A stretch of DNA of 64,000 nucleotides from an uncultured Rikenellaceae bacterium (GTDB lineage Bacteria > Bacteroidota > Bacteroidia > Bacteroidales > Rikenellaceae), in the NCBI GenBank assembly GCA_944326945.1, contig CALVFY010000010.1:1-64000 (forward strand), read 5' to 3'. The position numbers and the translations under genes are program-made. The notes under the pieces are model-generated. The model was not told where the DNA came from and made no database searches. It was given only the letters and a program-made list of their open reading frames with translations. Of this stretch, positions 1-64,000 are shown one piece after another (positions within the stretch are counted from its first letter, which is position 1; the number at the start of each line of letters is the position of its first letter).

Positions 1-69
1 GTCCTCTGGGGGAAAAGTAAAAGGTTTTTCAGTGATCTTCCGAGTGTGGGGAGTCCCTGAAAGGGATGT

Positions 70-1626
70 TTAGTAGACTTTGTTCTGGGGGTCGAATTCC
101 GTCCAACCGGCCATCCAGTTGTCAGCTTCCGATGTGCTGGCAAAAGCTCCGGCATAACCGTTACCTTGGGTGTCGAATCCCTCCGGTACGGTAAGTGCAT
201 TGTTTTTCAGAATGCTTGTTCCGTCGGGGGCTACGGCTACCGTAAGGTTCGTGCCCGAAAGTACGCCCAAGCCCAATTCGGCGATGGTCTCTTTCACCGT
301 GTTGTTGCGAAGAGCTTCTACTACATAGGAGTGGGAGAAAGAGTAGGGTTTGCTGTCGTCGTAGGAGGTTCCTGCATTGTCGGAGTAGCGGTCGGTGAAA
401 TTTTTGTTTACGTCGCTGCCCAGAATACAAGCGGCGTCTTTCGTGTTGTCGTAGCTGGTGGCTTCGGTGTCGAAACCGCCGAAGAAGACATTTTCTACCG
501 AGTTGTTCGACGAAGCATAGGTCTGTGTGGCCGAACCCTTGTCGTTTTCGATGATCAGACCTACAGGCCAGCCCGATACCACCGAATTGGCCAGGGTGAT
601 GTGGGAATTGCGTCGAATCTGTACTCCGCTTTGGAATTGACCCAGCTTGGAACCGTTATTGGGATTATAGGTCCCGCCGTCGATGTAGTTGCCGGTGCCG
701 CTGAGGTTCACGAAATTATCGTCCTGACCTACGGGGCCGATCAGGGAAACATTGCAGAAAGCGGCCTGTGTGAAGGGTTCTTCGGTGCTGGCATCGGCGT
801 TGTTGTCCGATTCGAAGCCGTTTGAATAGGAGGTGTCGGCCAGTTTCGGATTGCGTACGCTCAACAGGAACTGCATGCGGCCCCGGAATCCGTTGTCTGT
901 GTCGAAGTCGTCGTCCCAGCCGTGGTAGGCCACCAAATATTTGCAGTTGACCGATCCGCCGAACCATTCGAACGAGTCGTCATTGGAGTAGGAGACCTGT
1001 ATGTGATCTACCTGAGTGCCGCTGCCTACCGAACCGAACGTGATTCCGTTGATCTCCTTGTCGGTCTCGAACGGATAGCCCGCAAACTCTACGCGGACAT
1101 AGCTCAGGATACCCGAATTGTCGTCCTCCTTGTTGCCTCCGTGGGTGGTGCGGGGACCCCCTTCGATCTGTTGGCTGGTTTTGTTGTTGATACCGTTACC
1201 GCAGATGATCAGTCCTCCCCAGTCGCCCGGTTTGCGTTGTCCGGCCGGTTGGTTCGAAGTGAAGACGATCGGTGCGGTACTCGTACCCTGGGCAATGATC
1301 TGGGCCCCCGGTTCGATGATCAACGAAGCCATGGTTTCTTTGTCGCCTTTGATGATCGTGCCGGCAGGAATGGTGATTTTCGATCCGCTCTGGATGTAAA
1401 CCCAGCCGCGCAGTACATATTTTTTAGAAGCATCCAGCTTGTAGTCGCCTGTCGGAGCCGGAAAATGTTTATCTCCATTACCGATATAGTTTATGCCGTT
1501 TTCGGTGAAAACCAGTCCGGTTTCGCCGGTGCTGGGATCTCCTCCGTCGTCATTTCCATTGTTGTCTGAGCAGCCGGAAATGATCATCGCGCAGGCTGCT
1601 GCCACTAAAATCAGATACTTTTTCAT
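70..1626 (-). CDS. Beta-helix surface lipoprotein paired with a TonB receptor
   Basis: The 518-residue product has a lipoprotein signal peptide with lipobox ISGC, so Cys19 would be acylated. An acidic, Asn/Gly-rich stretch follows (residues 20-32), resembling the export signals that send Bacteroidota lipoproteins to the cell surface. The rest is rich in Gly, Asn and Asp with short beta-strand repeats, as in right-handed parallel beta-helix proteins, and no catalytic motif stands out. It lies 45 bp downstream of a TonB-dependent receptor on the same strand, so the two are probably co-transcribed and act together at the outer membrane. Similar pairs occur in other Bacteroidota, but the ligand is unknown. 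Lipoprotein status is clear; the fold is inferred from composition. Confidence 0.8.
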   Translation of the reverse strand: MKKYLILVAAACAMIISGCSDNNGNDDGGDPSTGETGLVFTENGINYIGNGDKHFPAPTGDYKLDASKKYVLRGWVYIQSGSKITIPAGTIIKGDKETMASLIIEPGAQIIAQGTSTAPIVFTSNQPAGQRKPGDWGGLIICGNGINNKTSQQIEGGPRTTHGGNKEDDNSGILSYVRVEFAGYPFETDKEINGITFGSVGSGTQVDHIQVSYSNDDSFEWFGGSVNCKYLVAYHGWDDDFDTDNGFRGRMQFLLSVRNPKLADTSYSNGFESDNNADASTEEPFTQAAFCNVSLIGPVGQDDNFVNLSGTGNYIDGGTYNPNNGSKLGQFQSGVQIRRNSHITLANSVVSGWPVGLIIENDKGSATQTYASSNNSVENVFFGGFDTEATSYDNTKDAACILGSDVNKNFTDRYSDNAGTSYDDSKPYSFSHSYVVEALRNNTVKETIAELGLGVLSGTNLTVAVAPDGTSILKNNALTVPEGFDTQGNGYAGAFASTSEADNWMAGWTEFDPQNKVY

Positions 1627-1671
1627 CGTTTGATTTTTTAAAAAAGTTGGTTGTTTTCTATATATGTTCCT

Positions 1672-4506
1672 TTAGAAAGTTGCTGTGAGCGAGAGTGAGA
1701 AACTGCGTCCGGGATTGTAACTCTTGGTGATCTGACGCCGTTCGTGTACCTGGCCCGATTCGTCTTTAAATTCGGGGTATTGGGCGAAAATCACTCTTTG
1801 GCAAAGCAAGTCGCGGGCATAGCCTTTCAGCTCGAAGGTTTTGCTCAGACGGATACCGAACGTGAGGTCTACCGCATCGCGAGGCATCTCGTACATGTCG
1901 GGAATGTTGTTGTTGAAATTGTCGCCACTCGAGGTGCTGACCCGGCCGATTCCTACGATCCGTTTTCCGATCCGGTTGTAGAGTGCTCCTATACTCAGGC
2001 CCAGTTTCGGATTTTGATAGAACACACCGGCGTTGATCAGATAGGGCGATTGGCCCTGCATCGGGCGATCGTGTTCCAGACTCTCTTCGCTGAAGTGGAC
2101 ATTGCTTTCGATCCAGGCGGCATTGAGCGAGAGTGTGAAGTTTTTCATGCCTATGAATGAAAGGTCTTTGCGGATATCTATCTCTACGCCATAGTTGTCG
2201 GCCGAGAGAGCGTTTTCGAACGAGAACTGATAGGAACCGCCCGCATCGACGTAGATCCATTCGATCGGATTCTGAAACCGTTTGTAGAAGAGCGACAGAG
2301 AGACCGTCTCCCCTGCGCCGGGATAGAGTTCGTAGCGGAGGTCTATGTTGTGGATCGTAGCCTGTTTCAGCTCCGGATTACCGGTGATCGTGCTGAACAT
2401 ATCGAAATCGTAGTAGGTGGAGGGCGAAAGTTCGCGGAATTCCGGTCGGTTGACGCTCATGCCGTAGGCGAGTCGCAACAGCGATTTTTTTGTCAGGTCG
2501 TAGGTGAAGTTGGCCGAAGGGAAGAGGTTGGTATAGTCGTAATCGTAGGTACGCGTACGGTTGCCGCTCGTTTGGGTATAGCTGGTGAGCGAGGTGACGA
2601 AACGTTCGAAACGGACTCCTCCATAGAGGTTGAAACGGCCTATCGGCAGGTTCACGGCGGCATAGGCGGCCATCAGATAGTTGTCGGCCGAGTAGTTGTC
2701 CGTATTGTCGGTATTGTCCTGGATGGTCAGTTTCCCGGTGCCGAGGTGTTCCGGAGAGAAGATTTGGTCGGTCGGCAGAGAGGTGAATCCGTCCGGAAGA
2801 TCGTTGTTAGAGTTGTCCCATTTATAGATGAAATCGCGGGTATCGTATCGGCGGGTTTTGTATTCGCCGTAGAGACCGGCCCGCAGTTCGGCCGGTTTGT
2901 TCGCCGAGGGGTTGAGCGTGTAGTGGAGGTTGGTTCCGGCCGAGACGAGATGTTCGTGCAGGGAGGTGAAGTAACGCGATACGCTGCCCTGGTCGATCGA
3001 GTATTCGTAGATTTCGTTCTCAGGGTTCTTTTCCCGTTCGATGATGCGACGATCGGGCTGGTTACGGTTCGAGTAGGAGTAGGCTGCATTCCAATCCACT
3101 TTCATACGTGTCATCTGGTGTTCACCGGCGAATTGTCCGGTGTAGGCCGTACGGCTTGCGTAGAGGTATTCATCCTGTTGTTGCTCGTAGTAGCCGCTTA
3201 CGTTGCGCCATCCCTCGCGGGTGGTGTAGCGCGATACGCCCAACTGGTTGAAAATGTTGCGGAACTCGTACTTGCTGGAGGTCTCTCCCTGGGGTTTGGG
3301 TACCCACGAGACGTTGAGCATGGCTCCCAGTTTCACATCGTTGGTGTACTGGTCGTCGGTGTACTTGAAATTGGCCTGGGGCTTGTCTTCCCGGTAGTTG
3401 TAGACCCCGTACTGGTTGTTCTCCATATCGAGCAGGCTTTTGTTCGAGTTGGAGTAGTTGACCGAGAAAAGAAGGCCGATTTTATCTTCCTTACGGGTGC
3501 GATAGAAACGGTTGACGGCTATGTTCAGTTTCTGATCCCAGAGGGGATTCCGGGTGCGGACCCGCCAATCGTTGTTGAATCCCTCGCGGGTGATCCGGTC
3601 TACCAGGGCGGCATCGCTGTTGTCGATCCGGCTGTCGGGACCGTTGAAACTGCGCATTCCGTTGTCCCAACCCAGAAAGTCGGTGCCGCTGCCTTTTATG
3701 TATTTGAAATCTTTGAAATGTGTGGCCGTATTGATTCCGGTTCCGTAGCTGATCGAGATCGAGTTCTTTTCCGGAACGATCTTGGTGCGCAATTGTACAA
3801 ATCCGCCGGCAAAATCGGCCGGGACTTCCGCTACGGGCGACTTGACAATCATTACGTTTTCGATCTGCGAGGAGGGAATGATGTCGAACGAGAAGGCCCG
3901 GGTATCGGCTTCCGAACTGGGTACGGCAGCGCCGTTGATCCAGGTATTGTTGTAGCGTTGGGCCAGACCGCGGACGATGATGAATTTGTTGTCGATGATC
4001 GAGATTCCCGGAATACGGCGCACGATTTCCGAGGCATCCTTATCTTGTGTACGGGCGATGTGCTGGGCCGATACGCCGCTGGCCACCAGAGAGGCTTCCC
4101 GGATCTGGGAGATGAGTCCTGCATCGGTTCCCACGGGCCGCGAGATTACGACCACTACGTTTTCCAGTTCGCTGACCTGCTCGTTGAGGGCCACATCCAA
4201 GACCAATTCCTGACCTTTTTTCAGTACGAGCGGTTCGGAGAGAAACGGTTTATAGGTGAGCATCGAGATACGGATCCGGTAGGTGCCGGGAGCCAGATCG
4301 GTCAATCGGAACTCTCCTTTTTCGTTGGAGGATACTCCCCGGGAAGTCCCCTCGATGATGACACTGGCACCGATGATCGGTTCTTTGGTCTGTGCATTGG
4401 TGATGCATCCCCGAATGAGACTGGGGCGGGGTTGGGCACCGAGCGAGAGGGTGAGTGCAAGAATGAAAAGGATCGTAAGGTAGTAGTGGCGTCCTGTTAT
4501 TATCAT
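1672..4506 (-). CDS. TonB-dependent outer-membrane receptor with CarboxypepD-regulatory-like N-terminus
   Basis: The 944-residue protein starts with a signal peptide ending near residue 25. A carboxypeptidase-regulatory-like beta-sandwich follows (about 30-115, with EPIIGASV and the usual GxYxIRISM-type end), then a plug domain (about 130-245, containing IVRGLAQRYNNTWINGA and PADFAGGFVQLRT), then a 22-strand-type barrel ending in the aromatic LTATF. This is an energised outer-membrane importer driven by TonB-ExbBD. There is no SusD partner, so it is not a classical polysaccharide locus; its only partner is the beta-helix lipoprotein gene downstream. The substrate cannot be read from the sequence. 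The ATG at 4506 is directly followed by the signal peptide. Confidence 0.93.
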   Translation of the reverse strand: MIITGRHYYLTILFILALTLSLGAQPRPSLIRGCITNAQTKEPIIGASVIIEGTSRGVSSNEKGEFRLTDLAPGTYRIRISMLTYKPFLSEPLVLKKGQELVLDVALNEQVSELENVVVVISRPVGTDAGLISQIREASLVASGVSAQHIARTQDKDASEIVRRIPGISIIDNKFIIVRGLAQRYNNTWINGAAVPSSEADTRAFSFDIIPSSQIENVMIVKSPVAEVPADFAGGFVQLRTKIVPEKNSISISYGTGINTATHFKDFKYIKGSGTDFLGWDNGMRSFNGPDSRIDNSDAALVDRITREGFNNDWRVRTRNPLWDQKLNIAVNRFYRTRKEDKIGLLFSVNYSNSNKSLLDMENNQYGVYNYREDKPQANFKYTDDQYTNDVKLGAMLNVSWVPKPQGETSSKYEFRNIFNQLGVSRYTTREGWRNVSGYYEQQQDEYLYASRTAYTGQFAGEHQMTRMKVDWNAAYSYSNRNQPDRRIIEREKNPENEIYEYSIDQGSVSRYFTSLHEHLVSAGTNLHYTLNPSANKPAELRAGLYGEYKTRRYDTRDFIYKWDNSNNDLPDGFTSLPTDQIFSPEHLGTGKLTIQDNTDNTDNYSADNYLMAAYAAVNLPIGRFNLYGGVRFERFVTSLTSYTQTSGNRTRTYDYDYTNLFPSANFTYDLTKKSLLRLAYGMSVNRPEFRELSPSTYYDFDMFSTITGNPELKQATIHNIDLRYELYPGAGETVSLSLFYKRFQNPIEWIYVDAGGSYQFSFENALSADNYGVEIDIRKDLSFIGMKNFTLSLNAAWIESNVHFSEESLEHDRPMQGQSPYLINAGVFYQNPKLGLSIGALYNRIGKRIVGIGRVSTSSGDNFNNNIPDMYEMPRDAVDLTFGIRLSKTFELKGYARDLLCQRVIFAQYPEFKDESGQVHERRQITKSYNPGRSFSLSLTATF

Positions 4507-4539
4507 GTAATTTTAACGTTTGGTTTCTGTTTTCAACGG

Positions 4540-4547
4540 CAAAATTA
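4540..4547 (-). promoter_or_regulatory. Candidate -7 element for the TonB receptor operon
   Basis: On the minus strand this reads TAATTTTG, a match to the Bacteroidota -7 consensus TAnnTTTG, 33 bp before the receptor ATG. I find no clear TTTG at the expected distance upstream, so this is a weak call. Confidence 0.35.
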
Positions 4548-4690
4548 GAGGGGGTATGTTTCCCGAATGTAAAGCGGAGACGAAGTAATATTTATGTTTG
4601 TGTTACGTGAATATTAATTCTTTGGGAGAAAAGAATCCGGTCCTTACGTTTTTGAATCCCGGCTAAAAATGCTTTACTTTGTGCCGTTTC

Positions 4691-4722
4691 TTGCTTGGTA
4701 TATTATTTGTTCGATACCTTTG
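4691..4722 (+). promoter_or_regulatory. Promoter of grpE-dnaJ
   Basis: TTG at 4691-4693 is followed after 21 bp by TACCTTTG (4715-4722), a perfect -7 match. Transcription would start near 4729, leaving a leader of about 14 nt before the grpE ATG. I see no CIRCE-type inverted repeat in the 236-bp gap between grpE and the divergent receptor gene. Confidence 0.55.
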
Positions 4723-4742
4723 TCTGAGAAAAATCAAGCGTT

Positions 4743-5384
4743 ATGGCAAAAGATAAAAACAAAGAGAAAATGAAAAGTAAGGGTTTTGATAATCAGAATG
4801 TTGCTGATAAGAGAAACTCTGAGAAAACAGAGACTGCCTCTGCTCAGGAAGAGGGGAAGGGTGTCAATCTGGCAGACGATGCGGTGAATTCCGGTGACAA
4901 ATCGGCATCCGTGGCAGAGAATGCCTCCGAGAGTGGTGAGGTGGCAGCTGCCCTCGCCGAAGCTGCTCAGTGGAAAGATAAGTATTTGCGTCTGTCGGCG
5001 GAGTTCGACAACTACCGTAAACGTACGCTGAAGGAGAAGATGGATCTGATCGCTGCCGGTGGTGAGGATGTCATCAAATCGATTTTGGGTATTGTGGACG
5101 ATTTGGACCGTGCGCTGTTGGCCGTAGAGAATGCAAAGGATGTGGAGTCGTTACGCGAGGGTGTGCGCTTGATCGCTCAGAAACTCGATGGTACCTTGAA
5201 GAGTAGAGGTGTGTCGGAGATCGAGGCCATCGGACTCCCGCTGGATACCGATCTGCACGAAGCCGTGGCTAAAATACCCGTGCAGGAGGAGGCCAAGAAG
5301 GGTAAGATCATTGATGTGGTGCAGAAGGGGTATAAACTCAAAGATAAAGTGGTTCGTTACGCGAAAGTGGTGGTAGGAGAGTAG
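4743..5384 (+). CDS. grpE: GrpE, nucleotide exchange factor for DnaK
   Basis: This 213-residue protein has the GrpE layout. A charged, low-complexity N-terminus (1-75) leads into a long helix containing the signature [16 protein letters not shown]-terminal beta domain carries [15 protein letters not shown] and the family-typical [25 protein letters not shown] region, which is cited here as positions 187-211 in effect. GrpE releases ADP from DnaK so that client protein can be freed. The gene is followed after 4 bp by dnaJ, the usual Bacteroidota arrangement. dnaK is not in the window. Confidence 0.97.
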
Positions 5385-5388
5385 TACT

Positions 5389-6561
5389 ATGGCAGAAAAA
5401 AGAGATTACTACGAGGTATTGGGCGTTTCCCGGGATGCGAGTGCCGACGAGATCAAAAAGGCATATCGTAAGGCCGCCATTAAATATCACCCAGACAAAA
5501 ACCCGGGAGATAAAGAGGCCGAAGAGAAATTTAAAGAGGCGGCCGAGGCGTATGACGTGTTGAGCAATCCCGATAAAAAGGCTCGTTACGACCAATTCGG
5601 CCATGCCGGAATGAGTGGTGCCGGTGGCTTTGGCGGCGGCACTGGCGGATTCGGCGGTTTTTCGATGGAAGATATTTTCAGCCAGTTCGGAGATATTTTC
5701 GGAGGCCATTTCTCCGGAGGAGGTTTTTCGGGTGGTTTCGGCGGATTTGGCGGTGGCCAGCAACGTGTAAATCGGGGGTCTGATTTGCGGATCAAAGTGA
5801 AACTGACTTTGAAGGAGATCGCCAATGGGACAACCAAAAAATTGAAAATCAACAAACTGAATCAGTGCGACCGTTGCGGCGGAACCGGAGCCAAAGACAG
5901 CGGTGCATTCAAGACTTGTCCTACGTGTAACGGAGCGGGATATGTGACACAGGTGGTCAATACGTTTTTCGGACGTACGCAGAGTACGCAGACCTGTCCT
6001 ACGTGTCACGGAGAGGGTAAGGTGGTGACTGATCCCTGCCCGAAGTGTCACGGCGACGGGACTGTCAAGGGGGAAGACGTGATCGAGATCAAGATCCCGG
6101 CCGGTGTGGGTGAAGGTATGCAATTGTCGGTGAGTGGAAAAGGCAATGCTGCTCATCATGGCGGAGTGAATGGCGATCTGCTGGTATTGATCGAAGAGGA
6201 GAAAGATCCTGATTTCGTACGAGACGGTAATGACCTGATTTATAACTTGAATATTACGGTACCGACAGCTTTGCTGGGGGGGGCCGTGGAGGTGCCTACG
6301 GTAGATTCCCGTGTGAAGATCAAGATCGATCCCGGTACGCAGGCCGGTAAGGTGTTGAGATTGAAGGGAAAAGGATTGCCCGATGTGAATGGATACGGAC
6401 GAGGTGATATCTTGGTGGTGATCGATGTGGCTGTGCCTGCCAAACTCTCTGCCGATGAGAAACGATTGGTGGAGCAATTGGCTCAGAGTCCGAGTTTTCG
6501 CAGTGCCGAGAGCACTTCCAAACAGAATATTTTCGACCGGATGCGTAGCTTCTTCCGGTAG
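5389..6561 (+). CDS. dnaJ: DnaJ, Hsp40 co-chaperone
   Basis: A full-length type I DnaJ of 390 residues. It has a J domain with the HPD tripeptide ([10 protein letters not shown]), a Gly/Phe-rich linker (about 75-130), and four CxxCxGxG zinc-binding repeats ([32 protein letters not shown]). The C-terminal substrate-binding domains follow. It delivers unfolded clients to DnaK and stimulates its ATPase. It is co-transcribed with grpE and the unit ends at a strong intrinsic terminator. Confidence 0.98.
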
Positions 6562-6580
6562 AAATTCCGATCATTTGCCG

Positions 6581-6617
6581 CCGTTCCTGTCTCCTTTTAG
6601 AGGCGGGAACGGTTTTT
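6581..6617 (+). terminator. Intrinsic terminator after dnaJ
   Basis: Arms 6581-6592 (CCGTTCCTGTCT) and 6601-6612 (AGGCGGGAACGG) form a 12-bp stem with two G-U pairs and an 8-nt loop, followed by TTTTT. Confidence 0.85.
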
Positions 6618-6655
6618 GTTATCCGGACTATGCGTGAAACATCGGTAAATATTCG

Positions 6656-6663
6656 TATATTTG
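6656..6663 (+). promoter_or_regulatory. Candidate -7 element upstream of the small membrane protein and mutL
   Basis: TATATTTG matches TAnnTTTG and lies 19 bp before the ATG at 6683, just downstream of the dnaJ terminator. A matching -33 TTTG is not evident. Confidence 0.45.
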
Positions 6664-6682
6664 TAACGAAAGACGAAAAAAT

Positions 6683-6979
6683 ATGTTAGGTTTTGGAGCA
6701 TTCCGACGCAAACCGCGTCAATTTGAATACCGACCGTTGCATTACGATCCTCAACAAGAGGCTCGGGAACAGCGGAGAAAAGAGTTGTTGGGTGAAGATG
6801 CCGAGTCGCCAATGGCCGGCGCTTCCAAGGAGTATAAACCGGGACAGTATATCCAAAGAGGTTTCCGACAAAATTCTTTGTCCCAGCACGAAAAGGTCAG
6901 TCAACGTAAGATGATCCGTTCGATTGCGGCGCTGATCATGTTGGCTGCTATTTTGATTTGGATCCTTGTGACTGCATAA
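6683..6979 (+). CDS. Small C-tail-anchored membrane protein upstream of mutL
   Basis: A 98-residue protein that I cannot assign to a characterised family. Residues 1-75 are hydrophilic and rich in Arg, Lys, Glu and Gln, with aromatic Phe/Tyr near the N-terminus. Residues 76-97 form one strongly hydrophobic helix (IRSIAALIMLAAILIWIL) at the extreme C-terminus, so the body probably stays in the cytoplasm. It begins just after a -7 element and ends 17 bp before mutL, so the two are likely co-transcribed. Codon usage resembles that of its neighbours, which supports a real gene. Function unknown. Confidence 0.75.
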   Translation: MLGFGAFRRKPRQFEYRPLHYDPQQEAREQRRKELLGEDAESPMAGASKEYKPGQYIQRGFRQNSLSQHEKVSQRKMIRSIAALIMLAAILIWILVTA

Positions 6980-6996
6980 TTCCTATCTTTTGATCC

Positions 6997-8904
6997 ATGT
7001 CAGACCGTATCAGACTACTGCCCGATTCCGTTTCCAATCAGATCGCTGCCGGTGAAGTGGTCAATCGTCCTGCCTCCGTGGTGAAGGAGATGATGGAGAA
7101 TGCTGTGGATGCCGGGGCTCATAATGTGACTGTCAATTTCAGAGATGGCGGTAAGGAGTTGATACAGGTGGTGGATGATGGGTGTGGAATGTCGCCTATC
7201 GATGCCCGATTGGCCTTTGACCGTCATGCTACCAGCAAGATTTCTCGTGTGGACGATATCTATACGCTCACCACATTCGGATTCAGGGGAGAGGCGTTGG
7301 CTTCGATCGCTGCGGTGGCCGAGGTTCAGTTGCGTACGCGGCAGCATGAGGATGAATTGGGTACGCAGATAGAGATTGCTGGAGGAGCATTTAGAAGCCA
7401 ACAAGTGGTCAGTTGCCCTCCGGGAACGCAGTTTGTGGTGCGGAATCTGTTCTATAATGTGCCAGCCCGGCGACGTTTTTTGGATAAAAGTGCCACCGAA
7501 GCGCGCCATATCACGGCAGAGTTTCAGCGCGTGGTGCTTTGCCATCCGGAGATTGCATTCCAACTTTATAACAACGATGCTCCACTCTATAATCTGCCGT
7601 CGGCCTCGTTCCGCCAACGGATCGTGGGTGTGATCGGTAAACACATTGCGAACAATCTGCTGGAGGTGGGGGCCGATACGTCGATCGTGCAGATTTCGGG
7701 TTTCGTGGGACGTCCTTCGGCCAGCAAACAGACCAACCGGGATCAATTCCTCTTCGTCAATGGACGCTATTTCAAAAGTGCCTATTTCCATAAGGCCATT
7801 TTACAGGCTTATGAAAATTTGATTCCTGCCGGGACCCAACCTTCTTATTTTCTCTATCTGAAGATCGATCCGGAGAGAATCGATGTGAATGTTCATCCTC
7901 AGAAGATAGAGATTAAGTTCGACGACAATAATGCCGTTTGGCAAATTATTAATGCTGCTGTGCGTGAAAGTCTCGGCAAGTTGGGTATGGTCCCGATGAT
8001 GGATTTCGATGTCGATACCTCGGTGGAGATTCCGGTTTATCGTAAGGGAATGCCGGTCCGATCGCCCGAGGTGGTGCCCAATCCGGATTTCAACCCCTTC
8101 AATGAGGACTACGGCTCGCAGTCGGAGATCGGACAGCTCCGAAAAGAGGGGCATTCTTCGGCTGTTTCGCGACCGGTAACCGCTCCGGAGAGTAAAATCC
8201 GGGAAGATATTGCTGTTTCGGAAGAGATGTATCCCGTTTCGGATGCCGATGCGGAGACAGAGACGGATCCGCAGTTGATGGAGTTTATCTCGGGCGATGA
8301 GGCGGAACAGGGGTTGTTGGAGATCGAAAGCGGCAGTGCTTTCGGTCCGGTGATTCGTCTGGGACAGAGTTATGTCGTCACAACGATGGCTGAAAACGTG
8401 GTAGTGGTCGATATACGACGGGCCTACGAGGCGGTGCTTTATGACCGCTATATGATGATGCTGGGCAGTGGAAACAGCGCCAGTCAACAGTTGCTGTTTC
8501 CGGAACGGATTCCCCTTTCGATCGACGACTACAATCTGATGAAACTTTTTAGGGATGATCTGAGTGCATTCGGATTCGATCTGGAGTTCGGAGAGGATGA
8601 ATATTGGGTGGAGGTGACCGGTATCCCTGCCGATTTTGTCTCTTCGGCAGTGGAGGAGTTGCTCTTTGATCTGCTCGATGGCTTGCGTGAGGAGACCCGT
8701 TCGCCCGGAGAGCTGCGTCGTGTGCGATTGGCTTCGATCATGTCGCGTAACGGAGCTTCGGCCTTCTCCAGAAATCTCGGTCAGGAGGAGTTGGAGGGTC
8801 TGCTTTCGGCATTGGCTGCGTGTGGCAATAGTTGTTATACCCCCTCGGGACGACCCGTGATGACGGTGTTCCAGGAAAGTGAAATTAAGAAAAGATTTAA
8901 ATAA
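6997..8904 (+). CDS. mutL: MutL, DNA mismatch repair protein
   Basis: The 635-residue protein has the GHKL ATPase domain of MutL: an N-terminal IAAGEVVNRPASVVKE segment, VVDDGCGM, and TFGFRGEALASI. A transducer domain carries the conserved FVNGR motif (FLFVNGRYFK). A variable linker (about 345-440) leads into the dimerisation domain. MutL couples MutS mismatch recognition to strand removal. At about residue 472, where endonuclease-type MutL has DQHAxxExxxxE, this protein reads DIRRAYEAVLYD. The metal-binding His is therefore missing and nicking activity is doubtful. The gene is followed by a rhomboid gene after 9 bp. Confidence 0.96.
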   Translation: MSDRIRLLPDSVSNQIAAGEVVNRPASVVKEMMENAVDAGAHNVTVNFRDGGKELIQVVDDGCGMSPIDARLAFDRHATSKISRVDDIYTLTTFGFRGEALASIAAVAEVQLRTRQHEDELGTQIEIAGGAFRSQQVVSCPPGTQFVVRNLFYNVPARRRFLDKSATEARHITAEFQRVVLCHPEIAFQLYNNDAPLYNLPSASFRQRIVGVIGKHIANNLLEVGADTSIVQISGFVGRPSASKQTNRDQFLFVNGRYFKSAYFHKAILQAYENLIPAGTQPSYFLYLKIDPERIDVNVHPQKIEIKFDDNNAVWQIINAAVRESLGKLGMVPMMDFDVDTSVEIPVYRKGMPVRSPEVVPNPDFNPFNEDYGSQSEIGQLRKEGHSSAVSRPVTAPESKIREDIAVSEEMYPVSDADAETETDPQLMEFISGDEAEQGLLEIESGSAFGPVIRLGQSYVVTTMAENVVVVDIRRAYEAVLYDRYMMMLGSGNSASQQLLFPERIPLSIDDYNLMKLFRDDLSAFGFDLEFGEDEYWVEVTGIPADFVSSAVEELLFDLLDGLREETRSPGELRRVRLASIMSRNGASAFSRNLGQEELEGLLSALAACGNSCYTPSGRPVMTVFQESEIKKRFK

Positions 8905-8913
8905 GAATCCATT

Positions 8914-9603
8914 ATGTTCAGATCGAGCGGATATTTTTCAACCCCACCTGTGGTACTGAATCTGATTATCATCAACTGCCTTTTCTTTATGGCAACGGCT
9001 TTGTTGCCTGGAGATATCGGTTGGATGATCGAACAAAAATTGGGACTTTACTTCTGGGAGAGCAATAACTTCAGACTCTATCAGTTGGTGACCCATATGT
9101 TTTTGCATGCCAATTTCCCGCATCTGTTCATGAATATGTTCGCATTGTGGATGTTCGGACGGGTGCTGGAATATGATCTGGGCGGCAAGCGATTCTTGAT
9201 CTATTATATGGCAACGGGTATCGGTGCTGCGCTGTTGCATCTGGGAGTGAGTTGGATCGAAGTCTCCCGGATTCATGGATTGATTGCCGAGTATGGTGCA
9301 CAGCCCGATTTGGTGCGTGCATTGGTGAGCCGGGTCAATGTGGTTACGGTAGGTGCATCGGGGGCCGTATTCGGTGTGTTGCTGGCTTTCGGAATGATGC
9401 ATCCAAACAGTATTATCATGTTGATGATCCCTCCGATTCCGATCAAAGCCAAGTATTTTGTGATCGGATACGGCGTGATCGAACTGTTTTTGGGTATCTC
9501 CAATTCGGGAGGGAATGTGGCTCATTTTGCCCACGTGGGAGGTATGCTGTGGGGGTATCTGTTGCTGAGATGGTGGAAATACAAAAGAGTGATCTTCTAT
9601 TGA
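8914..9603 (+). CDS. Rhomboid-family intramembrane serine protease
   Basis: A 229-residue multi-pass membrane protein with the rhomboid hallmarks: the loop motif HANFPHLFMNMFALWMFG, the catalytic serine in GASGAVFG (about residue 150), and the catalytic histidine in the last segment (AHFAHVGGMLWGY). It would cleave transmembrane substrates within the inner membrane; substrates are unknown. It follows mutL closely and precedes a membrane-anchored endonuclease/exonuclease/phosphatase-family gene, so the three may share a transcript. A second rhomboid lies at 35283-35897. Confidence 0.93.
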   Translation: MFRSSGYFSTPPVVLNLIIINCLFFMATALLPGDIGWMIEQKLGLYFWESNNFRLYQLVTHMFLHANFPHLFMNMFALWMFGRVLEYDLGGKRFLIYYMATGIGAALLHLGVSWIEVSRIHGLIAEYGAQPDLVRALVSRVNVVTVGASGAVFGVLLAFGMMHPNSIIMLMIPPIPIKAKYFVIGYGVIELFLGISNSGGNVAHFAHVGGMLWGYLLLRWWKYKRVIFY

Positions 9604-9657
9604 CGGATTGCGTGTCGGAGAGAGAGTCGATAGTCTGGTTTGGAAAGGTGGTGTACG

Positions 9658-10839
9658 ATGAAAAAAGAGGTGTACGGAGAGTACCGAAGAACCGATCATA
9701 AGTCCCGTGTGCGGAGACGGGGGATGAATCTGTTGGATTATGTCCTGCTGATCGTTACGGTTGTGGGTGCCGTATTGCTTCTTTTGGCCTATATGGCTCG
9801 CTATATCAATCCCAACGACGGATGGGTGTTTGCCTTTATGGGGTTGGCTGCTCCGATTTTCTATATAGTGAATGTGGCGTTGCTGCTCTATTGGGTACTT
9901 CGGTGGAGGGTGTATGCTTTTGTGCCGCTGGTGGTGTTGCTGATTGGGATAGGGGGGATTTCCTCCTTTTTCCGTCCTGTACTCAGTAAGCATTATGTGA
10001 AACCTGTTGCCGAGCGTTCGCTGACGGTGGTCAGTTATAATGTGATGGGTTTTTTGAGCAAGGGAGATCCGCTTCGTGTCTCCACAATGCGGAAAACAGT
10101 CTCTTTTATCGACTCTTTATCGCCCGATCTGCTTTTTATTCAGGAGTATCAGTCCACTCCGAAAGCTCCTTCCCGTGAGATCGACAGTCTGTTGGCCGCA
10201 CTCCCTTATCGTGTGATCAACTATCGGGTATCGGCTACTCCGGGACATGGTTGGGGGTTGGCCATATACAGCCGTTATCCCTTGATTCGGTCGGGACATG
10301 TGGATTTTGAGAATTCGACCAATTCTGCACTTTGGGCCGATGTGGTGATCGAGAAGGGAGACACATTGCGCCTGTTCAACAACCACCTCCAAACCACGTC
10401 GATCAACTCTTCGGATCGGGATTTCATCACTACGCCGGAGTTTATACAGAGTAATCATGAGGAGAAAAAAGAACGGATGCGCAATATTGTTCGTAAATTG
10501 CGGCAGAATTATAAGATAAGAGCCCAGCAAGCCGATTCATTGGCCCCGATGATCTCCTCCAGTCCTTATCCGGTGATCGTGTGCGGAGATTTCAACGATA
10601 CCCCCATGTCTTATGTCTATCATACGATACGGGGAGAGCTTTCGGATGCATTCAACGAAAAGGGACACGGTATGACCAATACTTATCGGGGATTCTTTAA
10701 TCTCTTTAGGATCGATTATGTCCTTCACTCTCCGGAGATCGAAACTCTCAGCTATGCTACACTCTCATCCGATCAATCGGATCATAATCCGGTGCTGGTA
10801 CGGCTGAAATTACCCGAAATAAAATCCGGTCGGAAATAA
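9658..10839 (+). CDS. Membrane-anchored endonuclease/exonuclease/phosphatase-family protein
   Basis: The N-terminus has three hydrophobic segments (about residues 20-115). It is followed by an EEP fold with the expected motifs in order: VVSYNVMGF, FIQEYQS, HGWGLAIYSRYPL, NNHLQTTS, CGDFNDTP and a terminal SDHNP. These are the metal and phosphate ligands of DNase I-like hydrolases, which act on nucleic acids, inositol phosphates or phospholipids; the substrate here is unknown. I use the ATG at 9658. An in-frame TTG at 9640 would add only six residues. The gene ends 5 bp before the convergent efflux operon with no obvious terminator between them. Confidence 0.88.
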   Translation: MKKEVYGEYRRTDHKSRVRRRGMNLLDYVLLIVTVVGAVLLLLAYMARYINPNDGWVFAFMGLAAPIFYIVNVALLLYWVLRWRVYAFVPLVVLLIGIGGISSFFRPVLSKHYVKPVAERSLTVVSYNVMGFLSKGDPLRVSTMRKTVSFIDSLSPDLLFIQEYQSTPKAPSREIDSLLAALPYRVINYRVSATPGHGWGLAIYSRYPLIRSGHVDFENSTNSALWADVVIEKGDTLRLFNNHLQTTSINSSDRDFITTPEFIQSNHEEKKERMRNIVRKLRQNYKIRAQQADSLAPMISSSPYPVIVCGDFNDTPMSYVYHTIRGELSDAFNEKGHGMTNTYRGFFNLFRIDYVLHSPEIETLSYATLSSDQSDHNPVLVRLKLPEIKSGRK

Positions 10840-10844
10840 TCTTT

Positions 10845-12230
10845 TTACAAAATCCGTCCGGAAAGATACAGCAGATTGATCTCAGAAACTTTGGCTTGGT
10901 AAATAGCGTCCAGTTTACGTTCCACCGCTTGCAGATAGCTGCGTTGGATCTCCCTGAATTCGACTCCTGACATGGTTCCCAGACGATACATCTCCATGGC
11001 TGCGTCGAGGTTTTCCAATGCGGCATCAGCCGACTCCTGTTCGAAACCGATCATCATGAAGTTTTTACGGTAGGTGTTGAACAGTCGGGAAATTTCGCTC
11101 GTGACGCCGAGTTGGGTCTGTTGGAGCGACAGTTCGCTGTTGTCGAGTTCGAGTTTGGCGTTTTTGATTTTACGGTTGGTCTCCAGACGATCGAAGAGTT
11201 TGATCGAAGCTGTAAATCCCCAAGTGGCTCCATGTAGTTGACTGAATCGGGGGGCCAGGTTGCCGTTGGCACTGTGATCGAACCGGTAGGCGGCTGTAAA
11301 GTCGAGTGTGGGGTAGCGTGACGAACGGGCAATCTTCAGATCGAGTTCCGAGATTTTTTGTCCGGAACGGGCCAATAGAATCGAAGTATTGTGATCCATA
11401 GCCTCTGTACGTAGCTCTTCCAGAGAGAGCTGGCCGTTCGGAGTGATCGTATCGCACAACTGGGCTTTGGTTTTTAGGTCGATATTCATCATCTCGTAGA
11501 GCATGATGTAGGCGTTTCGAATGATCTCCTGCTGGAGGACCAGTTTTGAACTGTCGGCATTCAGGTCGATTTTTGCTTGTGTTTTTTCCAGCCCGGAGAT
11601 GCTCCCCAGATTGTATTTTTCGAGTGCCTGGTTGTAACGTAGGGTCGAAATAGCCAGATAGAGTTTGGCCGCTTCCAGCCGATTCTGTTCGGTGACGATG
11701 TAATAGTATTGTTCCGAAATGTCCGATACGAGGCGTTCGATATTGCCTCGCAGATTGAGTTCTCCTGCCTTGAGCAGCTCCTTTTGGGTATCATAGGTGG
11801 CGAACATCGACATGCCATCGAACAGACGCCAGTCGAGCGACAGGTCGGCCGAGTAGGTATTGGCGATGTAATCCTGTTTGACAGTAGGTTCATCTCCCCG
11901 GTAGACGTCGCGATTGGAGAGACGTTCCTGACTTTGGTCGAGTTCGGCCGAGAGTACAGGCAGAAAGGGGGCTGCCGTATGGTTGTTTTGGGCGATCTCC
12001 TGCTCATTCCGGGCGATTTTGATCGAGTAATTCCTTTCGATTGCCTCTTTCAGACACTCTTCCAGCGACAGCATTTTCGTATCGGGTGATGGCGCTTCGG
12101 GTTGCATATACTGCAACAAGTCGTTCAGTGTGAGAGGCAGGCTTGTCTGAGGAACCGGATTTTCTGCCCGTACGGGAAGAATGGCAAAAATCAACAGGAC
12201 CAGGGGGGGGAGTATTGTATTGCGAATCAT
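10845..12230 (-). CDS. TolC-family outer-membrane efflux protein
   Basis: The 461-residue protein has a signal peptide ending near residue 22, then two repeats of long amphipathic helices with short strands, as in TolC/OprM-type channel proteins (LEECLKEAIERNYSIKIARNEQEIA in effect at positions 51-75, and the matching LEELRTEAMDHNTSILLARS repeat). It should trimerise into the outer-membrane exit duct for the RND pump encoded immediately upstream. The start is 2 bp after the pump stop codon, so expression is tightly coupled. Confidence 0.93.
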   Translation of the reverse strand: MIRNTILPPLVLLIFAILPVRAENPVPQTSLPLTLNDLLQYMQPEAPSPDTKMLSLEECLKEAIERNYSIKIARNEQEIAQNNHTAAPFLPVLSAELDQSQERLSNRDVYRGDEPTVKQDYIANTYSADLSLDWRLFDGMSMFATYDTQKELLKAGELNLRGNIERLVSDISEQYYYIVTEQNRLEAAKLYLAISTLRYNQALEKYNLGSISGLEKTQAKIDLNADSSKLVLQQEIIRNAYIMLYEMMNIDLKTKAQLCDTITPNGQLSLEELRTEAMDHNTSILLARSGQKISELDLKIARSSRYPTLDFTAAYRFDHSANGNLAPRFSQLHGATWGFTASIKLFDRLETNRKIKNAKLELDNSELSLQQTQLGVTSEISRLFNTYRKNFMMIGFEQESADAALENLDAAMEMYRLGTMSGVEFREIQRSYLQAVERKLDAIYQAKVSEINLLYLSGRIL

Positions 12231-12232
12231 GA

Positions 12233-15200
12233 TTATTTTTCCGATTTGTTGGGGTGGCTGAGATAACTGTAAATAGCGGGAATGACAAACAGCGTAAGGA
12301 ACGTGGCACAGAACATGCCGCCTACGACCGTAATACCCATAGCGATACGGCTTTCCGAACCGGCACCTGTGGAGATGGCCATCGGGAGGATACCCAGAAT
12401 GGTGGCCAAAGAGGTCATCAGAATCGGTCGCAGACGGGATACGGCTGCATCCGTGATGGCGTCGTGTACCGACAGTCCGTGGCCTTTGCGTTGGTTGGCG
12501 AATTCGACGATCAGAATACCGTTTTTAGTGACCAGTCCGATCAACATGATGATGCCGATCTGGCTGAAGATGTTCATCGTCTGCGAGAAGAGATACATCG
12601 ACAGCAAGGCTCCGATCAGGGCCAGCGGTACGGTAAGCATAATGATGAGCGGATCTCGGAAACTTTCGAACTGTGCGGCCAATACCAGATAGATCAGAAT
12701 CAAGGCCAGCGAGAAGGCAAAGATCAGACTCGAGGAACTCTCCACGAAATCTTTCGAGTTACCGCTAAGTGTCGTGCTGAATGTATCGTCGAGCACCTTT
12801 TTCGCAATGCGATCCATCTCTTCCAATCCGTCGCCCAATGTTTTGCCCTTTACCATATCGGCCGATACGGTGGCCGATACAAAACGATTGTAGTGATAAA
12901 GTTTGGGGGGAGTACTGCTTTCGGTCAGAGTGACGAAGTTGTCGAGTTGAATCAATTCGCCTTTGTTGTTGCGCACATAGATGCCGGCCAAATCGGTCGG
13001 TTTGCTTCGGCTCGGCCGATCGAACATACTGAGAATTTCGTATTGTTTCCCGTTCCGGATATAATAGCCGATACGTTGTTCGCTCATGGCCAACTGAAGT
13101 GTTTCGGCGATATTCTGTACCGTGACGCCCATGGTGGCTGCCCGGTCACGATTGATGCTGACGGTCAGTTCCGGTTTGGTAAATTTCAGGTTCACATCCG
13201 AAACCGAAAATACGGGACTGGCTGCAACTTCGTTCATGAATCGTGGCAAGGCTTCGCGCATGGCTTCCAGGCTTTGGGCTTGCAGCACGTATTGTACCGG
13301 AAGACCTCCTTTTTGATTACCGAAGGTCTGTTGTTGGGAAACGATTGTTCGGGCACCGGTCATCTTTGTAAGACGGGGCGTCAGATCGGCTGCGATCTCC
13401 TGCTGGGTACGTTCTCGTTGGTCGGCATCCTTGAGGATGATGGTGAAGTTGGAACTGTTGACCGTGTTCCGCATACCCACCATAGCCAAGTGACCTCCGT
13501 CTTGTTCGGGAACATATTTATTAATGGTATCGGTTACCCGATCGGTATAGGCCAGCATATAGTCGTAGGAGGTGCCTTCCGGTGCGGTCGACGTGGCTTT
13601 CAGCTGCGAACGGTCTTCGAGCGGAGCCATTTCCGAGGGAATTTGCGTCCACAACCAGCCTACTACTCCTAATGTTACCACGAGGATAACCACCGCAATC
13701 CATCGACGTTTGAGGAAGCCGAGCAGACAGCGTTTATAGAATGCGGTAAGCCAGGTAAAGAATGGTTCGGTGATGCGGTAGAGTTTTCCTTGGGTAGAGG
13801 TGCCGCTGAGCATCTTTACCGTGATCATCGGGGTGAAGGTGAGGGCCACAAAGGCGGAGATCACCACGGCTCCGGCGATTACCAGACTGAATTCCCGAAA
13901 CAGACGACCCGTAACACCTTGCAGGAAGACGATAGGGAAGAATACGGCCACCAATGCCACTGTCGTGGAGATAACGGCGAAGAAGATCTCTTGCGTACCC
14001 TTGATACCGGCCTCTTCGGGCGACATGCCTTGTTCGATTTTCGAATAGATATTTTCCATCACCACGATTGCGTCGTCCACCACCAGGCCGATGGCCAGCA
14101 CGATGGCCAGCAAGGTGAGGATATTGATCGAGAAGCCGCAGATGTACATGATGAAGAAGGCTCCGATCAGTGAAACGGGGATAGCCAGTACGGGAATCAA
14201 GGTCGTACGCCATGTTCTCAGGAAGAGGAAGATGATGAGCACCACCAGAACGAAGGCCTCGATGATGGTGTGTTGTACTTCGTTGATCGACTGTCGGATA
14301 AATTTGGTATTATCGAAACCGGTACGAATTACGATATCTTCCGGAAGGTCTTTTTTGATCTGTTCGATCCCTTTGATCGCATTGTCGACGATCGTGATAT
14401 AGTTGGCTCCCGGTTGGGGAATCAGCATACACGACACCATGGTTACACCGTTGCGCTTGAGGATCGAACGGGTATTTTGAGCTTCGATAATAGCCTCGCC
14501 CACATCCGAAAAACGCACAACACGTTCTCCTTCCTGAGAGATGATCAGGTTATTGAAGTCGTCGATGGTCTCCAGACGCCCCAATGTACGGATAATGAGT
14601 TCCGTGTTGTCTCCCTCGATACGACCCGCGGGAAGTTCTATGTTTTCGCGGGTGACCGCATCGCGTACGTCCATCGGGGTCAGCCCGTAAGCGGCCAACA
14701 GCATGGGATCCATCTTCAAACGGATGGACATACGGCGTGAACCACGTACATCCACCGATGAAACGCCCGGAATGGTTTGCAGACGTTCTTTGAAATTGAC
14801 TTCGGCATATTCGCTCAGGTCAATGATCGAACGGATTTCGCTTTCGAGCGTGACACTATAAATAGGTTCCGCATCCGCATCGGCTTTGGTCACGACGGGA
14901 GGATCCACGTCTGCAGGCAGCTTGCGCTGTGCTTCGGATACTTTGTTACGGACGTCGTTGGCGGCCGTCTCCAGATCCACCTCGATATTGAACTCTACGG
15001 TGATGTAACTCGTTCCGTCGGAACTTACGCTGGAGATGGACCGAATACCGGGGATACCGTTGATAGAGGCTTCGAGAGGTTCCGTGATCTGAGTTTCGAT
15101 GACATCTGCGTTGGCTCCGGAGAAGGTCGTACGCACGGAGATGATCGGCGGATCGACACTGGGATAGTCTCGCACGCCGAGGAATGAGAAACCGATAAAA

Positions 15201-15274
15201 CCGATAATCAGTACGAAGATATTGAGTACGGTGGCCAGTACCGGGCGTTTTATGCAGACAGAGGCAAGACTCAT
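12233..15274 (-). CDS. RND-family multidrug efflux permease (HAE1 type)
   Basis: A 1013-residue inner-membrane pump with the AcrB/MexB layout: TM1 near residues 10-30, a large periplasmic porter loop, six central TM segments, a second porter loop and a final TM bundle. The NILTLLAIVLAIGLVVDDAIVVMENI segment (central TM4) carries the paired acidic residues of the proton relay. It is slightly shorter than AcrB. With the adaptor and TolC-like protein it forms a proton-driven tripartite exporter; drugs, bile salts or other amphiphiles are plausible substrates. No local regulator gene is present. Confidence 0.95.
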   Translation of the reverse strand: MSLASVCIKRPVLATVLNIFVLIIGFIGFSFLGVRDYPSVDPPIISVRTTFSGANADVIETQITEPLEASINGIPGIRSISSVSSDGTSYITVEFNIEVDLETAANDVRNKVSEAQRKLPADVDPPVVTKADADAEPIYSVTLESEIRSIIDLSEYAEVNFKERLQTIPGVSSVDVRGSRRMSIRLKMDPMLLAAYGLTPMDVRDAVTRENIELPAGRIEGDNTELIIRTLGRLETIDDFNNLIISQEGERVVRFSDVGEAIIEAQNTRSILKRNGVTMVSCMLIPQPGANYITIVDNAIKGIEQIKKDLPEDIVIRTGFDNTKFIRQSINEVQHTIIEAFVLVVLIIFLFLRTWRTTLIPVLAIPVSLIGAFFIMYICGFSINILTLLAIVLAIGLVVDDAIVVMENIYSKIEQGMSPEEAGIKGTQEIFFAVISTTVALVAVFFPIVFLQGVTGRLFREFSLVIAGAVVISAFVALTFTPMITVKMLSGTSTQGKLYRITEPFFTWLTAFYKRCLLGFLKRRWIAVVILVVTLGVVGWLWTQIPSEMAPLEDRSQLKATSTAPEGTSYDYMLAYTDRVTDTINKYVPEQDGGHLAMVGMRNTVNSSNFTIILKDADQRERTQQEIAADLTPRLTKMTGARTIVSQQQTFGNQKGGLPVQYVLQAQSLEAMREALPRFMNEVAASPVFSVSDVNLKFTKPELTVSINRDRAATMGVTVQNIAETLQLAMSEQRIGYYIRNGKQYEILSMFDRPSRSKPTDLAGIYVRNNKGELIQLDNFVTLTESSTPPKLYHYNRFVSATVSADMVKGKTLGDGLEEMDRIAKKVLDDTFSTTLSGNSKDFVESSSSLIFAFSLALILIYLVLAAQFESFRDPLIIMLTVPLALIGALLSMYLFSQTMNIFSQIGIIMLIGLVTKNGILIVEFANQRKGHGLSVHDAITDAAVSRLRPILMTSLATILGILPMAISTGAGSESRIAMGITVVGGMFCATFLTLFVIPAIYSYLSHPNKSEK

Positions 15275-15322
15275 GATAAGGTTGTTTGGGTTAGGATATG
15301 ATTATTTTAGGGAAGGGTTGAT

Positions 15323-16420
15323 TTAATGAGTGATCTGGAGGGGCGAATTGTCTCTGAGCTGGAGTAATCCGGTAATAATCACACTGTCGCCCTTGTTCAG
15401 ACCTTTCGTGATTTCTACCATGGTTTCTCCGCGAACTCCGGTTGTCACGGGAACCGATACGGCATGATTGTTTTTCACGATCCAAACCTTTTTATGATCG
15501 GCTTCGGGTACGATTGCCTCGGTAGGGATTTGGAGCGTGGATCCTGTTTTCTGGCCGGTAGTGACACTGGCGAACATGCCCGGAAGCAGTTGCATGGAAC
15601 TGTTGTCGAACAGGGCGCGCATGGAGACCGTACGTGTTTTTTCGTCCACTTTGGGGTCTATGGCATAGATGATGGCCCGGTTGATGGTTTTGTTTCCCTC
15701 GGTCGTGAAACTGATGGGCGAGCCTACCCGCGATGCGTGGTGATATTTCTCCGGTATGGAAAATTCCACTTTCAGTTTGGAGTAATCGACCAGTCGTGCG
15801 ATCAATGTATTGGGTTGCAGATAGCTTCCCAGACTGATGTATCGGAATCCGATCACTCCGTCGAATGGCGCACGAATTTCGGTTTTGTCTATTTTCACCT
15901 GGAGCAATTGAATGTCGGCTTCGATCATGTTGTAGTCGGTTTCGATCTGGTCGAAGGCCTCCCGACTGATGGCATCCTTTTCGAGCAGAATGCGATTTCT
16001 GCCCAGTTTTTCCTTGAGCAGATCACGTTGGAAAATGGCTCGTTTCAATTGGGATTGCAGATCGTCGTCATTGACTTTGACCAACAGATCGCCTTTTTTC
16101 ACTGGAGTACCCTCTTTAAAGGTGATTTTTTCCACTTTTCCTGCGATTTCGCTCGAGATATCCACCTCTTCGTTGGGAAGTAGCGTGCCTACGGCGCGAA
16201 TACCCTCGTCCAGCCGCATGAAATCGGCGACATGAACCACAACAGGAACAACGCGATTTCCTTTGCTTTTGCCTTTATTTTCTTTGGTTTGGGCGGCTGC
16301 CGCGCGTTCCGGATCGGGTGTCTCCGGTGAACGGGATGAGAAATAGTTATGCAACAAAATGGCTCCCACAGCGATAACGGGGATGAGGATCAATACCGTG
16401 ATCTTGGATTTACGTACCAT
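15323..16420 (-). CDS. RND efflux periplasmic adaptor (membrane fusion protein)
   Basis: The product has one N-terminal hydrophobic anchor (ITVLILIPVIAVGAILL), then the adaptor domains in order: a beta-barrel and lipoyl half-motif (GKVEKITFKEGTPVKKGDLL), a helical hairpin (about residues 120-180), the second lipoyl half (RAPFDGVIGFRYISLGSYL) and the membrane-proximal domain. It bridges the pump and the outer-membrane channel. I prefer the ATG at 16420 because the protein then opens with MVRKSK and the anchor. An in-frame ATG at 16450 would add ten residues and cannot be excluded. It is the first gene of the three-gene efflux operon. Confidence 0.93.
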   Translation of the reverse strand: MVRKSKITVLILIPVIAVGAILLHNYFSSRSPETPDPERAAAAQTKENKGKSKGNRVVPVVVHVADFMRLDEGIRAVGTLLPNEEVDISSEIAGKVEKITFKEGTPVKKGDLLVKVNDDDLQSQLKRAIFQRDLLKEKLGRNRILLEKDAISREAFDQIETDYNMIEADIQLLQVKIDKTEIRAPFDGVIGFRYISLGSYLQPNTLIARLVDYSKLKVEFSIPEKYHHASRVGSPISFTTEGNKTINRAIIYAIDPKVDEKTRTVSMRALFDNSSMQLLPGMFASVTTGQKTGSTLQIPTEAIVPEADHKKVWIVKNNHAVSVPVTTGVRGETMVEITKGLNKGDSVIITGLLQLRDNSPLQITH

Positions 16421-16563
16421 AGAATAAAAGTAGTCGATAGGGTAGTACATTAAATTATGCGCAAATTACGAAAAATCCGTGAAACGTCCAATTTTAGGGG
16501 GTGAAACGGCAAAATGGCGGGGTCAAATGACTTCGGCAGGTATGTGATTCGGAAAATAATTCG

Positions 16564-16571
16564 TAACTTTG
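16564..16571 (+). promoter_or_regulatory. Candidate -7 element of the YhcH-family gene
   Basis: TAACTTTG matches TAnnTTTG, 40 bp upstream of the ATG at 16612, in the divergent gap with the efflux operon. The -33 element is not clear. Confidence 0.45.
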
Positions 16572-16611
16572 TTTAATCTTTGCGATAGTTAACCTTTTAA
16601 TGTGAATCATT

Positions 16612-17058
16612 ATGATATTGGATGCTGTATCGAACGGAGAGTTTTATAATACGCTAAATCCCCGTTTCGCCAAGGCTTTTGCCTATCTGAAAACGATTGA
16701 TCCCGCTGCGATGGCTGAGGGTAAGTATGAAATCGACGGTAAGGAGATCTTTATGTCGGTTGTGGAAAGAGATCTGAAAACCCCCGAAGAAGCTGCTCTG
16801 GAGGTACATGATAAATATATAGATATTCAGATTGTAGTGGCCGGCCAGGAGAGTTTCGGTTGGAAGGACCGTAAGGTATGTGCTTCGCCGCGGGGAGAGA
16901 TGTCGGTAGAGAAGGACATTCTTTTCTATGACGACAAGCCTTCGACCTATTTCACTTTGCAACCGGGTGAATTCGCTATTTTCTTCCCGGGAGATGCGCA
17001 TGCTCCGCTGGTAGGACAGGGCCATATCAAAAAGTGCATTATTAAGGTGCTTGCTTAA
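16612..17058 (+). CDS. YhcH/YjgK/YiaL-family (DUF386) cupin-like protein
   Basis: A 148-residue single-domain protein with the family signatures DKYIDIQIVVAGQESFGW in the middle and FAIFFPGDAHAPLV near the end, where conserved His and Asp residues line a cupin-like pocket. Members are linked to sugar catabolism (sialic acid or other uncommon sugars; E. coli YhcH, EbgC), and some act as anomer mutarotases or isomerases. No sugar-utilisation genes are adjacent here, so the substrate is unknown. It forms a monocistronic unit ending at a bidirectional terminator shared with fabH. Confidence 0.88.
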   Translation: MILDAVSNGEFYNTLNPRFAKAFAYLKTIDPAAMAEGKYEIDGKEIFMSVVERDLKTPEEAALEVHDKYIDIQIVVAGQESFGWKDRKVCASPRGEMSVEKDILFYDDKPSTYFTLQPGEFAIFFPGDAHAPLVGQGHIKKCIIKVLA

Positions 17059-17076
17059 TTGTCTTGCTCTTAGCGA

Positions 17077-17116
17077 AAAAAATAAACCTCGATCAACTGA
17101 TCGAGGTTTATTTTTT
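17077..17116. terminator. Bidirectional terminator between the YhcH gene and fabH
   Basis: Arms 17081-17095 and 17098-17112 form a perfect 15-bp inverted repeat (AATAAACCTCGATCA / complement) flanked by an A-run on the left and a T-run on the right. It can therefore end transcripts from either side. Confidence 0.9.
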
Positions 17117-17162
17117 ATTCGGTTCCGGTTCGGGAATGCCGTCCCGGGAATAGAGATTCCGT

Positions 17163-18173
17163 CTATTTGGAAAAATCGCCTCCGTCATACGCCCATTTCA
17201 AGAACGTGGATCCCCATGTATATCCTCCGCCGAAAGTGGCCAGAATCAGATTGTCTCCTTTTTTCAGACGACTTTCGTAGTCCCATAGGCAGATCGGAAG
17301 TGTTCCCGCAGTCGTGTTCCCGAATTTGTCGATATTGATCATGCATTTTTCCTTGGGCAGACCCATCCGATGAGCAGTTGCCTCGATAATGCGCAGGTTG
17401 GCTTGATGGGGTACCAGGAAACGGATATCGTCCGGAGTCAGATGGTTGCGTTCCATGAGTTCCACCGAAACGTCTGCCATATTGGAGACAGCGGCTTTAA
17501 ATACGGCTTGTCCTTCCTGATGTACGTAGTGCCATTTGTTGGTGACGGTTTCGATCGTAGAGGGGTAGGCCGAACCGCCTGCTTTCATATACAGGTGTTT
17601 GGCACCTCCTCCGTCGGAATGCAGAATGGCATCCTGGATTCCGAGACCTTCCGTGTTCGGCTCCAGCAATACGGCGCCGGCACCGTCTCCGAAGATCGGA
17701 CAAGTGGTTCTGTCTTCATAGTCGATAATGGACGACATTTTGTCGGCACCCACAATGATCACCTTCTTATAGGTCCCGTTCATAATGAATTGGGCTCCTG
17801 TGTTGAGTGCGAAAAGGAAACCGCTGCATGCAGCCGAGACATCGAATCCGAAGGCATTTTTCAGTCCTGCCTTGTAGCAGATCAGATTGGCTGTCGAGGG
17901 GAAGAACATGTCGGGGGTCACCGTAGCGCAGATCAGCAGGTCGATGTCCTGAGGATCGACACCGGTTTTTTCGAGCAGATCCCGAACGGCTCGTTCGCCG
18001 AGATAGGAGGTGCCTAACCCCTCGCCTTTGAGAATATGTCTGGTTTTGATACCGATACGAGTCATGATCCACTCGTCGGAGGTATCGACCATTTTACTGA
18101 GTTCAAAGTTGTCGAGTATGTATTCGGGCAGGTATGCTCCGACGCCGGTGATGGCGGCTGTAATTTTTCCCAT
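17163..18173 (-). CDS. fabH: FabH, beta-ketoacyl-ACP synthase III
   Basis: The 336-residue thiolase-fold enzyme has the full Cys-His-Asn triad: Cys116 in [11 protein letters not shown], His in VPHQANLRI and Asn in KFGNTTAGT. FabH condenses acyl-CoA with malonyl-ACP to start fatty acid synthesis. It overlaps the plsX stop codon by one base, in the common yceD-rpmF-plsX-fabH order, and is the last gene of that operon. The ATG at 18173 gives the usual N-terminus ([15 protein letters not shown]). Confidence 0.97.
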
Positions 18174-19117
18174 TAATTGAAAGTTTCTCGTAATTTATTG
18201 ACCAAATCGGCCTTAACGGTCTTTTCGGTCTGAAGAATCATGTTTTTAATTGCCAAAGGACTCGAACATCCGTGACCGATAATGACGGCACCGTTGATGC
18301 CCAGTACCGGAGTACCTCCTACGCGTTCGTAATTGAGTCGTTCGATGAAACTGTCGTGCACGCCTTGTGCCTTGGCTATTTCATAAAAACCTTCAGCCTG
18401 TTTGAGGATAGTATTACCCACGAAACCGTCGCATACGATTACATCGGCTATGTCTCCCGTAAAAAGATGTTTGGCTTCGATGTTCCCCACGAAATGGAAT
18501 GCGGAGGATTCTGCCATCATTTCGTAAGTGGCCTTGGTTTGGAGATTGCCCTTCTCTTTTTCTTCTCCGATATTGAGCAATGCCACGCGAGGCTCCCGAA
18601 TTCCCAATACATTTTTTGCGTAGATATTTCCGATGATTCCGTATTGGTGTAATACGTCGGGTTTGCAGTCCACATTCAGCCCCACATCCAGCAGTAGCGA
18701 CGGAATTCCTGTGATTGTCGGGATGGTCGACGATATGGCCGGACGAATCACACCGCTAATCTGTTTGACTGTGTACATACACCCGACCATCATCGCGCCA
18801 GTGCTTCCTGCGCTGGCAAATCCGTCTATTTTTTTATGGAGCAGATGCCCGAAGCCGACTGCAATGCTCGAATCCGGTTTTTTGGTGAAAGCCTGAGCCG
18901 GATGGTCTCCCATTTCGATCACCTGCGTAGTGGGTACTATTTCGAAAGTGTCCGTGGGGAGATTTTCCTCACGGAGGATCTGTTCGATCTGTGTCTGGTC
19001 GCCAAACAGGATAATTTTACTATCGCTGTCGAGTTCGGCATGAGCCGCGATGGCTCCCTTCACGACAGCCGACGGAGCATAGTCTCCGCCCATAGCATCT
19101 ATTCCTATTTTCAGCAT
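18173..19117 (-). CDS. plsX: PlsX, acyl-ACP:phosphate acyltransferase
   Basis: A 314-residue protein starting with the diagnostic [21 protein letters not shown] region (positions 1-21). Later PlsX motifs follow, including GSTGAMMVG and [12 protein letters not shown]. It converts acyl-ACP to acyl-phosphate, the acyl donor for PlsY in phosphatidic acid synthesis. It sits between rpmF (29 bp upstream) and fabH (1-bp overlap), linking membrane lipid supply with ribosome synthesis. Confidence 0.97.
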
Positions 19118-19146
19118 ATTGGAGTTGCTTGGTGAGCGACCTGACT

Positions 19147-19329
19147 TTATTCTGCTTTTTTCTCTACGGCCAGTTTACCGCGGTAGAAACCGCATTCGGG
19201 ACATACGCGATGGTACAGTACGGCCGAACCGCAGTTGGAGCAGACCGATACCGTAGGAACTTCTGCCTTGTAATGGGTTCTTCTTTTATCTCTCCGAGTT
19301 GAGGAGACTTTGTGTTTAGGATGTGCCAT
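19147..19329 (-). CDS. rpmF: Ribosomal protein bL32
   Basis: A 60-residue basic protein beginning MAHPKHKVSSTRRDKRRTH, the bL32 signature. A CxxC...CxxC zinc ribbon follows (CSNCGSAVLYHRVCPECG). It is part of the large ribosomal subunit. It lies 37 bp downstream of yceD and 29 bp upstream of plsX, the conserved order. Confidence 0.97.
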   Translation of the reverse strand: MAHPKHKVSSTRRDKRRTHYKAEVPTVSVCSNCGSAVLYHRVCPECGFYRGKLAVEKKAE

Positions 19330-19366
19330 GGTTGAAAATGATATTATAAGTTTAACTTCATGTTTA

Positions 19367-19927
19367 CTATTCCATTTTGTCTTTCAACGCTTTCAACTTT
19401 TCGAATGCGGGATTGGGAACTGCGTGTTCTTCGGCCTGCCGTTCGATTCGGTCGAATTCGTCTTGGGTGACGATTTTGAATCGGGCCAGCATATCCGGGT
19501 CGCAGGTCGGAATCCCGTTTTCGTCTGTGGAATGGACTCTCTGGTAGGGCAGGCTCAGACAAATGCTTTCGTATATGTACTGAGCCAGGTTCACTTCCGT
19601 TTCGGCCGGGGAGAGCCACAAGACCTCTCCGTCGTATTCCGCTTCGGTTTCTGAGAAACGAACGATTAATTCGCCGTTATAGTGTACGGGAATCGAACAA
19701 TCTTCCAGACAACGGTCGCAGGCTACGATTACCTCGCCCTCTATCTCCACATTCAGCGTCAGCAGAGTGGTGTTTTTGGTCAATACAACTCCCACATGGG
19801 CATGTCCTCGTTTGATTTCGGAATTTTCGAACGCTTCGAAAAAGCGGTCGTCCACTTCGAAATCGAAACGGTGTTTGCCAATACTGAGCCCTTTGTAGGG
19901 GATGATGTATTTTTTCAAAATATCCAC
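19367..19927 (-). CDS. yceD: YceD/DUF177-family protein
   Basis: A DUF177 protein of about 186 residues. It contains YKGLSIGKHRFDFEVDD at the N-terminus and two conserved cysteines in VACDRCLEDC; an acidic C-terminal half follows. Family members are tied to 23S rRNA maturation or ribosome assembly and sit directly upstream of rpmF, as here. The open frame continues upstream to an ATG at 20056. The promoter at 19948-19978 places the transcript start near 19941, so that ATG would not be transcribed. GTG at 19927 or TTG at 19918 is the likely start. Confidence 0.85.
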   Translation of the reverse strand: MDILKKYIIPYKGLSIGKHRFDFEVDDRFFEAFENSEIKRGHAHVGVVLTKNTTLLTLNVEIEGEVIVACDRCLEDCSIPVHYNGELIVRFSETEAEYDGEVLWLSPAETEVNLAQYIYESICLSLPYQRVHSTDENGIPTCDPDMLARFKIVTQDEFDRIERQAEEHAVPNPAFEKLKALKDKME

Positions 19928-19947
19928 TTCTGTCCGAAAATAGAGCA

Positions 19948-19978
19948 CAAAGGTAAAAATTATTACTGTAATTACAAA
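19948..19978 (-). promoter_or_regulatory. Promoter of the yceD-rpmF-plsX-fabH operon
   Basis: On the minus strand TTTG (19975-19978) is followed after exactly 19 bp by TACCTTTG (19948-19955). Both elements and the spacing fit the Bacteroidota sigma-ABfr consensus. The predicted transcript start is about 19941. Confidence 0.8.
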
Positions 19979-20072
19979 GTTTTCGTTACTTTTATCGGCT
20001 GAATGGTTCCTGCGGTATGGGTTTCGGCCTGTGGGGAATGGGTGGGCAGAAGACAATCTGAGGACAATTTGA

Positions 20073-20507
20073 ATGAAAATAATCTCTATGGGAAAATACG
20101 TTTATCGAGTCCGGCTTTTGTGTGATTACGAACAGTGGTGGCGCTACAATATTTTCATGACTGTGGTGGAGTTCGATGCCGAAGGACATTTGACCGGATA
20201 TCGTAATTTTATCGATCGGGTGTATGAGGTGGATGACGGTGATGACGACCGGACTGCTCCCGAGGGGTATACCAACGACAGGGGGGCTGAGATCACTACC
20301 GAACCCTGCCAGCGTATAGAGATATACCTGTATGTCATTACCAATACATTTCCTGTTTCGGCTGTGATTCGTGATTCGCCTCCTTTTCCGGCACGTTTGG
20401 TGGTGGAGCGAGACGGAAAGACGGTGGTCGATCGGCAGTGGGAGGTCAATCAATGGGGGGGGCTTACCCTGGTGGGATTCCCTGTGGGAGAGACTCATGC
20501 CAAGTGA
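20073..20507 (+). CDS. Hypothetical protein, family not recognised
   Basis: A 144-residue soluble protein with no signal peptide or membrane segment. It is acidic, with a DDGDDD cluster near the middle, and rich in aromatic residues, including YEQWWRYN near residue 20. The alternating hydrophobic pattern suggests a beta-rich fold. A GAGGA Shine-Dalgarno-like site 8 nt before the ATG supports this start. It is flanked by the divergent yceD operon and, 227 bp downstream, hsp20. A 186-residue antisense frame covers the same stretch but looks like a shadow. Function unknown. Confidence 0.65.
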   Translation: MKIISMGKYVYRVRLLCDYEQWWRYNIFMTVVEFDAEGHLTGYRNFIDRVYEVDDGDDDRTAPEGYTNDRGAEITTEPCQRIEIYLYVITNTFPVSAVIRDSPPFPARLVVERDGKTVVDRQWEVNQWGGLTLVGFPVGETHAK

Positions 20508-20597
20508 ATGTGTGTGAATACTGAAATTTTGTCGTAAATATCTGACAATCAACTGTTGAAATGTCGTGTAGTGATCTGCAAAAATAGCAGTTTTCGT

Positions 20598-20638
20598 GAC
20601 GCTTCGTCATCTTGGAATGTCAAAAGGGCTCATGAGCG
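20598..20638 (+). promoter_or_regulatory. Two palindromes upstream of the hsp20 promoter
   Basis: TGACG-CTT-CGTCA (20598-20610) and GCTCATGAGC (20629-20638) are perfect inverted repeats. They lie about 63 and 33 bp upstream of the predicted sigma-54 transcript start. The first is where an enhancer-binding activator could sit. This role is inferred from position only. Confidence 0.35.
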
Positions 20639-20641
20639 AGA

Positions 20642-20657
20642 TGGCACAGAATTTGAA
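20642..20657 (+). promoter_or_regulatory. Putative sigma-54 promoter of hsp20
   Basis: TGGCAC, five bases, then TTGAA closely matches the -24/-12 sigma-54 consensus TGGCAC-N5-TTGCA. The GG is 10 bp from the -12 G, and only the C after it is changed to A. The start would be near 20667, giving a leader of about 68 nt. No TAnnTTTG element is evident nearby. Confidence 0.55.
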
Positions 20658-20734
20658 CTCTCCTCCTGTGAAAGCGGTTCGAAAGAGCCGCCGGAAATAA
20701 GAAATGTTTAATTAAAATATAGGAGGATTTAGTT

Positions 20735-21163
20735 ATGTTACCTATTAGAAGAACTCAAGGTTGGTTGCCTGACATTTTCAATGATTTTCTGGACAACGAA
20801 TGGATGACTCGCACAAATGCTACGGCTCCGGCTGTGAACGTCATCGAGACCGAAAAAGATTATAAGATTGAGATTGCCGCTCCCGGTATGAACAAGGAGG
20901 ATTTCAAGGTGAAGATCAATGAGGATAATCAGCTGGTTGTCTCCATGGAGAAGAAAGAGGAGAAGAACGAAGACAAGAAGAAAGGTAAATATCTGCGTCG
21001 TGAGTTCTCTTACTCGCAATTCCAACAGACGATGATCCTGCCCGAGAACATCGAGCACGACAAGATCGAAGCCAAGATGGAGAATGGTGTGCTGAACATC
21101 GACATTCCGAAGAAGGTCGAGATGCCCGAAGTCAAGAAAGAGAAACAAATCGAAGTGAAATAG
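20735..21163 (+). CDS. Hsp20/alpha-crystallin small heat-shock protein
   Basis: A 142-residue protein with a short N-terminal arm and an alpha-crystallin domain (about 30-125). It includes the conserved beta-strand segments (YKIEIAAPGMNKEDFKVKI) and AKMENGVLNIDIPK, the AxxxnGvL motif. The tail is rich in Lys and Glu. It is an ATP-independent holdase that keeps stressed proteins soluble. Unusually for this group it has a strong Shine-Dalgarno site, AGGAGG, about 9 nt before the ATG, fitting high expression under stress. It is preceded by a possible sigma-54 promoter and ends at a bidirectional terminator. Confidence 0.95.
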   Translation: MLPIRRTQGWLPDIFNDFLDNEWMTRTNATAPAVNVIETEKDYKIEIAAPGMNKEDFKVKINEDNQLVVSMEKKEEKNEDKKKGKYLRREFSYSQFQQTMILPENIEHDKIEAKMENGVLNIDIPKKVEMPEVKKEKQIEVK

Positions 21164-21199
21164 GCCGGATGTTCCGGACGATGGAACATGTGCCGTGAT

Positions 21200-21229
21200 A
21201 AAAAAAGCGCCTGTAAAGGCGCTTTTTTT
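21200..21229. terminator. Bidirectional terminator between hsp20 and aroC
   Basis: A 7-bp stem (AGCGCCT at 21206-21212, AGGCGCT at 21217-21223) with a GTAA loop, flanked by an A-run and a T-run, separates the convergent genes. Confidence 0.88.
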
Positions 21230-21253
21230 ATTTATATTCGTTTCTGAAAGAGG

Positions 21254-22234
21254 CTATCGATTCAGTAGCCACAGATCGGCAAGTCCGATGGCTACGGCCG
21301 ATTCGATGACCACCGGAGCTCGCAGGGCGATGCATGCGTCGTGACGGCCTTTGATCCGTAATTCTTCCACTTTGCCTGTGGCCGTATTGAGCGTCTGTTG
21401 AGGTGAGGCGATGCTGGCCGTGGGTTTGACAGCCACGCGTACCACGAGCGGATTGCCATTGGTGATGCCTCCGCAAATACCGCCTGCATGGTTGGTCGAT
21501 GTCTGACCGGAGGGCGCAATAATCGGATCGTTGTTTTGGGAGCCACGCAAACGGGCCGAGGCAAAACCGTCGCCGAATTCAACCCCCTTAATCGCCGGAA
21601 CGGAGAAGAGCAGGTGGCTGATGATGCTTTCGGCCGAGTCGAAAAAGGGTTCGCCCAATCCTACAGGGACGTTCTCTACGCGGCATTCGATGATTCCTCC
21701 CACCGAATCGGTCTCCTTCATGGCGGTCTCCACAATGTCCGGCCAGCGTTCCGAATCGGTACATCCTCCGATTTCGAGAATGCGGGAGGAGATGGATATC
21801 TCTTTAAGTATCTTTTTCGCTACGACTCCTGCCACGACCAGTCCCAGGGTGAGTCTGCCCGAGAAGTGCCCTCCGCCCCGGTAATCGGCATATCCGTGAT
21901 ATTTCTGCAGGGCCACCCAATCCGCATGGGAAGGACGCGGATGGGTCACCAGATTACGATAGTCGCCCGAGAGAGTATTTTCATTGGCGAAAACCACTGT
22001 CAGAGGGGCTCCTGTAGTTTTTTCGTTGAACAGGCCTGACAGAATGACCGGTTGATCGCTCTCTTTGCGGGGGGTAGTGCCTCGTTGACCGCTCTTGCGA
22101 CGGGCCAGATCGGCCATGAAGTCGTCTTCACACAAAGGTATGCCGGCCGGTACTCCGTCCAGCACGACTCCGATGGCTCCCCCGTGCGACTCTCCGAAAA
22201 TGGAAACCCTGTATTTACGTCCGAAACTGTTCAT
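21254..22234 (-). CDS. aroC: AroC, chorismate synthase
   Basis: The 326-residue protein starts MNSFGRKYRVSIFGESHGGAIG, which is the chorismate synthase N-terminus (residues 1-22). RPSHADWVALQKYHGYADYRGGGHFSGR follows around residues 98-125. The C-terminal ALRAPVVIESAVAIGLADL region is also present. It removes phosphate from EPSP to give chorismate, using reduced FMN. It is about 30 residues shorter than typical orthologues but no key motif is absent. It is the third gene of lptB-aroA-aroC, 22 bp after aroA, the enzyme for the preceding step. Confidence 0.96.
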   Translation of the reverse strand: MNSFGRKYRVSIFGESHGGAIGVVLDGVPAGIPLCEDDFMADLARRKSGQRGTTPRKESDQPVILSGLFNEKTTGAPLTVVFANENTLSGDYRNLVTHPRPSHADWVALQKYHGYADYRGGGHFSGRLTLGLVVAGVVAKKILKEISISSRILEIGGCTDSERWPDIVETAMKETDSVGGIIECRVENVPVGLGEPFFDSAESIISHLLFSVPAIKGVEFGDGFASARLRGSQNNDPIIAPSGQTSTNHAGGICGGITNGNPLVVRVAVKPTASIASPQQTLNTATGKVEELRIKGRHDACIALRAPVVIESAVAIGLADLWLLNR

Positions 22235-22256
22235 TGTCTGTTTTGTTTATGTCTGT

Positions 22257-23552
22257 TTACCTCGATTGTATGGCTGTCTTTCCCGAAAGTCCTTTGAGTG
22301 CTTCCAGGTCGGTCCAGAAATCGGGATAGGATTTGTTGACCGCTTCTGCGTGTCGGATGGTCACTGCCCGGTCGGCTCTCAGAGCTGCCGTGGCCAATGC
22401 CATGGCGATCCGATGGTCGTTGTGACTGTCTGTAATGCCTCCTGTGATCGGGCCGCCTTCGACGCGCATCGTGTTCTCTTCCGAAATATCGACCCGGATA
22501 CCCAATTCCGAAAACTCGTCGGCCAGGGTTTGGGCCCGATTGCTCTCTTTGTGCAGGAGTCTCCGGGTCCCTTTTATTGTACTGACACCTTTACAGGCCG
22601 AAGCCAATGCCACCAGGGCAGGGAAAAGATCGGGGCAATCCGTGGCGTCGAATTCAAAGGCCGAAAGTGTCCTGCTGTGTACGGTTACACTTTGCGGGGT
22701 GGAGATCACTTCCGCACCTGCATGGATCAGTGCATTGATGATGGCTGCGTCGGCCTGAAGCGAGAGCATGTTCATATTTTCCACGGTCACTTCGCCGGCG
22801 ATGGCTCCCGCCACCAGCAGACACGAGGCTCCGCTCCAGTCGCCTTCTATGTTGTAGAGGGTCGGTTCATAGCATTGTCCGCCCTCCACGAAAAATTCTT
22901 CATAGTTGTTGTGGTCGATCCGGATGCCGAAATGTTTGGCCACGGCGATTGTCATGTCAATATATGGACGGCTTCGGAGTCCCTCTACGTGCAGGGTGGT
23001 GTCGTTTTTCGCCAGGGGCAGTGCCATCAGCAGACCCGTGAGAAACTGCGAACTGAGGGAACCGTCTACCCGTACCTCGCCTCCCTTGAGAGGTCCTTGT
23101 ACGGTCAGTGGCAGAAATCCTTTTTTCGTCTTTATCTCTGCTCCCAACTGGCGTAAGGGTTCTTCCATCATTCCCACCGGTCTCGAGAGAATAGATCCTT
23201 TGCCCGAGAGGGTGATTTTGCGTCCGCACAGAGCTGCAATCGGAGTGAAAAGCCGTGTGGCCAAGCCCGATTCGCCCACATTCAGATGGTCGGCCAGAGG
23301 AGATAACATGCCGGATTGGAGTCCGCCCTGTACTGAATAGTCCCATCGGGTATTTTCGACAGGGGTGATGCGAGCACCGAGATTTTCGGCTATCTTCATG
23401 GCGGCACGAGTGTCGTCGCACCACTCCATGTTGGTCAGTTCGGACACTCCCTCACACAGCAGTGAGGCGGCCAGGGCTCGCTGGGCATAACTTTTCGACG
23501 AGGGAGCCAATACGGTTCCTGCGACACTCCCCGGGGTGATGGTTTTCTCCAT
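22257..23552 (-). CDS. aroA: AroA, 3-phosphoshikimate 1-carboxyvinyltransferase (EPSP synthase)
   Basis: The 431-residue enzyme has the two-domain EPSP synthase pattern: an N-terminal SSKSYAQRALAASLL, GESGLATRLFTPIAAL, SSQFLTGLLMALPLA in the middle, and NDHRIAMALATAAL near the C-terminus. It transfers enolpyruvate from PEP to shikimate-3-phosphate. It sits 8 bp downstream of lptB and 22 bp upstream of aroC, so the last two steps to chorismate are co-expressed with an LPS transport ATPase. Confidence 0.96.
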   Translation of the reverse strand: MEKTITPGSVAGTVLAPSSKSYAQRALAASLLCEGVSELTNMEWCDDTRAAMKIAENLGARITPVENTRWDYSVQGGLQSGMLSPLADHLNVGESGLATRLFTPIAALCGRKITLSGKGSILSRPVGMMEEPLRQLGAEIKTKKGFLPLTVQGPLKGGEVRVDGSLSSQFLTGLLMALPLAKNDTTLHVEGLRSRPYIDMTIAVAKHFGIRIDHNNYEEFFVEGGQCYEPTLYNIEGDWSGASCLLVAGAIAGEVTVENMNMLSLQADAAIINALIHAGAEVISTPQSVTVHSRTLSAFEFDATDCPDLFPALVALASACKGVSTIKGTRRLLHKESNRAQTLADEFSELGIRVDISEENTMRVEGGPITGGITDSHNDHRIAMALATAALRADRAVTIRHAEAVNKSYPDFWTDLEALKGLSGKTAIQSR

Positions 23553-23560
23553 GGCGTGCG

Positions 23561-24295
23561 CTATCTGAGTTGGAAATCTTTCCCGAGATACACCTTGCGG
23601 ACGGTTTCGTCGTTGGCAAGGTCTTCGGCCGAACCCGCTTTCAGGATTTTCCCTTCGAACAGCAGGTAGGTGCGGTCGGTGATGGCCAGGGTTTCGTGTA
23701 CGTTATGGTCGGTGATGATAACCCCGATATTTTTATTTTTCAGCGTACCAACGATGCTTTGTATGTCTTCGACCGCGATCGGGTCGACGCCCGCGAAAGG
23801 TTCGTCCAACAGAATGAATTTCGGGTTGATGGCTACGGCCCGGGCAATTTCGGTTCGGCGTCGTTCGCCTCCGGAGAGCTGTATGCCGAGGCTTTTGCGG
23901 ACTTTTTGCAGACGGAACTCTTCGATCAGGCTTTCGAGACGTTCTTTCTGATACTCTTTCGTGAAGTCGGTCATCTCCAGAACGGCCTTGATATTGTCTT
24001 CCACGCTCAAGCGACGGAAGACGGATGCCTCCTGGGCCAGATAGCCCACGCCCATTTGGGCACGTCGGTAAACCGGTTCCTTGGTCAGTTCGAGTATCTG
24101 TCCGTCTCCTTCCAGAAAAATATGGCCCTCATTGGGTTTGATGAGTCCTACGATCATGTAGAACGTGGTGGTTTTTCCGGCGCCGTTGGGGCCAAGGAGT
24201 CCTACGATTTCGCCTTGTTCCACCTCTATGGAGACGTGATCGACTACGGTTCGTGTCTTGTATCGTTTTACCAGGTCTTTTGTGTATAGCCTCAT
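23561..24295 (-). CDS. lptB: LptB, ATPase of the LPS export ABC transporter
   Basis: A 244-residue ABC ATPase with Walker [10 protein letters not shown], the signature [14 protein letters not shown], Walker [14 protein letters not shown] and the switch His in [15 protein letters not shown]. The last of these is characteristic of LptB. With LptF/G it extracts LPS from the inner membrane for delivery to the cell surface. I use the ATG at 24295; an in-frame TTG at 24328 lies upstream of the predicted transcript start. lptA and lptC are not adjacent. Confidence 0.94.
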
Positions 24296-24325
24296 CTGAG
24301 CTTCGAAAGTTGTGAGTAATCTTCG

Positions 24326-24333
24326 CAAAGATA
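24326..24333 (-). promoter_or_regulatory. Candidate -7 element of lptB-aroA-aroC
   Basis: The minus strand reads TATCTTTG, a perfect TAnnTTTG, predicting a transcript start near 24319, 24 nt before the lptB ATG. No clean -33 TTTG is seen. Confidence 0.5.
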
Positions 24334-24559
24334 GGCTTTTTACCCCGAAAGGGAAAGGAACAACTCTATTTTTTACCGGAATTGCCGTTTTTGAGCCTTT
24401 TTTTATTTTTCTTATGGCGAAGAGTTGGGGAGGGCGATCGAGGAAAGTATTGTTATTTTTTTTGTCAAAATTGTGAGAATTTGGAAAAAATGAATATCTT
24501 TAGGTGATGAAGTGTTTTGCGTTAGTTTGAAAAATATTGTATATCAGGAGTAAGGACAG

Positions 24560-26749
24560 ATGAATCAAAAGGAAGATACCCAACTGCACGATAAACTGAA
24601 AGAGTATTTCGGTTTCTCATCGTTCAAGGGGAATCAGGAAGCAGTCATACGGAATGTATTGTCGGGGCGCGATACGTTTGTGCTCATGCCTACAGGGGGA
24701 GGCAAATCGCTGTGTTACCAGTTGCCTGCCCTGCTGATGGATGGCGTGGCTATTATCATATCGCCATTGATCGCTCTGATGAAGAATCAGGTCGATGCCA
24801 TGCGCACGTTCAGTGCCGACGACGGGATTGCCCACTTCCTTAATTCGTCGCTCAACAAGGCGGCGATCACCAAGGTGCGTAATGACGTGTCGTCCGGTCG
24901 GACCAAGCTGCTCTATTTCGCTCCCGAATCGCTCACGAAAGAGGATAATGTCTCTTTTTTGCGCAAGATAAAGATTTCGTTCTATGCCATCGACGAGGCT
25001 CACTGTATTTCGGAATGGGGGCATGACTTCCGTCCGGAGTATCGTCGTATTCGGCCTATTATCAATGATATCGGACATGCGCCGTTGATCGCCCTCACGG
25101 CTACGGCCACTCCGAAGGTACAGATGGATATCCAAAAGAATCTGGGAATGCTCGACGCCACGGTGTTCAAGTCGTCGTTCAATCGCCCGAACCTTTATTA
25201 TGAGATTCGGCCCAAGTTCGATGCCGCAAAGGAGATCATCCGTTACATCAAGCAGAATCCGGGTAAATCGGGGATCATCTATTGCCTCAGCCGTAAGAAG
25301 GTGGAGGAGTTGACCGAGCTTTTGCAGGCCAACGATATTCGGGCTTTGGCCTATCATGCGGGGATGGACGCGGCTCAACGTGCTCAGAATCAGGATAAGT
25401 TTCTGATGGAGGAAGTGGAGGTGATCGTGGCAACCATTGCTTTCGGGATGGGAATCGACAAGCCCGATGTTCGCTATGTGATCCATTACGATATACCCAA
25501 AAGTCTCGAAGGGTACTATCAGGAGACGGGTCGGGCCGGACGAGACGGCGGAGAGGGCCATTGTATTGCCTTTTACAGTTATAAGGATATTCAAAAACTG
25601 GAGAAGTTCATGCAGGGCAAACCGGTGGCCGAACAGGAGATCGGGAAATTGTTGCTCATGGAGACGGTCTCCTATGTGGAGTCGGCAATTTGTCGAAGGA
25701 AGACCCTGTTGCACTATTTCGGAGAGGAGTATCCCGAAGAGAATTGCGGTTGTTGCGATAACTGTACCCATCCCAAGCCTCGTATAGAGGGGAAAGAACA
25801 GATGCAGTTGGCTCTGAAGGTATTGCGATTCATCGGCGATAAGTTCAAGATGGATTATCTGATCAATGTGCTGGTGGGACGTAATACGGCTCTTATCAAG
25901 TCCTACGGACATCATAAGAGCGAATGGTTTGGTGCCGGAGCCGATCAGAATGATCGTTTCTGGGGTGCTGTCATTCGCCAGGGACTGATTCTGGGGCTGA
26001 TCGACAAGAATATCGAAAATTACGGGTTGCTTTCGGTCAATGCCAAGGGTGAAGAGTATATCGAACATCCGTTTTCGGTGATGATCGTGCTGGATCATGA
26101 CTACGAGGAGGAACAGGAGGAAGAGGCTGCTCTGCCTACGGGTAAAGGAGGGGCTGCCGATGAGGAACTCTTCTCGATGCTTAAGGATCTTCGTAAAAAA
26201 GTGGCTAAACAGCATGATTTGCCTCCGTTTGTGATATTCCAGGATCCGTCGTTGGAGGACATGTCGATTCAATATCCGATCACCCTCGAGGAGATGCAGA
26301 ATATCAGCGGGGTGGGAGTGGGTAAGGCCAAAAAGTTCGGTGAACCTTTCATCAAACTCATCAAGGCCTATGTCGAAGAGAAAGAGATCATCCGGCCGCA
26401 GGATATGGTGGTCAAGAGCGTGGTGAATCGTAGCGGGAATAAGGTCTTCATAATCCAAAGTATCGACCGAAAGATGGATTTCGAGGATATCGCCCGGGCT
26501 CGTGATTTGGAATTCGATGAACTGCTCACCGAAATCGAGGCCATTGTCAATTCGGGAACCAAACTCAATATCAACTACTATATCTCGGAGGCGATGGACG
26601 AAGACAAAGCCGAAGAGATTTATCTCTATTTCAAAGAGGATGCCCAGAGCGATTCGCTCGACGAGGCTCTCGAAGAGTTGGGCAGCGATTTCACGGAAGA
26701 AGAGATTCGGTTGGTCCGCATCAAGTTTATTTGCGAACAGGGAAATTAA
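24560..26749 (+). CDS. recQ: RecQ, ATP-dependent DNA helicase
   Basis: A 729-residue RecQ helicase. Motif 0/I (FGFSSFKGNQEAVI, then MPTGGGKSLCYQLP), the DEAH box AIDEAHCISEWGHDFRP and motif VI QETGRAGRDG are all present. The zinc-binding cysteines (CRRKTLLHYF...CGCCDNC), a winged-helix region and an HRDC-like C-terminal part (SGVGVGKAKKFGEPFI) follow. It unwinds recombination intermediates 3' to 5'. It is longer than E. coli RecQ by a C-terminal extension rich in Glu and Asp. The next gene, ksgA, follows within 30 bp. Confidence 0.97.
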   Translation: MNQKEDTQLHDKLKEYFGFSSFKGNQEAVIRNVLSGRDTFVLMPTGGGKSLCYQLPALLMDGVAIIISPLIALMKNQVDAMRTFSADDGIAHFLNSSLNKAAITKVRNDVSSGRTKLLYFAPESLTKEDNVSFLRKIKISFYAIDEAHCISEWGHDFRPEYRRIRPIINDIGHAPLIALTATATPKVQMDIQKNLGMLDATVFKSSFNRPNLYYEIRPKFDAAKEIIRYIKQNPGKSGIIYCLSRKKVEELTELLQANDIRALAYHAGMDAAQRAQNQDKFLMEEVEVIVATIAFGMGIDKPDVRYVIHYDIPKSLEGYYQETGRAGRDGGEGHCIAFYSYKDIQKLEKFMQGKPVAEQEIGKLLLMETVSYVESAICRRKTLLHYFGEEYPEENCGCCDNCTHPKPRIEGKEQMQLALKVLRFIGDKFKMDYLINVLVGRNTALIKSYGHHKSEWFGAGADQNDRFWGAVIRQGLILGLIDKNIENYGLLSVNAKGEEYIEHPFSVMIVLDHDYEEEQEEEAALPTGKGGAADEELFSMLKDLRKKVAKQHDLPPFVIFQDPSLEDMSIQYPITLEEMQNISGVGVGKAKKFGEPFIKLIKAYVEEKEIIRPQDMVVKSVVNRSGNKVFIIQSIDRKMDFEDIARARDLEFDELLTEIEAIVNSGTKLNINYYISEAMDEDKAEEIYLYFKEDAQSDSLDEALEELGSDFTEEEIRLVRIKFICEQGN

Positions 26750-26776
26750 CAGAGTATCGTGGGTAGAGACTATCGC

Positions 26777-27664
26777 ATGAGGAAGACGGTCGGACGAGAA
26801 AAAAGACCGGTCGGAGAGGATGTTGTTGTGGCCGGTGGCCGTGATTCTCGGAAGGGAGATGCTGTACGGGCCAAAAAAGAACTCGGTCAGCACTTTTTGA
26901 CCGATTTGAATATCGCTCGCCGAATCTGTGACAGTCTTTCCCTGTCGGAGGGTACCCCGGAGGGAAAAGGAAACGCACCTTCCGCCGTGCTCGAAGTGGG
27001 GCCGGGAATGGGCGTGCTTACTCAATTTCTGTTGCAGCGTAACGATATTGTTCTTTATGCGGCCGAGATCGATACGGAAAGTGTTGCCTATCTGCGTTGT
27101 CACTATCCCGATTTGGCACCTCGTCTGATTGAGGGCGATTTTCTGCAGATGAATCTGCCGGAGCTTTTCCCGGAGGGCCTGCGTGTGATAGGGAATTTCC
27201 CGTATAACATTTCGTCACAGATTTTTTTCAAGATACTCGAGTGTCGCGATCTGATTCCCGAAACGGTCGGAATGGTCCAGCGTGAAGTGGCGGTACGGAT
27301 CGCCGAACCGCCCGGAAGTAGGGACTATGGCATTTTGAGCGTATTGCTGCAGGCGTGGTACCATATCGATTATCTGTTTACGGTGAGTGAAGGGGTATTC
27401 AATCCGCCACCCAAGGTGAAGAGTGCCGTGATACGTCTTCGGCGCAATGGGGTGATGAGTCTCGATTGTGACGAACAACTGTTCGTGAAGGTGGTCAAGG
27501 CCTCGTTCGGTCAGCGAAGGAAGATGTTGCGAAATTCGTTGCGAGCCGTATTCGGTGATTTCGGCGGGGAAGAACATCCGTTTTTCTCTTCGCGAGCCGA
27601 GCAGTTGGGCGTTCCTCAATTTGTGGAGTTGACCCGGTGGGTCTCCGACCACATGGTCCGATAG
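26777..27664 (+). CDS. rsmA: RsmA/KsgA, 16S rRNA dimethyladenosine transferase
   Basis: The 295-residue protein has KKELGQHFLTDLNIARRI, the SAM-binding motif VLEVGPGMGVLTQFLL, and the catalytic IGNFPYNISSQI (NFPYN). It dimethylates two adjacent adenines near the 3' end of 16S rRNA. The ATG at 26777 leaves an N-terminal extension of about 30 basic residues before the conserved core; a GTG at 26759 would add six more. The extension is unusual and may mean that the true start is further in. It is downstream of recQ and convergent with a small membrane-protein gene. Confidence 0.94.
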   Translation: MRKTVGREKRPVGEDVVVAGGRDSRKGDAVRAKKELGQHFLTDLNIARRICDSLSLSEGTPEGKGNAPSAVLEVGPGMGVLTQFLLQRNDIVLYAAEIDTESVAYLRCHYPDLAPRLIEGDFLQMNLPELFPEGLRVIGNFPYNISSQIFFKILECRDLIPETVGMVQREVAVRIAEPPGSRDYGILSVLLQAWYHIDYLFTVSEGVFNPPPKVKSAVIRLRRNGVMSLDCDEQLFVKVVKASFGQRRKMLRNSLRAVFGDFGGEEHPFFSSRAEQLGVPQFVELTRWVSDHMVR

Positions 27665-27669
27665 TGCCT

Positions 27670-27852
27670 TTATTCTGTCCACCGGCTGGTCAGCCACAGT
27701 AACAGCCATGCCAAAAATACCATGATACACAATCCTCCGGTCAGCCATAGAGCCGATCGCAGGGCAGCTCCTTTGCGTGGTGGTTGAGACGATCCTTGTT
27801 CGGCGGTCTCACGGATGATTTTTAGTTCTTCTCGAGAGAGTTTATCGTACAT
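27670..27852 (-). CDS. Small single-pass membrane protein
   Basis: A 60-residue protein with a charged N-terminal helix (YDKLSREELKIIRETAEQ), a Gly/Pro/Lys-rich linker, and one hydrophobic segment (about residues 34-55, ending in WLLLWL). The positive charges before the segment suggest the N-terminus faces the cytoplasm. It is encoded convergently with ksgA, 5 bp apart. It fits no family I can name. The clean helix-linker-TM design and a normal ATG make it a plausible real gene. Confidence 0.6.
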   Translation of the reverse strand: MYDKLSREELKIIRETAEQGSSQPPRKGAALRSALWLTGGLCIMVFLAWLLLWLTSRWTE

Positions 27853-27985
27853 GGTGTTTAGTATTTAGGGTAAAGGTACGATTTCCTGACGAAAAAAGTT
27901 TTTTTTATTTGGCATTTTTTTTGCGACTGGATGGGTCGTCGATTATGTAATGGAAGAAAGTATCTAACATTTAATTTAAGAAATT

Positions 27986-28558
27986 ATGAAAAAATTTTTA
28001 CTGTCCGTCGCCGGATTATTCCTTATCGGCCTCTGTGCCAACGCGCAGCCTTGGGGCTTTGGTCCCAAGGCTGGTGCGTCTTTCTCTACGGTTAACGGTG
28101 TTGAAGGCGCCAAGATGCGTGCCGGGGTAGTGGCCGGTGTCTTTGCCGATCGTATGATCAACGACTGGTTGAGTGTGGAGGCCGATTTGCTTTACGCCAT
28201 GAATGGCTATCGTTTTCACGATCTTAATGGCGTTGAATCCAAAATCAATCTGGACTACATCTACATGCCTGTAGTGGCTAAGTTTTATCTGACCGACGGA
28301 CTCAATTTTCAATTGGGTGCTCGATTCGGATATCTGGTCACCAGTAAGGAGGATATAGATGGTGGGGATAAATTTACGATTCGTGATGCCATCAATCGAT
28401 ATGATGCCGATTTCCTGACGGGTTTGGCTTACGATTTCGATTTCGGGATGATTGTCGAGGGACGTTACAATATAGGCTTGACCAATATGTTGCGTATGTC
28501 TTCGGAGGTTCCCGTGACTAATGGCGCCCTTGAGTTTGTAGTGGGATGGCGATTCTGA
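27986..28558 (+). CDS. Small outer-membrane beta-barrel protein (porin/OmpW-like family)
   Basis: The 190-residue protein has a signal peptide (about 1-20, ending CANAQ). Alternating beta-strands follow, including GFGPKAGASFST, LSVEADLLYAMNGYRF, MPVVAKFYLTDGLNFQLGARFGYLV and a terminal aromatic, VVGWRF. This is the outer-membrane protein beta-barrel domain (8 strands) common in Bacteroidota. Its role may be structural or in stress response; nothing specific can be read. It is monocistronic and ends at a bidirectional terminator. A related 190-residue protein lies at 52264-52836. Confidence 0.87.
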   Translation: MKKFLLSVAGLFLIGLCANAQPWGFGPKAGASFSTVNGVEGAKMRAGVVAGVFADRMINDWLSVEADLLYAMNGYRFHDLNGVESKINLDYIYMPVVAKFYLTDGLNFQLGARFGYLVTSKEDIDGGDKFTIRDAINRYDADFLTGLAYDFDFGMIVEGRYNIGLTNMLRMSSEVPVTNGALEFVVGWRF

Positions 28559-28577
28559 GAATCTGCCTTTGAAAGTC

Positions 28578-28614
28578 AAAAAGAGGCCGGACATTGTGTC
28601 CCGGCCTCTTTTTT
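28578..28614. terminator. Bidirectional terminator between the barrel gene and the MFS gene
   Basis: AAAAAGAGGCCGG and CCGGCCTCTTTTTT form a long stem with an inner ACA/TGT extension and one bulge, ending the convergent units. Confidence 0.88.
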
Positions 28615-28643
28615 GTCTGAAGAGGGGATTGTTCTCGGAGAGG

Positions 28644-29918
28644 TTACTCTACGGGAATGTCTTTGTTTACATTTTTGCTTCCGTACAGTGCATAGAAAAG
28701 CAGATAAACCAATCCGACGAATACGATCCAGTAGCTGGGCAGATAACCTATCCGATCCGACAGTGCGTTCTGAAGCAATGGCAGGATACCTCCACCGCAC
28801 ACCATCATCATGAATATGCCGGATGCGGGAGCGACATATTTGCCCAGTCCTTCGACAGCCAGGTTGAAAATCGCCCCCCACATGACCGAGGTACACAGAC
28901 CGATCAGTACCAGATAGAGCGCATTGATCGGCACTTGTTGTGTGCCGAACAGAATTCCCGCTTCGGAGGTCTGGAATACGGGCATGTGAATCGTGTGAGT
29001 GGGCGAGGATACGATCGCCAGCAAAATCAGTGCGACACCCAGTACGGAAACTCCTCCAAGCATGGTTTTGCTGCCGCATTTCGCTGCGATGGAGACTCCC
29101 AGCAGACGTCCCACAAGCATGAGAATGTAATAGGTTCCCACCACGGTTCCCGCAACAGCTGCCGTAAGTCCGGAGTCGACCAGGAAAAAGTTCATCGTAC
29201 CGGGTACTCCCACTTCAATGCCTGTGCTGATAAAAATGGCGATTGCTCCCAATACGAAATGACGGAAGGACCAGGGGGTGTGGCTCTCTTTTTCTGTTTT
29301 GTCCTGTTGGATCGCGATATGAGGTTCGGGGATTTTCACCAGCGAGAGGACGATTCCGATCAACAGAAAGGTCCCCATGGCGATGAACAGCAAGGGATTC
29401 ACGTCTGAAATGGCGGTGTTTTTGGTCACTTCCCCTACGAGCATGCCTACCAAAATTGGTACGCATGTGGCCATCAGCGAACTGAATGTTCCTCCGATTT
29501 GAATCAATTGATTGCCTCGTTTGCCTCCTCCCCCCAAGGTGTTCAGCATGGGATTCACCACCGTGTTCAGCATGCACATCGAGAATCCGGCGATGAATGC
29601 CCCGATCAGGTAGATGCTGAAACTGGCGGCTATGCCCGACAGGTATTGTACGCTCACTCCGACAAAACCGACCATAATGGCGGCCAGAGCGGTCTTTTTA
29701 TATCCGATTCGTTTGAGCAGTTTGCCGGCAGGAATCCCCATGAGCGCATAGGCGATGAAATTGGCAAAATTGCCGAGCATCCCCAGAAAACTGGATGCAT
29801 AGAACTGTTCCTTGATGACGACACCCAGTGGGGCCGCCAGATTCGTGACGAAAGCGATCATTCCGAACAGAAGGATCATCATCACAATGGGTACGGTATA
29901 TCTGTTTTGTGCTGCCAT
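28644..29918 (-). CDS. MFS transporter, FucP-like sugar symporter family
   Basis: A 424-residue protein with about 12 hydrophobic segments. Its pattern is that of the FucP/GluP branch of the major facilitator superfamily (FVTNLAAPLGVVIKEQF near TM1, YALMGIPAGKLLKRIGYKK between TM2 and TM3). It probably imports a sugar or other small polar substrate with protons. It starts 10 bp downstream of the UroD-family gene, so substrate uptake and methyl transfer may be linked. Specificity is not readable. Confidence 0.88.
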   Translation of the reverse strand: MAAQNRYTVPIVMMILLFGMIAFVTNLAAPLGVVIKEQFYASSFLGMLGNFANFIAYALMGIPAGKLLKRIGYKKTALAAIMVGFVGVSVQYLSGIAASFSIYLIGAFIAGFSMCMLNTVVNPMLNTLGGGGKRGNQLIQIGGTFSSLMATCVPILVGMLVGEVTKNTAISDVNPLLFIAMGTFLLIGIVLSLVKIPEPHIAIQQDKTEKESHTPWSFRHFVLGAIAIFISTGIEVGVPGTMNFFLVDSGLTAAVAGTVVGTYYILMLVGRLLGVSIAAKCGSKTMLGGVSVLGVALILLAIVSSPTHTIHMPVFQTSEAGILFGTQQVPINALYLVLIGLCTSVMWGAIFNLAVEGLGKYVAPASGIFMMMVCGGGILPLLQNALSDRIGYLPSYWIVFVGLVYLLFYALYGSKNVNKDIPVE

Positions 29919-29928
29919 ATATGAAATT

Positions 29929-30951
29929 TTATAAGGCCCACTTTTGGGCGGTTTCGACGAATTTCTTTACATTTTCATCGGGAGCATTCCTCGGGATGGC
30001 ACAGCCGGCGTTGATTACCAATCGCGGACAGCCGTCGTATTTCTTCAGAAGCTCGATGGTCTTCTCTTCCACCTGTTTCGGGGTACCGAAAGTGATCACG
30101 CCGCTCGGATCGACCGTGCCGAAGAGGGTGCATTTGTCGTGCATGACTTCATAGATCTTGTCGATCGAGGTTTTGTAGTCCAACTCCACGGCATCCAGCC
30201 CGATGGTGGCCATATCCTCCAGAATGAGATTGGTGTTGCCGCAGATGTGGAGCAGGTAGGGCTTTCCGCATTCGTGCGAATAGTCGCATACCATCTTTTC
30301 ATAGGGCAGGGCGAATGTCCGGTACATCTCGGGCGAAATCATATCCGGACCGGCCGGACTGTCGCCGTTGGAGAGCATGTCGGCACCCGTGGAGGCCATC
30401 AAACCGATCATCTGTCTGGTGATACCGGTGGTGTATCGGAGCAGTTTCACCGAATTCTCTTCGTCGAGCATCAGATCCATCATGAAATTGGCCGGTGTAC
30501 GTACCATGGTGGCCAACGAAAATGGCGATTGATCGCAGTTGCCGCGGACATACACCTCGTCTTTGAAATAGTTTTTCAGGATACGAACCGTCTCCAATGC
30601 GTGTTGGATACGGACGCTTTTCGAGATGTCTACCTCCTGAAGCGAATCCACATCGGCGAGGTTTTCGAGCATCGGATCGTGAGTACGCGCCGGTTCGTCA
30701 ATGGGATAATCGGTCTTGACTCCGATAGCCGAAGCCAGCAGGGCAGTGTCCACGTCGAACAACACACCGTCCAGGTTGTATCGTTCGACCGATTCGATCA
30801 GACATTTGGCGGCCAGTTCGGGACTCTCTCTGTATTGTTTCATGTTGATTCCGGCCATTTCGGCAGCTTGCAGAAAATTGTGCAGCATCACCGGACGACG
30901 GTCGGGCATTCGGCCTTCGAGAGCGGCCTTGATTCTTTCATATCCGTTCAT
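29929..30951 (-). CDS. UroD-family (MtaA/CmuA-like) zinc methyltransferase
   Basis: The 340-residue TIM-barrel protein belongs to the uroporphyrinogen decarboxylase superfamily. It has the zinc-site pattern of the methylcobamide:CoM methyltransferase branch: His235 and Cys237 in LHICGNT, and Cys317 in INAGCAIPRNAP. True UroD lacks this H-x-C...C set, so haem synthesis is unlikely. Relatives move methyl groups between a corrinoid protein and a thiol or other acceptor. No corrinoid protein or substrate-specific methylase gene is adjacent. It is upstream of an MFS permease in a two-gene operon. Confidence 0.87.
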   Translation of the reverse strand: MNGYERIKAALEGRMPDRRPVMLHNFLQAAEMAGINMKQYRESPELAAKCLIESVERYNLDGVLFDVDTALLASAIGVKTDYPIDEPARTHDPMLENLADVDSLQEVDISKSVRIQHALETVRILKNYFKDEVYVRGNCDQSPFSLATMVRTPANFMMDLMLDEENSVKLLRYTTGITRQMIGLMASTGADMLSNGDSPAGPDMISPEMYRTFALPYEKMVCDYSHECGKPYLLHICGNTNLILEDMATIGLDAVELDYKTSIDKIYEVMHDKCTLFGTVDPSGVITFGTPKQVEEKTIELLKKYDGCPRLVINAGCAIPRNAPDENVKKFVETAQKWAL

Positions 30952-31291
30952 TGCGTTTTTGTTTTAAGTCGGACACGGAAGAGATATGGCGTAGATGACG
31001 AGAGAATTCCGGGTACTGAGCGGTACTTTTTTATGGCATCCTTTATAGGGAATCCCTGTCCCTCCCGAACAATTCCCGACAAATAGCCCGTATAGGGGTG
31101 ATTTCAACCTCGAATACGGACTCCTTATGCCGAGAATCATATACAGACTCTCTCCCTGGTCCATATTTTGGAATCTCGGTAAAGATAGAAAAAAATTTGG
31201 GAAAATTGTGAAATAGAAATTGTCTTCGGGAGATAACTTTTGGGTATATAGTACGCCGGAAACCGGTAAAAAATCGGTACCTTTGTCGGGT
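30952..31291. other. 340-bp divergent intergenic region
   Basis: This gap separates the UroD-family/MFS operon from prmC. Apart from the -7 element of prmC at its right end I see only short imperfect repeats (for example AGGG-AAT-CCCT near 31050 and GTAC...GTAC near 31012). I recognise no riboswitch or small-RNA motif. It is long enough to hold regulatory sites for the methyltransferase operon. Confidence 0.4.
31278..31285 (+). promoter_or_regulatory. -7 element directly before prmC
   Basis: TACCTTTG ends 6 bp before the prmC ATG, so the transcript would start at or next to the start codon. Confidence 0.5.
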
Positions 31292-32173
31292 ATGAGTGAG
31301 ACTACACGACATCGGTTGTTTTTTTCCGTTTATACGCCTCTTCTGCCTTTATATGGAAAAGAGGAGGCTCGAGCCATTGCCGGCCGGGTTTGTGAACAGG
31401 TGGGCGGCTTTTCTCGGTTGGATATGGCTGTGGATCCTCGGGCAGAGGTGGCATGGCGTCCCGGTTATGAAGCTGTGACGGTGGAGCGGATGATTGACGA
31501 GCTGGCCGGCGGACGTCCCGTACAGTATGTGCTGGGAGTGACTCCTTTTTATGGCCGGGAGTTTCAGGTCGGCGAGGGGGTGTTGATCCCGCGTCCGGAG
31601 ACGGAGGAGTTGGTACGTTGGATCGTAACGGAGAGTCGTACTCTCCCTCCGGGCCGCATATTGGATATAGGAGTCGGTAGCGGATGCATTGCTGTGACAT
31701 TGGCCCTGGAGTTGGCGGGAGCCGACGTATGGGGGGTGGATCTCTCTGCCGAGGCATTGGCTTTTGTGAGGAAGAATGCCGAACGACTGGAAGCTACGGT
31801 CCACATGGCCAGGGCAGATGTCCTCGACGGGGAGGATCCTTTTTGGAGGAATGGCTTGCGCTGGGAGACTATCGTATCGAATCCGCCCTATGTACCGATG
31901 TCCGATCGGGCGGCCATGTACATGAATGTCCGGGATTATGAACCCTCGGAGGCATTGTTTGTGCCCGATCAGGATCCGTTGCTTTTCTATCGGGCCATTG
32001 CTCGCCGAGGACAGCGTGTATTGGAGAGAGGTGGCTCTCTCTATTTCGAAATCTACGAAGGATTGGCTTCTCAGACGGCTCAACTGTTGGGCGATGAAGG
32101 TTATACGGAGGTGGAGATCCGTCGGGACATGAATGATAAACCCAGAATGATCCGATGCAAAAAGAGAGAATAA
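31292..32173 (+). CDS. prmC: PrmC, release factor glutamine methyltransferase
   Basis: A 293-residue class I methyltransferase with the substrate-binding motif NPPY (SNPPYVP), SAM motif I (ILDIGVGSGCIAVTLALE) and the upstream IPRPETEELV motif typical of PrmC. It methylates the GGQ glutamine of peptide release factors. I start it at the ATG at 31292. The frame is open to a TTG at 31220, but that lies before the -7 element. Its end overlaps recX by 19 bp. Confidence 0.95.
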   Translation: MSETTRHRLFFSVYTPLLPLYGKEEARAIAGRVCEQVGGFSRLDMAVDPRAEVAWRPGYEAVTVERMIDELAGGRPVQYVLGVTPFYGREFQVGEGVLIPRPETEELVRWIVTESRTLPPGRILDIGVGSGCIAVTLALELAGADVWGVDLSAEALAFVRKNAERLEATVHMARADVLDGEDPFWRNGLRWETIVSNPPYVPMSDRAAMYMNVRDYEPSEALFVPDQDPLLFYRAIARRGQRVLERGGSLYFEIYEGLASQTAQLLGDEGYTEVEIRRDMNDKPRMIRCKKRE

Positions 32174-32667
32174 AAAGAGCGGAGAGACCCCCGGGGCCGC
32201 GGACCAAGACGCCGGAACAGGCTCTGCGATCGTTGATGAATCTGTGCGCCAAGAGCGAGAAGTCGTCCGGCGATGCGCGACGCCTGATGACACGATGGGG
32301 GGTAGAGGCCTCCGAACAGGAGAAGATACTGAAGAAGTTGATCGATCAGCGTTTTATTGACGACGAGCGTTATGCCGTTGCCTTCGTACGAGAAAAGATA
32401 CGTTTGAGCGGATGGGGGGTCTACAAGATACGGGCAGCCCTGTCGGCCAAGAGGATCGCCCGGGAGGTGATCGATGAGGCCTTGTCGGAGATCGATACAG
32501 AAGCCATGGAGGGTCGTTTGCGCGAGGCGATGATCCGTCGGAAACGAAGTCTGAAAGCCGATACGCCTTTTCAGATGAAGGGTAAATTGATGCGTTACGG
32601 ATTGTCGTTGGGGTATGAGTATGACACGGTGCTCGCTATGGTGGAGGAGTTGGTAAATGAAGAATGA
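32155..32667 (+). CDS. recX: RecX, regulator of RecA
   Basis: A 170-residue basic helical protein with three-helix RecX repeats: ALRSLMNLCAKSEKSSGDARR, then LIDQRFIDDERYAVAFVREKIR and GVYKIRAALSAKRI (about residues 20-105). RecX limits RecA filament growth. It overlaps prmC by 19 bp, and its TGA overlaps the ATG of the M23 peptidase gene, so the three genes are translationally coupled. recA is not in the window. Confidence 0.92.
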   Translation: MQKERIKRAERPPGPRTKTPEQALRSLMNLCAKSEKSSGDARRLMTRWGVEASEQEKILKKLIDQRFIDDERYAVAFVREKIRLSGWGVYKIRAALSAKRIAREVIDEALSEIDTEAMEGRLREAMIRRKRSLKADTPFQMKGKLMRYGLSLGYEYDTVLAMVEELVNEE

Positions 32668-34430
32668 TTTGTATGATGAAGCATATTTTTTGGAGACGAA
32701 TACTGTTCATTATCTGTTTGACGGGGGGATGTTGCGGATTTTCCGGAATTCGTGCGGCGACTCCCTCTCCGGGATACTATTGTTTTCCGCTCGATATGCC
32801 ACAATTGCTTTCGGCCAATTTCGGCGAGGTGAGGGCCAATCATCTCCACTCGGGGATCGACATTAAGACCGGGGGTACGGTGGGGCATCCTGTCCTGGCG
32901 GCGGCCGACGGATATGTGGCCCGGGTGACGCTCAATCCGTTCGGCTTCGGCCGGGCGCTGTATGTGGCTCATCCCAACGGAACGACCACCGTCTACGGCC
33001 ATTTGGACCGTTTCACGCCGGCAATCGAACGCTACCTGCACGAGGAACTCTGTCGTCAGGAGCGATGGAAGGTCGATCTGTTTCCCGAATCGGATCGTTT
33101 CCCGGTACGCCGGGGAGAGACAATCGCCTATTCGGGTAATTCGGGATTTTCGATGGGACCGCATCTTCATTTCGAGATTCGTCAGACAGCCTCCCAACGG
33201 ACGATCAACCCTCTTTCGCTGCGACTGTTTCCGGTGAAGGACGATTTGCCTCCCCGTCTGGTGAAACTCTATTGGTTTGCGGTAGATACGCTTCGAGGGG
33301 TACCCGTTCATTCTGCACCTCGTGCCGTTATGCTTCGGGAGAGTGCTCCGGGACAGTATGTGACGGTCGACACCTCGGCTTTGGTGGTGGGAGCACGCGG
33401 CTATTTCGCCATAGAGACCACCGATCGGAAAAACGGTACGGCCAATACGATGGGGGCATATCGGGTGACCATGAAACTGGATGGAGATCTGTTGTTCGAT
33501 TTCGCCAAAGACGGCTTTCTCTTCTCCAATACGCGTTATGTCAATTCCGTATCGGTCTATCCTCTGCAACGGGGCGCTCGCAACGAGTTTTATCGTCTGG
33601 CGCTTCAGGCGGGTAATTTTCTGCCTTCCTATCGTACGGTACGGAATCGGGGAGTGATTGCTCTGACCGATTCCCTGCTGCACGGGGTGGAGATCGGTAT
33701 CGAAGACGACAATGGCAATCTCTCCTGTTTATCGTTCCGCATCCGGCGGGGTGCTGTCGAGGAGCCGTTACGATTGCCTGCCGATACGGCGGCCCGTGTG
33801 GTGGATTGCAGTCGTCCGTTCGCCAGCGATCGCGATGGATTCCGGATATCGATTCCCGCCCGATCACTTTACGAATCGGTGTTCTATGAACAAACGGTCG
33901 AGACGAAAACTTTTTCAGCCCGTCCGGTCTATTCGCCGGTTTGCACGGTGTTGTCTACAGACATTCCCCTGCATCGTTCGGTGAGCATAGGTATACGGGC
34001 CACAGAATTGCCTGTATCGCTTCGGCGTGGAGCCTGCCTGGCACGGGTCTCTCCGCGGGGAACACTCTCCTGTGTGGGAGGTCGCTGGAAAGAGGGATGG
34101 GTGACCGCTACGGTGCGCGAATTGGGTAGTTATTGTGTGGTGGCCGATACGGTTCCTCCGCGTATTGTCCCGGCTTTCCGTTCGGGAGCCGATTTGCGGA
34201 AGAGTTCGACTCTTTCGTTTGTGATTTCTGACGATTTTTCGGGAGTATCCGACTTTCGGGCGACGGTCGACGGGCGATGGGCGCTTTTCGAATACGACGC
34301 AAAGAGACACCGGATCATGCATCGTTTCGACTCCTCTTGTCCTGTGTCCGGTACGCGTCATCGCATTGCGCTCGTGGTGACGGATGGACAGGGCAACAAA
34401 ACCACCTATGAGGGCTCTTTCTTGCGGTAG
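32664..34430 (+). CDS. M23-family metallopeptidase (LytM-type)
   Basis: The 588-residue exported protein has an N-terminal hydrophobic segment (about 8-30). A LytM domain with both zinc motifs follows: HSGID (HxxxD) near residue 68 and HLHFEIR (HxH) near 170. A long beta-rich C-terminal part without a named domain makes up the rest. It should cleave peptidoglycan cross-links, or act as a cell-wall scaffold, in the periplasm. Both zinc motifs are intact, so it is probably active. The start overlaps the recX stop (ATGA); Met4 or Met5 are alternative starts. It ends 8 bp before the convergent aminotransferase-like gene. Confidence 0.92.
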   Translation: MICMMKHIFWRRILFIICLTGGCCGFSGIRAATPSPGYYCFPLDMPQLLSANFGEVRANHLHSGIDIKTGGTVGHPVLAAADGYVARVTLNPFGFGRALYVAHPNGTTTVYGHLDRFTPAIERYLHEELCRQERWKVDLFPESDRFPVRRGETIAYSGNSGFSMGPHLHFEIRQTASQRTINPLSLRLFPVKDDLPPRLVKLYWFAVDTLRGVPVHSAPRAVMLRESAPGQYVTVDTSALVVGARGYFAIETTDRKNGTANTMGAYRVTMKLDGDLLFDFAKDGFLFSNTRYVNSVSVYPLQRGARNEFYRLALQAGNFLPSYRTVRNRGVIALTDSLLHGVEIGIEDDNGNLSCLSFRIRRGAVEEPLRLPADTAARVVDCSRPFASDRDGFRISIPARSLYESVFYEQTVETKTFSARPVYSPVCTVLSTDIPLHRSVSIGIRATELPVSLRRGACLARVSPRGTLSCVGGRWKEGWVTATVRELGSYCVVADTVPPRIVPAFRSGADLRKSSTLSFVISDDFSGVSDFRATVDGRWALFEYDAKRHRIMHRFDSSCPVSGTRHRIALVVTDGQGNKTTYEGSFLR

Positions 34431-34438
34431 AGGGTTTG

Positions 34439-35278
34439 TTAACGGATTCCGAATTCGAACTCTTTGGCCCGGACGGCCCGATCGAGAATGGCCCCCGTTT
34501 TCTCGGCGACGATGTTGAATCCCAGTCGGCCGTTCCACTCTTTCAGACTGACCACGCCTTGGGGTGTCATGCAGAACAGTTCGTCGCAACGTTTGAGCAT
34601 CTCTTCCGTGAGGACCGATTCTTCGACCTCCAATGCCGCTTCCTGGCAGAGGCGGATCCCAAGGTGACGCCATAGGCTCTCTGCTGCTCCATTTTCGATC
34701 GATGTGGTAAGGACCCTGTTGTCGAATACCGCAAACAGGGGATTTTCGCCGGCACCCGTCACCACACCCGATCCGTTTTCGGTCAGTGCCAGGTCACATC
34801 CCGTTCGGAGGGCATAGCCCTGAGCGAAGGTGTGTGCAATGCGTGAGAGAGCGGTTTCATGCTCCGGAAATGGATAATCATAGGGAAGAGTACAGGCTCT
34901 GAGGCGGGAGTGCCATAACGTATAGCCCGGATACACGAATGTCTCCGTACAACTGATCATCCGGCTTCCCGGCCTCTCCTCCCGAGGCGCAAACAGGTAG
35001 AGTGTAACCAGATTGCTGACCTCGGGATAGCGATTCTCCCGTAGGGTCAGAGCTATCTCTTGCCGCAGAGTCTCTTCGTCCAAGGCGAGTTCTATTCCGT
35101 AGAGAATTCGGTAACTTTTCTGGATCAACCTGAGGTGGGTGGCGATGTGGAGCGGACGGTGTTCGAATGTATGGATGCGTTGATAGAGATATCCTTGGGA
35201 CAATACCCTGTCGGGATCGAACCTCAATTCGTCCTCTGCACGGAGCACTCCGTCAATACAGATCCGATCGCCCTGCAT
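34439..35278 (-). CDS. Class IV aminotransferase-like protein, catalytic Lys apparently absent
   Basis: The 279-residue protein has the class IV (BCAT/PabC) fold pattern: IDGVLRAED at the start, HIATHLRLIQKSYRILYG near residue 50, and the late GVVTGAGENPLFAVF and CDELFCMTPQGVVSL segments. The PLP-binding Lys expected near residue 145 is replaced (ETALSRIAHTFA), and the Glu of the usual G-x-x-E-x(4)-N motif reads as Thr. It may be an inactive or repurposed relative of aminodeoxychorismate lyase. I use the ATG at 35278; an ATG at 35311 would overlap the rhomboid gene. It is last in holA-rhomboid-aminotransferase. Confidence 0.82.
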   Translation of the reverse strand: MQGDRICIDGVLRAEDELRFDPDRVLSQGYLYQRIHTFEHRPLHIATHLRLIQKSYRILYGIELALDEETLRQEIALTLRENRYPEVSNLVTLYLFAPREERPGSRMISCTETFVYPGYTLWHSRLRACTLPYDYPFPEHETALSRIAHTFAQGYALRTGCDLALTENGSGVVTGAGENPLFAVFDNRVLTTSIENGAAESLWRHLGIRLCQEAALEVEESVLTEEMLKRCDELFCMTPQGVVSLKEWNGRLGFNIVAEKTGAILDRAVRAKEFEFGIR

Positions 35279-35282
35279 GGAG

Positions 35283-35897
35283 TCAGAATTTGAAACCCTG
35301 AAGGAAGACATGAATGAGCGACGGGCTCATCAACAACGGAAAGATAAATCCGTAGATGGCTCCGAAAATATGGGCATAGTGGTTGATCCGATCGCCTTCG
35401 CGACGAGCCGACCATCGTTCGTAAAACAGATAGAGTACTCCGAAGAGGATACCCGGTATGGGAATGACCCCGAAGAAGTAGATCAAGCCCAGCGGTTGGA
35501 AGAAAATTGAAGCGAATACCACAGCCGACACGGCTCCCGAGGCTCCGATCGACGAGTAATAGGGGTTGTCTCTCCATTTGAACAGATCGTAGAGCGAGGC
35601 CACGACCATCCCTCCGAAGTAGAGCAGAAAATAGGTGAGATAGGGGTTGAGAATCACTCCGGCGAACTCCTGTATTTTGAAAATCTGCTCCATGAGTGCC
35701 CCGAACGACCACAGTACAAACATATTGACGATCAGATGCGTGTAGTCTGCGTGGACAAACCCGTGGGTGATCAGCCTCCACCATTCCCGACGATGCCACA
35801 CGGCATAGGGATCCATCGAGAGTTTCGAAGCCAGTTCCCGGTTGTTGAAACACACGATCGAGATGACGGCCGTAAGAAATATGAGTATGTAGGTCAT
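35283..35897 (-). CDS. Rhomboid-family intramembrane serine protease (second copy)
   Basis: The 204-residue protein has about six TM segments. The catalytic Ser is in GASGAVSAVVFAS (about residue 120) and the His in NHYAHIFGAIYGF. HADYTHLIVNMFVLWSFG corresponds to the conserved H...N loop. It is an inner-membrane protease of unknown substrate, clearly different from the copy at 8914. It starts 30 bp after holA and ends 4 bp before the aminotransferase-like gene. Confidence 0.92.
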   Translation of the reverse strand: MTYILIFLTAVISIVCFNNRELASKLSMDPYAVWHRREWWRLITHGFVHADYTHLIVNMFVLWSFGALMEQIFKIQEFAGVILNPYLTYFLLYFGGMVVASLYDLFKWRDNPYYSSIGASGAVSAVVFASIFFQPLGLIYFFGVIPIPGILFGVLYLFYERWSARREGDRINHYAHIFGAIYGFIFPLLMSPSLIHVFLQGFKF

Positions 35898-35927
35898 GTT
35901 TCTGTGGAGGTTTATGCCCGGAGGCGG

Positions 35928-37001
35928 TTATAGATAGAATATTTTCAGCAACAGTTCTCTGAGCAGTTCGCCCTCGTCGGCCGATCCGCTGTTCATGCCC
36001 TTGCTTTTAAGATCGTACTGGCGAAGGAGTCCCAGAATAGTGAACACTTTTTTGTTGGGATACAGAGCGGCAGCCTGTTTGTATTCGTTCAGAAAGAACG
36101 GATTGGGCAGTTTGAGCATTCTGCTCAACTCCATATCCGAAGGCATTTGCATACCCCGGTGCCGCACCAGCCAACGTTGGTAGTTGAGGATGAAGATCCG
36201 CTGGAAATGGCTGAACAGGGTGCTGATCGTGACAATCAGCGGATTCTCCTTGGGGTTGTGGGCGAAATGGTCGGCAATCATCAGGGCTTTCTCCATGTTG
36301 CGTTCCGAGAGGGCTCTGGTCAATTCGAAGTTGTTGAAATCCTTGCTGATCCCGATATTCTGTTCGATATGGTCGGCCGTGATGGTCTTTGTGTCCTCGG
36401 GCAAAAAGGTCAGCAACTTGGTCAGTTCGTTGGAGATTTTGGCAATATCCACACCAAGATGTTCTGTGAGCATCGTGAGTGCTTTGGGGTCGATCGAACA
36501 ACCCTTCGAGCGGATAAAATCGGCGAGCCAGGGACCTATTTCATAGTCGCGCGGGCGGGTCGATTCGAATACTTCGCCTTGTTGGGCGATCTGTTTGTAG
36601 AGTTGGGTCCGTTTGTCGAGACTCTTCTCCTTGTGGCAGAGTACCAGAATCGTCGAGGCGGCAGGTGCCTGCGTATAGAGCGAGAGTTGCTCGATTTTAC
36701 GTAATTGCTGGGCTTCTCTCACGATCACCACCTGATAGCTGCCCATCATGGGCATCTGACGGCAGAAGTTGATGATGGCTCCGCATTCGCTGTCCTTTCC
36801 GTAGACCACAATCTGATTGAATGCCCGTTCGGCTTCCGAGAGGATCCCCTCGGCCAGTTGATCGCACAGTCGGTCGATGAAATAACCCTCTTCGCCCATG
36901 AGCAGATAGACGGGGGCGAATTTACGGGCTGCAATATCGCGTTGTAATCGACTGAATTCAGCGACGCTCTCTTTGAATGTGGTTTTACCGCTCTTTGCCA
37001 T
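35928..37001 (-). CDS. holA: HolA, DNA polymerase III delta subunit
   Basis: A 357-residue protein with the HolA pattern: FAPVYLLMGEEGYFIDRLCDQL at the N-terminus (positions 27-48), a central AAA-like domain, and the conserved ELTKLLTFLPEDTKTITADHIEQ and NPLIVTISTLFSHFQRIF segments. It is the wrench that opens the sliding clamp in the clamp loader. It is first in an operon with rhomboid and aminotransferase-like genes. Confidence 0.93.
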   Translation of the reverse strand: MAKSGKTTFKESVAEFSRLQRDIAARKFAPVYLLMGEEGYFIDRLCDQLAEGILSEAERAFNQIVVYGKDSECGAIINFCRQMPMMGSYQVVIVREAQQLRKIEQLSLYTQAPAASTILVLCHKEKSLDKRTQLYKQIAQQGEVFESTRPRDYEIGPWLADFIRSKGCSIDPKALTMLTEHLGVDIAKISNELTKLLTFLPEDTKTITADHIEQNIGISKDFNNFELTRALSERNMEKALMIADHFAHNPKENPLIVTISTLFSHFQRIFILNYQRWLVRHRGMQMPSDMELSRMLKLPNPFFLNEYKQAAALYPNKKVFTILGLLRQYDLKSKGMNSGSADEGELLRELLLKIFYL

Positions 37002-37009
37002 AATCAGGA

Positions 37010-37017
37010 CAAAGATA
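37010..37017 (-). promoter_or_regulatory. -7 element directly before holA
   Basis: The minus strand reads TATCTTTG, ending 8 bp before the holA ATG, predicting a leader of only a few bases. No clear -33 element. Confidence 0.45.
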
Positions 37018-37136
37018 CGAAGATTTCGTTTAAAAATCGGTCTGTGAGGGAATGAATCTCGAGTCTGTTCTCTGTTTCCGGAAAAGGAGGTGTCGGAAAA
37101 TCGGGGAGATAAGGAGTATTTATTCTTGAATAATGT

Positions 37137-37144
37137 TAATTTTG
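37137..37144 (+). promoter_or_regulatory. Candidate -7 element of the heparinase-family gene
   Basis: TAATTTTG matches TAnnTTTG, 27 bp before the ATG at 37172. The -33 element is not clear. Confidence 0.4.
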
Positions 37145-37171
37145 TATTGATTTAACCTAAAAAATGACTTT

Positions 37172-39010
37172 ATGAATAGTTTCCGAAAAATCGTTTGCTC
37201 ATTGTTGTCGTGTTTGACGTTGACTTTGTCTCTGTCTCTCCAGGCGGAGAACCGTACGCCGGTTTTCAATTATGATCGTTCCGGCGGTCATCCTCGTATT
37301 TTGTTGAATGAACAAGAGTTTCGTCAGTTGCGGAAAACGGTGGCGAAACACTCTCCGCTTCAGATCGTGCACAATCAGATACTGACGATCAGCGATGAAC
37401 TTCTCGATAAACCCGTTCTTGTGCGTAAAATGATCGGACGTCGTATGTTGTCGGTTTCCCGCGATGCCCTGCAACGGATATTTTATCTTTCGTATGCCTA
37501 TCGTATGACGGGTAGGAAGGCCTATTTGAATCGGGCCGGTGAGGAGTTGGCTGCTGTGAGCCGTTTTACGGATTGGAATCCTACTCATTTTTTGGATTGT
37601 GCCGAGATGACCATGGCTGTGGCAATCGGTTACGACTGGTTGTACAAGGATCTGCCGGCTACGGTACGCGACCAGGCTCGTCGGGCGATTGTCGAGAAAG
37701 GGCTTTTGGCCTCTTTTGACCGGTCGTATGAAAAGATGTTCACCACTCGAAAGAATAACTGGAATCAGGTTTGTCATGCGGGGATGGTCTATGGAGCGAT
37801 GGCCGTGATGGAAACGGATCGGGACCTGGCAGAGAGGACCATCGAGCGTGCCGTAGCCAACAATCCGATTGTGATGGAGATGTATGCTCCCGACGGGGTT
37901 TATCCCGAGGGATTCAGCTACTGGGGATATGGCACCACATTCGAGGTGATGATGCTGGCTGCACTTGAACACACTTTCGGATCGGATGGAGGACTTTCTC
38001 TTTATAAAGGTTTCGACCGTACGGCGGGATATATGCTCTATATGGTGGGAACAAGTGGCGCTCCGTTCAACTATTCCGATTCGGGTACGGGGGTAGCTCC
38101 TCATCCGGCTTTGTATTGGTTCGCTCAGCGTTATGGAAATTTATCTTGGGTATGGAATGACTGTAAATTGATCGAGACCAAATTGGGTAAGGATAGGCTG
38201 TTGCCGGCAATCGTTATTTTTGCTCGGGATCTGGATTTTGATAAAATCGTGCCTCCGACGGAAAAAGTATGGGCTGGAAATGGACCTAATCCTGTGGTGT
38301 TGGTGCGTACCGGCTGGAAAGGCGATCCGCAAGACAAATATCTGGCCATGAAAGGAGGGTCCGCTCAATTGAGTCATACGCATTTGGATGCCGGATCGTT
38401 CGTGTATGATGCAGCTGGATTGCGTTGGGCAATGGATTTGGGTACGGTGAATTATAATTCGTTGGAGAGCAGAGGGGTAAAGTTGTGGGGACGGACTCAG
38501 GATTCCGAACGTTGGACGGTGTTCCGTTATAATAATTACGCACATAATACGCTGACCGTAAACGGAAAACTACATAATGTGAAAGGTTTTGTTCCCGTAA
38601 CGGAGGTCTATCGCGAGGGACGCGAATTGGGAGGTGAAATGGATCTGACGGCGTTGTTCCCTGACTTGAAACGTGCGGTTCGTAAGGCGGTGCTTGTCGA
38701 CGGGAAGCGATTGGTCATTGAAGATCGGGTCGAGGGGGGAGAAAATCCGGCTACATTGCGTTTCAGTATGGTGACTCCTGCCCGGGTGGAGATGGTGGAT
38801 GGAAGTACTGTGAGGTTGACGCAGAGAGGTAAAACGATGCTGATGCATTTTAAGGGGAGCCAGCCGTGTACGATCAAAACTTGGTCGACCAAACCCGAAC
38901 GTTCGTATGAACCCTCGAACGAGGGAACGATAATTGTGGGATTCGAGGCGACCGTCCCGGCAGGAGGGAAGGAAAGTTTCGAGGTGACTCTTGAAGAACC
39001 TGTTGGATAG
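37172..39010 (+). CDS. Heparinase II/III-family polysaccharide lyase-like protein
   Basis: The 612-residue protein has a signal peptide (about 1-25, ending LSLQAENR). An alpha/alpha-toroid N-terminal half follows (residues 60-330, with NWNQVCHAGMVYGAMAVM and GVYPEGFSYWGYGTTF). The C-terminal beta-sandwich carries LSHTHLDAGSFVYDAAG and NNYAHNTLTVNGKLH, the conserved His-containing motifs of heparinase II/III and alginate lyases (PL12/15/17/21-like). It would cut a uronate-containing polysaccharide in the periplasm. It stands alone, with no SusCD pair, sulfatase or kinase, so the substrate is unknown. Confidence 0.9.
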   Translation: MNSFRKIVCSLLSCLTLTLSLSLQAENRTPVFNYDRSGGHPRILLNEQEFRQLRKTVAKHSPLQIVHNQILTISDELLDKPVLVRKMIGRRMLSVSRDALQRIFYLSYAYRMTGRKAYLNRAGEELAAVSRFTDWNPTHFLDCAEMTMAVAIGYDWLYKDLPATVRDQARRAIVEKGLLASFDRSYEKMFTTRKNNWNQVCHAGMVYGAMAVMETDRDLAERTIERAVANNPIVMEMYAPDGVYPEGFSYWGYGTTFEVMMLAALEHTFGSDGGLSLYKGFDRTAGYMLYMVGTSGAPFNYSDSGTGVAPHPALYWFAQRYGNLSWVWNDCKLIETKLGKDRLLPAIVIFARDLDFDKIVPPTEKVWAGNGPNPVVLVRTGWKGDPQDKYLAMKGGSAQLSHTHLDAGSFVYDAAGLRWAMDLGTVNYNSLESRGVKLWGRTQDSERWTVFRYNNYAHNTLTVNGKLHNVKGFVPVTEVYREGRELGGEMDLTALFPDLKRAVRKAVLVDGKRLVIEDRVEGGENPATLRFSMVTPARVEMVDGSTVRLTQRGKTMLMHFKGSQPCTIKTWSTKPERSYEPSNEGTIIVGFEATVPAGGKESFEVTLEEPVG

Positions 39011-39023
39011 TCTGCCTGGAAGG

Positions 39024-39070
39024 TAAAAAAACAGACGAAAATCCCCTTGAGATTTTCGTCTGTTTTTTTT
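39024..39070. terminator. Bidirectional terminator between the heparinase gene and the V-ATPase operon
   Basis: ACAGACGAAAATC and its complement form a 13-bp stem with a 7-nt loop, preceded by seven A and followed by eight T. Confidence 0.92.
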
Positions 39071-39083
39071 GTGCCGGATTGGT

Positions 39084-39545
<462 letters not shown>

Positions 39546-39557
39546 TTAGTTAAGTTT

Positions 39558-41381
39558 CTATGCTTGATTTTTTGTGTCGTGTTTGAACGGAGTGAAGGGT
39601 CGTTGACTTTCTTCGAATCCGGCGTTTTTGTAGAATTCCACAAAGGTCAGACGCATCGGGTGAACAAACGAGCCGAGCGACGACATGAACAGGTTGATCC
39701 CGTGGCCGATCAACAGGATGATAATCGTTACGATCACTCCCACGACCGGAATATCCGGACTCAATCCGAGAGCCAGATCGTTGAATACCAGGGCCAGTAC
39801 ACTGCCCGACAGTCCGATGGCAAACAGACGGATATAACTCAATACGTCACTCATCAGACCCGTCACATCGTTGTAGGTGTTCCACAGACCGGCTCCGAAG
39901 TTGGCCAGCGGATTTTTCCCCGGCGAGTTGAGGAACAGCATCATGAAGAGCCCTATTCCAAGGCAGATGAGATAGCCGATGGAACTCATCGAGAAGCCCG
40001 TCAATCCCAGATCCGGCAGGAACATGGCGGCGATGGTGGAGACGATGACGATCATCCAGCCGATTGTGGAGAGGGCATAGCGGAATCCGAACAGCCGTGT
40101 GGTGACGGCCGTTTTGAGAGCCATGCCGAAGAGTATTTGTATCAGACCCAGTGCGATCGACAGATTAAAGAGTTTCTCCGACGAGAGGAAATAATCTCGG
40201 AATTGGGAGAACAATGGCAATCCTGCCAATTGAACGCCGAAGAATGATCCTGTCAGCAGTCCGAACAATACGGTAGCGGCTCCGCACCAGATAGTAAGGC
40301 CCGCTGTTTGACGTAATTTCATGCCGCCCTTCCATCGCATCAGCAATCCGGCCAGCACGAAGAGTAGTCCGTAGCCGCCGTCGCCCAGACAGAATCCGAA
40401 AAAGATCATGTAGAATGGCCCGAAATAGGGAGTCAAATCCATCGTGCCGTATTTGGGCAGCGAATAGAATCTTCCGATCAGTTCAAACAGCCGTGCGAAC
40501 CGGTTGTTTTTCAATAGAATGGGAGTGTCGTCGTCCGGAGTGGGGTCGGATTTCAGGTAGATGAGATCCGAAAACTCCTCCAGCATGGCATCCACCTTGT
40601 CGGCTGTCTCACAGGTCGCCCAACCCTCCAGTAAGACTAATGATCCATCGGCTGCGGACTTCCCCGAGTCATGCACCTGTCGGAATTGGAGCCGTTCCCG
40701 CAGACTTTTTTCGTGTGCTGCGATAGCCTCCTGCGAGGCGGCACAACGAGCCAGCTGCCGATTCCATTTTTCCAGTTCCGCCTCGAGAGAGGCGATTTCT
40801 CTCAATTTGTCGTTGCGAGTGGCGTCGGGTTTGCGCAACTCCTGGGCATTGATCGCAACATCCGTATCCGGGGAGACGATGGCTACGAAATAGGTGAAAC
40901 CTTCCTCCGAGGCGATTCGTTCGATGATATATTGTTCCCTCCAAGTGGCGACATGATTGTCGAAATCCTTGTCGTAGGTCGAGAAGAAACGGAGTTCTAC
41001 TCCCGACTCTTCCAGTCGGGCGATCTTTTCAGGAGAAAATTCGCCCCATACAGCCAACTCGTCGGCCTCCTTGTGCAGCCGAGCGATACGTGCCGTGAGG
41101 GATTCGATCTCACGAACGGCTTCCTGATAATGGACGAAAGCCTCTTTCCCCGAGGCGAAAGGTTCGCCCGGAGTGAAATCTTTGCGCGCAGTCAGATCCT
41201 TGAAACGGTTGGCTGCCTGACGATGTTGTTCGATTTGTGCGAGCAGGCGGCGGTCATCCTCCGAGGGTTCCCATCCGGTGGTGGTGATATCCACCAGCCC
41301 CAACTCTTGCAATTGCTCCAGGAAATTTTCGTAGCAACCGTAATGAAGCACGAAATCGTATTTGATCATGGGTACGATCAT
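39558..41381 (-). CDS. V-type ATP synthase subunit I (stator)
   Basis: A 607-residue protein with a long soluble N-terminal arm rich in coiled coil (about 1-310) and a C-terminal membrane domain of about seven segments (from SLPKYGTMDLTPYFGPFYMIFFG onward, about residue 320). The last loop holds the conserved Arg in FVHPMRLTFVEFYKNAGFE, which faces the rotor carboxylate. It forms the ion half-channels and anchors the peripheral stalks. The ATG overlaps the stop of subunit D (ATGA); Met5 is another possible start. Confidence 0.95.
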   Translation of the reverse strand: MIVPMIKYDFVLHYGCYENFLEQLQELGLVDITTTGWEPSEDDRRLLAQIEQHRQAANRFKDLTARKDFTPGEPFASGKEAFVHYQEAVREIESLTARIARLHKEADELAVWGEFSPEKIARLEESGVELRFFSTYDKDFDNHVATWREQYIIERIASEEGFTYFVAIVSPDTDVAINAQELRKPDATRNDKLREIASLEAELEKWNRQLARCAASQEAIAAHEKSLRERLQFRQVHDSGKSAADGSLVLLEGWATCETADKVDAMLEEFSDLIYLKSDPTPDDDTPILLKNNRFARLFELIGRFYSLPKYGTMDLTPYFGPFYMIFFGFCLGDGGYGLLFVLAGLLMRWKGGMKLRQTAGLTIWCGAATVLFGLLTGSFFGVQLAGLPLFSQFRDYFLSSEKLFNLSIALGLIQILFGMALKTAVTTRLFGFRYALSTIGWMIVIVSTIAAMFLPDLGLTGFSMSSIGYLICLGIGLFMMLFLNSPGKNPLANFGAGLWNTYNDVTGLMSDVLSYIRLFAIGLSGSVLALVFNDLALGLSPDIPVVGVIVTIIILLIGHGINLFMSSLGSFVHPMRLTFVEFYKNAGFEESQRPFTPFKHDTKNQA

Positions 41382-41986
41382 GATTGCACCTCCTCTCCGA
41401 TTTGTCCGTGTCGGGTTTTTACGATCTTCTGGGCACTTTTCGAGAGATTCTCCTCGTCTTCCAGAAAACGTTTGATTTTACGGATCGCGTCTTCGTAACC
41501 CGGAATCTGAACCTTTTCATAGAGGTTCACTTTCTGGGTGGTTTTTTTGCGGGCATGGTCCAACAGCTGCATTTTATGATCATAAAATGCGTGCTCGATG
41601 CCCAACGTGGCGATGCGTTTGAGCACCTCCACTCCGTCGGCGATCCAGACCGGACTGCTGAACAGATCGTAGGTCTTTACGGCGAAGTCGATTTTCCGCA
41701 GGACGGGAATACGTACTCCGGCGATCTTGACCGTTGCCAGCTCCACGTCCCGGATACTCACCAACTCCGGATCGAATTCGTTCCACAGGGCGGCCATATA
41801 GTCGTAGCGCGAAGAGAGTTCGTCCAACTGTCGGGCATATTCCGCGGCGGTATCTTTCGCTTTCTTCACCTCCACGCGCAGGGCCGATTCCTTGCTCTTG
41901 ATCGTAGGCAGGGCACGGGTACGCATCCGAAGCTGTTTGCCCAGTTCGTTCAGCGATGTTTTGTTATATTGAAACTTGATAGCCAT
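41378..41986 (-). CDS. V-type ATP synthase subunit D (central stalk)
   Basis: The 202-residue protein is mainly two long antiparallel helices, with N-terminal FQYNKTSLNELGKQLRMR and C-terminal IKRFLEDEENLSKSAQKIVKTR. This is the coiled-coil shaft that rotates in the A3B3 head, equivalent to F-ATPase gamma. It lies 17 bp after subunit B and overlaps subunit I by 4 bp. Confidence 0.95.
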   Translation of the reverse strand: MAIKFQYNKTSLNELGKQLRMRTRALPTIKSKESALRVEVKKAKDTAAEYARQLDELSSRYDYMAALWNEFDPELVSIRDVELATVKIAGVRIPVLRKIDFAVKTYDLFSSPVWIADGVEVLKRIATLGIEHAFYDHKMQLLDHARKKTTQKVNLYEKVQIPGYEDAIRKIKRFLEDEENLSKSAQKIVKTRHGQIGEEVQS

Positions 41987-42003
41987 AGGTGTACGGGTTT
42001 AGG

Positions 42004-43329
42004 CTACGCCTCTTTCGGCCAGTATTTTTCCACCAATTCGTCTTTGATGGCCACTTCGCTCTTGCTGAAATACTTCGCGAACAGACTCCAGGCTCGGTCG
42101 AGCATTCGGGTGATATCGATATTGACGTCGATCGAGAGCAGATGTTCCGAATAGTCGTGAGCGAAGGCAAGGGCACGTTCGTCGTAGTCCGACAGGTCGA
42201 ATCCGTTCTCCAGTTTTGTCTTGGCATTGGCGGCGTCGGCATACAGACGCACGGCGGCATTCATCACCTGAGGATGGTCCTCGCGGGTCTTCTTGCCGAT
42301 CACCAGCTGTTTGAGTCGGCTCAACGAGCGGAACGGATCGACGATCACCTTGCCCGTATCGGAATCGTTGCGCAGGAACAGCTGACCCTCGGTGATGTAT
42401 CCCGTATTGTCGGGTACGGCATGGGTGATATCGCCGCCCGAAAGGGTGGTTACGGCGATGATGGTGATCGAGCCTCCGTTAGGCAGTTGTACGGCTTTCT
42501 CGTAGATACGAGCCAGGTCCGAGTAGAGCGAACCGGGCATGGAGTCTTTCGAGGGAATCTGGTCCATACGGTTGGATACGATGGCCAATGCGTCGGCATA
42601 GAGGGTCATGTCGGTCAACAGCACCAGAACCTTTTCGCCTTTGTCCGCAGCGAAATATTCGGCGGCCGTAAGGGCCATGTCCGGTACGAGCAGACGTTCC
42701 ACCGGTGGATTGTCGGTCGTATTCACGAAACTCACGATACGATCGAGTGCTCCGGCATTCTCGAAAACCTGTTTGAAGAAGAGAAAATCGTCGTTGGTCA
42801 ATCCCATGCCCCCCAGAATGATCTTGTCGGCCTTGGCCCGGAGAGCCACCATGGCCATTACCTGGTTGTAGGGTTGGTCCGGATCGGCGAAGAAAGGAAT
42901 CTTCTGACCCGATACGATTGTATTGTTGAGGTCGATGCCGGCGATACCCGTGGCGATCAGTTCCGAGGGTTGGATCCGTTTGAACGGGTTCACCGTAGGA
43001 CCTCCGATTTCGCGAGCTTCGCCTTCGAGTTGGGCGCCTCCCTCCATGGGCTCACCGTAGGCGTTGAGGAATCGCCCTGCCAGATCGTCGCTTACCTTGA
43101 GCATGGGCGGAGTCCCGTGGAAAATCACCTCCGAATTGGTCGCGATGCCCTCCGTGCCGGCAAAGACCTGAAGGGTTACGCGATCGCCGTCGGTTTTTAC
43201 CACCTGGGCCAGTTTACCTCCCACCGTGGCCAATTCATCGTTGCCCACACCCCGGGCCCGAAGGCTCACCGTGGCTTTGGTGATGTTGTCGATCTTGGTA
43301 TATATCTTTTGAAATGCTTTCGTCTCCAT
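42004..43329 (-). CDS. V-type ATP synthase subunit B (regulatory head subunit)
   Basis: A 441-residue head subunit with the non-catalytic B pattern. It lacks a GxxxxGKT P-loop but retains ATP-synthase alpha/beta family segments such as IQPSELIATGIAGIDLNNTIVSGQKIPFF in effect at 118-146, and LVLLTDMTLYADALAIVSNRM around 210-231. It alternates with subunit A in the hexamer. It follows subunit A by 6 bp. Confidence 0.96.
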   Translation of the reverse strand: METKAFQKIYTKIDNITKATVSLRARGVGNDELATVGGKLAQVVKTDGDRVTLQVFAGTEGIATNSEVIFHGTPPMLKVSDDLAGRFLNAYGEPMEGGAQLEGEAREIGGPTVNPFKRIQPSELIATGIAGIDLNNTIVSGQKIPFFADPDQPYNQVMAMVALRAKADKIILGGMGLTNDDFLFFKQVFENAGALDRIVSFVNTTDNPPVERLLVPDMALTAAEYFAADKGEKVLVLLTDMTLYADALAIVSNRMDQIPSKDSMPGSLYSDLARIYEKAVQLPNGGSITIIAVTTLSGGDITHAVPDNTGYITEGQLFLRNDSDTGKVIVDPFRSLSRLKQLVIGKKTREDHPQVMNAAVRLYADAANAKTKLENGFDLSDYDERALAFAHDYSEHLLSIDVNIDITRMLDRAWSLFAKYFSKSEVAIKDELVEKYWPKEA

Positions 43330-43335
43330 GGCTGC

Positions 43336-45096
43336 TTATGCTTCTTTGGTTTTGGCGGCTACCATTTGATCTATCTGGCTACGGTAGTCGCGGAATTTGT
43401 CGCTGTCCCATTCCGAGTAGTTCATCTGCTTGAAGAGGTTGATAAGTCCTTTGAAGAAAGAGGTACACTCCTCGAATCCGGCGAAATCGAACTCCTTGCG
43501 GCAGACATCCAACACCAGTTTGTACATATATTGTTGGCGGACGATCGGACAGTTGGCGTCGATCTTGTCGAAGGCATCCTGCTGAAGGATCACGAAGTCG
43601 ATCAGTTCCGATTTCCAGAAGCGTTCGTGATACTCGGTCGGTACTCCGTCGTCACCCAGAATATTGATCTGTTCATAGGCTTCCTTACCCTGCTGTACGA
43701 GTGTCTTGCCTTGCATCACCAACGATACCCACTCCGGTTCGATCCGCTTGTCGAGATAGGCTTTGATTTCGGAATATTCCAGGTATTTCGAGTAACTTTC
43801 CAGCGGGTCGATAGCCGGATAACGTTTACTGTCGGCACGTCCTTGGGAGAGGGCATAGAAACAGCGGGCCGCTTTTTTCGTAGACTCGGTCACCGGTTCT
43901 TTCAGGTTGCCTCCCGCGGGCGAAACTGTTCCGATGAAGGTCACCGAACCGTATTTCCCGTTGGGTAAGAGTACCATTCCTGCCCGGGCGTAGAAGTTGG
44001 AGATGATGGCCGACAGGTCCATCGGGAACGCGTCCTGACCCGGCAACTCCTCCAGTCGGTTGCTCATCTCGCGCAATGCCTGGGCCCAGCGCGAAGTGGA
44101 GTCGGCCAGAATCAGCACTTTCAGCCCCATGGCTCTGTAATACTCGCCGATGGTCATTCCCGTGTAGACCGATGCTTCACGGGCAGCCACGGGCATATTC
44201 GAGGTGTTACAGATGATCGTGGTACGTTCCATCAGTTTGTGGCCCGTGCGCGGGTCATCCAATTTTGGGAATTCGGTGAAGATCTCCACCACCTCGTTGG
44301 CTCGTTCTCCGCAGGCCACGAAGATAATGACATCCGCATCGGCCTGTTTCGAAATGGCGTGCTGGAGAACGGTTTTGCCTGCTCCGAAGGGGCCCGGAAT
44401 GAATCCCGTACCGCCCACGGCGATCGGATTGAACGTGTCGATAGCCCGGACTCCCGTCTCCATGATCCGAGAGGGACGCGGTTTCTCGACGAATGCTCGG
44501 ATCGGCTGTTTCACCGGCCACTTCTGGACCATCGTGATTTCATGATCCTTTCCCTCCGCATCGGTAATCACGGCGATAGTGTCCTTTATGCGGTAATTCC
44601 CGGCGGGGGCTACGCTTTTGACCGTATAGCGACCCGTCATGGCAAAGGGAACCATGATCTTGTGTTCAATCCACTTCTCCTGTACCTGTCCCAGCCAGGC
44701 TCCTGCAGAGACTTTCTCTCCCGGAGCGGCCAGCGGTTTGAATTCCCACTGTTTTTCGTAGTCGAGAGGATCGGTATGCGATCCTCTTTTGATGAACAGA
44801 CCCTCCAGTTTCGCCAGGTCATTCTGCAGACCGTCGTAGTTTTGAGAGAGGATACCCGGACCCAATGTCGCCTCCAGCATATGTCCTTCGAACTCTACCC
44901 GGTCGCCGACCTTCAATCCTCGTGTGGAGTCGTATACCTGTACGTAGGCGTTCTCGCCGATCACCTTGATCACCTCGGCCATCATGCGGATGTCGCCCAG
45001 ATAGACGGAACAGATCTCATTCTGTCCCACGGGGCCGTCTGCCTTCACCACCACAATGTTGGAGATGATACCGACCACCTGTCCTGTTGTCTTCAT
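43336..45096 (-). CDS. V-type ATP synthase subunit A (catalytic)
   Basis: A 586-residue catalytic subunit. It has Walker A GPFGAGKT (residues 235-242, Lys241), the A-type non-homologous insert (about 110-190), and the Walker B/ADSTSRWAQALREMSNRLEE region near residue 330. It hydrolyses or makes ATP in the A3B3 head. It sits 19 bp after the DUF2764 gene and 6 bp before subunit B. Confidence 0.97.
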   Translation of the reverse strand: MKTTGQVVGIISNIVVVKADGPVGQNEICSVYLGDIRMMAEVIKVIGENAYVQVYDSTRGLKVGDRVEFEGHMLEATLGPGILSQNYDGLQNDLAKLEGLFIKRGSHTDPLDYEKQWEFKPLAAPGEKVSAGAWLGQVQEKWIEHKIMVPFAMTGRYTVKSVAPAGNYRIKDTIAVITDAEGKDHEITMVQKWPVKQPIRAFVEKPRPSRIMETGVRAIDTFNPIAVGGTGFIPGPFGAGKTVLQHAISKQADADVIIFVACGERANEVVEIFTEFPKLDDPRTGHKLMERTTIICNTSNMPVAAREASVYTGMTIGEYYRAMGLKVLILADSTSRWAQALREMSNRLEELPGQDAFPMDLSAIISNFYARAGMVLLPNGKYGSVTFIGTVSPAGGNLKEPVTESTKKAARCFYALSQGRADSKRYPAIDPLESYSKYLEYSEIKAYLDKRIEPEWVSLVMQGKTLVQQGKEAYEQINILGDDGVPTEYHERFWKSELIDFVILQQDAFDKIDANCPIVRQQYMYKLVLDVCRKEFDFAGFEECTSFFKGLINLFKQMNYSEWDSDKFRDYRSQIDQMVAAKTKEA

Positions 45097-45115
45097 AGTG
45101 TATTTTTATTGTTTT

Positions 45116-45961
45116 TTATTCGTTCGTTTTTTCGGCTTGTTCGATCAGCGAGCTTCCGTCCAGCGAAGCCAGCAGTCGGGTGAACATCTCCTGACCTCGT
45201 TCGCGATCCAATGCCTGCCAACGGGCCACAATGCCCACTCGGACCAGATAGCCCAGAATGAAGTCGATGTTGAAGTAGTCGAACGTGGTGAGCTCTTCCG
45301 ACATCTCCCAACGCAGGGAGTCTATCCTATGTTCTTTCTCGAGCAGATTCTCTTCGTCGGCCACGGCCGCGATCACCCGATCCAGATAGCCGACTTCGCC
45401 TTTGAGTCCGAAGTCGGCCGCCGAACTGCGGACCAGCGACTCCACGACATAGCCTTTGCCCACGACCACGTCTGCCACCGGGATTCCCATTCGCCGAGCC
45501 GTAAGAGCGGCACACACATTACGCAGATTGCGGTCGAATTGGCTCCATTCGCGCAGAAAACGACTCTTGGACGAATCGCATATCCGATAATAGATCTCCA
45601 GTAGCGAGCGTTCCAGGGCTTTGCTTCGGTCGATCTCTTCGTAATCGCTGTTTTCGGGTTCGGCATAGGCTGCCAATACCTCGCTTATGAAGCGGGGCAG
45701 ACGTTCGGGTCTGATCAGTTCCTCCTCCAGTTCTTCCCGAGTAAAATTGCCCAGAGAAGAGAACTGCCTCCGACCTGCTTTCAATTGTACGATATTCTCG
45801 ATATCATAATAGGTATGGAGTAATTCCACCTTCAGACGATCTTTCCGGTCGATCTCCTCTTCGATTTCTCTACGGATAGAGGAGGCGTCGAATCCTTTGT
45901 GTTCGCCTTCCCGGGAGAATTCTCTCAGGCCCGCCACCAGACAGTAATAGTTTTTCGCCAT
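45116..45961 (-). CDS. DUF2764 protein, V-ATPase operon
   Basis: The 281-residue soluble, helix-rich protein opens with MAKNYYCLVAGLREFSREGE, the DUF2764 signature of Bacteroidota V-ATPase operons. It sits between subunits E and A, where other V-ATPase operons carry the C (and often F) subunit genes. It probably acts as the rotor-to-ring coupler in place of subunit C, although no clear sequence match to C is visible. Presence in the operon is certain; the role is inferred from position and size. Confidence 0.9.
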   Translation of the reverse strand: MAKNYYCLVAGLREFSREGEHKGFDASSIRREIEEEIDRKDRLKVELLHTYYDIENIVQLKAGRRQFSSLGNFTREELEEELIRPERLPRFISEVLAAYAEPENSDYEEIDRSKALERSLLEIYYRICDSSKSRFLREWSQFDRNLRNVCAALTARRMGIPVADVVVGKGYVVESLVRSSAADFGLKGEVGYLDRVIAAVADEENLLEKEHRIDSLRWEMSEELTTFDYFNIDFILGYLVRVGIVARWQALDRERGQEMFTRLLASLDGSSLIEQAEKTNE

Positions 45962-45970
45962 CGCCGTCGT

Positions 45971-46588
45971 TTATTGTTTTTCTCCGTAGAGCAATTCGGC
46001 CACTTGGGGACGCAGATATTCCTCCAGCAGTGCGTTGAAATCCGTGTCCGAGAAGCTGAGATAATAACCTCCATCTTTAGGCCCGATCCGGAACCCATTC
46101 TTTACACCGTCTGCATATTCCAGCTCCACGCCCTCTTCGAGCAGGGATTTCGTGCTGGCTGCAAAGGCCGCTTCCAATTCCTGACGGCGGGCAGCGGGCA
46201 ATAAGACTTTCAGTTGGGAGTCTTCTCCATTGGTTTTCCAGTTTCGGACGACCTCCAGCAGCAATTCTTTGACGAATTTCTCGTCGAGCATTGCTCCGCT
46301 GACGGCTTTGTCGGCGGTACGGGTCACGATCATCGTGCGAATCGACTCTTTGAGTGTGGCTACGCTTTGGCGAGCGGCCAGAGCGATTTCCGTCTGAGTA
46401 TTCTTTTTCAGTTCATTGGCGCTCTGTTGGGCTTCGATCAGGATTCTTTCGGCTTCGGCCCGTGCATCGGCAACGATTTTTTTCGCTTTTTCTTCAGCTT
46501 CGGCCACCAGTTCGTCTGCCCGGGCTCTCCCTTTCGATAATCCTTCGTCATAGAGCTTACGGGTCAGCTGTTCCAGTTTGTTTTCCAT
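45971..46588 (-). CDS. V-type ATP synthase subunit E (peripheral stalk)
   Basis: A 205-residue protein. Its N-terminal half is a charged helix (MENKLEQLTRKLYDEGLSKG, then repeated Glu/Ala/Lys heptads to about residue 95), and a globular C-terminal domain binds the head. It is the stator stalk subunit; a partner G/H subunit is not evident nearby. It is the first clear V-ATPase gene of the operon, 9 bp before the DUF2764 gene and 35 bp after the DUF4301 gene. Confidence 0.93.
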   Translation of the reverse strand: MENKLEQLTRKLYDEGLSKGRARADELVAEAEEKAKKIVADARAEAERILIEAQQSANELKKNTQTEIALAARQSVATLKESIRTMIVTRTADKAVSGAMLDEKFVKELLLEVVRNWKTNGEDSQLKVLLPAARRQELEAAFAASTKSLLEEGVELEYADGVKNGFRIGPKDGGYYLSFSDTDFNALLEEYLRPQVAELLYGEKQ

Positions 46589-46622
46589 AGGTTTGGTATT
46601 ATTTCGGTTTTGTTGTTGCAGG

Positions 46623-48086
46623 TTACTGATGTTGCGGACGCAGCAGGTCGTTCACCACTTTCACTGGAGAGAAGGTGGTGATGGGAACCTCCACGAAGAC
46701 CGTATTCCAGCGGGCCATGGCTCCGTTCCACAGACCGGGAAGTTCCTGAGCTTTCAGTGCCCGGCCATCCTTGGATTTGTTGGAGATGAAACCCGTGCTC
46801 TGATCCACATAACGGAGCAGATCAAATTTCTTGCCTTTATAGTCTTTTACGCCGCAGACCAGATCTACCGGATTGAAATGAGTGGCTTTCTTCATCAGTT
46901 CGATCTGTGCCGGGGCGATTTGGGACGATTCGGCGATCTGAAGCGATTGGGCTCCGTTGGGGTCATTCACCCAGAAAGGACCTCCGCCCGGTTCTCCTTC
47001 GTTGCGGACCATACCGCAGACACGGATGGGCCGGTCGAGCAGCGAATGCAACAGAGAGGCACGTGCTTCGGCAGTCATTTGGGCGTAGTTGCCCGGCAGA
47101 CGACAGGAGAGCTCCTCTTCGAGGAATGTGGCAATTTCGCGGTTCAAATCCTCGTCGGGACCCACCTGGTCCAGCGTCTCCAGCAGAGCGAATGCCTCCT
47201 CCTGCAGTTGGACGAGCAGCCCTCCCAGCGCTTTTTTATAGGCCACCGTATCGACTTTCAGTCGGTCGGGAGCCACGTTGTCCACCGTCTTGATGAAGAT
47301 CAGATCGGCATCTATGTCATTGAGGTTTTCGATCAGTGCTCCGTGACCGGCAGGCCGGAACAGCAGAGAACCGTCCTCCTCGCGGAAGGGTTCGTTCTCG
47401 GGGGTCACGGCAATCGTGTCGGTACCGGGTTTCTGGATCGAGTAGTCGATCCGGAATTTTACCCCATACTGCTCTTCATAGCGAGGCAGGACCCGTTCCA
47501 TCAACGCATCGAACTCTGTGCGGTGTTCGGGTGAGACGGTGAAATGGATGTTTACCTCTCCTCCTGCGGCAGCATAGAGGGCTCCTTCCACCAGATGCTC
47601 TTCGGCGGCCGTGCGGCTGCCTTCGTCATATTTGTGGAACAGGATCAAGGCTTTGGGCTTTGAACCGTAATTCAGTCCCTCTTTGATGATCGCCGAAACG
47701 AGTTTCTGGGGGTTGCTCTCTTCGCCCACTATTTTCTTCAATTCGGGCCAGAAGGCGAATCGTTTGATGTTTTCCAACAATGAATCGATGCCTTTGCTCC
47801 GTTTCCCTTCGTTGACGAATTCGAACAACTCCTTGAACATGCGGGTCGCTGCGCCGGAAGCCGGTACGAATTTGACGATCCGGGCGTTGTGGCAGTGTGT
47901 AGAATAGATGTCTGCGAAATGATTCATCTGTTCCTTGTCGAAAACACGGATACCGTCGCCGGCAACGGCTGCCCGGTCGATCGACAGAAAAGCGAAACCT
48001 TGCCGGAAATTTTCCAACTGTTTTTCTACGCTTTCGAGCGTGAGTCCGTGGTTCTTGATTTGGGATAAATCTTTGTCGGTAAACAT
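46623..48086 (-). CDS. DUF4301 family protein
   Basis: A 487-residue cytoplasmic protein. It opens with FTDKDLSQIKNHGLTLESVEKQLENF and carries VPASGAATRMFKELFEF near residue 80, PGTDTIAVTPENEPFREEDGSLLFRPAGHGALIENLN around 230-270, and VRNEGEPGGGPFWVND near 350. The nucleotide-sugar-transferase-like look of PASGAATRMFKEL and GHGAL suggests a phosphate- or nucleotide-binding enzyme, but no activity is known to me. It lies 34 bp upstream of subunit E on the same strand, so it may head the V-ATPase transcript. Confidence 0.85.
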   Translation of the reverse strand: MFTDKDLSQIKNHGLTLESVEKQLENFRQGFAFLSIDRAAVAGDGIRVFDKEQMNHFADIYSTHCHNARIVKFVPASGAATRMFKELFEFVNEGKRSKGIDSLLENIKRFAFWPELKKIVGEESNPQKLVSAIIKEGLNYGSKPKALILFHKYDEGSRTAAEEHLVEGALYAAAGGEVNIHFTVSPEHRTEFDALMERVLPRYEEQYGVKFRIDYSIQKPGTDTIAVTPENEPFREEDGSLLFRPAGHGALIENLNDIDADLIFIKTVDNVAPDRLKVDTVAYKKALGGLLVQLQEEAFALLETLDQVGPDEDLNREIATFLEEELSCRLPGNYAQMTAEARASLLHSLLDRPIRVCGMVRNEGEPGGGPFWVNDPNGAQSLQIAESSQIAPAQIELMKKATHFNPVDLVCGVKDYKGKKFDLLRYVDQSTGFISNKSKDGRALKAQELPGLWNGAMARWNTVFVEVPITTFSPVKVVNDLLRPQHQ

Positions 48087-48301
48087 ATTATATCTGTTTT
48101 TGATCGGATGTGTTTCTCGAACCCCCTAAATGTAGTCATTTTTATCGAAACTCTTTTCGCGTTGTTGATTTTTTCGTTGATAAATGTTGATAAATCACAA
48201 GAATAGGAGCGGTAAACTATTTTTGTTTTTTAAGTTTTTTCGAGAGAACTCCTCTTTGTGTCGGAATATTTTCGCACCTTTGTTTACTGAAAGGGACGGA
48301 G

Positions 48302-49675
48302 ATGAAAGATTTTACTCAGGGACGCGAATGGAGACAAATTCTCGATTTCGCGTTGCCCATGCTGTTGGGCAATCTGTTCATGCAGCTTTATCAGTTTGTG
48401 GATACGGCCATCGTGGGACGCTTCGTGGGGAAAGAGGCGCTCGCGGCGGTGGGTGCCTCTACGCCCGTTATATTCACGACCATAGCATTGGTTGTCGGAA
48501 TGGGGGTCGGAGCTTCGATCGTCATCTCTCAGTATTTCGGCATGAAACAGTATCTCAAGGTCCAGGCTACCTCGGATACGTTGATGATCTTTTTGGCAGG
48601 AGCGGCGGTGGTGATTACCCTGCTGGGGGTATTCTTTTCGGGGGAGATTTTGCGGCTGATGAAACTTCCCGAGGAGATTGTCCCGCTGGCGGCCGACTAT
48701 CTGGAGATCTATTTCGGCGGGTCATTGTTTTTGTTCGGATTCAATAGTGTGTCGGCCGTATTGCGAGGGGTGGGCGATGCCAAAACACCCCTCTATTTTC
48801 TGGTGATCTCCTCCGTGCTGAACGTGGGACTCGATTTCTTGTTTATTGTGGGACTGGATTGGGGTGTACCCGGTGCCGCATGGGCCACGGTGATTGCCCA
48901 GGGAGTGGCTTTCGTATTGGCGGTGCTGTATGTGAATAAGAAACATACATTGTTGAAATTCAATGTGATCAATCCGAAATTCGATGGCGGATTATTCCGG
49001 CAGTGTTTGCGTATGGGACTTCCTTCGGGCTTCCAGCAGACTTTTGTGGCGGTGGGGATGATGGCTCTGATGGGGGTGGTCAACGGCTTCGGGACCGACG
49101 TGATTGCCGCCTATTCGGCTGTTAACCGAATCGATACGTTTGTGGCGTTGCCGGTGATGACTTTTGCTGCGGCACTTACTTCGTTTACCGGACAGAATGC
49201 GGGTGCGGGCAAATGGATGCGTATCCGTCGCGGATTGCGCGATACGTTGTGGATGTCCAGCGGCTGTGTGGTGGTGATCAATGTGGCGTTGATTCTTTTC
49301 GGACGTGCCGTGTTGCGTATCTTTACGGATGATCCCGCCGTGCTCGATGTGGGGTATGAGTGTCTGGTGGTGATGAACTCCACTTATGTGCTTTTTAATC
49401 TGATGTTTATTATCAACGGCATGCTGCGGGGGGCGGGGGCCACTGTCTTTACGATGTGTATCACTTTCGTGTCGTTATGGCTGTTCAGAGTGCCGGCAGC
49501 CGTGTTCCTGTCGCGTATTTTCGGAGAGACGGGTATCTGGTGGGCCATACCCTTGGGGTGGGGAGCCGGTCTGGCCGGATCGGCCATCTATTTCTACTCC
49601 GGACGCTGGAAAAACAAGGGCGTTAATCGTCTGCAAGGATCGGCAGAGGTGCCTCCGGCCGAGGAGGGCCTTTGA
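48302..49675 (+). CDS. MATE-family efflux transporter
   Basis: A 457-residue membrane protein with about 12 TM segments in two six-helix halves and the NorM/DinF-type opening ALPMLLGNLFMQLYQFVDTAIVGRFVG (about residues 18-44). The loop motif GAGKWMRIRRGLRDTLW begins the second half. It exports cationic drugs or metabolites using Na+ or H+. A -7-like CACCTTTG lies 20 bp before the ATG. It is monocistronic, followed by murB with its own promoter. Confidence 0.93.
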   Translation: MKDFTQGREWRQILDFALPMLLGNLFMQLYQFVDTAIVGRFVGKEALAAVGASTPVIFTTIALVVGMGVGASIVISQYFGMKQYLKVQATSDTLMIFLAGAAVVITLLGVFFSGEILRLMKLPEEIVPLAADYLEIYFGGSLFLFGFNSVSAVLRGVGDAKTPLYFLVISSVLNVGLDFLFIVGLDWGVPGAAWATVIAQGVAFVLAVLYVNKKHTLLKFNVINPKFDGGLFRQCLRMGLPSGFQQTFVAVGMMALMGVVNGFGTDVIAAYSAVNRIDTFVALPVMTFAAALTSFTGQNAGAGKWMRIRRGLRDTLWMSSGCVVVINVALILFGRAVLRIFTDDPAVLDVGYECLVVMNSTYVLFNLMFIINGMLRGAGATVFTMCITFVSLWLFRVPAAVFLSRIFGETGIWWAIPLGWGAGLAGSAIYFYSGRWKNKGVNRLQGSAEVPPAEEGL

Positions 49676-49680
49676 TTATT

Positions 49681-49712
49681 TTTGTCTTTTGCCTGAAAAT
49701 CCACTACATTTG
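49681..49712 (+). promoter_or_regulatory. Promoter of murB, predicted leaderless transcript
   Basis: TTTG (49681-49684), 20 bp, then TACATTTG (49705-49712). The -7 box ends 5 bp before the murB ATG at 49718, so the RNA should start at or within a base or two of the start codon. Confidence 0.72.
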
Positions 49713-49717
49713 CCTTT

Positions 49718-50734
49718 ATGAAAGAAGATTTTCGGAACATAGACCTGACTGCCTGCAATAGTTTCGGTATCTCGGTACGGGCCGACCGAATGGTGACTTT
49801 CGACAGTCGGGAGGCCTTGTGCGAACTGCTTGCCGACGGAGAGATTCTCTCCGGAAAATGGGGCGTGTTGAGCGGTGGAAATAATATTCTCTTTACGGAA
49901 GATTTTCACGGTACGTTGCTCCATCCGGTGGGAAGACAGATCGAGATGCTCTCATCGGATGATTCACGGGTGCGGGTGCGGGTGCAGGCCGGTCTCGAAT
50001 GGGACGATTTGGTGGCCTGGGCCGTGGAACGCGATTTGTGGGGATTGGAAAACCTGTCGTTGATCCCGGGATATGTGGGCGCTGCACCGGTGCAGAATAT
50101 TGGAGCCTACGGTGCCGAGGTCAAGGATACGATCGAAGCGGTCGAGTTGCTCGACACGGATTCGTTGGCCCCCATCACGTTGGCTGCGGCCCATTGTGGA
50201 TTCGGTTACCGGGAAAGCGTATTCAAGGGAGTGCTCAAAGGACGAGTGGTCATTACGGCCGTCCTGTTTTCGTTGAGCAGGGTGCCGCATCCTTCGTTGG
50301 GATACGGCGACCTGTTGAAGGAGACCGAAGCTTTGGGAGGGCCTGCCTTGAAAAATATACGTGAGGCGGTAATTGCCATTCGCCGCAGGAAATTGCCCGA
50401 TCCGAAGGAGACCGGTAATGCGGGCAGTTTCTTTAAAAATCCGGTGGTGGAACGATCCGTGGCCGAAAAATTGAAGGAGAAATATCCCGACATGCCGCTC
50501 TATCCGGCCCAGGACGAGGCTCATAGAAAATTACCGGCCGGATGGTTGATCGATCGGGCCGGATGGAAAGGCCGTATGCGGGCAACGGTGGGTGTACATG
50601 CGGCCCAGGCGTTGGTGCTCGTCAATCGTGGGGGCGCTACCGGAACCGAGGTGCTGGAATTGGCTTCCGACATACGGCGTGATGTGGAGCGTCAATTCGG
50701 AGTGACGATCGAAATGGAGGTGAATCTCTGGTGA
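49718..50734 (+). CDS. murB: MurB, UDP-N-acetylenolpyruvoylglucosamine reductase
   Basis: The 338-residue flavoenzyme has the FAD-binding GVLSGGNNILF, the signature GLENLSLIPGYVGAAPVQNIGAYGAEV (residues 108-134), the catalytic Ser in NAGSFFKNPVV, and a C-terminal Glu in TGTEVLELA. It reduces UDP-GlcNAc-enolpyruvate to UDP-MurNAc in peptidoglycan synthesis. It is the long type I form, as in E. coli. tilS follows 18 bp downstream. Confidence 0.97.
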   Translation: MKEDFRNIDLTACNSFGISVRADRMVTFDSREALCELLADGEILSGKWGVLSGGNNILFTEDFHGTLLHPVGRQIEMLSSDDSRVRVRVQAGLEWDDLVAWAVERDLWGLENLSLIPGYVGAAPVQNIGAYGAEVKDTIEAVELLDTDSLAPITLAAAHCGFGYRESVFKGVLKGRVVITAVLFSLSRVPHPSLGYGDLLKETEALGGPALKNIREAVIAIRRRKLPDPKETGNAGSFFKNPVVERSVAEKLKEKYPDMPLYPAQDEAHRKLPAGWLIDRAGWKGRMRATVGVHAAQALVLVNRGGATGTEVLELASDIRRDVERQFGVTIEMEVNLW

Positions 50735-50752
50735 TTATAAAACAGATAGACA

Positions 50753-52114
50753 ATGGAAAAGCTGCTTGAGAAATTTCAGAATTATATCCGGGAAAACGAA
50801 TTGGTGACACCTGCGGAGCGGGTGCTGCTCACCGTGAGCGGCGGTGTCGATTCGATGGTGATGCTCTCGCTGTTTGCCCGTAGCGGCTATACGATCGGTG
50901 TGGCTCATTGTAATTTCCAGTTGAGGGGGGCTGAATCCGATGAAGATGAGATGTTGGTGAAGGACGAGGCTGCCCGGTATGAGATTCCTTTTTATAATAT
51001 GCGTTTCGATACGAAGGCCGAGATGGAGCGTACCGGTGAATCGGTGCAGATGGTTGCCCGGCGGTTGCGTTACGATTGGTTCAATAAGTTGTGTGCCGAA
51101 CAGGGTTACGATGCCATCGCTATTGCCCATCATGCCGACGATTCGGTCGAGACATTTTTCATCAATCTGCTCCGGGGAACGGGATTGAGAGGATTGACCG
51201 GAATTCATGTCGTGAACGGACGGATCATTCGGCCGTTGTTGTTCGCCTCGCGTCGTGATATTCTTGACTATGCCCATGCCGAGCAGATTCCCTTTCGGGA
51301 GGACTCTTCGAACCGTTCCACCAAGTATCTGCGCAATAAGGTGCGTTTGGGGCTGATTCCCCGTATCCGGGAGATCAATCCCAAGTTCACCGAACAGATG
51401 TGTGCCAACATCGAACGATTGACCGATGCCCAACTTTTCATCAGCCGGGGAATGGAACGTATTCGGGCGGAGGTGGTTGAGCGACAGAATGGTCTGAGTG
51501 TGATTGATCCCGGCAAGATCGATCCCGATTTTCCGGTGAATTTCGTTATCTACGAGCTGCTGAATACCTACGGATTCAAGGGAGATGTGATAGATTCCCT
51601 GTGCCGGGCCATGCGGCACGATGCTACCGGAAAGAGATTCTATTCCAAAGAAAACGTGGCTTATATCGATCGGGGGAAGATCATCGTGGCTCCGATCGAA
51701 GAGGGTGACGCCTGTGCGGTGGAACTGAAGGAAGGAATGACCAAGGTGTATTGTGGCAATTCGGTGCTCTATCTGGAAGAACTCGATATCGACGATATCG
51801 ATACTTTTGCACAGCCGGAAAATGTGGCTCTGCTCGACCGGGATAAACTTGCCTTTCCGTTGGTGGTGCGTCGGTGGAATGAGGGTGACAGTTTTGTGCC
51901 GTTCGGAATGACCGGTCGCAAAAAGGTGAGCGATTTTTTGATCGATGCCAAGGTCTCGATGGCTGAAAAACAGCGTCAATTTGTCGTGGTTAACGGTCAA
52001 GGGGGCGAAAATGAGGGACAGATCGTCTGGCTGGTGGGCCGGAGAATCGACGATCGATTCAAATTGGACTCGAAAATCGAAAACGTATTGAAAATTACCC
52101 GGGAAGTGTTGTGA
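50753..52114 (+). CDS. tilS: TilS, tRNA(Ile)-lysidine synthase
   Basis: A 453-residue N-type ATP pyrophosphatase with the PP-loop LLTVSGGVDSMVML near residues 24-37, AHHADDSVETFFINLLRGTG (catalytic His/Asp), and a C-terminal TilS domain (FVPFGMTGRKKVSDFLID). It converts C34 of the AUA-decoding tRNA-Ile to lysidine, an essential step. It is co-transcribed with murB. Confidence 0.97.
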   Translation: MEKLLEKFQNYIRENELVTPAERVLLTVSGGVDSMVMLSLFARSGYTIGVAHCNFQLRGAESDEDEMLVKDEAARYEIPFYNMRFDTKAEMERTGESVQMVARRLRYDWFNKLCAEQGYDAIAIAHHADDSVETFFINLLRGTGLRGLTGIHVVNGRIIRPLLFASRRDILDYAHAEQIPFREDSSNRSTKYLRNKVRLGLIPRIREINPKFTEQMCANIERLTDAQLFISRGMERIRAEVVERQNGLSVIDPGKIDPDFPVNFVIYELLNTYGFKGDVIDSLCRAMRHDATGKRFYSKENVAYIDRGKIIVAPIEEGDACAVELKEGMTKVYCGNSVLYLEELDIDDIDTFAQPENVALLDRDKLAFPLVVRRWNEGDSFVPFGMTGRKKVSDFLIDAKVSMAEKQRQFVVVNGQGGENEGQIVWLVGRRIDDRFKLDSKIENVLKITREVL

Positions 52115-52211
52115 CCTGAAAAGCAGGCAAAATGAGGCTTTTCTCCGATTTATTTTTAGTGTAGGATAATAAAAAATTCGATCTTTCATTTTATTCTATT
52201 CTAAATAGTTT

Positions 52212-52219
52212 TATATTTG
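52212..52219 (+). promoter_or_regulatory. Candidate -7 element of the second barrel gene
   Basis: TATATTTG matches TAnnTTTG, 44 bp before the ATG at 52264. A TTTA lies near the -33 position. Confidence 0.45.
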
Positions 52220-52263
52220 TGGTATAAACTACCCAAAAGACTAACTACCCTAAAAAAAAACGG

Positions 52264-52836
52264 ATGAAAAAACTGCTACTTCTGGCCTTGTTTTCTGTCT
52301 CAATCATGGCCCTTTCGGCTCAACAACGTGTCTTCTATGGAGTGAAGGCCGGTGCCAATCTGTCTCAACTCTATCATAAGTTCGCTCAAGACGGTTCGGA
52401 TTTGCGATGCGGTCCTGTGGCGGGTGCTTTTGTCTATTATCGTTTCGCGGGAGAACGGCTGGGCGTTCAGGCCGAATTGCTCTATTCGGAGCGGGGTGGA
52501 CGCTATGGCAGTGTGTCGCGTGCCTACGATTATGTGGATGTCCCGCTGTTGCTGAAAGTGAAACTGTATGGAAATCTCGATTTGAATGTGGGCGGACAGT
52601 ATGGTTACCTGTTCAATGCACAGGAGAAAAGAAAAAATACCAAACCCAAAGCCATTACCGATGCCCGGGAGCATGAATTTTCCGCGGTGGGCGGTTTGAG
52701 TTATGATATTACGGAACATCTGTTCATCGACGGCCGGGTGGTGATCGGTACCATGAGGCTGCAGAACATCGATGTGAAGAACAGTAAGAAGATCTACTCC
52801 TCGTCAGCGGCTCTGTCGTTGGGGCTGCGTTTCTGA
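52264..52836 (+). CDS. Small outer-membrane beta-barrel protein (porin family)
   Basis: The 190-residue protein has a signal peptide (about 1-20, ending SALSAQQ). Beta-strands with alternating hydrophobic residues follow (VFYGVKAGANLSQ, LGVQAELLYSERGGRYG, VDVPLLLKVKLYGNLDLNVGGQYGYLF in effect) and a terminal LSLGLRF. It is an 8-stranded outer-membrane barrel. It matches the protein at 27986-28558 in length and layout but not closely in sequence. Function unknown. It is monocistronic and ends at an intrinsic terminator. Confidence 0.87.
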   Translation: MKKLLLLALFSVSIMALSAQQRVFYGVKAGANLSQLYHKFAQDGSDLRCGPVAGAFVYYRFAGERLGVQAELLYSERGGRYGSVSRAYDYVDVPLLLKVKLYGNLDLNVGGQYGYLFNAQEKRKNTKPKAITDAREHEFSAVGGLSYDITEHLFIDGRVVIGTMRLQNIDVKNSKKIYSSSAALSLGLRF

Positions 52837-52861
52837 GGAGCTAACCCCAACTTGATGTTGT

Positions 52862-52891
52862 GGGCCGTACCGGAAGGACGGCCCCTTTTTT
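52862..52891 (+). terminator. Intrinsic terminator after the second barrel gene
   Basis: GGGCCGT / ACGGCCC stem with a 9-nt loop, followed by C and six T. Confidence 0.82.
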
Positions 52892-52950
52892 GTGTCTGAT
52901 TATCCTCTGTTTTTTTTGTTGTGGATAGAGGATATTATCGGAAAATCGGT

Positions 52951-52958
52951 TACATTTG
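52951..52958 (+). promoter_or_regulatory. Candidate -7 element of the FBPase gene
   Basis: TACATTTG matches TAnnTTTG, 34 bp before the ATG at 52993. The -33 element is not clear. Confidence 0.45.
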
Positions 52959-52992
52959 AGCGTTCTGCCGGGGTTTCCCGGTTCATGGTAAT

Positions 52993-54987
52993 ATGGTTAT
53001 GGGCAAACATACGCTTACAAAAGAGATTGTACAGAAAGAACTCAAGTATCTGCAGTTGCTTTCTAAAAGCTTTCCGACCGTGTCGGATGCCACCACGGAG
53101 ATCATAAATCTGGAGGCAATCCTCAATCTGCCCAAGGGAACGGAACATTTTCTGACAGACCTGCACGGGGAGTATGAGGCATTCCAACACGTCTTGAAAA
53201 ATGCTTCGGGGGTGGTGCGCCGTAAGGTGGAAGATCTGTTCGTGCATACGCTCCGCGAATCGGAACGGCGGGATCTGTGTACATTGATCTACTATCCGGA
53301 GCAGAAACTGGAACTGATCAAGGCCCGGGAACGGAATATGGAAGATTGGTATCGCATCACGCTTCATCAGTTGATCCGTGTGTGTCAGAATGTCTCCTCG
53401 AAATATACCCGGTCGAAGGTTCGAAAGGCCCTGCCTCCCGAGTACTCCTATATCATTCAGGAACTCCTGCATGAGTCGCAGGCCGAACCCAACAAGTTCG
53501 ACTATATCAACGGAATTATCGGGGCGATCATCTCTACGGGCAGGGCCGACCATTTCATTACGGCCATGAGTTATCTGATTCAGCGTCTGACTATCGATAT
53601 GCTTCATATCGTGGGCGATATTTACGACCGAGGTCCGGGTGCCCATATCATTATGGATACGCTGTGCCGGTATCATAATTTCGATATTCAATGGGGAAAT
53701 CACGATATCCTGTGGATGGGGGCAGCTGCCGGCAATGAGGCCTGTATGGCCAATGTCGTGCGGATCGCTTTGCGTTATGCCAATCTGGCTACACTCGAAG
53801 ACGGTTACGGGATCAATCTGTTGCCTCTGGCTACCTTTGCCATGGAACAGTATGGCGATGATCCCTGTCAGATATTTGCACCCAAGGCCGGAGGCGATGC
53901 TTCGTCGGACGAGAAAACCCTACGCCTGATCGCCCAGATGCATAAAGCGATTACGATCGTGCAGTTCAAACTGGAGGGACAACTCATTGCTCGCAGACCG
54001 GAGTTCGGAATGTCGGATCGCTTGTTGCTCGACAAGGTCGATTCCGGGAGAGGGGTGCTGCGGGTCGATGGACGGGAGATTCCCTTGAGAGACAGCCGTT
54101 TTCCTACGGTCGATCCGGCCGATCCCTATCGGCTTACCCCGGAAGAAAAAGAGTTGGTGGCAAAATTGCGCCATTCGTTCCTCGCCAGCGAGAAACTGCG
54201 ACTCCATATGCGGTGTCTCTATGCTCATGGAAGTCTCTATCTGGTGAGAAATTCCAATCTGATGTTCCATGCCTCGATCCCTTTCGATGAGGATGGTTCC
54301 TTCAGAGAAGTGACTCTGCTCGGAAAACAATATGCCGGACGTCGTCTGTTGGATCGGATCGACGCATTGGTGCGCACGGCCTATTTCGGTGGCGGATCGA
54401 CTCGTGAGTGTCAGTTTGCACTGGATTATATGTGGTATCTGTGGTGCGGGCCCGATTCCCCGCTCTTCGACAAGAGCAAAATGGCCACTTTCGAGCGTTA
54501 TTTCGCGGCGGACAAAGAGGCCCAGCGGGAAGTCAAGGGCCATTATTATACGCTTCGTAATGATCCGGAGGTTTGTGACCGTATTTTTGCGGAGTTCGGA
54601 TTGGGTGTGGAGCGTTCTCATATCATCAATGGTCATGTGCCGGTCAAGACACTCCGCGGTGAGAAACCGATGAAAGCCGGCGGGAAACTGCTGGTGATAG
54701 ACGGAGGGTTTTCGAAAGCCTATCAGCCCGAAACGGGAATTGCAGGCTATACGCTCATCTATAATTCTCATGGATTGCAACTGGTACAGCATGAGCCGTT
54801 CCAGTCCGCTGCACGGGCCATCGAAGAGGGACTTGACATTCGTTCGGCGTTGCTGGTACTGGAGTTCACCGAACGTCGGATGATGGTCCGCGATACCGAT
54901 ATCGGTCACGAACTTGAAAAACAGGTCGAGGATCTGAATAAATTGTTGTTTGCCTACCGTGGCGGATTGATCAAGGAACGTTCGTAG
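52993..54987 (+). CDS. fbp: Class III fructose-1,6-bisphosphatase
   Basis: A 664-residue protein of the Firmicutes/Bacteroidota class III FBPase family. The calcineurin-like metallophosphatase motifs are VGDIYDRGPGAHIIMD, QWGNHDILWMGAAAGN and a later HIINGHVPV. It hydrolyses fructose-1,6-bisphosphate to fructose-6-phosphate for gluconeogenesis. The length matches the family (about 650-670). Met3 is an alternative start. It is convergent with the AdoHcyase-like gene. Confidence 0.96.
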   Translation: MVMGKHTLTKEIVQKELKYLQLLSKSFPTVSDATTEIINLEAILNLPKGTEHFLTDLHGEYEAFQHVLKNASGVVRRKVEDLFVHTLRESERRDLCTLIYYPEQKLELIKARERNMEDWYRITLHQLIRVCQNVSSKYTRSKVRKALPPEYSYIIQELLHESQAEPNKFDYINGIIGAIISTGRADHFITAMSYLIQRLTIDMLHIVGDIYDRGPGAHIIMDTLCRYHNFDIQWGNHDILWMGAAAGNEACMANVVRIALRYANLATLEDGYGINLLPLATFAMEQYGDDPCQIFAPKAGGDASSDEKTLRLIAQMHKAITIVQFKLEGQLIARRPEFGMSDRLLLDKVDSGRGVLRVDGREIPLRDSRFPTVDPADPYRLTPEEKELVAKLRHSFLASEKLRLHMRCLYAHGSLYLVRNSNLMFHASIPFDEDGSFREVTLLGKQYAGRRLLDRIDALVRTAYFGGGSTRECQFALDYMWYLWCGPDSPLFDKSKMATFERYFAADKEAQREVKGHYYTLRNDPEVCDRIFAEFGLGVERSHIINGHVPVKTLRGEKPMKAGGKLLVIDGGFSKAYQPETGIAGYTLIYNSHGLQLVQHEPFQSAARAIEEGLDIRSALLVLEFTERRMMVRDTDIGHELEKQVEDLNKLLFAYRGGLIKERS

Positions 54988-55041
54988 GTGTCTCGGGGAA
55001 AGAGCCGTCAGGATGTTTTGCAAAAGTGCAGGCCTGCGTTT

Positions 55042-56112
55042 TTATCCCCGTTTTACGAGCAGATCCAGTTCGGAACCGATTATCCCTTCGTGTCGGGTGA
55101 TGTCGAGCAAGCGTTGTTCTGTCTCTTGAGGGGGGAGAATCTGTCCTTTTGCCTCGGGATGTAGACGTAAATAGAGTGCACCTTCGTTATGAAGCGTCAT
55201 TGTCGCATCTATGTATCTGAGCAGAGTCGGTTCTTCGAGCATGAAATTAAGCGGAGCCTTGTGTTCCAATACCCGTTCGGAGGGAATGGAGGGACCGTAT
55301 TCGTCATCGACTCCCATATTGGCTAACAGTGCTGTGGAGTGAATGAGTTTTTCCGCGGGGATACGACCCTCTAATGCGTGAAGAGTTCCGGTGGCCGTTA
55401 CCACCGCATAGGCATTCTCCAGCGTACGGGCTACGGAGGGAAGATCTCGGAAATCCGTAATCTCCTCGCTGCATGTCTTTACGCGGGCATCGGCTGTTGC
55501 AGGGTCGGTTACGACGAACACCCGGGCACCGGCCTTGAATGCTTGCAGAATGATGCCTGTACCCACTTTGCCACTTCCGAAGACGACCAGTTTCCGGCCT
55601 TTCCATGCTTCGTGGCCGAGTGCTTTCATGGCTCTCAGATAGCTCTCTCCCGTACCCAGACAGGTTTCGATCTGTTTGATGATTCCTTCGTCGGCCATGA
55701 ATACCGGGCGGGGACAATGTGCATAGGCCTGCGCTCCGGAACGGGTGAGTTCGGCATATCCGATTCGGGCCTCTCGCGACGAAAATGCTCCTGCACAATC
55801 CAGAATCAGATCGTAGGTTTTCGGTGCGGGGGCTTCGGCTCTGTCGAAGGGAATATCTGTCTGTGACAGCGCTTCCAGCAAATGGGTGTCGTTGGGAAGC
55901 AGGTTCGAAACTCCTAATGTGAGTCGCGCTCCTGCTGACAGCAGGGCCAGGTGTTTGAGCAGGGTGTTGCGGAAAATGGGAGTGGCATCTAAAATTTCCA
56001 TACCCTCTAACGGCCGGCTCTTTTTCCAGCGGTGAGTTTGTTCTCTCAATGTGGGATATTCTTCGGGAAGATAACGTCCGGCAATTAGCTTTTCGATCTG
56101 ATTTGTCAGCAT
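55042..56112 (-). CDS. S-adenosylhomocysteinase-like NAD-binding protein
   Basis: The 356-residue protein has a Rossmann NAD site, GSGKVGTG (179-186), preceded by LGTGESYLRAMKALG and followed by VVTATGTLHALEG and ANMGVDDEYG. These line up with the NAD domain of S-adenosylhomocysteine hydrolase. The catalytic Lys and Asn of that enzyme read as Ile and Thr here, and its Asp as Glu, in DEGIIKQIETC (about 141-151). The usual 430-470 residues are also not reached. It is therefore probably not an AdoHcy hydrolase; substrate unknown. It is divergent from the NagB/PIG-L gene. Confidence 0.78.
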   Translation of the reverse strand: MLTNQIEKLIAGRYLPEEYPTLREQTHRWKKSRPLEGMEILDATPIFRNTLLKHLALLSAGARLTLGVSNLLPNDTHLLEALSQTDIPFDRAEAPAPKTYDLILDCAGAFSSREARIGYAELTRSGAQAYAHCPRPVFMADEGIIKQIETCLGTGESYLRAMKALGHEAWKGRKLVVFGSGKVGTGIILQAFKAGARVFVVTDPATADARVKTCSEEITDFRDLPSVARTLENAYAVVTATGTLHALEGRIPAEKLIHSTALLANMGVDDEYGPSIPSERVLEHKAPLNFMLEEPTLLRYIDATMTLHNEGALYLRLHPEAKGQILPPQETEQRLLDITRHEGIIGSELDLLVKRG

Positions 56113-56412
56113 ACTAATGAATATTTTCGCTAAAATACTAAGTTTGGTAAGAAATACAATTTCAATAGGATTAAATTATCGGTGGTTTGCGTTGAGAAAG
56201 GTGGTGATATTTTTGTCGCAGGGCGGGGTGGGCGAAGGAAGCGGAACGAAGACTCTGGAAATGGAATATGGACGAAATGTGTCGTTATTCCGGACAATAT
56301 TGGTCATCCATTTTTGCCGGAAAAGTTACTTTTGTATGTGGGAATTTTGATGCGGATATCCATTTTCTTCGAATAAATTTATAGTTTTACGATTCATAAA
56401 ATTCCAAAGGTT
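56113..56412. other. 300-bp divergent intergenic region
   Basis: This gap separates the AdoHcyase-like gene from the NagB/PIG-L gene. I see one -7-type element on the plus strand (56327-56334) and no recognisable RNA motif. Short open frames inside it look random. Confidence 0.4.
56327..56334 (+). promoter_or_regulatory. Candidate -7 element of the NagB/PIG-L gene
   Basis: TACTTTTG matches TAnnTTTG and predicts a leader of about 70 nt before the ATG at 56413. The -33 element is not clear. Confidence 0.42.
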
Positions 56413-58368
56413 ATGAACAGCAATTATAATTTGCAGATCGACGGAGGCCTGATTACCGAAGGCGTGCCGTATGACATTATTCATCGCTACGAGCGAATCA
56501 AAACGTCTGTATTCCCTACCGAATACGACGGGGTGCAACATGCTGCGGATATTATCGTCGGAATGATAAACGATCACTGCCGGGAAACTGTCGGTGCAGG
56601 AATCGATTACTCTGCCACTCCTTTCGCTTTGGGGCTGAGTACCGGACGTACGCCGGTGGGTCTTTATCGGGAGCTGGTGAAACGATATGAAAAGGGTGAA
56701 GTGAGTTTTCGGGAGGTTGCCGTATACAGTCTCGATGAATTTTATCCGATCACCGCACAGGAACAACAGAGTCGTAATTTCCGGATTCATGAAGATTTCT
56801 TGAATCACGTGGACATTCTGCCGGAGAATATTCATATCCCCGACGGTTCGATTCCTGCCGAAGAGGTCACTTCCTATTGTGCTGCCTATGACATGGAGGC
56901 ATCCAATATCGATCTGATGATTATCGGTATGGGTATCCAGGGTCAGGTGGGCTTCAATGAGCCGGGTAGTTATCGGAATTCCCATACACGGTTGGTGGCA
57001 TTGAATAATTCTACTCGTGAATCGATCTCTTCGATCTTCTATAATAATGTGGAGGATACTCCCAGAATGGCCATTACGCTCGGTATGGAGACCATCATGA
57101 AGGCCAAACGGATCATTCTGTTGGCTTGGGGTGAGGAAAAATCCGATGTGATAAGCAAGCTGGTCGAGGGCGACGTGACGATGCAGGTGCCTGTTTCCCT
57201 GTTGCAGGAGCACGAAAACGTCGAAGTGATTGTGGATGAAAATGCCGCTCAGGGGCTGACCCGTATTCAGGCTCCGTGGCTGGTGGGACCTTGCCGTTGG
57301 ACCCCCAAGTTCATCCGTAAGGCGGCTGTATGGTTGTGTCAGCAGGTGGACCGTCCGATCCTGAAGTTGACCTATCAGGATTATATCGACCATTCGTTGG
57401 GTGGCTTGCTCGAGGGCGCGGGCCGTACCTATGATAAGATCAACATCGACGTCTTCAATGATCTGCAACATACCATTACCGGATGGCCGGGCGGAAAACC
57501 CAATGCCGACGATTCGACACGTCCTGTCCCCTCGAAGCCTTATCCGAAACGGGTGATCGTCTTCTCCCCTCACCCTGACGACGATGTGATTTCGATGGGT
57601 GGAACGTTGCATAGACTGGTCTCCCAGGGGCATAACGTGCATGTGGCTTATCAGACTTCGGGAAATGTGGCTGTACATGACGATATGGTGCTGCAGGTGA
57701 TGGATACCGCTCGTGAAGTGGGCCTCGGGGATCGTTACGACGAGATTCGCAAAGTGATCGCTTCTAAAAAACGCGGTGAACCCGAACCTCGGGAGTTGCT
57801 CGATGTAAAGGGGGCTATCCGTCGCGGAGAGGCCAAGGCGGCTTGCCGTTTATTCGGTCTGAACGATGAGACGAATGTCCATTTTCTCAATATGCCGTTC
57901 TATGAAACGGGGGGTATCAAGAAAAGTCGGTTGGGTGAGACCGATATCCAGATCATAGTCGATCTGCTGAGACAGATTCAGCCTCATCAGATCTATGCGG
58001 CCGGTGACCTTTCCGATCCCCATGGGACGCATCGTGTCTGCATCGAGGCTGTGCTGGAAGCTTTGAAGCGGGTGAAAGATGATCCGTGGATGAAAGGATG
58101 CACCATGTGGCTCTATCGGGGCGCTTGGCAGGAATGGGATCTGGGTGTAGTGGATATGGCTGTGCCGTTGAGTCCCGCAGAGATGATAGCCAAACGTCAC
58201 GCTATCTATCGTCACCTCTCTCAGAAAGATATCGTGCCTTTCCCCGGAGCCGACAAACGGGAGTTCTGGCAACGGGCTGAAGAGCGTACCCAGAACACCG
58301 CTCGTCTATACGATAAGTTGGGTATGGCCGAATATCAGGCCATTGAAGTGTTCGTGAGAATGTTCTGA
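56413..58368 (+). CDS. NagB-like glucosamine-6-phosphate deaminase fused to a PIG-L (LmbE) deacetylase domain
   Basis: The 651-residue fusion has an N-terminal NagB-type domain (about 40-300: LGLSTGRTPVGLYREL, YSLDEFYPI, IIGMGIQGQVGFNEPGS). A C-terminal PIG-L domain (about 375-600) carries the zinc motif SPHPDDDVISMGG and a later DPHGTHRV. One half would isomerise and deaminate GlcN-6-P, the other remove an N-acetyl group from a sugar. Similar fusions occur in Bacteroides. Both sets of key motifs look intact. The unit ends at a strong terminator. Confidence 0.92.
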   Translation: MNSNYNLQIDGGLITEGVPYDIIHRYERIKTSVFPTEYDGVQHAADIIVGMINDHCRETVGAGIDYSATPFALGLSTGRTPVGLYRELVKRYEKGEVSFREVAVYSLDEFYPITAQEQQSRNFRIHEDFLNHVDILPENIHIPDGSIPAEEVTSYCAAYDMEASNIDLMIIGMGIQGQVGFNEPGSYRNSHTRLVALNNSTRESISSIFYNNVEDTPRMAITLGMETIMKAKRIILLAWGEEKSDVISKLVEGDVTMQVPVSLLQEHENVEVIVDENAAQGLTRIQAPWLVGPCRWTPKFIRKAAVWLCQQVDRPILKLTYQDYIDHSLGGLLEGAGRTYDKINIDVFNDLQHTITGWPGGKPNADDSTRPVPSKPYPKRVIVFSPHPDDDVISMGGTLHRLVSQGHNVHVAYQTSGNVAVHDDMVLQVMDTAREVGLGDRYDEIRKVIASKKRGEPEPRELLDVKGAIRRGEAKAACRLFGLNDETNVHFLNMPFYETGGIKKSRLGETDIQIIVDLLRQIQPHQIYAAGDLSDPHGTHRVCIEAVLEALKRVKDDPWMKGCTMWLYRGAWQEWDLGVVDMAVPLSPAEMIAKRHAIYRHLSQKDIVPFPGADKREFWQRAEERTQNTARLYDKLGMAEYQAIEVFVRMF

Positions 58369-58393
58369 TAGACCGTAAAACACGGAAATGTTC

Positions 58394-58434
58394 GACGAGG
58401 ATGAATCTCTTTGTGGTTCGTCCTCGTCTTTTTT
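58394..58434 (+). terminator. Intrinsic terminator after the NagB/PIG-L gene
   Basis: GACGAGGATGAA and TTCGTCCTCGTC form a 12-bp stem (one G-U) with an 11-nt loop, followed by six T. Confidence 0.92.
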
Positions 58435-58496
58435 CTTCGGTTTTCCGCTGGCGGATCGTGAATTATTGTTACCTTCGCATTCAAAGTGTTTTAATT

Positions 58497-58967
58497 ATGG
58501 AAAGAATCGCATTGTTTCCCGGATCGTTCGATCCATTCACGTTGGGTCACCAGATCATCGTGGAACAAGGTTTGCGGATATTCGATCGTATTATCGTAGG
58601 AGTGGGCGCCAACAGCGAAAAAAGAGGGCTGCTCACCGTGGAGAACCGGGTGCGCCTGATCGCCGATATCTATCGGGATAATTCCCGAGTGGAGGCGGTC
58701 TCGTATGATGGTCTTACGGGCGATTATTGCCGGCAGATAGGGGCAAGATTCATTCTGAGAGGGATGCGCAATACGGTGGACTATGAGTACGAACGGAGTA
58801 TGATGCTGATCAATCAGCGGCTCTATCCCGAGATTACCACGGTGTTGTTGTTCACACCGCCGGAGTTCGTGGCCATCTCTTCGAGCATGATTCGGGAACT
58901 GGTCTGCTACGGTAATGATCCCATCGAACTCATGCCCAGTAATATCGATATTAAAAATTATCTATAA
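58497..58967 (+). CDS. coaD: CoaD, phosphopantetheine adenylyltransferase
   Basis: A 156-residue nucleotidyltransferase with the HxGH-type motif in ALFPGSFDPFTLGH and the C-terminal ISSSMIREL. It makes dephospho-CoA from phosphopantetheine and ATP. I start it at the ATG at 58497, which gives the canonical N-terminus. The open frame extends to 58401, but that would begin inside the upstream terminator. A TACCTTCG -7-like element lies about 20 bp before the ATG. lpxD follows after 12 bp. Confidence 0.96.
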   Translation: MERIALFPGSFDPFTLGHQIIVEQGLRIFDRIIVGVGANSEKRGLLTVENRVRLIADIYRDNSRVEAVSYDGLTGDYCRQIGARFILRGMRNTVDYEYERSMMLINQRLYPEITTVLLFTPPEFVAISSSMIRELVCYGNDPIELMPSNIDIKNYL

Positions 58968-58979
58968 AAGCAATCAATC

Positions 58980-60026
58980 ATGGAATTTACAGCCGAAATC
59001 ATAGCAGGGTTTCTGGGCGGAGAAATCGCCGGAGACAAAGATGCAAAAGTGTGGACGATAGCCAAAATCGAGGAGGGTACTCCCGGAGCTTTGTCGTTTC
59101 TCGCCAATCCCAAATATGAACATTACATCTACGATACGGACTCTTCGATTGTGATCGTGGGCAAGGAGTTCGTTCCGGCTCATCCCGTACGGGCAACCAT
59201 GATCCGGGTGGACGACCCCTATGGATGTTTCGCCAAATTGCTGGAACTTTACGTGGCCAATAAACCTCAAAAGGAGGGTGTCAGCCCGCTCAGTTCGATC
59301 CATGCTTCGGCCAGGGTGGGTGAAAAATGTTATGTGGGTGAGTTTGCCGTGATCAGCGAAGGTGCTGTGGTGGGCGATAACTGCAAGATCTATCCTCAGG
59401 TGTATGTCGGCGACCGGGTGCGTCTGGGAAAAAACGTGACGCTTTATCCCGGAGTACGCATCTATGAGGAGTGTGTGATCGGAGACAATGTGATTCTGCA
59501 TGCCGGTTGTGTGATCGGTGCGGACGGATTCGGTTTTGCCCCCAACGACAAGGGCGAATTTGAGAAGATTCCCCAGATCGGAAACGTAGTGATCGAGGAC
59601 AATGTGGAGATCGGTGCAAATACCTGTGTGGACCGCGCTACGATGGGGTCGACACGGATCAAGAAGGGGGTTAAACTCGACAATCTGATTCAGATCGGTC
59701 ATAATGTGGTGGTCGGAGAGAATACGGTGTGCGCTTCGCAGGTGGGCATTGCCGGTTCGACGAAAGTGGGACACAGTTGTATGATGGGCGGACAGGTAGG
59801 TATCGCCGGTCACCTGACGATTGGCAACGGAGTGAAACTGGCCTCCAAAAGCGGAGTGTCGAACAGCATCGACGACGGACAGACCTATATGGGTTCGCCG
59901 GCCCTGCCCGGAACCAAATTCCATCGGGCTCATGCCGTGTATCGGAATCTGCCTGAGTTGAGCAATCGGGTGCACCAGTTGGAGAAGGCCCTCGAGAAGT
60001 TGTTGAAAGAGCGGGAAGAAGCTTAA
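58980..60026 (+). CDS. lpxD: LpxD, UDP-3-O-acyl-glucosamine N-acyltransferase
   Basis: The 348-residue protein has an N-terminal uridine-binding domain (about 1-100), then hexapeptide repeats forming a left-handed beta-helix (about 100-310) with the catalytic His in [13 protein letters not shown], then a C-terminal helix. It adds the second acyl chain in lipid A synthesis. It is co-transcribed with coaD and ruvC rather than with lpxC/lpxA. Confidence 0.95.
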
Positions 60027-60050
60027 TGGTCGCATAACCCTCTGGCGTGG

Positions 60051-60740
60051 ATGAAAGAATTGCCCCGAAGAATTATTATGGGTATCGACCCCGGTACCAA
60101 TACGGCCGGATATGGCTTTCTGGAGGTGCAGGGACGTTCGGTTCGTTGTCTCGTATTGGGCGATATCGCACTGCATGCCCTCAAGGACCCTTATCGCAAA
60201 TTGAGGCATCTGTTTGATCGGGTGGGGGCTTTGATCGAGATGTATCATCCGGACGAAGTGGCTTTGGAGTCGCCTTTTTTCGGAGAGAACGTACAGAGTA
60301 TGCTGAAACTCGGACGGGCTCAGGGGGTGGCTATGGCGGCCGCTTTGACTCATGATCTGCCGGTATTCGAATATGCTCCGCGTCGCATCAAGCAGGCAAT
60401 CACCGGACGGGGCAGCGCCTCCAAGGAGCAAGTGGCCGCTCTGCTGAAGAGCATGTTGCACGTGGAGTATGATATCCGACGATTGGATGCTACGGATGGA
60501 TTGGCGGTGGCCATGTGCCACTATTTTCTGAGTTCTGCTCCGATTAACGAAGCTTGTGGCGGAGAGCGGAAAAAGGCACTGGGGGGAGGTTTGAAAGCTA
60601 CTTCCCGTCAGGGAAGCAGTTCGTGGGAGAGTTTTGTGAATGCCAATCCGGACAGACTTGTGCAACCTGAGAAGACGAAGCGTACGGCAGGAAATTTGGA
60701 AAATAAGTCGAAACAGACAATTCAAAAAATAAAACCATGA
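60051..60740 (+). CDS. ruvC: RuvC, Holliday junction resolvase
   Basis: The 229-residue endonuclease has the four acidic catalytic residues in MGIDPGTNTAGYGF, ALESPFFGENVQS and RLDATDGLAVAMCHYF. It cuts Holliday junctions with RuvAB. It is about 40 residues longer than E. coli RuvC. The extra C-terminal tail contains SSWESFVNANPDR and then a Lys/Gln-rich stretch. Its stop overlaps the start of the thioredoxin-like gene (ATGA). Confidence 0.95.
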   Translation: MKELPRRIIMGIDPGTNTAGYGFLEVQGRSVRCLVLGDIALHALKDPYRKLRHLFDRVGALIEMYHPDEVALESPFFGENVQSMLKLGRAQGVAMAAALTHDLPVFEYAPRRIKQAITGRGSASKEQVAALLKSMLHVEYDIRRLDATDGLAVAMCHYFLSSAPINEACGGERKKALGGGLKATSRQGSSSWESFVNANPDRLVQPEKTKRTAGNLENKSKQTIQKIKP

Positions 60741-61765
60741 AAAAACGAATATGGAGTACGGTTTTGCTGGCCGGTGTATTGGTCGGATGCGGCGGAAGCG
60801 GCGGGTACAAAGTGGAGGGTGATCTGAAGGGGCTTTCCGGAGAGGTGTATCTCAATGTCGACGGACAGATGATGGATACGGCTACGGTGGAAAACGGAAA
60901 GTTCGTGTTCAAGGGTAAGATGGATCGGCCTTCGGTGGCGATTTTGATGAACGATCAGGGCCCGATCACCTCTTTTTTCCTGGAAAACAGTCGGATCGTT
61001 TTGACCGGAGAGATGGATTCGCAGCAGATCAAAGCCACGGGTACGCCCAGTAATGACCGTTACGGGCAGATCCGTGAGCAATTGATGTCTCGTGTGGAAC
61101 GGTATATGGCTGCCGCCTCGGAAGATGAAAAACAGGCTGCCATGGCTTCGTTTGACTCGTTGCTTTGGGCTTCGATCGATGCCAATCTTGATAATATATT
61201 AGGCGTGGCGTTGTTATATCAGGCTGCGCAGGGTGATGATCCGGATCGTGTCGTTGCGTTGATCGGAGAATTTTCCGAAGAGATGCAGAATCATCCCATG
61301 ATGGAAGAGGCTCGCCGGATAGCTTCGGTGGCCCGGAAAACGGCCATAGGACAGGCTTATATGGAAATTCAGTTGCCGGATGCCGAAGGTAAAACAGTCG
61401 CTCTTTCGTCGTTGGTGGGACAGGGACGTTATGTGTTGCTCGATTTTTGGGCTTCATGGTGCGGCCCCTGTCGCGAGGAGTTTCCTTATCTGGTGGAGGC
61501 CTACAAAAAGTATCGCGGCAAGGGTTTTGAGATTTACGGCGTGTCGTTGGATCAGGATCGTGAGGAGTGGTTGAAGGCTATGGATCGTTATGGGTTGGAT
61601 TGGACCAATGTAATGGCTGCGGATGCGAGTCAGAGTACTGCGGCACAGGATTATGGAATCAATTCTATTCCGGCTAATTTTCTGATTGCTCCTGACGGGA
61701 AGATCGTTGCGCGTGATTTGCGCGGTGAAGATGTTGCGAAAAAATTGGAAGAATTGTTGAAATAG
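60737..61765 (+). CDS. TlpA-like thiol:disulfide lipoprotein (DUF4369 plus thioredoxin domain)
   Basis: The 342-residue protein has a lipoprotein signal (LLAGVLVGCGG, Cys18). A DUF4369 beta-rich domain follows (about 25-120), then a helical spacer, then a TlpA/AhpC-type thioredoxin domain with the active site WASWCGPCREEFP and a cis-Pro region (INSIPANFLI). It would act in periplasmic disulfide exchange, possibly in cytochrome maturation or stress. It overlaps ruvC by 4 bp, so translation is coupled. Confidence 0.93.
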   Translation: MKKRIWSTVLLAGVLVGCGGSGGYKVEGDLKGLSGEVYLNVDGQMMDTATVENGKFVFKGKMDRPSVAILMNDQGPITSFFLENSRIVLTGEMDSQQIKATGTPSNDRYGQIREQLMSRVERYMAAASEDEKQAAMASFDSLLWASIDANLDNILGVALLYQAAQGDDPDRVVALIGEFSEEMQNHPMMEEARRIASVARKTAIGQAYMEIQLPDAEGKTVALSSLVGQGRYVLLDFWASWCGPCREEFPYLVEAYKKYRGKGFEIYGVSLDQDREEWLKAMDRYGLDWTNVMAADASQSTAAQDYGINSIPANFLIAPDGKIVARDLRGEDVAKKLEELLK

Positions 61766-61807
61766 TCGGCTTGACGAATAAAAAAAGAGGAAATATTTGC
61801 CTAAATA

Positions 61808-61838
61808 TTTGCAGTATCATCAAAAATGACTATATTTG
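61808..61838 (+). promoter_or_regulatory. Promoter of tRNA-Arg
   Basis: TTTG (61808-61811), exactly 19 bp, then TATATTTG (61831-61838). The start would be near 61845, about 12 nt upstream of the mature tRNA. Confidence 0.8.
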
Positions 61839-61856
61839 CACTCGCAAATCAGGAAC

Positions 61857-61930
61857 GGCTCCGTAGCTTAACTGAATAGAGCACTTGACTACGGATCAAG
61901 AGGTTACAGGTTTGAATCCTGTCGGAGTCA
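61857..61930 (+). tRNA. tRNA-Arg (anticodon ACG)
   Basis: The cloverleaf closes: acceptor GGCTCCG with CGGAGTC (one G-U), D stem GCTT/GAGC, anticodon stem CTTGA/TCAAG around the loop CTACGGA with anticodon ACG (A34 likely edited to inosine), and T stem ACAGG/CCTGT with loop TTTGAAT. The discriminator is A and CCA is not encoded. It reads CGN arginine codons. An integrase gene lies just downstream on the same strand, so its 3' half is the likely attachment site. Confidence 0.95.
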
Positions 61931-61939
61931 CTGAAAACG

Positions 61940-61971
61940 AGCAACTCACAGAAATGTGGGTTGCTTTTTTT
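61940..61971 (+). terminator. Intrinsic terminator after tRNA-Arg
   Basis: AGCAACTCACA and TGTGGGTTGCT form an 11-bp stem (one G-U) with a GAAA tetraloop, followed by seven T. It should stop the tRNA transcript before the integrase gene. Confidence 0.9.
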
Positions 61972-62043
61972 ATGTCGTTTGGGGGAGGTTTTCGGTCCGA
62001 ATTATCCCATTTGTTTAAACCAGTGTTTAAACCGAAAATCGGC

Positions 62044-63276
62044 ATGAACACATCAGTCTCAGCAGTGCTATTTACCTCAAAAACACTTGCTAACGGAGAA
62101 CATCCTTTAATGCTTCGTCTGACAAAAAATCGCAAATTGAAGTACGTAAGCCTACATCTTTCTCTTGCACCCCAATATTGGGATGCATCTAAAGGTCGTC
62201 CACGTCGTCATTGTCCCGATCGGGAAAAGATTATCGCTTTGATCGAACGGAAAATCAATGAATATGAACAGCAGATCATCGAATTTAAAACCAACCAGCG
62301 GGACTATACTCTACACACGCTCGTAGACAAGGCCTCTGCTAAGGTCGTGCGTCAGACCGTAGGAGAATATCTTTCGGCCTATATCCAACGATTGAATGGG
62401 GAAAACCGTATCGGTAATGCCATGACTTTCACACACCTGAAAACTGCCCTGCAGCGTTGTTTCGGCTCCCTCGATTTCTATTTTATCGACATTGATCATG
62501 ATTTTCTCAGAAAGTTTGAAATGTGGCTAAGAACGCAAGCGCATTACTCAGACAATTCGATCGGAATCCGTTTCCGTTCGCTGCGTGCACTCTATAATCA
62601 AGCTATCTCCGATAATTTGATCAAAAAGGCCAATTATCCGTTCGATACATTTAAGGTCAGCAGGTTCAAGGAAGCAACCGCTAAACGAGCTATCTCTAAA
62701 GAAGATATTATGCGTTTAGTGAATTTGGATGTTCGGACACTTACCAAATATCCTAAACCGTTCCTTGCACTAAGCAAAGATTTGTTCCTATTCAGTTATC
62801 TCGGTTGTGGCATCAATCTTACAGACATGCTGCATCTGAAATATTGTGATTTGACAGGCGATCGAGTAACCTTCAATCGTCAAAAGACGGGAAAATTAAT
62901 CACATTTCGATTGCAACCTGCTGCGGTGGATATTTTACGGAAATATATGAAAGCAGAGCACAATTCTGACGATTATATTTTCCCCTGCCTTAAACGGACC
63001 ATTCATGTAACGGCAGAACAACAATACGCTCGAGTGAAGCGGGTTACAAAATTGGTAAACAGATATTTAAAGATGATCGGAGAATATTTGAAATTTCCAA
63101 TTCCGCTGACCACATACGTTGCCCGACACTCATTTGCAACCGTTCTGAAACGTTCGGGAGTCAGCACGTCGATTATTAGTGAATCGTTAGGACACAGTTC
63201 AGAGAAAATCACCCAAATCTATCTGGATAGTTTCGAGAACAGTCAGATCGACGAGGCTATGAGTAACTTACTATGA
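62044..63276 (+). CDS. Tyrosine recombinase/integrase
   Basis: The 410-residue protein has the Bacteroidota integrase layout: an N-terminal arm-binding domain (1-80, including MLRLTKNRKLKYVSL), a SAM-like core-binding domain (about 110-215), and a C-terminal catalytic domain. Visible catalytic residues are Arg361 in ARHSFAT, His384 in LGHSSEK and the nucleophile Tyr393 in QIYLDSF. The first catalytic Arg is not obvious: the segment reads GCGINLTDM, with Asn258 at that place. I start it at the ATG at 62044; the frame is open upstream but would run through the tRNA and terminator. It probably integrates the element into tRNA-Arg. Confidence 0.92.
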   Translation: MNTSVSAVLFTSKTLANGEHPLMLRLTKNRKLKYVSLHLSLAPQYWDASKGRPRRHCPDREKIIALIERKINEYEQQIIEFKTNQRDYTLHTLVDKASAKVVRQTVGEYLSAYIQRLNGENRIGNAMTFTHLKTALQRCFGSLDFYFIDIDHDFLRKFEMWLRTQAHYSDNSIGIRFRSLRALYNQAISDNLIKKANYPFDTFKVSRFKEATAKRAISKEDIMRLVNLDVRTLTKYPKPFLALSKDLFLFSYLGCGINLTDMLHLKYCDLTGDRVTFNRQKTGKLITFRLQPAAVDILRKYMKAEHNSDDYIFPCLKRTIHVTAEQQYARVKRVTKLVNRYLKMIGEYLKFPIPLTTYVARHSFATVLKRSGVSTSIISESLGHSSEKITQIYLDSFENSQIDEAMSNLL

Positions 63277-63288
63277 TGATTGAAAGAA

Positions 63289-63342
63289 AGGACAAACTTT
63301 GGAAAAGGGGTTAAATTGAGACCCCTTTTCAAAGTCTGTCCT
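63289..63342. terminator. Long inverted repeat after the integrase gene, possible terminator
   Basis: Arms 63289-63310 and 63322-63342 pair over about 20 bp with one mismatch and one bulged G, around an 11-nt loop. There is no clear T-run on the plus strand, so a role as terminator is uncertain; it could also be a recombinase or regulator site. Confidence 0.5.
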
Positions 63343-63384
63343 CCTAATTATTTAGTTCGATATTATATAATTAGCTAAAAATCG

Positions 63385-63392
63385 TAACTTTG
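63385..63392 (+). promoter_or_regulatory. Candidate -7 element of the cargo gene
   Basis: TAACTTTG matches TAnnTTTG, 18 bp before the ATG at 63411. The -33 element is not clear. Confidence 0.4.
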
Positions 63393-63410
63393 ATCTACTA
63401 AAATAATCCT

Positions 63411-64000
63411 ATGGAAGAGTTATCGTATCAAGTGACTACAGAATACTTTTTTGAATGCTTGCCCTTATTGGAGAAATATTTCGGCATCACGGCAGGTTAT
63501 TTCAACGAAGAACTCTTACAGGCAAAATGCCTGATTCCACACCGAGTGGGTAATGCCATACGATACGACATCAAGGAGAACAGCCAACTGGATTTATTGT
63601 TTCAACACGTCGAATGCCCTAATCTATTATCCCTTATCAACTCTTACGGGGCATTCTCTCCATTATTGGAAGAAACCCTTCTGTTGGTAGCCTATTGCAT
63701 TCGGGAACGTAAATTTAGCGAGGAAGAATACGACGCCCTCATTGAATATCATTCCTGGGATGAGTACCAAAGCGAGTGGGCAAAACTTATGCTTTTTATG
63801 GAACAATTGGAGTCGAGAGCATTCCAATCTGCCCAGCAAGGGAAGGAATCCACAGCAATTACGATTCGTACTGATCATGGCATAACAGAAAAGGTTTCTA
63901 TTCCCAATCGTGACAATTGGCTGTTTCGCTTGATAAGAAAGGAACTTGCAGGCTACTTTCCCGAAGTCCAATCCGCAGAGGAGGCACAACAGGATATTCA
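63411..64000 (+). CDS. Unrecognised cargo gene, cut by the window edge
   Basis: An open frame begins at ATG 63411 and stays open for about 196 codons to the last base. The visible part starts MEELSYQVTTEYFFECLPLL, is acidic and rich in Glu, Leu, Phe and Tyr, and lacks a signal peptide or TM segment. It looks like a helical cytoplasmic protein (ESTAITIRTDHGITEKV is one beta-like part near residue 155). I recognise no family. It follows the integrase by 134 bp with its own -7 element. The C-terminus, and so any domain there, is not visible. Confidence 0.7.
   Translation, partial: MEELSYQVTTEYFFECLPLLEKYFGITAGYFNEELLQAKCLIPHRVGNAIRYDIKENSQLDLLFQHVECPNLLSLINSYGAFSPLLEETLLLVAYCIRERKFSEEEYDALIEYHSWDEYQSEWAKLMLFMEQLESRAFQSAQQGKESTAITIRTDHGITEKVSIPNRDNWLFRLIRKELAGYFPEVQSAEEAQQDI

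Follow-up and report, generated by a model that had tools for sequence, protein, structure and literature searches.

The window, a stretch of 64,000 nucleotides from an uncultured, gut-type Rikenellaceae bacterium of the Bacteroidales that was analysed as a whole, encodes a protein with the predicted fold of class IV aminotransferases from which the residues that hold PLP have been lost. Most probably, this protein is a PLP-free pseudo-aminotransferase that has a binding role in a holA/rhomboid setting and belongs to a group of proteins in which the PLP site was lost repeatedly. The gene is under purifying selection and its order relative to holA and the rhomboid gene is conserved. The family-wide loss of the site, its independent recurrence and the holA-rhomboid setting were seen beyond the earlier note on this DNA, which described a class IV aminotransferase relative without the PLP lysine. 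The features discussed below are listed in Table 1.

Table 1. Position of the class IV gene, its former cofactor residues and the two preceding genes in the window
Feature	Position	Strand	Basis or remark
Lys-less class IV aminotransferase-fold protein, 279 aa	34439..35278	(-)	start 35278, stop 34439
His140-Glu141-Thr142 codons, Schiff-base Lys site	34850..34858	(-)	Thr142 by DAAT alignment, Glu141 by orthologue alignment
Gly175 codon, place of the pyridine-nitrogen Glu	34754..34756	(-)	alignment
Leu51 codon, place of the phosphate-binding Arg	35126..35128	(-)	alignment
Ser201-Leu202-Trp203 codons, place of the Gly-Ile-Thr phosphate loop	34667..34675	(-)	alignment
Rhomboid intramembrane protease gene, directly upstream	35283..35897	(-)	Pfam PF01694, 82.5 bits
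holA, DNA polymerase III delta subunit, with which the conserved cluster begins	35928..37001	(-)	Pfam PF06144, 54.5 bits

The frame assigned to the gene in the earlier note is present at the positions given there, on the minus strand. Its product scores 60.7 bits with the Pfam model Aminotran_4 (cut-off 28.5), and the NCBIfam transaminase models score far below their cut-offs. As had been noted, there is no Lys from residue 55 to residue 228, the flanking lysines being residues 54 and 229, and the Schiff-base region reads exactly as quoted before, ETALSRIAHTFA (residues 141-152), without a Lys. The structure prediction that had been suggested was carried out with AlphaFold2 using 15 orthologues and gave a confident class IV fold (pLDDT 89.7, pTM 0.87). 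The closest solved structures to this model are BCATs and DAATs, with Z scores of 26-27, rmsd values of 2.4-3.1 and 257-273 aligned residues. Pfam score and structural similarity (Z about 27) together show that the two-domain class IV fold is present.

The pocket of the protein was judged from alignments rather than from the coordinates of the model. The PLP contacts conserved in fold type IV are Lys143, Glu176, Arg52, Ile202, Thr203 and Thr239 in the numbering of the Haliscomenobacter hydrossis enzyme (PMC8401098). At these places the window protein has Thr142, Gly175, Leu51, Leu202, Trp203 and Thr238-Pro239, respectively. The profile alignment with DAAT opens with DAAT Ser146 opposite Ala143 and Lys145 lies one residue before the aligned stretch; hence Lys145 corresponds to Thr142. 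Further along the same alignment, DAAT Glu177 is placed opposite Gly175, Gly203-Ile204-Thr205-Arg206 opposite Ser201-Leu202-Trp203-Arg204, and Ser240-Thr241 opposite Thr238-Pro239. Leu51 falls into the column that is occupied by the phosphate Arg in Lys-bearing relatives. A profile-profile alignment with Lys-bearing orthologues is shifted by one residue and sets their Lys opposite Glu141, so that the Schiff-base site is without Lys by either alignment. The window protein shares the whole fold with DAAT and BCAT but lacks their Schiff-base Lys, their pyridine Glu and the phosphate cup formed by Arg, Ile-Thr and Thr. Two statements of the earlier note need to be amended accordingly. The cofactor Glu, given there as Thr, is indeed lost, but the aligned residue is Gly175, which Thr174 adjoins; and the remark that the rest of the fold pattern is kept applies to the fold but not to the cofactor site, where the phosphate Arg and the counterparts of Thr205 and Thr241 are lost as well.

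To follow these positions through the family, close members were aligned first, and column counts were taken from 52 Rikenellaceae members. Column 142 contains Lys in none of the 52 and Thr in 48, and column 141 is mostly Pro, with Lys in three. Another Lys in the pocket, which according to the earlier note would have spoken against its reading, was sought over all columns of the 52 members and was not found; apart from columns 141 and 142, the number of members with Lys does not exceed 15 in any column. The absence of Lys at the site exceeds chance. The phosphate Arg at column 51 is kept in 4/52 members and the cofactor Glu at column 175 in 2/52. The Lys one residue before Thr142 (L033, AYKTAAN; L055, HFKTALS; L059, AFKTSAG) was considered as a retained catalytic Lys and rejected. 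Because the Arg column of these three proteins is occupied by Leu and both the Glu and G[IV]T are absent, a working PLP site is unlikely in them.

The gene lies on the same strand as holA and the rhomboid gene and follows both, with the rhomboid stop 4 bases ahead of its start. Among 55 Rikenellaceae loci examined, 51 have holA upstream, with or without an intervening rhomboid gene; the remaining four have the rhomboid gene directly upstream and no holA within the stretch examined. Homologues at the same kind of locus include those of Candidatus Alistipes merdigallinarum and of Rikenellaceae MAGs. The rhomboid gene is missing in several Rikenellaceae genera (L036, L037, L112, L151-L170), and at such loci the class IV gene mostly adjoins the end of holA or overlaps with it, an arrangement that may point to translational coupling. 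Other families of Bacteroidales have holA first, then rhomboid and last the class IV gene, in some cases with a NUDIX or HAD-type gene before the latter; such an additional gene also occurs at some loci that encode Lys-bearing proteins. Elsewhere in the window, the region 37172-41381 contains V-type ATPase genes on the minus strand (c-subunit-like, 39084-39530; I subunit, 39558-41381), beside a heparinase II/III-like gene on the plus strand (37172-39010).

Related loci outside the Rikenellaceae clade were collected with the neighbouring rhomboid as query, a search with the protein itself having given no locus and the class IV alignment being too divergent for this purpose. This yielded a comparison set of 44 related proteins, nearly all from rhomboid loci; the Lys is present in 19 of them and absent from 25. 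All but one of the Lys-bearing proteins (18/19) also retain the Arg, the Glu and the G of G[IV]MR. Among the 25 Lys-less ones, the phosphate Arg is found in only two, and the Trp of a C-terminal GI[RQ]W motif in 22. Three Lys-bearing, rhomboid-linked proteins (L101, L228 and L099) come from the same kind of locus and can be aligned with the window protein over the full length (hhalign E 3.6e-24); unlike the window protein, they still have Lys, Arg, Glu and G[IV]MR. For a Lys-less homologue from Prolixibacteraceae (L218), the predicted structure (pLDDT 87.8; Z about 27 to class IV enzymes) indicates that it also retains the class IV fold. One rhomboid-linked protein (L191:4590-5486) has Glu instead of the Lys and retains the phosphate Arg, the cofactor Glu, the Asn and GIVR; from its sequence, this looks like a recent loss.

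In a maximum-likelihood tree, the Rikenellaceae proteins form one clade (100/100). The state of the Lys requires at least four changes on this tree, three of which follow from branches with good support, and a topology with all Lys-less proteins in one clade was rejected (p-AU 0.0007); long branches among the Lys-less proteins from outside the Rikenellaceae make some joins and placements uncertain. Counts of changes are blind to direction, but since Lys is the ancestral state in class IV enzymes, we infer that the direction was loss. A contig titled Rikenella microfusus (L228:3501-5429) encodes a Lys-bearing class IV protein that groups with L101 and L203 outside the Rikenellaceae clade, and this MAG may be misnamed.

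The main rival explanation is that the old PLP pocket was repurposed for a PLP-independent reaction carried out via Thr142, Asp/Glu178, Ser201 and Arg204. Thr142 ranks third in conservation among 270 columns, and this may indicate that a new catalytic site has arisen instead of a mere binding function. Furthermore, residues 178 (Asp/Glu, 39/52) and 201 (Ser, 41/52) are newly conserved near the old PLP site, Arg204 is present in 44/52 members, and purifying selection on the gene would also suit an enzyme. However, Arg204 is conserved in Lys-bearing relatives too and is perhaps structural. Residue 142 lies just N-terminal of helix 143-158 in the AlphaFold2 model; Thr, Ser and Asn are ordinary helix caps, and Thr142 could simply have this function. 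Moreover, the independently stripped lineages carry Asp, Glu, Leu, Phe, Met or Asn at the Lys column, and one common new chemistry is therefore unlikely. In view of these points, we regard a repurposed enzyme as a serious but unlikely alternative.

It is improbable that the protein binds PLP or PMP non-covalently, as a Lys-less PLP enzyme or a carrier. The fold is intact, and a class IV protein without the Lys appears to have been crystallised already, namely an aminotransferase-like protein of Variovorax paradoxus (7z79; N174K variant, 9j32). The name of the variant implies Asn at residue 174 of 7z79, which is presumably where the catalytic Lys would be. It resembles the window protein in combining a class IV fold (Z 26.9 to the window model) with an apparently replaced catalytic Lys, but belongs to another lineage and shares 15% identity with it. 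Against non-covalent binding stands the loss of the phosphate Arg, the phosphate Thr residues and the pyridine Glu. In addition, the phosphate-loop Thr (column 203) is replaced by Glu in 38/52 Rikenellaceae members, and a Glu at this place would oppose a phosphate.

A further alternative, that the gene is losing its function and is a relaxed passenger of the holA cluster heading to loss, was assessed from substitution rates and distribution. The dN/dS ratio was 0.15 for the window gene compared with a congener and 0.11 for the pair L007/L008; the corresponding values were 0.07 and 0.11 for rhomboid and 0.05 and 0.05 for holA. The gene is clearly under purifying selection, although its dN/dS is mostly above that of its two neighbours. 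This faster evolution (0.15 versus 0.05-0.07), as well as genomes and genera that have kept holA and rhomboid and are without the class IV gene, would fit a passenger. On the other hand, dN/dS is well under 1, most of the 200 Rikenellaceae genomes have kept an open frame and new positions have become conserved, so that we consider this explanation very unlikely. Profile matches were obtained in 168/200 Rikenellaceae genomes and in 99 of the 109 good-quality ones, although some weak matches among the 168 may be other class IV genes. A decayed copy or pseudogene was likewise judged unlikely, because the gene is widespread in the family, its dN/dS is low and column 142 is consistently without Lys.

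The genome around the window (2.55 Mb, 99.9% complete) contains two class IV genes. The second is located on contig 18 and encodes a BCAT-like protein of 342 aa with GHIKAGGNYG in the region where the Lys is expected. LCB1, a subunit of serine palmitoyltransferase, has PLP fold type I, unlike the window protein, and has a known catalytic partner. In LCB1, a relative of PLP enzymes has remained functional after losing the cofactor Lys (PMC3794620). Although this precedent and the presence of exactly one other class IV gene could suggest that the window protein is a Lys-less subunit pairing with the BCAT-like enzyme in LCB1-LCB2 style, the two genes are unlinked, their sequences are very different and there is no sign of pairing, which makes this idea the least credible of those considered.

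The protein was also compared with PabC, 4-amino-4-deoxychorismate lyase, whose fold is similar (3lul, Z 26.0; 6bb9, Z 25.3, both against the window model). The catalytic Lys of PabC is missing from the window protein. A search of the genome with PF00425 at E values up to 10 revealed no chorismate-binding enzyme as PabB partner, whereas all 14 control genomes were positive. Seven other Rikenellaceae have a short class IV gene (frame of about 200 aa) beside a chorismate-binding gene, and three of these (G018, G019 and G036) possess this PabC-like gene together with a member of the present family. On these grounds, identity with PabC was rejected. The genome has two genes with a pterin-binding domain (PF00809), one of them of dihydropteroate synthase size; with such a gene and without PF00425, a need for external p-aminobenzoate or folate is predicted for this organism.

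We therefore return to a PLP-free binding protein as the preferred explanation. According to this model, the ancestor would have been a class IV PLP enzyme of Bacteroidales whose gene followed holA and rhomboid, and it would have had or gained a PLP-independent role. Rikenellaceae and several further lineages would then have lost the PLP site but retained the fold and the place of the gene. A role without vitamin B6 is probable for this well-conserved protein because the Lys was lost several separate times from the same gene beside holA. Its most likely action would be binding, whereby the intact two-domain fold might hold a partner protein or a ligand, and the gene would be co-expressed with holA and/or the rhomboid gene. 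Any such partner or ligand is putative; that genes share a cluster is a weak sign that their products interact. The earlier proposal of a non-PLP enzyme or a regulatory protein points in the same direction, and it agrees with the lack of an alternative pocket Lys and the loss of the other PLP-holding residues; the sequence would suit a regulatory protein or a scaffold as well as an enzyme. More speculatively, there might have been several independent conversions of a PLP enzyme into a PLP-free protein working with HolA and/or rhomboid, with a non-catalytic role that was ancestral and a Lys that was dispensable from the start; this more specific version is possible, but we would not expect it.

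A search for Lys-less class IV proteins and for this gene found no paper in the literature collection consulted, and we know of no earlier description of repeated Lys loss at one conserved locus. Such proteins exceed the Pfam threshold for class IV aminotransferases, so that they will probably be annotated as enzymes and wrongly assigned to pathways of amino acid or folate metabolism in gut bacteria. Lys-bearing, single-substituted and fully stripped forms are all extant and constitute a natural series for the change from an enzyme to a pseudoenzyme. Finally, the fact that a single locus has repeatedly lost its catalytic lysine hints at an ancestral role of these proteins in the holA-rhomboid cluster.
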